From the IMG/VR virus record IMGVR_UViG_3300030012_001584, positions 1-27,824 of that record: a stretch of 27,824 nucleotides of DNA. The stretch is one strand, 5' to 3'. The translations under genes were made by a program, and so were the position numbers. The notes beneath the pieces were generated by a model. That model worked only from the letters and a program-made list of their open reading frames with translations. It was not told the origin of the DNA and did not search any database. The stretch is from a virus. Within the stretch, counting starts at the first letter, position 1. Every line of letters begins with the position of its first letter. Positions 1 to 27,824 of the stretch are shown in pieces.

Positions 1-1672
1 CAACCTTAGCTACCACTTCAATAACTTCTTCGCTAACAGATTCAAGATTTTCCAATCCGACATCATTAACTTCTTCAAGTATCTCCACAACTTCTTCAGT
101 CTCAAGTTCTTCCACAAATTCTTCAATGGCTTCTTCTTTGGCTTCTTCATATTCTATTAATTCCTCTTCTGATAATTCTTCAAGTTCTTCTTCAGATACT
201 TCTGGAATCTCTATTACAATTATCTCTTCAATAACTTCTTCTAGCTCTGCTACTTCTTCTAATATTTCTTCTTCTGTCAGCTCTTCTTCTATTATTTCAA
301 TTACTTCTTCTTCTATAATCTCTTCGACTATTTCTATAATCTCATCTTCTTCAAATACTTCTTTGATGACTACTGGTTCTTCTTCTTTGTCATCAACAAC
401 TATTATTATTTCTTCTAAAACAATTTCTTCTATTTCAATAACAAATACTTCTTCTTCAAATTCAAACTCTTCTTCTAGGTTCTGTTCTTCTAGTATTTGA
501 ATTATATCTATGAGCTCTTGAACTTCTTCTTCTGGTATATCAAGTTCTTCAAAATCTAAGCTCTCTTCAAGTTCTAATAATATTTCAGCTTCTTCAGCTT
601 CTTCGATTCTTATAAGTTCTTCTTCGTACTCTCTTTGTTCTCTATCTTCTCTTTCTAAATCAGTTTCATAGATACCAGTTTCTTGAAAATTATTATCTAT
701 TTCTTCTTGTATCGCTTTTTGTTCAGCTTCCCACTCTTCTAATTCTCTTGCTTCTCGCTCTGAATTAGTTTCATAGATACCAGTTTCTTGAAAATTAGAT
801 TCTTTTTCCTTTTCTATTCGTTCTTCTTCAGCTTTTCTTTCAGCTTCTTTACGCTCAGCTTCTTCTCTGGCTAATCTATCTTGCTCTTCTTGGTATTCCC
901 TATCTTCTCTCTCAGAATTAGTTTCGTATATTCCAGTCTCAGCATGGTTATTATTTCTCTCAATATCTTCTTGACTGAGTGTGGTCGTAGTCGTTGGTGG
1001 TACTGTTGTAGTAGTTGTAGGCGGAATAGTTGTCGTTGTCGTTGTAGTAGTGCTCGTTGTCGTTGTAGTCGTACTAGAAGTAGTCGTAGTCGGTGGAGTC
1101 GTGGTCGTTGTGGTAGATGATGTTGTTGTGCTCGAAGTTGTTGTCGAACTAGTAGTCGTTGTAGTAGGTGTATTATCATAAGTCCAGTATATATCATCAA
1201 GAATGACATAATCATCATACTCAATCTCAACAGATGATATGTATTTACCAGTTACAGTTTTAGATACAATCTCATACATAGTTGATGTATTTGAATTAGA
1301 TTGAGCAGAATAATTTATACTCTCAGTAGTTCCATCTGAATATGTCCAAGTAACTGGATATGGGTCATTAACGCACCCAGATAAGAATCCAGCTGTTGTT
1401 ATATTGTCTTCTGGAAAAGTAATCGTGATTGTTTGGTCATCAAGATTCTGCATGTTGTAATGAACTGCTTGTGTTGTAGAACCGCAGTCTCCATTATGAA
1501 TGTCTAATCTATTCCAAGATGAACCGCCATAATCAAACTCTATGTCTGTTGTGTTCTGACCAGTCTCAGATATTCTTTCGTATGTAGTTGTCTCTTCAGC
1601 AAATACTGGAGAAGGATATATTAGAAATAAAACTAATAAATAATTAAATAACTCATTAATCCTTCTAGCCAC
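1..1672 (-). CDS. Secreted Thr-linker, Glu-rich surface protein (3' end outside window)
   Basis: The frame is open from a GTG at 1672 to the left edge, over 557 codons with no stop. An in-frame TAA at 1679-1681 and a GGAG about 10 nt upstream make this GTG the likely start. Residues 1-25 look like a signal peptide (basic start, hydrophobic LLVLFLIYP core, VFA-E cleavage-like site). Residues about 26-165 look like a beta-rich globular domain, ending in a DDIYWTY-type strand that recalls lectin-like folds. About 168-231 is an almost pure Thr linker with PP breaks, of a kind common in actinobacterial exported proteins. Three TGIYET repeats follow, and then a region dominated by Glu and Ile/Val to the edge. 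It follows the holin and a micro-ORF, so it is probably late-expressed. It could be a virion decoration, a receptor-like protein or a secreted factor; I recognise no family. The export and linker readings are firm, the function is unknown. Confidence 0.8.
   Translation of the reverse strand, partial: MARRINELFNYLLVLFLIYPSPVFAEETTTYERISETGQNTTDIEFDYGGSSWNRLDIHNGDCGSTTQAVHYNMQNLDDQTITITFPEDNITTAGFLSGCVNDPYPVTWTYSDGTTESINYSAQSNSNTSTMYEIVSKTVTGKYISSVEIEYDDYVILDDIYWTYDNTPTTTTTSSTTTSSTTTSSTTTTTTPPTTTTSSTTTTTTSTTTTTTTTIPPTTTTTVPPTTTTTLSQEDIERNNNHAETGIYETNSEREDREYQEEQDRLAREEAERKEAERKAEEERIEKEKESNFQETGIYETNSEREARELEEWEAEQKAIQEEIDNNFQETGIYETDLEREDREQREYEEELIRIEEAEEAEILLELEESLDFEELDIPEEEVQELIDIIQILEEQNLEEEFEFEEEVFVIEIEEIVLEEIIIVVDDKEEEPVVIKEVFEEDEIIEIVEEIIEEEVIEIIEEELTEEEILEEVAELEEVIEEIIVIEIPEVSEEELEELSEEELIEYEEAKEEAIEEFVEELETEEVVEILEEVNDVGLENLESVSEEVIEVVAKV
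644..955 (-). repeat. Three diverged TGIYET protein repeats, two with a 30-nt exact DNA match
   Basis: Inside the secreted protein, three units read roughly (N/S)NFQETGIYETNSERE, at 902-955, 749-796 and 644-691. The second and third share 30 identical bases (767-796 and 662-691, offset 105 nt, or 35 codons). The first is more diverged (HAETGIYET). Charged, probably helical Glu/Arg-rich spacers separate them. This fits recent internal duplication of a short motif, perhaps a binding or anchoring unit. Confidence 0.85.
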
Positions 1673-1674
1673 AT

Positions 1675-1722
1675 CTATTTATCTCCGCACCCACTAGGGC
1701 ATGACATGCAACAACCTTCCAT
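1675..1722 (-). CDS. Putative 15-aa cysteine-rich micropeptide
   Basis: The ATG overlaps the holin stop (TAATG). The reading frame MEGCCMSCPSGCGDK ends with TAG two bases before the GTG of the secreted protein. Four of the 15 residues are Cys, in a CC-x2-C-x3-C spacing. The tight linkage on both sides suggests translational coupling and argues that the frame is used, but a reading frame this short can arise by chance. A metal-binding or membrane-associated lysis accessory is possible. No function can be assigned. Confidence 0.3.
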   Translation of the reverse strand: MEGCCMSCPSGCGDK

Positions 1723-1970
1723 TACCAGTCGCCTTTCTCTTGAACCTCTACTTTTGCATCTGCTTCATAAGTGTATTTTGGCTTATGTTGCAGTAAAGCA
1801 TTCTGAATCACGCTCAAAAAGGCGGTTAAAAATGCAACCGAAACTAACTCAAGTAGCTCCGCTGAAATTATCCCGCTTGACTGTGCTAAATACAGACTGA
1901 TAGAACTTTGAACGCCAGTCTTCACAGCTTTGTCCAAAATGAATAACCAATATTTTTTATCTCTAAACAT
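1722..1970 (-). CDS. Holin, r1t-like family
   Basis: This 82-aa protein starts at ATG 1970, which follows an AGGAG motif by a few bases. The upstream gene stops inside that ribosome site (TAG at 1978-1980). It begins MFRDKKYWLFILDKAVKTG, matching the amphipathic start of r1t-type phage holins (a DKA/ERA motif followed by a Gln/Ser-rich helix). Two hydrophobic helices follow at about residues 20-35 and 38-58 (LELVSVAFLTAFLSVIQNAL), then a charged C-terminus. Holins form membrane lesions that time lysis by releasing or activating the endolysin. The neighbouring DUF5675 protein agrees with a lysis locus. An ATG further upstream would give 98 aa but lacks a ribosome site. The family assignment is by motif memory and not by search. 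Confidence 0.7.
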   Translation of the reverse strand: MFRDKKYWLFILDKAVKTGVQSSISLYLAQSSGIISAELLELVSVAFLTAFLSVIQNALLQHKPKYTYEADAKVEVQEKGDW

Positions 1971-1977
1971 AAATCTC

Positions 1978-2118
1978 CTATTCTTCTTCATGCATCTTAC
2001 CACCAATTTGTACGACATTATAATTTCGACATTCTTTATTCATGCAAGTGAAAATTATTCTATCTTTTATTACTTCGTGTTGAAGAATTGATTTACATGT
2101 AGGGCAGTTTATATTCAA
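1978..2118 (-). CDS. 46-aa zinc-ribbon-like protein
   Basis: The frame starts at a TTG that overlaps the TGA of the DUF5675-type gene (TTGA) and stops at a TAG embedded in the holin ribosome site. The protein has CPTC at residues 5-8 and C-x4-C at 25-30, separated by a short strand-rich stretch. This is the two-knuckle layout of a small zinc ribbon. It ends in an acidic EEE tail. Coupling to both neighbours places it in the lysis operon. Zinc ribbons of this size usually bind nucleic acid or protein, and the target here is unknown. The start is uncertain because TTG is rare and no clear ribosome site precedes it. Confidence 0.6.
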   Translation of the reverse strand: MNINCPTCKSILQHEVIKDRIIFTCMNKECRNYNVVQIGGKMHEEE

Positions 2119-2711
2119 GTAATATTTTTAACTGTGAATACTGCACTCCTTAGATTTTTTAGTTCTTTCATTATCTTGTCAAACTTATCATCAATTACAT
2201 TTGTAAGTACGACATCTTCTGTTGCTTTGTTTGATAATTGTTTTTCATCAAGATTTATATTTGAAATTTTTATTGTGACCTTTTCTCCAGAAAGTAAAGC
2301 ATCTCTAACTTTGGGATATAATTTTTTGTAAGCATCTCCAGAGCCACCTATGAATCCATTTTTGCCTTTATCTAAATCTTGTTGAGTCTCGCCAACAAGT
2401 AAGCAACCAGCTGTATGCTCATCTGTATTTCCAGTATGAATCAGAATATATTTAAAGTTTGGTACATCTTGAAGTTCGAGCATTCCATTATTATGAAAAT
2501 CTACTCCATATCTTGAGTTATATTTTGTTGCAAAACCGCCAACATTTCTAAACTTGATTTCATACTCCCCAAGCGGAATAGCAGTTTCAGCATACTCTTT
2601 CAAATCCCTAACTTCATCTTCAAGTACATAGCATTCAAAAATTTTATCAATAAATAAAATTCCGCATGTTGCATCATCTCCGAACTGAGTTCTTACTACA
2701 TCAAGTTTCAT
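2115..2711 (-). CDS. DUF5675-type protein, probable cell-wall/lysis role
   Basis: The product is 198 aa. The first 150 residues carry the pattern I associate with DUF5675: an N-terminal TFG/QFGDDATCGILF strand, LEDEVR, IPLGEYEIKFR, and a core HTGN-x4-H-x2-GCLLVG around residues 92-107. That His/Gly-Cys block resembles the catalytic H...GC arrangement of YkuD-type transpeptidases, but homology is inferred and not shown. The C-terminus (about 150-198) is charged, helical and lacks the motif. There is no signal peptide. It lies directly upstream of a zinc-ribbon gene and a holin, so a wall-acting role in lysis fits. The start at 2711 is the only ATG that preserves the N-terminal strand. Confidence 0.65.
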   Translation of the reverse strand: MKLDVVRTQFGDDATCGILFIDKIFECYVLEDEVRDLKEYAETAIPLGEYEIKFRNVGGFATKYNSRYGVDFHNNGMLELQDVPNFKYILIHTGNTDEHTAGCLLVGETQQDLDKGKNGFIGGSGDAYKKLYPKVRDALLSGEKVTIKISNINLDEKQLSNKATEDVVLTNVIDDKFDKIMKELKNLRSAVFTVKNIT

Positions 2712-2787
2712 ATCTTTTTACCTTTCCATTGTAAGTAATTTCGTAAGTCCATTCGTGTTGTTCTTTACGCAATCTTCTTCTTTGCAT
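2701..2787 (-). CDS. Tentative 28-aa basic peptide
   Basis: The frame starts MQRRRLRKEQHEWTYEI, is strongly basic at its start, and overlaps the first bases of the DUF5675-type gene in another frame. No ribosome-binding site precedes the ATG; the upstream sequence is AT-rich (about 2788-2804). It fills the only gap between the sulfotransferase and DUF5675-type genes, which is the main argument for it. It may equally be chance. Confidence 0.25.
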   Translation of the reverse strand: MQRRRLRKEQHEWTYEITYNGKVKRYET

Positions 2788-2804
2788 ATTTATATATTAA
2801 TAAA

Positions 2805-3590
2805 TTATTTTTTCCAAGTATTATATTTAGAATACTTTTCAATAATATAATCGGGAAGTTCTATTTTTAAATCTCTCTTTTTTATTTTTTTAGTTTGTAT
2901 AGTGTGTGTGTCGTTATAGAAATATTCATCGTTGTATCCTTGAAGTTGTTTGATGTTAGAAAAATTATGTTTATAAGTATCAATGTTTAAAAATCTATAT
3001 ATGTTATTTATAGTCTCATCAACATTACAAATAAAATTATCATAATCAACAAACATAATTTCTTTGCTAGGCTCTAAGTTTTGTATTGAAGATAACATAT
3101 TTACATTATGCTGATTTGACATAATCATATCGACTTTAAAATCAATCTCGTCTTTATACATTAAATTATTTTTATTCAACTCATATTGTTCATTAATATA
3201 ATAATTAGGATTTCTTTCACACACACCTAAAAAAGATTTAATAACATCTTCAATATTTCTTACCATAACAATAATTTTTATTTCGTTTGGGCAATATTGA
3301 CGCAATATATTTAGATTGTATGGTGTAATCCATTCTCCTCGTTCAATGACATAATCCTCTTCTATGTCAGAATAAAAATTTGTAAAATAACTATTTAAAA
3401 TGTTATCAACGCCAAAATCTTGTGGATATTCTTTATGTAAGTCTGTTTCTTTAATATCAAATATTCGGTGCATAATTTCTACATTTGCAGACTTACCTGT
3501 TGCATAGATATTTGGATTTTCATTTAAGATAGAGCTAAGTAAAGTATTACCTGCTCTAGCTAAACCTGACATAAAAAATATTTTTTTCAT
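2805..3590 (-). CDS. Sulfotransferase (PAPS-dependent)
   Basis: This 261-aa protein has the two cofactor motifs of the sulfotransferase family. The 5'-phosphosulfate loop is at residues 7-27 (SGLARAGNTLLSSILNENP). The 3'-phosphate site is at about 109-121 (VMVRNIEDVIKSF, with the usual Arg and Ser). A late IYRFLNI matches the conserved C-terminal helix. It should transfer sulfate from PAPS to a hydroxyl or amine acceptor, probably a glycan or protein, in the cytoplasm of the infected cell. It is the last gene of a three-gene set with APS kinase and a nucleotidyltransferase and overlaps the latter by 4 nt (ATGA). The coding DNA is clearly more AT-rich than the structural genes, which suggests later acquisition. 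The acceptor cannot be read from sequence; the nearby adhesin or a host surface glycan are candidates. Confidence 0.85.
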   Translation of the reverse strand: MKKIFFMSGLARAGNTLLSSILNENPNIYATGKSANVEIMHRIFDIKETDLHKEYPQDFGVDNILNSYFTNFYSDIEEDYVIERGEWITPYNLNILRQYCPNEIKIIVMVRNIEDVIKSFLGVCERNPNYYINEQYELNKNNLMYKDEIDFKVDMIMSNQHNVNMLSSIQNLEPSKEIMFVDYDNFICNVDETINNIYRFLNIDTYKHNFSNIKQLQGYNDEYFYNDTHTIQTKKIKKRDLKIELPDYIIEKYSKYNTWKK

Positions 3591-3934
3591 TTCATTTCTT
3601 TTCTTATTTGTGTTGCAGATATTTGTTGTATTTCATCAGGTAATACAATTTCTTCTATGGAATATCCAACACCACGACCATAACTAATGTTTGTAATATT
3701 AGGTACAAGAATCACATCAAACTTATCTTTATATTTAGGCAGTAACTTTTCTTCTATTTTTTGTTTTACAAATTCAAAGTCAAAAGGGTTACTTTCATCA
3801 ATACCACCTGTGTCTCTAACCATTAAGCAAACTTGTCCTGTTTTTTTAAGTGCTTCTTCAAATAAAGCTAAGTGTCCATTATGAAAAGGTTGGAATCTTC
3901 CTAATAACATTACTGTTGGTTTTTTATAATTCAT
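3587..3934 (-). CDS. Small HxGH nucleotidyltransferase (cytidylyltransferase-like)
   Basis: The product is 115 aa and has two hallmark motifs of the HxGH nucleotidyltransferase superfamily. GRFQPFHNGHL at residues 12-22 binds the nucleotide phosphates, and ISATQIRK at 105-112 is the ISSTxIR-type motif. GRGVGY near residue 86 is a third conserved patch. Known members adenylylate or cytidylylate small molecules (NMN, pantetheine phosphate, glycerol phosphate); ATP sulfurylase belongs to the same superfamily. Because it sits between APS kinase (11-nt overlap) and a sulfotransferase (4-nt overlap), a role in supplying activated sulfate is attractive but unproven. NAD salvage is the main alternative. 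Confidence 0.75.
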   Translation of the reverse strand: MNYKKPTVMLLGRFQPFHNGHLALFEEALKKTGQVCLMVRDTGGIDESNPFDFEFVKQKIEEKLLPKYKDKFDVILVPNITNISYGRGVGYSIEEIVLPDEIQQISATQIRKEMK

Positions 3935-4340
3935 TACAAATTTTTTTAATCATATCTAAATTTAATTCTTCATCAAAAGAATCAACTACATAATTCGCAT
4001 TTTTTGGAATTTCAAATATCTTGTTAGTGTCATCATAAGCACTTTTATTAATAGTATTCATAAAGACAGTAATATCATAACCACTTCTATTTTTTTCATA
4101 AGGGTTTATAAAATCTAAAATACAATGCTTATTGTTAAGTTTACTTAGATTAGCTAAAGCATTCATTCTGTCGCTTTGTCTTTGTCTGCCTTCTAAAGAA
4201 AAATCCCAATCGTTGAATGCTTCTCTTACTTTGTCAGCTTCATAATGGTCTATGGGATAATTTAATTGTTTTACCAATTTTTTAGCAAATGTTGTTTTTC
4301 CAGAACCAGACAACCCAAATACTAATATTTTTTTTGTCAT
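3924..4340 (-). CDS. Adenylylsulfate (APS) kinase
   Basis: At 138 aa this is shorter than typical CysC (about 200 aa). It has a P-loop GLSGSGKTT at residues 9-17. An APS-binding block follows at 34-60, equivalent to the DGDNVR...DLGFS...R region of CysC: here ADKVREAFNDWDFS and then Arg-rich RQRQSDR. FINPYEKNR at 78-86 parallels the FISPHRAER motif. It should phosphorylate APS to PAPS with ATP, feeding the downstream sulfotransferase. The lid region looks shortened and the C-terminus is reduced. No clear Shine-Dalgarno precedes the ATG. The related P-loop nucleotide or polynucleotide kinases are the alternative, but the block around 34-60 favours APS kinase. Confidence 0.75.
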   Translation of the reverse strand: MTKKILVFGLSGSGKTTFAKKLVKQLNYPIDHYEADKVREAFNDWDFSLEGRQRQSDRMNALANLSKLNNKHCILDFINPYEKNRSGYDITVFMNTINKSAYDDTNKIFEIPKNANYVVDSFDEELNLDMIKKICNEL

Positions 4341-4366
4341 AAATAAATTGTAACTTATTTATTGTT

Positions 4367-4696
4367 TTATTCGTTTCTTTCCCACAACCAAGTTGTTTGA
4401 TTTAATGTAAAAGTTTTACCTTCTTGAATAGGTAAAGGGCTATAAAAAACATCGTTTTCTTCATCATAAGTAAATCCAATTCCTGCATAATTAGCCCTAA
4501 AAGGTGTTTTTCCTTCTAAATGTTGATTACCGATAGTATTGTATGAAGTTCTTTTACAAGTTTGACTATGATAATTTCCATAAAATTCTTCCCAAGAACT
4601 AAATTCATCAGGTAAAGTACTTGTGTCATCTTCGTCAATACCTGATATTACTTGTGTAACTATGTTATTTTCGTCTAAAAGTGCATAGTAAGCCAT
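4367..4696 (-). CDS. Conserved small phage protein next to adhesin
   Basis: The ATG at 4696 overlaps the adhesin stop (TAATG), giving 109 aa beginning MAYYALLDENNIVTQVISG. The rest is acidic and aromatic, with QTCKRTSYNT, a TPFRANYAGIGFTYD block and a terminal TTWLWE. I recognise this as a protein found repeatedly beside tail-fibre genes in marine phages, but I know no assigned function. The position suggests a fibre chaperone, a baseplate accessory or a virion protein. An ATG 9 nt upstream is possible, but the overlap favours 4696. Confidence 0.7.
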   Translation of the reverse strand: MAYYALLDENNIVTQVISGIDEDDTSTLPDEFSSWEEFYGNYHSQTCKRTSYNTIGNQHLEGKTPFRANYAGIGFTYDEENDVFYSPLPIQEGKTFTLNQTTWLWERNE

Positions 4697-5520
4697 TATG
4701 CCCAACTCACATTACCACTACCACTTGTAATGGTTGCTTTTTTTTCATCAGTACCTACTGTACTGTTAGCGTCTGAACAAGTTAGACCTGCACCAATAGT
4801 TATTGTGTAATGAGCAGGATAGCGTAATATAACTACACCTTTTCCACCTGCACCGCCATTTCTAACATCAGCACCGCCACCGCCACCGCCACCAAGATTT
4901 GTTGAGCCATTTGACCCTGCTGAGCCATCATTTCCACCATTACCGCCACCACCTGAGCCACCTGACCCTGCGGTAGATTGTCCACCACCACCGCCACCTG
5001 CTCGTGTTGTTGCACTTCCTGTAATAGATGAACTTAGACCATCTCCACCTTCTTTTGAGCCATCAGTATTTCCATCTTCTCCTGCACCACCGCCACCTGC
5101 CTTATTGCCTGAGCCACCATCAAAGCCTTGTGAAGCAGTACCATTACCTGATTTTCCACCACCACAACCACCATTACCACCTGCGTTATAAAGGTTTCCA
5201 CCTTTACCACCACCGATAGATGTAATTGTAGAAAAAACTGAAGAACTGCCCTGCTGTGCATTATCATTAGGGGAAGTAGCACCATTACCACCACCACCAA
5301 CTGTAACTGTATAGTTTGTTGATGTATCTAATGTCAAAGGTGTTTCAGTAGAAGAATTACGACCTGATGTTTCTGAAGCAAAAGAGTTTCTATAACCACC
5401 TGCACCGCCACCTGCACCTTGGTCTGCACCGCCACCGCCACCACCTGCAATTACTAGATAAGAGACTTCTAATGCAGGTGCAGAACTTTGTAAACCGAAA
5501 CGAGCTGAGCCTAAGGGCAT
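4696..5520 (-). CDS. Glycine-rich tail adhesin (receptor-binding candidate)
   Basis: A short start (MPLGSARFGLQSSAPALEVSY) is followed by VIAGGGGGG and then a region of about 200 residues packed with glycine runs. It closes with GGKGVVILRYP near residue 230 and a small C-terminal strand domain. The VIAGGGGGG...GVVILRYP frame is the signature of phage glycine-rich adhesin domains, in which runs of Gly can pack as polyglycine-II helices and variable loops contact the receptor. It lies at the end of the tail module, after a fibre-like gene and before the sulfation cassette. TAGGAGATAAT precedes the ATG. This is the most likely host-range determinant in the window. Confidence 0.8.
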   Translation of the reverse strand: MPLGSARFGLQSSAPALEVSYLVIAGGGGGGADQGAGGGAGGYRNSFASETSGRNSSTETPLTLDTSTNYTVTVGGGGNGATSPNDNAQQGSSSVFSTITSIGGGKGGNLYNAGGNGGCGGGKSGNGTASQGFDGGSGNKAGGGGAGEDGNTDGSKEGGDGLSSSITGSATTRAGGGGGGQSTAGSGGSGGGGNGGNDGSAGSNGSTNLGGGGGGGADVRNGGAGGKGVVILRYPAHYTITIGAGLTCSDANSTVGTDEKKATITSGSGNVSWA

Positions 5521-5528
5521 ATTATCTC

Positions 5529-6239
5529 CTAACTAAAATCTTGAAGTGCGTTTATTAAAGGTGTTCCTGCGTCAAAAAATAAAAATGTTACTAAATCAAT
5601 ATCATTAGCACCTGATGAAACTGTATATCCACTTCCACCTGCTGTTTTACCTGTGGCGTGTCCACCACCATTAACTGTAATTTGATTTATTGCAACTGTC
5701 TTTGAACTTGAAGCGTGTTGTGTAATTTGAAGTGTAAATGTTGAAACTCCATTACTTGCAACATTTGTAAAGTCAATATCAGTTATGTTTTCTGTAAGAG
5801 TAATACTTCCTGTATTACCATTTGCTAAATCTATTGCTAGTGCGTTAGAAGATGAAGTTAAGGCTACATCTGTTTCTGCATAATCTTTTAGTACTATTGC
5901 ACTTGCGACTTGGTCGGCAAAAGCTACTTCACTATCGATAGCTAAATTAACTGTTACTGCACCTGATGAGCCACCACCCGATAAGTTAGTTCCTGCTGTA
6001 ACACCTGTTATATCTCCTTCGCCAATGAAATTAACCCAAGCTGAGCCATCATAAAATTGTAATGTGTTTGAATCTTTTAGAAAGCAGAACATACCTTCTG
6101 CATCATTCGTTCCTAAAGCTGTATCTCTTGCACTACTATCAGCATAGACTTGTATAACTTGGTCTTGAACGAATGTCTGAAACTCGGTAGCACTTATCAA
6201 GTCTCCAGTGCTATAACTTTTCCAACCAGCTCCCGCCAT
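5529..6239 (-). CDS. Tail fibre/baseplate-like structural protein
   Basis: The 236-aa product starts MAGAGWKSYSTGDLISATEFQ, the GW...FATGDVLTASDVQTY-type start I know from marine phage tail/baseplate proteins. Residues 28-70 read RDTALGTNDAEGMFCFLKDSNTLQFYDGSAW, a tip-attachment motif common in fibre N-termini. The rest is Thr/Ser/Gly-rich beta sequence, with GVTAGTNLSGGG resembling repeats of trimeric fibres. AAGGAGATAAATT precedes the start. It probably anchors or links the adhesin that follows. Confidence 0.75.
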   Translation of the reverse strand: MAGAGWKSYSTGDLISATEFQTFVQDQVIQVYADSSARDTALGTNDAEGMFCFLKDSNTLQFYDGSAWVNFIGEGDITGVTAGTNLSGGGSSGAVTVNLAIDSEVAFADQVASAIVLKDYAETDVALTSSSNALAIDLANGNTGSITLTENITDIDFTNVASNGVSTFTLQITQHASSSKTVAINQITVNGGGHATGKTAGGSGYTVSSGANDIDLVTFLFFDAGTPLINALQDFS

Positions 6240-6273
6240 AATTTATCTCCTTAATATCTCTTTTATCTTAGCA

Positions 6274-7536
6274 TTAACTATATGCAAATCTAGTTCCAAC
6301 CCCAAGAAGTGCTTGACCCAATACCCAAGAAGCAGAACTTGCTGGGCTAAGTGTCAAAGTCCAATTCCATGTTTGTGATGAAGCATTAACAGAATGACTT
6401 ATTGATTCTATAAATAATTCATCAGACAATGTGCTTCCATCTGTATTTACAATATTAACAGTAATTCTATCTCCTATTTCTCTTCCAAGTGCTTGAACCC
6501 ATATACTTGTATTGACTCTTGGGTTAATATCTAATTTATCAATACGAATAATTGGTATTGCAGTTTCAGATAGCTTTTGTTGAATAATACTTAATACATC
6601 AGAATCAGAAGTATTTATTGTTGATTGACTTGAACCTAGAGCTGTAAATCTTAGCACTGAATCTGAGTCAGCTATAAATTGTGTAGTACCACCGCTTCTT
6701 GTCCATGAGTATGAGTTTATTACTTCATCATCATCAAAAGATAATACGACATTTGTAAAAGGTAAGTTTGAACCGCTGTTATCAAATGTTGCTTGAGAAG
6801 TTGTAGCTAATGCATTTGTAAATTTATATGCTCTGTTTCTAAATGTAGCTTTTCCATCTTTGCTTATAAAAAACTGACCATTCTCTGCTAATTCGCATTC
6901 TTTTAGAGCGGTCAATACATTTGTCGAAGTAGCTTGTGAAATAACTTGTTTAGTACCAGTGTCAATGCTTCGAAGAGCACTAGGAAATCCTATTGTATTT
7001 AATATTCTTGATACTCTATCAGATGAAAGCTCTTGACTATCAACATATCCAAGTCTTGTTGTTTGACCAAGTTCAGAAAATCCAGCTCTACCGATTCTCC
7101 AACCTACTGATTGAAGTGTCTGATTTTGAAATAATCTAAAAGCATCTATTGCAGTGAATGTCACTATCGAGTCTGCTCCTTCAGCAATAAATTTGACTGG
7201 AACTGTATCTAAAAATCCCCTAAATAAAACATAAGTTGTAGAATCATAAGTTGCAGATACTTTGACTTGCTTAAGTGGGGTAATCTTTGTTCTATTATTT
7301 GTTGAATCAAAAAAATGAGTTGTCTGACTAGGATTAAATCTATTGTCTTGATTTGAAACTGCAAAAGACAAATTACCAGCTCTGAAATCTCCAAGTTCAT
7401 GTGCCCTACCACGACTTATACTGAAAAATCTTACAAATTCACTTATGTCTGTAAAAGATTGGCTAGAACTAAATGGGTCAGAATCAAATGCAACTTCAAC
7501 TGTTATATCAACATCTGAATCAAAACTTGCAGACAT
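6274..7536 (-). CDS. Minor tail protein (distal tail/baseplate hub type)
   Basis: The product is 420 aa. Near residue 35 it reads FVRFFSISRGRAHELGDFRAGNLSFAVSNQDNRFNP. The RGR-x2-ELG...G...NQDxRFxP pattern is typical of the minor tail protein that follows the tape measure in actinophage-like siphoviruses. The rest is beta-rich, with a central LFQNQTL domain and a C-terminal WNWTLTLSP strand. Its ATG overlaps the tape-measure stop (TAATG), so it is translationally coupled. It probably forms the tail tip or hub to which fibres attach. Confidence 0.8.
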   Translation of the reverse strand: MSASFDSDVDITVEVAFDSDPFSSSQSFTDISEFVRFFSISRGRAHELGDFRAGNLSFAVSNQDNRFNPSQTTHFFDSTNNRTKITPLKQVKVSATYDSTTYVLFRGFLDTVPVKFIAEGADSIVTFTAIDAFRLFQNQTLQSVGWRIGRAGFSELGQTTRLGYVDSQELSSDRVSRILNTIGFPSALRSIDTGTKQVISQATSTNVLTALKECELAENGQFFISKDGKATFRNRAYKFTNALATTSQATFDNSGSNLPFTNVVLSFDDDEVINSYSWTRSGGTTQFIADSDSVLRFTALGSSQSTINTSDSDVLSIIQQKLSETAIPIIRIDKLDINPRVNTSIWVQALGREIGDRITVNIVNTDGSTLSDELFIESISHSVNASSQTWNWTLTLSPASSASWVLGQALLGVGTRFAYS

Positions 7537-9941
7537 TAGGAAACTATCCTTTGTCCATTCCTCTGTGCTCTATTAACAGCTTCAATAATGTCTAATGCTT
7601 GTTGATTAGCATTCTTTCCTTCTACTGTTATGTTCTGATTTATAACAACTGCTCCCATTCTGTCGAGATTAGCAATTCCTCTTCCAGTGACTCCACTTCC
7701 ACTTAATGCTCCTGCTGGTGCAACTATTTCTCCAGTTACAGCTTCTCCAGATGTATCAGTCTTAACTGAACCACCACCACCAGAAGAATCAAAAGCAATA
7801 TCTTGACCAGCTTTGATATTGTTAGCCATATCAATTAAGTCTTGAAGTTTCATTCCAGTAGATTCAACAAGAACTGATAAAGCACTATCAAACTCTCCAA
7901 AAGCTGTTAAATCTTTTAGAGCTGTATCTAAATCATTTTTAGCCATTGCTATTTCTAATAAGTTCTCTGGAGTTTTAGCAGTCACTTCATTTAATTCTTT
8001 TTGAGCTTCTATTAGTTTTTCTTCTGCTTTAGTTAAATTATTTAAAGCTCTTTCTTCTTCTTCGATTGCTCTTTCTAATTCTCTTTGTGCTGATAATTGT
8101 TCTTGTGTTGCACCAGTTGATTTTTCTTGTAAGTCTATAACTTTCTGTTTAGCAATAGCTAATTGAAGCTCCATCTGTCTTGAACCATCTTGAGCATCAG
8201 TAAGTCTTTGTACTGCTTCTTGAGCATTTAAGATAGCAAGTTCTTCTTTCAGTGTTACTTTTATTGCATCATCTTTAGCTTGATTTAATTTCTGTTCAGC
8301 TATTGTGACTGCACTAGATGCTTTCTCTAACTCCTTTTGAGCTTTAGTAACACTCTTTGATGCATCATCTCTATCTTCTTCTGCATCTTTAATTCTTTCT
8401 TGAATATCTTTAAGTTTGTTTTGTGCTTGAAGCACTGCATCAAGAGCTGGTAAGAAGTTTTTCTTAAGATTCTCTGCTTGTTCTTTGTCTGCTTCAGTAG
8501 ATTCCATTGTCTCTTCTGCTTTTTCTCTCTGAGATTGAGCATACGCAATAGCACTATCAGTAACTTCCATATAACTTGGAATTGTATTTCTATTTGCTCT
8601 TTCTAATCCCCTTTGAGCATCTATTGCTTTCTCAGTTGCACTTCTGTTATCAACAAGATTTGTAGTAGCTTCAAACAATGCTTGTGAGTAAGGATTATAA
8701 ACATGTGTATTCTTTTCTATAACTTGACCAGCTATAACTAATTTTCTTGCAGATTCTTCTACTGCATCTGTTTGTTCTTTTTGTTCTTTTACAAAATCAG
8801 AAGTCTTGGTAATTATCTTTGTTATAAATCCAACAACAGCAGATAAAGCTGGTGCAATAGTATCTCCTATTAAGATTCCAAGTTCTGAGAATGCATTATT
8901 CATTAAATCTATCTGGGCTTTAAGAGAACCCATCTGATTTTCTGCGACATCAGCAGTAGTACCACCAGAATCAGATAATGCTTGTTCGTAAGCTCGTATC
9001 TCATCTCCAGCACCAGACAATATCTTAACTGCATCAGCAACACCACGATTGAGTCCTAACTGGTCTAATGTAGATGCTTTTAATTCATCTGACATTGGAG
9101 CTAACACTCCATCAAGTTCTTCTATTAAGTCTGCAACATTCTTTAAGTTTCCATCAGCATCAAACATTTGGAGATTTAATTTAGCGAACTCTTCCGCATT
9201 CTTAGCTGTTGCTCTTGGTATATCTCTTAAAAGCTGGTTAAGTTTTTCTCCAGCTTCAGCTCCTTTAACACCTCTATCTGCAAAAGCTGATAAGACTGCA
9301 ACACCTTCTTCAATACCTTTGTTTGCTACTTTTAATGCAGAACCAGCTTTGTTTGTAAGTGCTTCAGAGAATTGTTGTACAGATGCGTTTGCTAATGTGT
9401 TAGCTTTTACAAGAACATCAGTAACTCTTGTAAGGTTGTCTAAGTTCTGTTGTGCATCATCAACAGTCATTCCTAATGCAGACTGAGCATCTGTTGCTAA
9501 GTCAGTAGCAGTAGCCATATCAAACATACCAGCTTGTGCAAACTTAGCGACTTGTGGTAGAGCTGATATAGACTGCTCTGCATTTAAACCAGCAGATGCT
9601 AAGAAGAAAAATGCTTCTGCGGATTGTTCAGCTGATATTCTTGTTGCTCTTGATACTGCAAGAGCTTGTTCTTCCATTGCTTTCTGTTGCTCAACAGTTG
9701 TGTCCATGATTGCAAGAGACTGAGTCATCTTGTCATTGAATGCTATAAACTCTTGAGTCGCCTTAGTCATTCCTTTTACTAAAGCTACACCGATAGCGAC
9801 ACCAGCTACTTTTCCAGCAGTAGCTAGTTTGCCCATCATCTTTCCAGATTTGTCAGCAGAGCCACTAAGTTTATTTAATTGATTCTTAGCTAGTTCTGCA
9901 CCTTTAGTAACTATCTGAATTGCTATGTCTGCTATCGCCAT
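7536..9941 (-). CDS. Tail tape measure protein, TP901 type
   Basis: At 801 aa this is the longest gene. Residues about 45-390 carry the TP901-type tape-measure core: KMTQSLAIMDTT, TRISAEQSAEAFFFLASAGL, then the LNQLLRDIPRATA and MGSLKAQIDLMNNAFSELG blocks. A hydrophobic stretch lies near 365-382. Residues about 450-680 form a long coiled coil rich in Glu, Lys, Ala and Gln. A Gly/Ser linker precedes a short C-terminal domain. It sets tail length inside the tube and may enter the host envelope during injection. The length suggests a tail of roughly 120 nm at 0.15 nm per residue, an estimate only. It follows the frameshifted chaperones, the usual position. Confidence 0.95.
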   Translation of the reverse strand: MAIADIAIQIVTKGAELAKNQLNKLSGSADKSGKMMGKLATAGKVAGVAIGVALVKGMTKATQEFIAFNDKMTQSLAIMDTTVEQQKAMEEQALAVSRATRISAEQSAEAFFFLASAGLNAEQSISALPQVAKFAQAGMFDMATATDLATDAQSALGMTVDDAQQNLDNLTRVTDVLVKANTLANASVQQFSEALTNKAGSALKVANKGIEEGVAVLSAFADRGVKGAEAGEKLNQLLRDIPRATAKNAEEFAKLNLQMFDADGNLKNVADLIEELDGVLAPMSDELKASTLDQLGLNRGVADAVKILSGAGDEIRAYEQALSDSGGTTADVAENQMGSLKAQIDLMNNAFSELGILIGDTIAPALSAVVGFITKIITKTSDFVKEQKEQTDAVEESARKLVIAGQVIEKNTHVYNPYSQALFEATTNLVDNRSATEKAIDAQRGLERANRNTIPSYMEVTDSAIAYAQSQREKAEETMESTEADKEQAENLKKNFLPALDAVLQAQNKLKDIQERIKDAEEDRDDASKSVTKAQKELEKASSAVTIAEQKLNQAKDDAIKVTLKEELAILNAQEAVQRLTDAQDGSRQMELQLAIAKQKVIDLQEKSTGATQEQLSAQRELERAIEEEERALNNLTKAEEKLIEAQKELNEVTAKTPENLLEIAMAKNDLDTALKDLTAFGEFDSALSVLVESTGMKLQDLIDMANNIKAGQDIAFDSSGGGGSVKTDTSGEAVTGEIVAPAGALSGSGVTGRGIANLDRMGAVVINQNITVEGKNANQQALDIIEAVNRAQRNGQRIVS

Positions 9942-10168
9942 TATCTTTGCCTATTCTTTTTTGCTTCAGCTTCAGCTAAAGCTCTTGCTTTATTTATTTC
10001 TCCAGTTTCCCATTTATAAAACGCAATCCATTGATTGAATTCCATTGAGCTCATTGTAGTCATAAGCTCCCCAACAGTCATGCTTAGTTCTCTAGCAAGT
10101 TTAAATCTAAATGTTAAATCTAAGTCAGTTTCAAAATTGCTCTGCTTCCGCAGAACCCCCAACACCAT
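9941..10168 (-). CDS. Tail assembly chaperone, C-terminal (T-like) part
   Basis: This frame carries FRFKLARELSMTVGELMTTMSSMEFNQWIAFYKWE, the conserved C-terminal motif of G-T type tail chaperones (LARELGM-x-LxELxxxMSxxE...W.A.Y). Its own ATG at 10168 has no ribosome site and overlaps the upstream chaperone frame by 38 nt. It is therefore probably made only as an extension of the G-like protein by frameshifting at 10156-10160. The fused protein would be about 171 aa. It binds the tape measure and tube subunits during tail assembly and is absent from the virion in known systems. Confidence 0.8.
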   Translation of the reverse strand: MVLGVLRKQSNFETDLDLTFRFKLARELSMTVGELMTTMSSMEFNQWIAFYKWETGEINKARALAEAEAKKNRQR

Positions 10169-10457
10169 TTAATTCATTTATTTTTAAGAATATCTTATCT
10201 ATTACTTTTGAATCTTTTTCATAAAGCTGGTCAATAAGCTCATCATCTAGTTCTGGTTCTATTACGCAAACTTTCAAGAGTTCTCTCTGGTAATCAAAAG
10301 CATCAGCATCATCATTGTTAAGCATCTTGCCCAAATGAACTTGCATAGCTTTATTTATTCCACGAATCTTTACAGAGAATCCCCATTCTTCCAGTTCAAT
10401 TTCTTCTTCTGGAACTGAAGGTAAGTTCTTAATATCATCAGCAGATAATCGTTTCAT
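10131..10457 (-). CDS. Tail assembly chaperone, N-terminal (G-like) part
   Basis: This 108-aa acidic protein (EEEIELEEWGF near residues 17-27) sits between the tail-tube genes and the tape measure, the fixed location of the G-like chaperone. The sequence from 30 to 96 is helical (MQVHLGKMLNNDDADAF...LIDQLYEKDSKVIDKIFLKINELNG). The unshifted product ends with GGSAEAEQF. A fraction of ribosomes probably shift at the G5 run near codon 100 to make the longer G-T protein. AGAAGGGAGATAC precedes the ATG. Confidence 0.8.
   Translation of the reverse strand: MKRLSADDIKNLPSVPEEEIELEEWGFSVKIRGINKAMQVHLGKMLNNDDADAFDYQRELLKVCVIEPELDDELIDQLYEKDSKVIDKIFLKINELNGVGGSAEAEQF
10155..10160 (-). other. Candidate programmed frameshift site (G5 run) between tail chaperones
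   Basis: Codons 99-101 of the G-like frame are GTT GGG GGT. The T-like frame is reached by +1 (or -2) and not by the lambda-type -1. A tRNA on GGG can slip +1 onto an identical GGG, continuing GTT CTG CGG in the T frame. Mu uses -2 at a G-run and Listeria phages use +1 for the same gene pair, so either is precedented. Confidence 0.6.
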
Positions 10458-10489
10458 GTATCTCCCTTCTATTATCTATTTAATTGTTA

Positions 10490-10900
10490 TTAGTGAGTGC
10501 CTCTTGTGACTGCACCAGAAACTTGTAAATCACAACTGTACGCTACCGCATCTCCTACTGGAGAACTCAATGCATAATTTGTAAGTATGCATTCGCCAGT
10601 ATATTTGATTTTTCCAGAAGCAGTTCCTTCTGGGCTATATTCAAAAGAGAGAGTAGCACTTTGACCTATGACTGCTCCGAATATTGCATCAGCAGTAGCA
10701 TCAAAGAAACCAGTGAGACCAATAGTCGCATCTTTTAAACCAGCTAAATATGTTTTATTAGATGCTCCAAGAACAGATGTTTCTGCAACATCAGCTGTCT
10801 CTGGGAAATCAACATTATTAACAAAAGCACTTATGTCAGTTAATGAACCAGATGCATTATCTAATTTCATTACTGAGTTTTTACCATGTACAAACGCCAT
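10490..10900 (-). CDS. Major tail tube protein (short paralogue)
   Basis: The 136-aa product starts MAFVHGKNSVMKLDN and continues through VNNVDFPETADVAETSVLGASNKTYLAGLKDATIGLTGFFDATADA. This matches the actinophage/siphophage tail-tube pattern (ADVAETTxxG...K.Y..G..D..i.l.G.fd). It ends with LTNYALSSPVGDAVAYSCDLQVSG. Polymerised hexamers of such proteins form the tail tube. It is a close paralogue of the gene immediately upstream but lacks that gene's extra C-terminal domain. Which one forms the main tube cannot be decided here; the short one is my choice because it is a bare tube domain. Confidence 0.8.
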   Translation of the reverse strand: MAFVHGKNSVMKLDNASGSLTDISAFVNNVDFPETADVAETSVLGASNKTYLAGLKDATIGLTGFFDATADAIFGAVIGQSATLSFEYSPEGTASGKIKYTGECILTNYALSSPVGDAVAYSCDLQVSGAVTRGTH

Positions 10901-10913
10901 TTATTCCTTCTCC

Positions 10914-11636
10914 TTAATTATTTCTTCCAAATCCCACAATAGCATTTATTGTAGGAGTTGAAGACCCACCAATCGTATTATGTACTCTGACATACCTATT
11001 GATTGTTGTACCTTCATCTATTTTTTTAATTTCACTTGTCGCACCAGTAGCTTGAGTGAATGTGATTAAGTCTGCATAAGTTACATTATCAGCACTATGC
11101 TGAATCTTTATATCTCCAGTTGGAGAAGTTCCACTTACGCTTGTCACAATTAGAAATGCTCCACCACCGCCAGTTGAACTCGCTGAGTTGTCATTAGCAG
11201 TGCCCTGCACTCCAGTAGTTGTATAAGCACCAGCATTTAAAACGAGACCTATTGTCACTCCATTGTCTGCTTGAGCATCTATTGAAGTTGCAACAACATC
11301 TCCAGTTGGGCTTGATACACCATAATTAGTTATGTTAGCGACAGCAAACTGACTTCTGTCTCCAGTGTCTAGTCCATCTATACCAACAACTAAATCAAAA
11401 TCTGTACCATTAGATAGTAATGGTTGAAGAGTTGCATCTGCGGTTGCATCAAATAATCCAGAAAGAGATATAGTTCCATCATCTTCTCCAGCAATATATG
11501 TTTTAACTCCAGAAGAACCAAAGTTTGTTGTCTCAGCTACATCAGCTGTTTTTGTTACATCTACATTGTTTAAGTATGAACTAAATTCTGTTGCATCTAT
11601 AAATACCTTTGTGCCTTTACCATGTACAAACGCCAT
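10914..11636 (-). CDS. Second tail tube protein with C-terminal decoration domain
   Basis: The 240-aa product has an N-terminal half (1-130) paralogous to the neighbouring 136-aa tube protein. It shares MAFVHGK, NNVD, TADVAET, KTYIAG, ISLSGLFDATADA and NYGVSSPTGDVVA. An additional domain at about 135-240 is beta-rich (FLIVTSVSG, GDIKIQHSADNVTYADLITF, RYVRVHN) and resembles the discoidin/Ig-like modules that decorate phage tails. It starts at ATG 11636, in a TAATG overlap with a 26-aa basic ORF. It may be a minor or alternating tube subunit displaying the extra domain on the tail surface. Confidence 0.8.
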   Translation of the reverse strand: MAFVHGKGTKVFIDATEFSSYLNNVDVTKTADVAETTNFGSSGVKTYIAGEDDGTISLSGLFDATADATLQPLLSNGTDFDLVVGIDGLDTGDRSQFAVANITNYGVSSPTGDVVATSIDAQADNGVTIGLVLNAGAYTTTGVQGTANDNSASSTGGGGAFLIVTSVSGTSPTGDIKIQHSADNVTYADLITFTQATGATSEIKKIDEGTTINRYVRVHNTIGGSSTPTINAIVGFGRNN

Positions 11637-11716
11637 TATTTTTTACCGCTTCCCCTTCTTCTTCTTCGCCTTCTTCTTGAACCACTACCAGAACCATAGC
11701 TTCCACCATACTTCAT
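11636..11716 (-). CDS. 26-aa Gly/Ser/Arg peptide with eight consecutive arginines
   Basis: The frame starts at ATG 11716, five bases after the stop of the upstream gene begins, with AAGGAAG about 12 nt before it. It ends with a TAA overlapping the tail-tube ATG (TAATG). The sequence is MKYGGSYGSGSGS, then eight Arg, then GSGKK. Its composition is unlike any neighbour. Coupling on its 3' side and a plausible ribosome site support translation. A nucleic-acid-binding or virion-packed basic peptide is possible, but nothing in the sequence identifies a partner. Confidence 0.5.
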   Translation of the reverse strand: MKYGGSYGSGSGSRRRRRRRRGSGKK

Positions 11717-11718
11717 AA

Positions 11719-11946
11719 TTATTCTTCTTCCTTCTTTACCCATGCCTCATTCTCTGGAGTATCTGGGTCATCAGCAATAAAATGACCTTTTTCATTTCTT
11801 GCTCTTTCCAAATCTTTCTCATCAATCACTATACCCTGTTCGAGCAACCATTTGAATGATTTACCTAAATCTTGTTTAGTGACTTTCTTACCAGCTTCAA
11901 ATCGTTTTTTACCAACATCAATTCCGCTCATTACTATATAACTCAT
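11719..11946 (-). CDS. Small acidic/basic virion-region protein, unknown
   Basis: This 75-aa protein begins MSYIVMSGIDVGKKRFEAGKKVTKQDLGKSFKWLLEQGIVI. Such proteins (a strand, a positively charged turn, then a KWLLEQGII helix) occur in phage head-tail gene clusters without an assigned function. The C-terminus is acidic (DDPDTPENEAWVKKEEE). Its ATG overlaps the stop of the tail terminator gene by 4 nt. A role in connector or tail assembly is inferred from position only. Confidence 0.65.
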   Translation of the reverse strand: MSYIVMSGIDVGKKRFEAGKKVTKQDLGKSFKWLLEQGIVIDEKDLERARNEKGHFIADDPDTPENEAWVKKEEE

Positions 11947-12350
11947 GCTATTACCTCAATCATAAATTCGACTCCCAAGTAGTCTATGTTGTTTATAGTA
12001 TAGACTCCATAGTTGTCTGCTTCTACTACTCTAACAGATTGTGCTTGACCACCCAATGTTATGTCAGATTCTACTTGTGCTTTTACTGAACTAGCTCCAG
12101 TTGAAGCCAAGTATGCATCTAATGTATCTTGAGAATCTTCTGCATCAATTCTGCTCACATAAAGGAAGACTGGAATATTATAAGTATCTGCTCCACGAGC
12201 CATTGTTGAATCGTACTCAATATTATCTACTACACCTACAACTGCTGTTGGTGGCTCAATAGAATCTGGAACATATCCAAATACTATTAATGAAGATATG
12301 TTTGCAAGATTAGTTTTTATTCCATCTCTTATAGAAGATAAACTAGCCAT
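11943..12350 (-). CDS. Tail terminator protein (probable)
   Basis: The 135-aa product reads MASLSSIRDGIKTNLANISSLIVFGYVPDSIEPPTAVVGV, then a strand-rich core with VFLYVSRIDAEDSQDTLDAYLAS and a terminal YLGVEFMIEVIA. The pattern of N-terminal helix, P-P-A-V-V strand, helix over DxLDxYL and final strand fits gpU-like tail terminators, which cap the finished tube and join it to the head. The position between the HK97-gp10-like gene and the tube genes is the standard one. It overlaps the previous gene by 1 nt. Confidence 0.65.
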   Translation of the reverse strand: MASLSSIRDGIKTNLANISSLIVFGYVPDSIEPPTAVVGVVDNIEYDSTMARGADTYNIPVFLYVSRIDAEDSQDTLDAYLASTGASSVKAQVESDITLGGQAQSVRVVEADNYGVYTINNIDYLGVEFMIEVIA

Positions 12351-12883
12351 TATATTTTTCCTTTCCTACCTTTCTTAAATTGTCTTTCAATTTGTTTTGT
12401 TGCTACTGATAGTAATACTTTTCTCTCTGGAGCAGAATCTCTAAACCCCATTTTTAAGAATGGAACAATAGGAGTTCCCTTTTGTGCAATAGAATTAGCA
12501 ACTACAAAAGGATTCATACCATGTCTCTTTGCCCACCCAGTTAATGCTTTTACTGGTGGAAAGTGTGGTCTAGTTCTATTAAATGGCTTTGTCATTCTAA
12601 ACTTTTTATTTGGGTCTCCATGAACAAATGATGAATGTTTTGCTGATGCATAAACTAATACTTTATTAGGTATTCTTCCAGTATTTTTTACTCTTGTATA
12701 TTTAATACTTCTTTGAAGAGCACCAGTATCAACTGGAGCATGAAGTTTTGATTTTTCTTTAATAATCTTTCCAGTTCCATTTAAGTAGTTCCTTAATGGA
12801 GTCATTAATAAATTGTTTGCTTTAAGTCTTTTTCTTAGACTTTGTACTCCAGTGACTTTGAATTGAATATCAGTTGAAGCCAT
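12350..12883 (-). CDS. HK97 gp10-like neck/tail-completion protein
   Basis: This 177-aa basic protein carries the HK97 gp10 family signature: an N-terminal VTGVQSLRKRL, APVDTGALQRSIKYT at residues 50-64, and a C-terminal TPIVPFLKMGFRDSAPERKVLL. It is rich in Lys and Arg and ends RQFKKGRKGKI. Known relatives sit at the head-tail junction. It overlaps both neighbours by a single base (TAATG-type), consistent with coupled translation. Confidence 0.8.
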   Translation of the reverse strand: MASTDIQFKVTGVQSLRKRLKANNLLMTPLRNYLNGTGKIIKEKSKLHAPVDTGALQRSIKYTRVKNTGRIPNKVLVYASAKHSSFVHGDPNKKFRMTKPFNRTRPHFPPVKALTGWAKRHGMNPFVVANSIAQKGTPIVPFLKMGFRDSAPERKVLLSVATKQIERQFKKGRKGKI

Positions 12884-13503
12884 TAGAGTCTATTCTTTAT
12901 ATAACCCTTTATGAGTTCTCTAGCATCTGGGTCAAACTTGTTAAAGAGTTCTATTTGACCAGTCTGTTCGTTTCCTAAAATATTAAATGGTGCATCTTTT
13001 CTTTTGAATAATCTGAGAGCTTGTATAAGACATGCTTGTTTGACAGCTTTTGGAACTGCACTATATCCAAACTGAGCTGTAATCTGAACATTCTTTACGA
13101 TTGTAGGGTCGAATCTTTCAGAGCTTCTGGTATCTAATATTGCTATTTCTGTTATTGGAGCAAACTCTTCTCCATCTACTTGGTTACCAGCATCAAGTGG
13201 CTTTAGATAAAAGTCTGTATTAATTGTTAGTGTCTTGTCATAAGAACCATCATCAGTTGTATCTAACTTTACAACTAAACCACTTGGGCTAGATATGTCT
13301 GGTACTTGTAGAAATAGAACATTGTCTGGAGTAAAAGTCTTAACTTCAGAACTTGTCTGATAAAAGAATCTTCCAGTTATAGCATCTATTTGCCTACTAG
13401 CACCATTAATAGCATTTTCTAAGTTGGTATCTTGACCAGAACCACTAAATCCAATGTAAGTTTTTAACTCGGCTAAAGTAGCATATCCATTTACTACCGC
13501 CAT
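12883..13503 (-). CDS. Head-tail connector (gp6-like adaptor)
   Basis: The 206-aa product starts AVVNGYATLAELKTYIGFSGSGQDTNLENAINGASRQIDAITGRFFY, the typical connector pattern of ATLAELK, then D-x2-LE-x-AI-x2-AS-x2-ID. It ends with helices VKQACLIQALRLFKRKDAPF and a terminal RELIKGYIKNRL. These proteins attach under the portal and extend the DNA channel. The position after the capsid gene agrees. The central region (70-150) is beta-rich and longer than in minimal connectors, suggesting an inserted domain. Confidence 0.8.
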   Translation of the reverse strand: MAVVNGYATLAELKTYIGFSGSGQDTNLENAINGASRQIDAITGRFFYQTSSEVKTFTPDNVLFLQVPDISSPSGLVVKLDTTDDGSYDKTLTINTDFYLKPLDAGNQVDGEEFAPITEIAILDTRSSERFDPTIVKNVQITAQFGYSAVPKAVKQACLIQALRLFKRKDAPFNILGNEQTGQIELFNKFDPDARELIKGYIKNRL

Positions 13504-13509
13504 TGAGTA

Positions 13510-13701
13510 TTACTTTCCTTTATTTTCTTTAGGAGCTTTTGCTTTTGTCTCTACCATGTTTAATGCTTTGTATTCTGCATCAGACATTTCTTGACCTTTT
13601 CTTCCCATGAGCTTACCTTTAGCCCAACCTTTAGGAAGTCCGCCAGTAGTCTCTTTGCATTCTCCTGCTTCATTCATATAAATATCTTTTTTTAAAATCA
13701 T
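13510..13701 (-). CDS. Small basic protein between capsid and connector, unknown
   Basis: I place the start at ATG 13701, which follows GGAGAGG at a 5-6-nt distance. The frame stays open a further 54 nt upstream, but that stretch is the stem-loop at 13714-13753. The 63-aa product is MILKKDIYMNEAGECKETTGGLPKGWAKGKLMGRKG and then a helix SDAEYKALN and a Lys-rich tail. I do not recognise a family. The position suggests a head protein or assembly factor. Confidence 0.6.
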   Translation of the reverse strand: MILKKDIYMNEAGECKETTGGLPKGWAKGKLMGRKGQEMSDAEYKALNMVETKAKAPKENKGK

Positions 13702-13713
13702 TTTTTCCTCTCC

Positions 13714-13753
13714 GACTAATGAGCCACCATACGAATGATGGCTCATAATAGTC
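13714..13753 (-). terminator. Strong RNA hairpin after the major capsid gene (no U-tract)
   Basis: In minus-strand RNA an 11-bp stem, UGAGCCAUCAU with AUGGUGGCUCA, closes on a UCGU loop. It extends outward by an A-U pair and, past a 2-nt bulge, by GACUA/UAGUC. One pair is G-U in the minus strand but C-A in the plus strand, so the minus-strand RNA is the favoured form. No U-run follows, so it is not a classical intrinsic terminator. It more likely attenuates or processes the transcript, or protects the capsid mRNA 3' end. Confidence 0.55.
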
Positions 13754-13766
13754 ATAATCTAATCTC

Positions 13767-15023
13767 TTAGATGTTTGTTATGGAACAGAATGCAGTTGGT
13801 CTATAAACTGGGAATCCCAATCTGACTGTTGCCTTCATTACCATAATATCTTTTACAAAGTTCTCATCATGTGAATCAGACATAGCAACTTCCATACCCT
13901 GTCTTGCGACAATATGACATGCTTGTCCGCCACCGAATACACCAACTATTGCAGTTCCAGCTGGTCTTGTTGTATCAAGAACTACTGGTAATCCCCAAAG
14001 AGTATTACCGACAGCTCCACCAAAGTTTCCTGCACCAACGAATAGTGGATTCAATGAACCACTTGTTGTTACTGCATTGACTTCGGTTACAACTTGATAC
14101 CAGTCTGAAGGGTGCATAATTATTGCATCTGGGCTTAAGAAGCTATCCTTTTGGATTTCAGTGATTGCTTCATAAATTTGTCCGATTCTCTTCAAGTTTC
14201 CAGAGAAACTAGAAAAATCGAATGTGTTTATTCCGCTAACATTTAATAATCCAGTTAGGTTGCTTCCAGAACCAGAACCAGCAAGAAGCTGGTCAGTTAC
14301 AGCGAGTTGAACCATTGTTTGTAATCTTGAATCAAGATAACCCTGTACTGCTGATACATCAGCAAGTAACTCTTCAGTCACTGGTAAGAAAGAACCAATC
14401 TTTCTAATGTTCTCTGTTTTTTCAGTAAATGCTAATGCATTTTCTCCAAGAGCTGAACCTTCAGCTGTTGCTCCAGAGTTATTAGTGAATGTGCTTTCTT
14501 CTAGGTACTTGTATTGGTACTGGTCAGTATTGATTGTATCAATTAAGTCCAAAACATTGTTTGGATTTCTGAGAGCAGTAGGTACTACTAAGTCAGACCT
14601 AGTGACTGCTGGTGGGTATCCAGATTCAGTAAGAGTTGTTTTAAACTCGTACTTTGGATTCCACTTCAACTCAGATGAAATGTTTTTTTGTCCAGATTCC
14701 ATATAACCTTTATATGCTCTTGACTCGATTAATTGTTCGCCAACAGTTTGATATGCTTCTTTGCCTTCAACTGCTTCAGTATGTATTGCCTTTGGCTCTA
14801 CTGCTTTACCAGCTTCTAGCTCATCTTCCATAGCTTTTCTCTCAGCTTCAATTTTTGTGGCTTCTTTTACTTGTCCAACAAGTTCCGCCATTTTTTCATT
14901 TCTCTTAGCCCACTCTTCTTTTTTCTCAGAATCGAAATCTACTGCTTCAAATTCTTTGTACTCATTTAGAGTGTTCTCTCTGAGTTCGTGGAGTTGTTTC
15001 TTTAGCTCTTCTAATTTAGGCAT
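13767..15023 (-). CDS. Major capsid protein, HK97 fold, with delta domain
   Basis: The product is 418 aa. Residues 1-85 are a charged helical scaffold (LEELKKQLHELRENTLNEY...ERKAMEDELEAGK), like the cleaved delta domain of HK97 gp5. The body shows the family pattern: SDLVVPTALRNPNNVLDLIDTI, the long strand with TENIRKIGSFLPVTEELLADV, the spine helix region QGYLDSRLQTMVQLAVTDQLLAG, NLTGLL, DAIIMHPSDW, LWGLPVVLDT and the C-terminal FVKDIMVMKATVRLGFPV. A protease gene lies directly upstream, so maturation by removal of the delta domain is expected, probably near residues 95-115. AGGAGATAC precedes the start. Confidence 0.95.
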   Translation of the reverse strand: MPKLEELKKQLHELRENTLNEYKEFEAVDFDSEKKEEWAKRNEKMAELVGQVKEATKIEAERKAMEDELEAGKAVEPKAIHTEAVEGKEAYQTVGEQLIESRAYKGYMESGQKNISSELKWNPKYEFKTTLTESGYPPAVTRSDLVVPTALRNPNNVLDLIDTINTDQYQYKYLEESTFTNNSGATAEGSALGENALAFTEKTENIRKIGSFLPVTEELLADVSAVQGYLDSRLQTMVQLAVTDQLLAGSGSGSNLTGLLNVSGINTFDFSSFSGNLKRIGQIYEAITEIQKDSFLSPDAIIMHPSDWYQVVTEVNAVTTSGSLNPLFVGAGNFGGAVGNTLWGLPVVLDTTRPAGTAIVGVFGGGQACHIVARQGMEVAMSDSHDENFVKDIMVMKATVRLGFPVYRPTAFCSITNI

Positions 15024-15033
15024 AAAGTATCTC

Positions 15034-15825
15034 CTATATTTCTGGGTCGTAGCTATCAGCTAAAACCCTATTTGTTTCTAACAACAATGTAGTCGCATCA
15101 ACTGTATCTTCTTCATCTTTAGAATCTTCTGAAGCACCAACATCTAAATATGTATTCAAATCTTGATATGCTTCTTGAAGAGCATCTTGTAGATTCATCA
15201 GAATACTTGTTGAATTGTCTGACAATGTTTTTTCTTTCTTGAGTCTCAAAGCAGTTAGCTCTTTGAATCTCGTAAGAAGAGCAGACAAATTAGTAAGTAA
15301 CTCATCTGACTCATCTGCTAATGTCAAACCAGAATTATCTTCTGATTTTTCTTTAACACCTACTGTATATGTATTTTGATTAGCACCAACAAGAACTGGG
15401 CTTACTTCCCAGACTTTTAATTCTTTCAAGTATCTTGCATCAGTACTACTACCATCTTTCTGAAAAGTTCCATTTTCACTATCTAATACTTCATATCCAA
15501 ATGACCACTGTTGTAAATCTCCCATTGCTTTCACAGTTGCAAAAGCATCTCTACCTTCTTGTGTGTCCATTATGAATTGTCCTTTGAACATAGCTCTGTC
15601 GCCATCTTGAACTATTTCTCCACGACCTATTGGTCTCTTCCAGTCGTGAGCCCAGACCATTGCTACACCAGCATCTCCATATCCAGACTTTATAGAATTA
15701 GGGAGAACGACATCTCCATCTGAATCTATTTCATTAAATACTGAAAATACAGCTTCTACTTTTCCTTCTACTTCGTTTGAAGTATGCAAGTCAATAGTTT
15801 TTGACTCTAAGTTTTCTCTATCCAT
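15034..15825 (-). CDS. Prohead maturation protease, HK97 (S78) family
   Basis: I choose ATG 15825, with GAGG 8 nt upstream; a TTG 6 nt earlier is too close to that site. The 263-aa product shows GKVEAVFSVFNEIDSDGDVVLPNSI, the catalytic-His region MVWAHDWKRPIGRG, and QWSFGYEVLD with the expected serine. WEVSPVLVGANQNT is the usual end of the protease domain. Residues from about 175 on are charged and helical and may serve as a scaffold extension. It should cleave capsid delta domains and itself during head maturation. Confidence 0.9.
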   Translation of the reverse strand: MDRENLESKTIDLHTSNEVEGKVEAVFSVFNEIDSDGDVVLPNSIKSGYGDAGVAMVWAHDWKRPIGRGEIVQDGDRAMFKGQFIMDTQEGRDAFATVKAMGDLQQWSFGYEVLDSENGTFQKDGSSTDARYLKELKVWEVSPVLVGANQNTYTVGVKEKSEDNSGLTLADESDELLTNLSALLTRFKELTALRLKKEKTLSDNSTSILMNLQDALQEAYQDLNTYLDVGASEDSKDEEDTVDATTLLLETNRVLADSYDPEI

Positions 15826-15827
15826 TA

Positions 15828-17708
15828 TCAAATCCTCTTTTCATTGTATATCAATGTACATCTACAATTACATACTAAACCAGCTGGAGCTCCACCGCTA
15901 CTATCTGCTGGGTAATTCATTTTGTACCCAGAAATAATAAATGGTTCGTTCATTCCAACTTCTAGTCCATCTGCAAACAAATGACTATTCCTTACTTTAC
16001 CATCTCTTTGTGTAAGCCACTGTTTTGTCAAAGATAATCCAGTTGCCTTAGCAGATTCATTCATAGCAAAGTTTGATAGTGCTGAACCTTCTGTTCTAGC
16101 AATATTCATGGCTCTACCTAAATTTTTCTTACCAATCACTTTTGATATATCTTTTCTAATAAAGTTTTCTAGTTGTCTTCCAGTAAGACCTAACTCGTTT
16201 GCTTTATCAAATGATTTTCTCAATGCAGTGTTTAAGTTCTTCTTTGCAGTAGCAGACATATCTGGTAAGAATGTATCTAATCTTCTTTGTATGAATTTTG
16301 CAGACTCTCTGTTGAAAGATTGTCTATTGATTGCAAGTCTTGCTCCACCTCTTCTTCTTACATAAAATCCTTCTTCTACTATTTCTTTTCTCGGCTTTCT
16401 TCTTCTTGCTCTAGTAATTCTTTCTTGTTCTGCTGGAGTAAATACTGTGTTGTCCTTTTCATCTGGTAGAAGTAAGTTTGTTTGAAAGAATGCAAAATCT
16501 AATGTCATAGATTCATAAACTGGAGATAAGTCTTCCTTCCAGTTGTTTGTAGTATTGTCTATTGCATTATTAACTAGAACTTCTATTCCAGCTATTGTTG
16601 GTGGATTCTCTGCAAGAACTTTATTAATAGCTTTCCTTTGTGCATCTAACAGTCCGAAGTATTGTCTTGCTAATGTAAAATCCCAATCTCCTAAAAGTTT
16701 GTCATACTCTTCATAAACTGCATCTTGTGCTTGTTTAGTTCTAAATCTATTTAGTCTTACTTCCCATTCTGAATCTCGAAGCATTGATTTTCTTCTAACG
16801 AGCTCTATTGCTGATTCAAAGTTCTTCTCAGCTCTTATACGATTGACTTGTCTCTCTGCCCATTTCTGAGCTCTCATTCTATTTGATTTACCTAAATCTC
16901 CACCCCAAAGTAACCAAGCTACTTGACCAGCAGTCATTTTCTCAGATTCTCCACGAAGGTATTCATTTGCTCTTTCAGATACTAAGTCTGATTCATGTCG
17001 TAAGAACCATGCGTTCATGCGGATAGCTTTATCTTCTGATATTTGTCCATCACGCATTAATCTAGCTTCTCTAATTGTTTTATCTCTAAGACCAGAACCA
17101 GCAAATTCTAAATTGTCCAATCCTCTTTGAGCATTCTTTCTAATAAACTCTGGAACTGTACCGACTTGTTTGCCTTCGTAGGATTTAGAACTTAATGGGT
17201 GGTTACTTGGAAGTAAGTCTGTATCAAAAGCACTTCTTGGAAACTTACCAGTACGAAGAGCTCTAAGAAAAGCATTTACTCTAGCATAAGCCCATTGGTC
17301 AGCAGAACGAACATTACCACGCACTGATGCTGGATTAGTTCTGTATGCTCCGATACCTCTTCTGAATACAGCTTCGAGCATTCTTAATGTTGCTCTGTAT
17401 TTTGGATTGTCTGCGTTGTGCTCTTCTACTTTGTCTCTAAGTACTCGCTCAACTCTTGCAGAAACTTGCTTACTTTCTTCATCAACGAAATTAGATATTT
17501 TCCGAAGTCTTCCCACTTCAATTTCAACATCTCTATCAGTTTCTTCATGTTCTCCATTCTCTAATATTGCCCATACTCGAATCGTAGCAGTTTCATCTCC
17601 TCTGTTCAGTGATTTAATAATTCCATGTGCAATGCTATCTTCTTGCGGTGGCTTTGGTATCGACCAGCTTACTGCATCTCCGATAGATAAATCTTCAATC
17701 CGAGCCAT
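15828..17708 (-). CDS. MuF-type head morphogenesis protein fused to two N-terminal domains
   Basis: I prefer ATG 17708 (MARIEDLSIGD), giving 626 aa and a 14-nt overlap with the portal; ATG 17732 is the alternative. Residues 1-75 form a small beta domain (IEDLSIGDAVSWSIPKP...ATIRVW...EVGRLRKI), like the tudor-type modules that precede phage head proteins. Residues 100-190 match a domain I know as DUF5824 (MLEAVFRRGIGAYRTNPASVRGNV...QWAYARVNAFL). The C-terminal 200 residues are MuF-like: NIARTEGSALSNFAMNESA, KQWLTQRDGKVRNSHLFADG, and a terminal GLVCNCRCTLIYN with Cys residues. MuF proteins are packaged head components acting in morphogenesis or carried into the host. Confidence 0.85.
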   Translation of the reverse strand: MARIEDLSIGDAVSWSIPKPPQEDSIAHGIIKSLNRGDETATIRVWAILENGEHEETDRDVEIEVGRLRKISNFVDEESKQVSARVERVLRDKVEEHNADNPKYRATLRMLEAVFRRGIGAYRTNPASVRGNVRSADQWAYARVNAFLRALRTGKFPRSAFDTDLLPSNHPLSSKSYEGKQVGTVPEFIRKNAQRGLDNLEFAGSGLRDKTIREARLMRDGQISEDKAIRMNAWFLRHESDLVSERANEYLRGESEKMTAGQVAWLLWGGDLGKSNRMRAQKWAERQVNRIRAEKNFESAIELVRRKSMLRDSEWEVRLNRFRTKQAQDAVYEEYDKLLGDWDFTLARQYFGLLDAQRKAINKVLAENPPTIAGIEVLVNNAIDNTTNNWKEDLSPVYESMTLDFAFFQTNLLLPDEKDNTVFTPAEQERITRARRRKPRKEIVEEGFYVRRRGGARLAINRQSFNRESAKFIQRRLDTFLPDMSATAKKNLNTALRKSFDKANELGLTGRQLENFIRKDISKVIGKKNLGRAMNIARTEGSALSNFAMNESAKATGLSLTKQWLTQRDGKVRNSHLFADGLEVGMNEPFIISGYKMNYPADSSGGAPAGLVCNCRCTLIYNEKRI

Positions 17709-19398
17709 TGTATTCAGATAATCTTTGTTCATATTCAGCGTGGGTAGAACAGGGCATGTATATTACATTCCCATCTTTATCATGTTGATGAGTTCCACTA
17801 CAACCAATCTCTTCAGCTCTCTCTTGTGCTTCTTCAATAGTTGTAAATTCATCTACACCTACCATAGCTTTTGGATTATCACTGAATCTTGATATTTGTT
17901 CTAATCTAGCTTCTGCTAGTTCTCTGGTTGGATAGCAACCCATATTCCTACCAGAGTTCTCAGCAATCACGCAAAATTGATTATCTACTTTCCTAACAAC
18001 CTTATCTTCAAAACTTTTCTCTTGGTTCTCTTCCATATCTTCTGTTACTACTTCTGGAGTCTCTGGAACTTCTGGTGCATCTAACTGAGCTGGAGTCTCT
18101 TGAGACATATCTGCTTTTGTTGGTATAACTGAATTACTTAATAGATACACTTCTTGTGATTCGTTTGTTGGAAGTCCTACTTGTTTTCTTGCTTCAGCAA
18201 CAGTTATCCAACCGCCCTGTACTCCTACATTTAATTTGTCATACATATCTTTCTCATCTCCCTGCAAAGCTCTTACTTCTGAGAAATCATATTGAGCAGA
18301 TACAGCTTGATTAGAGTTGTAGTCTGGAAGTAATACTTGTTGAGTTAATTCTTCTGCAACCATTCTCCATAAAGGTATGAGCTTCTGCTCAGTAAAGAAC
18401 TCTCTAAGCTCAGAAGTATTATTGTATGTTGCTCTCTCAAGCCCAGCTCCTAGACCAGCAAGGATTGCTGGAACTCCAAGAACAGCTGATACTCTCTCTT
18501 CTGGAATCCTTCTAAGAGCTCCTATGTCCAAATCTTTAGGAGAGAAAGCTAATCGCTCTACATTCATAGAACCAGAAAGAATTAATGGCTTACCTTTATT
18601 TCTACCACCAACTTTCTGTTGATAAGTTCTTGATATTTGTTCAGCTTCAGTTTCAGTAATTCCATAATCATCTTTTGGAGTGATAAGCATTGAAGGTACG
18701 CCAGAGTTAGCAAGTAGAGCAGTAGCCATTTGTCCAGCAGATTCATCTCCATAGATTTCTCTTAATACTGTTTTTAAAGGTGCATTACCTTTCTTGTGGT
18801 CTTTAGGGTCAAGTCCAAGTCTGATATGAACCATATCTGTATTTTTGATTTCCATCTTTCCATTATCTAAGTCATATTCATAATGAGTTATCAATTCAGT
18901 ATTTGAACCTTTTGCTTTTATCTGTTCTGGAAATAATGGATATAGACCGACAAGTTCTCCAGCATTATTCTTCTGCTTCATTAAGTATGCATCTCCAGAT
19001 ACATGTATTGAGTTCATTATGTATTGTTGAATGACATCTCCAGACATATATGGATTTGGTCTTCTCATTAAATTTGCAAATGGGTGGTTAGGAATAAGCT
19101 GTGTTTGTCCATCTTCATCAACAAAAGTAACTTGAAGTGTTGCTTCTGAGAATGATACTCCTAATACTTGAAGACAAGCTGTTACTGCTGAGTTTGATTC
19201 TCCATTGCCGAGCCCAGACATATTGAAGTCTCCAGCTGATGTATTGTAGCCAAGAATATAGGAAGAGTTCCCATATACTAAATCATTTGGGTCATTTCTA
19301 AAAAAATTAAATCCTGTACTTCTTTTGTAATTAGTTCTGTCATCTCTGAACCTTCTCTGTCCAAAAACTATATCTCTGAAGCTCCTTCGTTCTTCCAT
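17695..19398 (-). CDS. Portal protein with Cys/His-containing C-terminal extension
   Basis: The product is 567 aa. The first 420 residues are an HK97/SPP1-like portal: VTACLQVLGVSFSEATLQV, HPFANLMRRPNPYMSGDVIQQYIMNSIHVSGDAYLMKQ, MVHIRLGLDPKD, then RRIPEERVSAVLGVPAILAGLGAGLERATYNN. After a Pro/Glu-rich linker (about 430-460) come two added segments. One is FCVIAENSGRNMGCYPTRELAEARLEQI (about 470-500). The other is EEIGCSGTHQHDKDGNVIYMPC near the end, a likely metal-binding Cys/His knuckle. Such tails recur in phage portals or proteases as short accessory modules. The portal forms the dodecameric DNA gate. Confidence 0.92.
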   Translation of the reverse strand: MEERRSFRDIVFGQRRFRDDRTNYKRSTGFNFFRNDPNDLVYGNSSYILGYNTSAGDFNMSGLGNGESNSAVTACLQVLGVSFSEATLQVTFVDEDGQTQLIPNHPFANLMRRPNPYMSGDVIQQYIMNSIHVSGDAYLMKQKNNAGELVGLYPLFPEQIKAKGSNTELITHYEYDLDNGKMEIKNTDMVHIRLGLDPKDHKKGNAPLKTVLREIYGDESAGQMATALLANSGVPSMLITPKDDYGITETEAEQISRTYQQKVGGRNKGKPLILSGSMNVERLAFSPKDLDIGALRRIPEERVSAVLGVPAILAGLGAGLERATYNNTSELREFFTEQKLIPLWRMVAEELTQQVLLPDYNSNQAVSAQYDFSEVRALQGDEKDMYDKLNVGVQGGWITVAEARKQVGLPTNESQEVYLLSNSVIPTKADMSQETPAQLDAPEVPETPEVVTEDMEENQEKSFEDKVVRKVDNQFCVIAENSGRNMGCYPTRELAEARLEQISRFSDNPKAMVGVDEFTTIEEAQERAEEIGCSGTHQHDKDGNVIYMPCSTHAEYEQRLSEYNGSD

Positions 19399-19405
19399 CT
19401 TCTCC

Positions 19406-20668
19406 TCAATAAGCTCTTAGTGTCTTCTTCTTTGCTACTTGCAATATTCCATAAGCAAGACTATCCACTTGGTCATCATGGTCTCCGCTAGGAAATACTA
19501 ACAGCTCTTTCTCCAGTTCAGAATACCACAATGCATCATTAGGAAAGAATACCATACCAGCTTCCATTTTTGCAGATAATGGTAATGCCCTACTTAACTT
19601 GTCCTTATCTGCCTTTAACTTTACTATCGGAAGTGTAGTTTGTCTGCGTATGATTTGAATTAATGCTAACTGGAATCCAGCTGATTCTACTCCAATCGAT
19701 ATTGGATTCCACTTCTCATATACTTGTTCTAACTGTTTTACTATGTCTGGAGCTTCTATTCTCTTTCTAATTACATCTAATACATAAACATTGTTTTGCT
19801 TATCAAGTCCAATAGTTGTTATTGCTGTATAGTCTGCTGACTGCTTTGTACTTGTAGCTAAATCAACTGAAGTATAAATAGATAAGTCTTCCATTCTTAC
19901 TGAGCCAGATTGTGTTGATATGTAAATATAATCTTTATAGTTTCCATTCTCATCAAACTCAGTCAGAGTTTCCTTTGTGTAAAACTTAAACCATTCTGAT
20001 TTAATTAAGCCACCAGTCTGCTCAACAAACTGAGCTTCATACTCTTGACTAAATAGGAAAGAACCTATCTCTCTCTTAGCTATCTCTAGCTCTGCTTTAT
20101 CCACGAATGGATTGTCATAAGTAGAGAATGTCCATCTCTCCCAATCATCAGCAGTCTCAGCTTCATCATATAATCTTTTGAACCAGTTCTGTATTCCTTT
20201 TGGAGTACTGATAAAGAGAGCTCCACCTTTACGCTCAGTAAGAGTTGGTCTTAACACTTCTTTCCATGTTTGTTCTTTTATAAATGCACACTCATCTAAT
20301 ACAATTAAATCAAGACCAGCACCACGAAGTCTATCTGGATTATCTGCTGTTCTTACTGTTACAAAGCCACCATTACCAGTTGTAATTGTTTTCTCTGATT
20401 CTTTAATCTCAAATCCATATTGTCCAGCTAAGTCTCTAATTGTTTTCCAACCTTCCAAAGCCATTGCATAAGTAGGAGCTACCCACCAAGCAGAACCACC
20501 CTGCATTGCTTTTGCAATACATAATGAAGTTCCTAAAAGCGTTTTACCAAATCTACGACCAGCAACTAAGATTCTAAATCTCTTGTTTGATAACGCTACT
20601 TGCTGTTGAGCTGGGTGCAGTGGTGGTAATCTGTACTGCTTTACTACTGGTTTAGAAAGAATATCCAT
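19406..20668 (-). CDS. terL: Terminase large subunit
   Basis: The product is 420 aa from ATG 20668 (a GTG 3 nt earlier is possible). The packaging ATPase motifs are VAGRRFGKT (Walker A, residues about 34-42), LIVLDECAF (Walker B with catalytic Glu, about 129-137) and GALFISTPKG (coupling motif). The nuclease domain shows VDLATSTKQSADYTAI with its Asp, GVESAG in the middle, and HDDQVDSLAYG close to the end. It translocates DNA into proheads and cuts concatemers. The order TerS, small protein, TerL, portal is standard. It overlaps the preceding small gene by 17 nt. Confidence 0.96.
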   Translation of the reverse strand: MDILSKPVVKQYRLPPLHPAQQQVALSNKRFRILVAGRRFGKTLLGTSLCIAKAMQGGSAWWVAPTYAMALEGWKTIRDLAGQYGFEIKESEKTITTGNGGFVTVRTADNPDRLRGAGLDLIVLDECAFIKEQTWKEVLRPTLTERKGGALFISTPKGIQNWFKRLYDEAETADDWERWTFSTYDNPFVDKAELEIAKREIGSFLFSQEYEAQFVEQTGGLIKSEWFKFYTKETLTEFDENGNYKDYIYISTQSGSVRMEDLSIYTSVDLATSTKQSADYTAITTIGLDKQNNVYVLDVIRKRIEAPDIVKQLEQVYEKWNPISIGVESAGFQLALIQIIRRQTTLPIVKLKADKDKLSRALPLSAKMEAGMVFFPNDALWYSELEKELLVFPSGDHDDQVDSLAYGILQVAKKKTLRAY

Positions 20669-20867
20669 CACGAAGCCATCTTAATAAGTCATTAAATATT
20701 TCTTCCACTTGTTCTGGTTGAATCTGTGAAATGAAATAGATGTTAGGAGAAGGCATAGGAATAATGTATTCAATAGTATCTTCAAATATTTCTCCATCAA
20801 CTTGATAGTCTGCAAAATTGTCCATGACAATATCTACAAACTTTTGATTAACTTCTTCTTCATTCAT
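20652..20867 (-). CDS. Small acidic protein between terminase subunits, unknown
   Basis: This 71-aa acidic protein begins MNEEEVNQKFVDIVMDNFADY and ends EEIFNDLLRWLRDGYSF. I use ATG 20867, which overlaps the small terminase by 8 nt; ATG 20885 would add six residues. There is no recognised domain; the middle has IEYIIPMPSPNIYFIS strands. Lying between TerS and TerL, it may assist packaging, but that is positional inference only. Confidence 0.6.
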   Translation of the reverse strand: MNEEEVNQKFVDIVMDNFADYQVDGEIFEDTIEYIIPMPSPNIYFISQIQPEQVEEIFNDLLRWLRDGYSF

Positions 20868-21366
20868 GGTTCTCAAGTGTATCATCTTTTAATTTTTCTT
20901 GCTCTTCGACTTGCATATCTTGCACATCTTCATCATTAGAACCATTATTCAACTGAAAATCAGTATAAGGAATACCATTTGCAAACTGCACTTCAATAAC
21001 TTCATTAGTATTTTCTATTTGTAATTTACTTGTATCTCCAAATTGTTCTGGGTATTTGACTCCAAGCAACCATTGAATCACTCTAGGGTTTCTATCTTCA
21101 GTTGCTATATCCATTAAAAAATCTAATGCTTTTACTTTAAACTGGGCTTCAGTTAGAGATATTTGAGAAAATAATTGTTCTAGTTCTTCATTACCTTCTT
21201 CAGCTTTCTGTCTCCATCTATAAAAGGTTGATTCATCTATTCCAGCAAACACACAAGCATCTTTGATATAAGAACCTTTACTAATTGCATATAAGAGCTT
21301 ATCTACTATCTCTTGGTCTAAGTATTTGTTCTTTTTCTTTAATCCGAAAAAATTTCTATCGCTCAT
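20860..21366 (-). CDS. terS: Terminase small subunit (probable)
   Basis: The product is 168 aa from ATG 21366. An N-terminal helix-turn-helix (LLYAISKGSYIKDACVFAGIDESTFYRWRQKAEEG, residues about 25-58) is of the kind used by TerS to recognise the packaging site. It is followed by a helix LTEAQFKVKALDFLMDIA, then RNPRVIQWLLGVKYPEQFG, a pattern typical of this family. The acidic C-terminal tail (DEDVQDMQVEEQEKLKDD) may contact TerL. It is located just upstream of TerL. It overlaps the SET-domain gene by 11 nt. Confidence 0.8.
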   Translation of the reverse strand: MSDRNFFGLKKKNKYLDQEIVDKLLYAISKGSYIKDACVFAGIDESTFYRWRQKAEEGNEELEQLFSQISLTEAQFKVKALDFLMDIATEDRNPRVIQWLLGVKYPEQFGDTSKLQIENTNEVIEVQFANGIPYTDFQLNNGSNDEDVQDMQVEEQEKLKDDTLENHE

Positions 21367-21721
21367 CAATAATCTCCACTGGGTTATAAAGTTTGTAAGT
21401 CAATGTTAGTTCTTCCCCAGATTTTACTTCTTTGAGCGTATGTAAGTACATTTCATTACCTACTTCTCTAAGTTTGCAGTTTGGTTCTAGTGAATGATTA
21501 ACAAATCCACCTAGTGCAGTTCTTATATATCCATTCAAGTAATCATGATGCTTAACATGGCTTACTCCTAAAGTTGTGTTCTTTTCTATATCAACTGTTG
21601 CAAATAATCCGAGCCCATCAATTTGGCTTTCTTTGATTGTCAGAGATTTGGGTAAGGGCTTATAGTTCTCCATTGTTAGTTCATCATCTATGTCATCAAG
21701 CAAAGGTTCATCAAATATCAT
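21356..21721 (-). CDS. SET-domain protein (putative protein lysine methyltransferase)
   Basis: The product is 121 aa. From residue 24 it follows a minimal SET domain: SLTIKESQIDGLGLFATVDIEKNTTLG (GxGLFA motif), then GGFVNHSLEPNC at 71-82 (NHS plus the Asn-Cys that line the cofactor site), and GEELTLTYKLY at 102-112 with the catalytic-type Tyr. The pre- and post-SET zinc regions are absent, as in small microbial SET proteins. Known SET enzymes methylate lysines using S-adenosylmethionine. The target is unknown; a host or virion protein is possible. It is coupled by ATGA to a 27-aa membrane peptide upstream and overlaps TerS downstream. Confidence 0.8.
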   Translation of the reverse strand: MIFDEPLLDDIDDELTMENYKPLPKSLTIKESQIDGLGLFATVDIEKNTTLGVSHVKHHDYLNGYIRTALGGFVNHSLEPNCKLREVGNEMYLHTLKEVKSGEELTLTYKLYNPVEIIDER

Positions 21722-21801
21722 ATCTTGTCATTCTTAATCAACCACCAAGCAAGATAATTTATTGAAATAAATATTCCAACGATAAAAGCTATATCTATCA
21801 T
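21718..21801 (-). CDS. 27-aa single-helix membrane peptide
   Basis: The frame starts ATG 21801 within an ATGA overlap with the upstream gene and ends in an ATGA overlap with the SET gene. The sequence MIDIAFIVGIFISINYLAWW is one hydrophobic helix followed by LIKNDKI. Coupling on both sides indicates that it is translated. Size and topology resemble small phage inner-membrane peptides (lysis regulators, superinfection factors), but no specific role is shown. The lytic transglycosylase two genes upstream makes a lysis link possible. Confidence 0.6.
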   Translation of the reverse strand: MIDIAFIVGIFISINYLAWWLIKNDKI

Positions 21802-21989
21802 TCTTCTTCAAACTCTGTATCTTCTTCATCATATTCTGGTATCTGATACTCAACGAATTGAACTCCAGTGATTTGAAAATTCAAAGTATCAAGTAAGTCT
21901 GATAAGTCTTGTGCTTTCTTAACAGCTGTTTGTATGTCTGGTACTTCAAATACATGACTCCACTTACCTAGAACTTTTATTCTTTTCAT
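21798..21989 (-). CDS. Small acidic-tailed protein, unknown
   Basis: The start ATG 21989 has GGGGAG about 5 nt upstream and overlaps the transglycosylase stop (ATGA). The 63-aa product is MKRIKVLGKWSHVFEVPDIQTAVKKAQDLSDLLD and then an ITGVQFVEYQIPEY strand and an EEDTEFEEE tail. The alternating strand and helix suggest a small alpha/beta fold. I do not recognise a family. Confidence 0.65.
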   Translation of the reverse strand: MKRIKVLGKWSHVFEVPDIQTAVKKAQDLSDLLDTLNFQITGVQFVEYQIPEYDEEDTEFEEE

Positions 21990-22405
21990 TTTTCTCCCCA
22001 GCAAATCTTAGAACTATTCCAATGATGGCTACCAGACTTATAATAAAGCCAAGAGCTCATCTTTAAATTAAACTCTGGGTCTTTTCTATCGCCAAACCAA
22101 CCAAGTTTGTTTGAAATCCAATCGTAAGTTGTATCGTTTATCTGCATAAGTCCTATGTCTTTCGTACCATTACTATTACTGTTCTCAACTTTAGACCGCC
22201 CAGAAGATTCACAAAATATTATCCTACTCACTTCTACATGGTCTTCTTGTTTAAAGTATTTATCAATTAAGGGTAGCCAAACTGAGACTGATTCAACTTG
22301 GAACTCAATCTGCTTACATTCCTTATAGTCTTGAATGATGTCTGGCGTAATTGGTTGGCTAACTAAAGTTAAACAACTAATTAAGGGATTTAATAGGATT
22401 CTCAT
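21986..22405 (-). CDS. Lytic transglycosylase (SLT-like), exported
   Basis: The product is 139 aa. Residues 1-18 are hydrophobic (MRILLNPLISCLTLVSQP), signal-like, with a Cys that could be lipidated, though the lipobox is poor. The lysozyme-fold core is clear: RIIFCESSGRSKVEN with the catalytic Glu at residue 66, DIGLMQIND at 84-91, and WNSSKICW near the end, which may form a disulfide with the earlier Cys. It should cleave peptidoglycan glycan strands. Sitting upstream of the terminase genes, far from the holin, it could be the endolysin or an entry or wall-remodelling enzyme. The start overlaps the 50-aa gene by 29 nt. Confidence 0.75.
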   Translation of the reverse strand: MRILLNPLISCLTLVSQPITPDIIQDYKECKQIEFQVESVSVWLPLIDKYFKQEDHVEVSRIIFCESSGRSKVENSNSNGTKDIGLMQINDTTYDWISNKLGWFGDRKDPEFNLKMSSWLYYKSGSHHWNSSKICWGEK

Positions 22406-22529
22406 ACTCTTTTAATTTGTCTAAATCCATTATACCTTTAGGCAAATTCCTATATGAGCAATCTCCATCTTTCCCAATCAGAAGTATTCTGACTTTCGTA
22501 CCATCATTCTCGATAGCTACTTTTCTCAT
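22377..22529 (-). CDS. 50-aa protein, probable leaderless start
   Basis: The product is MRKVAIENDGTKVRILLIGK followed by a DGDCSYRNLPKGIMDLDKLKEYE segment, likely a small beta-beta-alpha fold. Its ATG lies six bases after a perfect TATAAT (22536-22541), so the transcript would begin at or next to the ATG; no ribosome site is needed or seen. It overlaps the transglycosylase gene by 29 nt in another frame. I know no family. Confidence 0.6.
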   Translation of the reverse strand: MRKVAIENDGTKVRILLIGKDGDCSYRNLPKGIMDLDKLKEYENPIKSLN

Positions 22530-22535
22530 GCTTAC

Positions 22536-22541
22536 ATTATA
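22536..22541 (-). promoter_or_regulatory. -10 box (TATAAT) for a leaderless transcript
   Basis: In minus-strand sense, TATAAT is followed by GTAAGC and then the ATG of the 50-aa gene. The start site would fall at about the A of ATG. No good -35 lies 16-18 nt upstream. It would drive the transglycosylase, SET and terminase genes. Confidence 0.45.
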
Positions 22542-22559
22542 AATCAACAATCAGTAATA

Positions 22560-22808
22560 TTATCCAATTTTATTTAAACATTTATGACAAGTAACTTGGT
22601 CTATATTTACATCAAGTGCTTTATGTTTGTAATAAGTTTGAAATACTGTTCCACAAATACCTACTGCTATAAAACAATGTGTATCTTCTTCAAAACTTGC
22701 ATTGTCTAAGATGTGCATTTTACCTGTTTGTCCATATCGTTCCCTGTAAGTTGTATGACTATAACTTCTTGCTTCTAACATTAAGTTGTTTTTGTATTTG
22801 TTGTCCAT
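22560..22808 (-). CDS. Small Cys-containing protein with VTCHKC motif, unknown
   Basis: With ATG 22808 the product is 82 aa: MDNKYKNNLMLEARSYSHTT, then GKMHILDN, HCFIAVGICGT and a terminal VTCHKCLNKIG. The layout of a GxxH strand, a C...CG knuckle and a late TCxxC is one I know from small actinobacterial and phage zinc proteins. TATATA lies 6 nt before this ATG, matching the next gene. ATG 22829 is an alternative. The frame is open back to a GTG at 22883, but that stretch is poly-A and contains the repeated operator, so I take it as non-coding. Confidence 0.6.
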   Translation of the reverse strand: MDNKYKNNLMLEARSYSHTTYRERYGQTGKMHILDNASFEEDTHCFIAVGICGTVFQTYYKHKALDVNIDQVTCHKCLNKIG

Positions 22809-22858
22809 ACTGTATATATACGAGTACATTTTGAGAATTTCCGCTTTTTTTTTATTTT

Positions 22859-22883
22859 TTTTATACTTTGTGAATATTTTCAC
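22859..22883 (-). promoter_or_regulatory. Palindromic operator, copy B (GTGAA-N4-TTCAC)
   Basis: This 25-bp segment matches copy A at 23176-23200 at 23 positions. The only two differences lie in the centre of the palindrome, as expected when half-sites are under selection and the spacer is free. It lies upstream of the gene at 22560-22808 and is followed by poly-A. A phage repressor or activator site is the likely role. Confidence 0.55.
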
Positions 22884-22891
22884 TAAGTAAG

Positions 22892-22913
22892 CTCAACCCC
22901 AAATGGAGTTGAA
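22892..22913 (-). terminator. Hairpin at the end of the 53-aa gene
   Basis: In the minus-strand RNA a 9-bp stem, UUCAACUCC with GGGGUUGAG (two G-U pairs), closes on an AUUU loop and includes the stop region of the gene at 22893-23054. There is no U-run, so it may pause or stabilise the transcript ahead of operator copy B. Evidence is structural only. Confidence 0.35.
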
Positions 22914-23054
22914 CTTATTAATGTGTTTTTTGCAAGTGGGTTTTCTATGCCCACTAATTGTAAGATGGTTTTTTTTAGGGTTTAAAACCAACCCTTTGCA
23001 AATGTAGCAAAAGTATTTTTTGCAACAGTTGCAGTTTGAAAAGTCGTAAAACAT
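22893..23054 (-). CDS. 53-aa cysteine-rich protein, unknown
   Basis: The ATG 23054 is preceded by AAGGGG at 6-nt spacing. The product has a dense N-terminal Cys cluster (NCNCCKKYFCYICK, residues 7-20) and then NPKKNHLTISGHRKPTCKKHI with further His and Cys, enough for one or two zinc sites. It ends KFNSIWG. It is the only gene in the stretch 22884-23222, which is otherwise operators and AT-rich sequence. Small zinc proteins at such positions are often regulators or host-takeover factors. Nothing here identifies which. Confidence 0.55.
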   Translation of the reverse strand: MFYDFSNCNCCKKYFCYICKGLVLNPKKNHLTISGHRKPTCKKHINKFNSIWG

Positions 23055-23175
23055 ATTTTACCCCTTTTTAGCTGATACTTCCTTTTGTCCTCTTATTACC
23101 TTCTGTGCAACTTTTTTTGAAATTTCCGCCTATATTTATATTCTGTCTGAACTTTTTGCAAAATGGCGGTGTTAA

Positions 23176-23200
23176 TTTTATACTTTGTGAAATTTTTCAC
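23176..23200 (-). promoter_or_regulatory. Palindromic operator, copy A, overlapping a candidate promoter
   Basis: GTGAA-N4-TTCAC, extended to TGTGAAA...TTTCACA, falls between TTGTGA (-35-like) and TAAAAT (-10-like) with a 16-nt spacer in minus-strand sense. A protein bound here would block that promoter. It is repeated 317 bp downstream as copy B. It probably controls the 53-aa gene and what follows. Confidence 0.55.
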
Positions 23201-23202
23201 AA

Positions 23203-23224
23203 CGCCTAAGACTCGCCTAAGACT
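23203..23224 (-). repeat. Tandem 11-bp repeat (2 copies)
   Basis: Two perfect copies of AGTCTTAGGCG (minus strand) lie head to tail, starting within the stop codon of the metallophosphoesterase and ending 2 bp before operator copy A. They may be part of the regulatory region or a slippage product. Confidence 0.6.
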
Positions 23225-24434
23225 ATAAAATCTTTAAATTATCCCAACCATTTTCTGAAACTGTAAATGTAAGGATTCCATGAGAAGTAGTCAGACCCAT
23301 TCTTGCTTCTAGTTCTTTAGAAGTATCAAGAGATGGAGATTGAAACCATGTTCTTCCACGCTCAGTTAGAACTCTTAAATGATGATAATGACCAGTGACT
23401 AATATATCAGCAGAGCCAGAAGGTATTCTTGCATGACCCTGATTTTTCCACCAGTTCATAATTTTGTTCTCAATATTTCCACCACCACCAGTCATGTGAC
23501 CATGATAGAAAGTAAGTCTCTGCCCTTTTATATCAAGTGTAAGATAAAAGTCATTTGGGATAACAGTCTTGACATGCTTGTATCTTTCTCTTCCTTCTAT
23601 GATTTCTCCAATAATCTGAAATATTTGTGTATCAGAATTATCTAGTCTTGTTGTTGGAGTACTAGCTTTACCACTTCTTTGCTCTCCATGATTTCCGACT
23701 ACTGCCCCCAAAAAAATTTTTGGAGCTAATTTAAGTAAGCCATCTAATACTTCCATGACCATTTTTCTAGCAAGATGTTCTTGTTCTGTTCTGGTCAGCT
23801 CAATATTGAATGCTTGATGGTCGAAGAATCCATAACAATTCTCTATCAAGTCTCCTAATCCTATAATATAAATCTCATCTATTATCTGACCAGACTTGTT
23901 TAAATCTTTTATCTGCTTCTGAGCTTTCTTGATTCCATTCCTAATATAATCTATTGTCTCATCAGCTCCCCAGTCAGCGTTATATTCTGATTTACCAAAC
24001 TGAAAATCTGCACAAAAGAACATAAAAGCATGGTCTCCAGCAACTTGTGAAACCTTTACTGGCTTCTTTCTTGCTATCTGTCTTTCAAGTTTTCTTACAA
24101 ACTCGTTATGCTTAGGCTTCTTTCTTCTGATTGTAGCTTTGAAAGCATACATCTGAATAACTTCTCCGCCTTTAGCTTGGGCTTCCCATGTAGAAAATTT
24201 GATTCTATCTTCTTCAATATAAAATTCATCTGAGTTGTATCCCCAAGAATCTAAAAGCTCGTTAAATTTAAAGTTGTCTGACTGCGGTTGTACATGTGTA
24301 AGCTCTCCTACATTTGTGTTGTGGTCAAATTCGAGCTTGGGCTTCCACCCAGAAGGGTAGTAATTATTTCCTAAGTCAAGATTGTGTTTGACTTCTTGCT
24401 TATTCTGCGTAAGTTTTTTTGATTCTTTTGTCAT
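23223..24434 (-). CDS. Calcineurin-like metallophosphoesterase
   Basis: The product is 403 aa. The phosphoesterase domain occupies about 137-370: CADFQFGKS (141-149), GLGDLIEN (192-199), VVGNHGE (245-251), FYHGHMTG and VTGHYHH, together the metal ligands of the dinuclear family. Residues 60-105 (LLDSWGYNSDEFYIEEDRIKFSTWEA...YAFKATIRRK) match the N-terminal module I recall from actinophage metallophosphoesterases, which supports an actinobacterial host. Substrate is unknown; nucleic acid or nucleotide processing is usual for phage members. The ATG has no ribosome site and is preceded by a GAAC-N4-GTTC box, so it may be leaderless or very short-leader and damage- or repressor-regulated. Confidence 0.88.
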   Translation of the reverse strand: MTKESKKLTQNKQEVKHNLDLGNNYYPSGWKPKLEFDHNTNVGELTHVQPQSDNFKFNELLDSWGYNSDEFYIEEDRIKFSTWEAQAKGGEVIQMYAFKATIRRKKPKHNEFVRKLERQIARKKPVKVSQVAGDHAFMFFCADFQFGKSEYNADWGADETIDYIRNGIKKAQKQIKDLNKSGQIIDEIYIIGLGDLIENCYGFFDHQAFNIELTRTEQEHLARKMVMEVLDGLLKLAPKIFLGAVVGNHGEQRSGKASTPTTRLDNSDTQIFQIIGEIIEGRERYKHVKTVIPNDFYLTLDIKGQRLTFYHGHMTGGGGNIENKIMNWWKNQGHARIPSGSADILVTGHYHHLRVLTERGRTWFQSPSLDTSKELEARMGLTTSHGILTFTVSENGWDNLKIL

Positions 24435-24435
24435 A

Positions 24436-24447
24436 GAACACTTGTTC
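24436..24447 (-). promoter_or_regulatory. LexA/SOS-box-like palindrome GAAC-AAGT-GTTC
   Basis: The site sits two bases upstream of the metallophosphoesterase ATG and immediately downstream of a TATTAT (-10-like). GAAC-N4-GTTC is the core of Gram-positive and actinobacterial LexA boxes; the flanking TCGAAC side also matches. Binding here would block initiation at that promoter. A phage-encoded repressor with the same half-site is the alternative. Confidence 0.5.
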
Positions 24448-24498
24448 GATAATATTCTATCAACAATTTTCTATTGTTTTTCTGTTTTGGATATTTGT

Positions 24499-24615
24499 GG
24501 AGACATGAGTTAAGTGTTAAACATGGTTACCAATAATCACTTGCGTGACTGAAAGGAGTATCTCAACCAGTTCGGAGTTCTCTTCCGACTCTATTCTTAA
24601 CTCTTGTTAGTCTCC
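24499..24615 (-). ncRNA. 117-nt multibranched structured RNA candidate
   Basis: Starting 5 nt after the stop of the HTH_36 gene, the minus-strand RNA closes by GGAGAC/GUCUCC (6 bp) and GAGUUAAG/CUUAACUC (8 bp, perfect). Inside are AGUCGGA/UCCGAACU, UGGUU/AACCA, and AGUCAC-GCAA-GUGAUU with a GNRA tetraloop and a G-U pair that would be an A-C mismatch on the plus strand. These favour the minus-strand RNA. No coding frame of useful length crosses it. It could be an sRNA, a 3' element of the upstream gene, or a 5' element of the phosphoesterase gene. Confidence 0.55.
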
Positions 24616-24620
24616 ATATA

Positions 24621-25364
24621 TCATTTTGTTTTAGAAATTTCTAAACCACAAAATCGACATTTGTCTATGACATCTAAATCAATCATAGCATGACCTTCGA
24701 CTTCACAATCTCTGGGCTTTGGAATCTTCGCTACTTCTTCCCCCAGAAGAGACCAGTGCTTTACTAATGCGTATGGTGTAAGGGTCATACCCTTAAACAG
24801 CGTTTTGTACTGTGATACCCTGCTAGGAATCTCATCAGCTTTTGCACCAGCTTCTCTTAGTTGTTTGATGCATTTATTCCAACCAGCTCTCTCAACTTGA
24901 GTAGATGGTTGATAACCTATTGCATCTACCAGAGCACTCCATAGTTTTTTTCTATCTTCAAAGTTTTCTTCCAAAGAATGACTATGGTTATTTGACTCTA
25001 GTTTGTGGGTCACTGATGAACTTGGGCTAGTGTCATCTTTGACATGGGGTTGCTCATATATGAGCTCTTTGCTTCTCATTACTGTGTATAAGTTGGAAGT
25101 TTGCTCCCCAGTGGCTTTATCAAACCGCTTCTGCGACTTGATTGCACCAATAGCTTTTAGTTCCTTTAAACCACGCTTAATCGTGCTCTCAGACACATGT
25201 ATTCGCTCTGCTAGTGTCTTAATACTAGGAAAGCAAGTACCATCATCTTTGTCTGCATATCTGCATAAAACAGCATAGATTCTAACAGCTTGTGCTGATA
25301 TGGGTGCATCTATTACCCACTCTGGAACTATGCTGAAATATACATCAGACTTTATGTAATCCAT
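24621..25364 (-). CDS. HTH_36-type replication/regulatory protein
   Basis: The product is 247 aa. Residues 8-95 are a winged-helix domain: FSIVPEWVIDAPISAQAVRIYAVLCRYADKDDGTCFPSIKTLAERIHVSESTIKRGLKELKAIGAI, the pattern of HTH_36 domains found in phage and plasmid replication initiators. A Ser/His-rich linker (110-135) leads to a helical region 140-215 (LWSALVDAIGYQPSTQVERAGWNKCIKQLREAG), DnaD-like in spacing. C-x4-H...CRFC at the end could bind zinc. It probably binds the phage origin or recruits the helicase. ATG follows the previous stop directly (TAAATG). Confidence 0.7.
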   Translation of the reverse strand: MDYIKSDVYFSIVPEWVIDAPISAQAVRIYAVLCRYADKDDGTCFPSIKTLAERIHVSESTIKRGLKELKAIGAIKSQKRFDKATGEQTSNLYTVMRSKELIYEQPHVKDDTSPSSSVTHKLESNNHSHSLEENFEDRKKLWSALVDAIGYQPSTQVERAGWNKCIKQLREAGAKADEIPSRVSQYKTLFKGMTLTPYALVKHWSLLGEEVAKIPKPRDCEVEGHAMIDLDVIDKCRFCGLEISKTK

Positions 25365-25763
25365 TTAGAATGGAGCACTTAAGTCATCAATAGGGTCTTT
25401 GGCTTTTGGTTCATTCTTCTCTTTCTCATCTATTAAAGATTGTATAAGAGCTGATGCACCAACTCCAGATAGCCCATTATCAACTTTTGTTTTTGCAGAA
25501 TCAGATACAGACTTAGGAACTTCTTTTAACAACTTGTTAATGAAGTTAATCTGCTTGTCTGTTGCTAATCCAGAAGAATTACTTCTTCCGCCACTTGTAT
25601 TGTTAGCGTATGTATTTTCAAATCCATACTTCTCCCATAAGTGTTCTGCATATTTATCAGTCGCATCAAGTATCATCTTGACTTCAATCTTTCCAGCAAC
25701 AGCTAAATCGATTGCTCCTTTGAATGCTACTTGTGCAACAATAGCTTTATCTTTACTATTCAT
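25365..25763 (-). CDS. Replication/recombination-associated protein with SSB-like acidic tail
   Basis: The product is 132 aa. Residues 1-48 are helical (AIVAQVAFKGAIDLAVAGKIEVKMILDATDKYAEHLWEKYGFE). A Gly/Ser/Asn-rich linker follows, then ATDKQINFINKLLKEV (67-82), a motif found in phage single-strand binding and recombination proteins. The C-terminus is DPIDDLSAPF, an acidic segment ending in Pro-Phe, as in bacterial SSB tips that recruit replication proteins. There is no OB fold evident. It could be an SSB-interacting mimic or an annealing cofactor. GGAGAAAGAATAT precedes the ATG. Confidence 0.6.
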   Translation of the reverse strand: MNSKDKAIVAQVAFKGAIDLAVAGKIEVKMILDATDKYAEHLWEKYGFENTYANNTSGGRSNSSGLATDKQINFINKLLKEVPKSVSDSAKTKVDNGLSGVGASALIQSLIDEKEKNEPKAKDPIDDLSAPF

Positions 25764-25980
25764 ATATTCTTTCTCCTTTATTTGTATTTAGTTCAGAAAA
25801 GATTTTGTCATACTTTTCTTTGTATGCTTCTGGATAAGTATTAAGTCTTATGACTTTCATATATTCTTTAGTCCAGATTCTTCTCTTTTCACTTTTTTTT
25901 AATTTTGGATAGAGCATTACTTTTTCTTCATTAGTAAGTAATGCCCATATTCTCCAGTGACTTATCTTTCTTCTTTTCAT
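25756..25980 (-). CDS. 74-aa basic protein, unknown
   Basis: MKRRKISHWRIWALLTNEEKVMLYPKLKKSEKRRIWTKEYMKVIRL is strongly basic, with Trp and Lys repeats and likely helices, followed by NTYPEAYKEKYDKIFSELN. It overlaps both neighbours by a few bases (ATGA upstream). It could bind DNA. I know no family. Confidence 0.6.
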   Translation of the reverse strand: MKRRKISHWRIWALLTNEEKVMLYPKLKKSEKRRIWTKEYMKVIRLNTYPEAYKEKYDKIFSELNTNKGERIYE

Positions 25981-26270
25981 GTCGAGACCAATCGTAATTG
26001 GTTTCTCTTCACATCATCATCTGGTGCTGAGACCAAATAATAAAAGACAAGCCCTCTTTTCTTTGAAGGAAGAGTCTCAATAACATATCCTTCATTCCTT
26101 AAGTTGTGGATAGAAGTGCCGAATCTTGAATAGTTCAAATCATAAATGAACTCTCCATTAGATATTGGCTCACTATCTCTGTACTTTCTAAGTACATATT
26201 TAACTAAGTCATGCTTTGATTTAACAAAGTATGGAATAGCTTGACCACGAAAGTGAGATACAGTAATCAT
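25977..26270 (-). CDS. Winged-helix DNA-binding protein
   Basis: The 97-aa product has HDLVKYVLRKYRDSEPISNGEFIYDLNYSRFGTSIHNLRNEGYVIETLPSKKRGLVFYYLVS. A basic helix, a short turn, a recognition helix (SRFGTSIHNLRNEGY) and a beta wing (GLVFYYLV) match the small phage HTH domains of the HTH_39 kind. ATGA coupling ties it to the excisionase-like gene upstream. A role in early regulation or replication is likely. Confidence 0.65.
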   Translation of the reverse strand: MITVSHFRGQAIPYFVKSKHDLVKYVLRKYRDSEPISNGEFIYDLNYSRFGTSIHNLRNEGYVIETLPSKKRGLVFYYLVSAPDDDVKRNQLRLVST

Positions 26271-26497
26271 TTTGATAACCGACTCTTTGCTCTCGTGTCT
26301 ATTTTTGAAAGCACAAACTCATCTGAGTTTGCCCATTTCTTAATTGTCTGTTCAGTCCAGACTGGAGTCTTACCACCAGATACCAACCATTCTGGCTTTG
26401 GTAATCTGTTTGCATGATTCCATGATGCAATCAAAGCTCGGTCTAACCCAAGCAATGATGCAATTTCTTTTACTGACATTAAAATAATGTCACTCAT
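26267..26497 (-). CDS. Excisionase/MerR-type HTH protein
   Basis: I choose ATG 26497, preceded by AAAGGAGAAAT; an in-frame ATG 15 nt earlier lies inside that ribosome site. The 76-aa product reads MSVKEIASLLGLDRALIASWNHANRLPKPEWLVSGGKTPVWTEQTIKKWA. That is the excisionase/AlpA pattern of an HTH, a P-x-P turn, a hairpin (GGKTPVW) and a helix ending KKWA. It may regulate early transcription or, if the phage is temperate, excision; no integrase is in the window. It is the first gene after the structured RNA at 26523-26624. Confidence 0.75.
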   Translation of the reverse strand: MSDIILMSVKEIASLLGLDRALIASWNHANRLPKPEWLVSGGKTPVWTEQTIKKWANSDEFVLSKIDTRAKSRLSK

Positions 26498-26522
26498 ATT
26501 TCTCCTTTTCATAATTTATGTT

Positions 26523-26624
26523 GTTAAGCATGATGCCTAACCAGTAGGAGTTAGTACATGTTTGGGCTACAAAAGAACATGTATTAAGCGACTTCCAACT
26601 CCTACTGGCTATGCACCCATAGCC
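26523..26624 (-). ncRNA. Three-hairpin structured RNA (leader or small RNA)
   Basis: In minus-strand order: GGCUAUG-GGUG-CAUAGCC (7 bp, perfect); a long stem CCAGUAGGAGUU/AACUCCUACUGG (12 bp, perfect) capped by UACAUGUU/AACAUGUA (8 bp) with a 13-nt loop; then GUUAGGCA-UCA-UGCUUAAC (8 bp). One pair of the last hairpin is G-U in the minus strand and A-C in the plus, so minus is the favoured strand. It lies between a strong promoter and the ribosome site of the excisionase-like gene, so it is either that gene's leader or a separate RNA. Confidence 0.65.
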
Positions 26625-26628
26625 ATTT

Positions 26629-26657
26629 ATTATATCATTGATTAGTGATTGTGTAAT
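26629..26657 (-). promoter_or_regulatory. Promoter with perfect extended -10 (TG-A-TATAAT)
   Basis: Minus strand: ATTACA (-35-like, 4 of 6) at 26652-26657, a 17-nt spacer, then TATAAT at 26629-26634 with TG one base upstream. Initiation about 7 nt downstream would start transcripts at the first hairpin of the RNA at 26523-26624. It overlaps the end of the membrane-protein gene. Confidence 0.6.
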
Positions 26658-26863
26658 CCTATTTGCTTATCAGAAGCTCTGACAAATTTAGGAATACCAT
26701 CTTCATCTTGAAATAATTTAAGTTCTTCTTTTGCTAATCGTTTCTCTTTTATGTCGAGAATAAAAAAAGCAATACCAAAGAATCCAAGAAAGTAGCCACC
26801 AAAAACGATAGCAATCATTTCATGAAGTTCTTTAGCGTAGAACCATTCAGATAACATAGTCAT
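26642..26863 (-). CDS. Single-pass membrane protein, unknown
   Basis: The ATG 26863 follows GAAAGGAGAAAT; the frame is open 45 nt further but that lacks a ribosome site. The 73-aa product has a short N-terminal segment MTMLSEWFYAKELHE, a hydrophobic helix MIAIVFGGYFLGFFGIAFFIL at residues about 16-36 with Gly/Phe repeats, and a charged tail DIKEKRLAKEELKLF. It is preceded by an RNA element at 26889-26969 that is shared with the next gene upstream. Early membrane proteins in phages often act in superinfection exclusion or host inhibition, but nothing here proves it. Confidence 0.65.
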   Translation of the reverse strand: MTMLSEWFYAKELHEMIAIVFGGYFLGFFGIAFFILDIKEKRLAKEELKLFQDEDGIPKFVRASDKQIGLHNH

Positions 26864-26888
26864 ATTTCTCCTTTCATTTAGTTTAGAT

Positions 26889-26969
26889 AATGACCATAAA
26901 GCTCTCACTCACATGTGTAGATATTTATTTATAATAAATTAATTTGGCGAGTAAGAGCTTTAGCTCACT
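26889..26969 (-). ncRNA. Intergenic RNA element, copy 1 (covarying with 27505-27581)
   Basis: Minus-strand RNA: outer stem AGUGA/UCAUU, internal loop GC/UGG, then a 16-bp stem from UAAAGCUCUUAC to its complement with two G-U pairs, and an A/U-rich loop with AAUAAAUAU. The first two bases of the outer stem are the last two of the upstream stop codon (TAG). The second copy keeps the same frame, loop and placement with different stem bases. It precedes the ribosome site of the membrane-protein gene. Confidence 0.8.
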
Positions 26970-27471
26970 AGCTGTTTTCGATTTCAGCTATTTGACCATA
27001 TATTTTTTGCACTTCTGTTTTGTGTGCATCTTGTATTTCAGCAAGTTGTTTTTCTAAAGCAGTAATCGCTTTCTTCTTGCGATACTCTTCAACTTCTTTT
27101 CTTTTAGGATTATCAGTTGGTAGTTCTGTTACCGACAAAATTTCAACTTTGTTTCGGTGTCTGTGACTACTCCACTCAATAACCATTTGTTCAAGCTGAC
27201 CAGTAAGATACTCAATACCTAGTTCTTTAGATTGAACTTCGACAAGATACTTCAAGTATTCATCTGAAGATTCAATGTGCTTTGAACCAGTACAGTAGAA
27301 AGTATATTTTCTGTTCTTATGCTTTAGAACTTTCTCCCCACGAAATAACAATCTCCAACAAGCACCACATCTGAAAATGGATTTCTTTCCAGCTGGATTT
27401 AAAGTCACATGATAGAAGTCTGGTAAGTCTTCTAATTGTTCTTCTTTATTATTGGATATTTCTGTATTCAT
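26968..27471 (-). CDS. Cys-containing protein with C-terminal coiled coil, unknown
   Basis: The 167-aa product starts at ATG 27471 after GGAGTAAATT. Residues 20-62 read FYHVTLNPAGKKSIFRCGACWRLLFRGEKVLKHKNRKYTFYCTG. C-GAC plus a later Cys could make a zinc knuckle. Residues about 120-167 form a charged heptad-like helix (EEYRKKKAITALEKQLAEIQDAHKTEVQKIYGQIAEI). I recognise no family. It is preceded by RNA element copy 2 and followed by copy 1, which begins inside its stop codon. Confidence 0.7.
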   Translation of the reverse strand: MNTEISNNKEEQLEDLPDFYHVTLNPAGKKSIFRCGACWRLLFRGEKVLKHKNRKYTFYCTGSKHIESSDEYLKYLVEVQSKELGIEYLTGQLEQMVIEWSSHRHRNKVEILSVTELPTDNPKRKEVEEYRKKKAITALEKQLAEIQDAHKTEVQKIYGQIAEIENS

Positions 27472-27504
27472 AATTTACTCCATTCTAGTAATCATGTCTG
27501 ACAT

Positions 27505-27581
27505 AATTACCATAGAGCCCACCACTTTATATATTTATTAGTACATATACAAAAGGGTAATGTGATGAGCTCTAGCTAATT
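27505..27581 (-). ncRNA. Intergenic RNA element, copy 2 (covarying with 26889-26969)
   Basis: Minus-strand RNA: outer stem AAUUA/UAAUU, internal loop GC/UGG, 13-bp stem UAGAGCUCAUCAC/GUGGUGGGCUCUA with two G-U pairs, and an A/U-rich loop with AAUAAAUAU. As in copy 1, the outer stem starts at the second base of the upstream stop codon (TAA). The 3' side can instead pair with downstream CATGATTAC (27488-27510) in a 9-bp hairpin, so two exclusive folds are possible. Confidence 0.8.
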
Positions 27582-27693
27582 ACATACTCTTATATTTTAA
27601 GTAATCTTCGAGTCCAGCTTTAGTTCTAGGATTCATTGTATGAAACCCAGTCTTCTTCTTACTCTTAGCTTTCCTTCTTTGAGCACGATTCAT
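27580..27693 (-). CDS. 37-aa basic protein, unknown
   Basis: The frame starts ATG 27693, overlapping the upstream stop (ATGA), and ends at the TAA where RNA element copy 2 begins. The sequence MNRAQRRKAKSKKKTGFHTM then NPRTKAGLEDYLKYKSM is strongly basic in its first half. Such short basic proteins may bind nucleic acid. The function is unknown; coupling supports real translation. Confidence 0.55.
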   Translation of the reverse strand: MNRAQRRKAKSKKKTGFHTMNPRTKAGLEDYLKYKSM

Positions 27694-27824
27694 TCTTCTT
27701 CTCCTTCTCCAAAGAACTCTACATTGACAAGCTCTGGAGTCTCATTATCTTCTCGATACCAGACATAGAACTTACCAGAAGTAATGTTCTGCTCTTTTAT
27801 ATCCTTCCAGTTTGCATAACCGAG
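27690..27824 (-). CDS. C-terminal part of an unknown acidic protein (5' end outside window)
   Basis: Only the last 44 codons are inside the window: GYANWKDIKEQNITSGKFYVWYRED and then ETPELVNVEFFGEGEEE. The alternating aromatic strand (GKFYVWYRED) suggests a small beta domain, and the tail is acidic. No family is recognisable from this fragment. Confidence 0.6.
   Translation of the reverse strand, partial: LGYANWKDIKEQNITSGKFYVWYREDNETPELVNVEFFGEGEEE

Follow-up and report, generated by a model that had tools for sequence, protein, structure and literature searches.

A stop-anchored family of paired intergenic hairpins in the early region of uncultured marine phages, with a possible role in messenger processing

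Why should two gaps between small phage genes fold into the same RNA structure, and what might such a structure do? The question is raised by a virus record of 27,824 bases, the whole of which was analysed here (the window); its main genes are all encoded by the minus strand. A first-pass annotation had singled out two gaps as copies of one RNA structure kept by compensatory base changes, and had placed both gaps correctly. The hairpins and the adjoining genes are the following.

26889..26969, minus strand: hairpin copy 1 (type A1), an outer stem of 5-6 bp, a GC/UGG internal loop and a 16-bp inner stem; outer arms 26965-26969 paired with 26889-26893, inner helix and loop 26897-26962
27505..27581, minus strand: hairpin copy 2 (type A2), an outer stem, a GC/UGG internal loop and a 13-bp inner stem; outer arms 27577-27581 paired with 27505-27509, inner helix and loop 27513-27574
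27580..27693, minus strand: 37-aa gene (MNRAQRRK...) upstream of copy 2, whose stop codon is the anchor of copy 2; conserved cluster g5
26968..27471, minus strand: 167-aa gene between copies 1 and 2, with conserved Cys, Tyr-Cys and Lys-His positions
26642..26863, minus strand: 73-aa gene 3' of copy 1, with a hydrophobic stretch; by eye a putative membrane protein

Folding is confined to the minus strand, as had been claimed. The z-scores were -6.7 for copy 1 and -3.9 for copy 2, against -1.4 and -1.0 on the plus strand, and none of 200 shuffles (copy 1) and one of 200 (copy 2) folded equally well on the minus strand. When the pairs were re-derived from the sequence, the 13 inner pairs of the two copies differed by exactly the five double changes and the single U-A to U-G change described before, and both changes given for the outer stem were exact as well. 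The loop string AAUAAAUAU is present in both window copies, as reported, but it is not general in the family, where the loops of relatives range from 3 to 75 nt. A comparison with 4227 Rfam families gave no gathering-level match within the window.

Relatives were IMG/VR contigs gathered by searches with TerL, the DnaD-like protein and the 167-aa protein; all sequences come from one viral collection, many contigs are closely related, and copies within one genome are paralogues. Type A was also sought with a DNA pattern, which matched 13 stretches. Copies 1 and 2 occur at the same places in L002, L028, L040, L044 and L051, the copy 2 type was found in L021, L023 and L052, and the copy 1 type in L019. 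Type C, a compact form whose loop is 3 nt long, has the same ends as type A, and these ends are also retained in L071 and L072, where the loop is 75 nt long. Relaxing the type A pattern added one contig, L210, with a copy like that of L189 (stem by eye); the remaining matches were known or due to chance.

Covariation among these homologues is strong. The 16 distinct type A arm sets, which include one imperfect copy and one chimera, had 98.5% of cells paired; among the 17 pairs, 13 showed two-sided changes. Their covariation score was 0.675, compared to 0.239 after shuffling (reached in 0 of 500 shuffles, a count that is not a probability, the rows of arms-only alignments being related, partly paralogous and chosen for paired stems) and at most 0.112 when the partners were slid. 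In the arms-only alignments (A3, A5, A6) GAAA stood in as a loop placeholder, so that pairing was tested and not the loops. In a set of 23 instances, the first 12 inner pairs comprised 231 Watson-Crick and 45 G-U pairs, with no A-C pair and no mismatch. The presence of 45 G-U pairs with no A-C pair in the inner stems indicates that the RNA of the coding strand is the selected molecule. Judging from these comparisons, the coding-strand RNA fold is under selection, in agreement with the first-pass annotation. Its alternative, a plain recent duplication, is excluded, because several diverged genomes have the copies next to each other, with variation that keeps the pairing.

Copies 1 and 2 are members of a multi-copy hairpin family, with several hairpin types in a cassette-like early region, a wider system than the first-pass annotation had recognised. 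In relatives that reach further upstream, a hairpin follows many of the small early genes. The commonest is type B, which occupies the remaining early region in the relatives and occurs in other uncultured phages as well, including contigs in which none of the window's proteins has a detectable relative; a blastn search of the isolate phages of the collection returned no type B copy. Since the contig ends within the early region, types A and D are all that the window has. Type B has the form TATCTA-A-(about 9 bp)-A-TAGATA, with a short hairpin (GATACTT..AAGTATC) after it. We collected 92 distinct copies, with a maximum of five or six per genome. Their inner pairs vary freely and are always paired (100% paired; covariation score 0.419 against 0.141 shuffled), copies having been admitted only with at least 7 inner pairs. 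A search with only the basal strands fixed found at least 80 stretches, and at newly fetched loci, among the matches listed, 95 of 101 had 8-12 inner pairs and 6 of 101 had two or fewer. An A.A mismatch is present in 92/92 copies, where the 5' A was fixed in all scan patterns and the 3' A in the basal-strand pattern; where the 3' side had been left free in the search, 26 of 27 copies kept it, and the one that did not is a type D-like element.

Two further hairpin types were noticed. Type D (GGTGCATAGCCAGTAGGAGTT...AACTCCTACTGGTTAGGCATC) is a longer, distinct hairpin at 26532-26617 (minus strand) of the window, upstream of an HTH gene and directly 3' of a promoter-like site at 26629-26657 (10-of-12 sigma-70-like). 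Short hairpins on both flanks compete for its arms, and in relatives its stems differ and still pair. Type E (CAAACTG...CAGATTG, with an A.A mismatch) is found in L040 (415-445), L057 (1487-1517) and L012 (382-412), close to where the early region starts, and is followed by a short second hairpin of its own.

The hairpins are anchored to stop codons. In both window copies the outer stem has base 2 of the upstream stop as its first base (TAG for copy 1, TAA for copy 2), as originally noted, and the same anchor recurs across relatives: it was found in 21/25 type A copies, the anchoring stop being the end of the longest open frame nearby. In type B, 70 of 92 copies have the stop starting 4 bases ahead of the stem. 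Stop-codon readthrough was considered and rejected; in copy 1 a second stop immediately follows.

The outer stem itself has a competitor. Two downstream features bear on it.

27486..27512, minus strand: second hairpin of copy 2, TGGTAATTATGT-CAG-ACATGATTACTA, 12 bp, mutually exclusive with the outer stem
26857..26863, minus strand: candidate alternative partner of the 3' arm of copy 1, AUGACUA, in the start codon region of the next gene

When copy 2 was folded with its downstream sequence, the second hairpin took the 3' arm of the outer stem and beat that stem by 3.3 kcal/mol. The outer stem of copy 2 is thus one of two alternatives: the fold first proposed is among them, but it is not the best one once the downstream sequence is included. 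A compensatory change in the type A2 second hairpin is seen in L021 and L023 (TGGTAACTA/TAGTTATCA). Copy 1 lacks a separate second hairpin; its predicted AUGACUA partner is kept in orthologues, with a ddG relative to the outer stem of +1.5 in the window and -2.0 to +0.8 in the orthologues. A second downstream partner for the 3' arm recurs in copy 2 and in types B (84 of 92 copies) and C, and inspection shows one in type D as well. Most energy differences between the two folds fall within -4.4 to +2.9 kcal/mol, one reaching +7.0. In L072 one position is altered in all three strands, from TATCTA/TAGATAC/GTATC to TAGCTA/TAGCTAC/GTAGC. Within the second hairpin of copy 2 begins a six-codon frame (ATG ATT ACT AGA ATG GAG TAA, 27475-27495, minus strand). 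This frame and the SD of the 167-aa gene overlap, and its counterpart in L057 (contig of L051) continues into that gene.

Exact stop anchoring, near-isoenergetic alternative partners and the position of the AUGACUA partner of copy 1 and its orthologues at a start codon all suit a translation-coupled switch, in which a terminating ribosome would cover the 5' outer arm and the freed 3' arm would re-pair downstream, setting translation of the next gene. A ribosome modelled over the stop codon, however, shifted SD and start accessibility in no consistent direction: mean ATG openness went from 0.36 to 0.37 in type A and from 0.60 to 0.62 in type B, with an SD that was picked automatically, and wrongly in several A2 copies. 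The modelling therefore does not support a general initiation switch. The second hairpin of types B and C, moreover, ends before the ribosome-binding site. We regard such a switch as unlikely. Because the ribosome-binding site is on average about equally free in both states, a role in processing or stability of the messenger fits better.

The second property to be explained is the placement of the hairpins between exchangeable genes. Gene content between the hairpins varies among genomes, and the order of the hairpins is similar. The 167-aa gene is present or absent as one unit. It is missing in L012, which has a single hairpin: the 5' part corresponds to copy 2, and the 3' part, from TATGGTCATTATCTAAACT onwards, to copy 1. 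This chimera indicates that L012 lost the gene through a join between the two hairpins. As read from gene content, gain and loss of genes take place between hairpins, which form the borders. These observations raise the alternative of an element acting mainly as DNA, a recombination joint or a mobile hairpin that moves cassettes with no RNA role. In addition to the L012 chimera, hairpin-centred islands of about 60-110 nt are alike between neighbouring cassettes that are otherwise non-homologous, identical type B copies occur twice in L124, and the ends of alignments are enriched in hairpin zones (110 of 403 against 10.4% expected, in cases that are not independent). Against a pure DNA role, G-U pairs without A-C pairs on the coding strand point to selection on the RNA of one strand, the copies lie in the orientation of transcription 3' of stop codons, and no recombinase was found among the scanned window proteins. 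An element with no RNA role is accordingly quite improbable. An attC-like DNA palindrome was also considered, the ends of types D and B resembling integron R boxes by eye; it is disfavoured by the A.A mismatch, by coding-strand G-U pairs without A-C pairs and by the lack of a recognised recombinase.

What kind of RNA element might this be? Being GC-containing hairpins 3' of stop codons, the copies could be taken for intrinsic terminators or attenuators. They are not followed by a U-tract, however, no terminator was called on the minus strand in either gap (in a scan of loops of 3-8), and genes in the same direction continue with no sigma-70-like promoter site on the minus strand of the two gaps. 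Termination or attenuation is thus highly improbable.

The pattern of conservation was then considered. The basal sequence and the internal loops are far more strictly conserved than the inner stem; the GC/UGG internal loop is found in most type A copies. The outer stem has only 3 bp in the A2 copies of the L021 type and is out of register in the L012 chimera. Strict basal parts, together with an alternative state of two adjacent stem-loops, would fit a site for a phage or host RNA-binding protein, or a nut/put-like antitermination signal read by RNA polymerase. A copy after nearly every small gene would be unusual for antitermination sites, though, and no candidate protein was found, so this explanation seems rather unlikely to us. 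Nevertheless, the strictly kept internal loops (GC/UGG in type A, A.A in type B) exceed the known needs of RNase III, and they may point to a specific protein.

The total helix measures 19-23 in 21/25 type A copies and 20-23 in 80/89 type B copies. A full fold of about 19-23 rungs with one small internal loop has the size of a typical RNase III substrate, which by analogy makes punctuation of the messenger the likeliest function. We therefore favour, at a probability of only about 0.42, an intergenic element for mRNA processing or stability with a secondary role as a recombination joint, a function inferred from the anatomy described above. The hairpins would be cis-acting elements that punctuate a long polycistronic early messenger, where co-transcription of the small early genes is assumed from their spacing and orientation. 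Each hairpin would be cut, or would block 3'-to-5' decay of the message of the upstream gene. The freed 3' arm could then refold as the second hairpin and protect the 5' end of the downstream piece, and the similarity among copies would also provide a joint for cassette exchange. Against this reading speak, besides the strictly kept internal loops, the lack of a separate second hairpin in copy 1 and the outer stems that are shortened in L021-type A2 copies and out of register in the L012 chimera. A broader reading, in which the hairpins form an undescribed class of bistable, stop-anchored intergenic RNAs whose basal strand exchanges partners at the gene end (by ribosome or nuclease) and whose copies are cassette joints, is possible but doubtful. 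It is with the same doubt that this class would follow most small early genes of a large group of uncultured marine phages.

Other genes of the window were noted in passing. Three adjoining genes at 2805-4340 (minus strand) resemble, by eye, a sulfotransferase, a nucleotidyltransferase (GRFQPFHNGH) and an APS kinase-like P-loop kinase, possibly a phage sulfation cassette. A gene for a SET-domain protein (Pfam PF00856, E 2.7e-11) at 21356-21721 (minus strand) adjoins the terminase genes. As to the host, the search with the DnaD-like protein found no prophage, that with TerL gave remote matches only, and the exonuclease, with 26% to actinobacteriophages, is not decisive.

Finally, the family was compared with described systems. 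According to PMC4503421 (citing Arbiol 2010 and Comeau 2014), the promoter early stem-loops (PeSLs) of T4-type phages are repeated elements between small early genes that mark modular exchange, and are composite promoter-terminator motifs. As in that account, the stem-loops of the window family lie at the borders of exchanged small-gene modules; unlike the motifs portrayed there, the two gaps hold no sigma-70-like promoter site on the minus strand and no terminator-like stem-loop (no U-tract, no call). Neither stop anchoring nor a competing second hairpin is known to us in PeSLs. The ESAS elements of cluster K mycobacteriophages are multi-copy inverted repeats as well, which lie close to the ribosome-binding site in the gaps preceding small non-structural genes; their 17-bp inverted repeats adjoin the 13-bp SAS, and there is little support for formation of an mRNA hairpin (PMC3203893). 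The window family shares multi-copy inverted repeats in gaps by small genes, but it has strong mRNA covariation, is placed after the stop codon, and the SAS motif GGGATAGGAGCCC was not seen in the two gaps. On the features tested, membership in PeSL or ESAS fails. Like caiA RNA (Rfam RF02934), the hairpins are followed by an A-rich stretch, an SD and a start codon, and type B aligns across the whole caiA model; its best Rfam score of 32.8 bits, however, compares with a gathering threshold of 55.5, and the type A copies of the window give no match.

The opinion that no described family has this design thus holds for this particular hairpin family and not for its general kind, to which PeSLs and the RNase III sites of T7 are loosely similar. 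The structured RNAs thereby gain a well-supported family that occurs in many uncultured marine phage contigs and is found neither in Rfam nor in the searched isolate phages. It offers a concrete, testable link between RNA structure at gene ends, the processing of messengers and the way in which small early phage genes are turned over as cassettes. The RNase III sites of the T7 early region are intergenic hairpins of about 20 bp with an internal loop, on a polycistronic transcript. The window family has a similar intergenic helix of about two turns with a small internal loop; it differs in sequence, in its stop anchoring and in its recurrent alternative pairing, and cleavage here is putative. 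Processing with a secondary role in recombination is favoured because the anatomy resembles the T7 processing sites in its possible action and the T4 PeSLs in its placement.
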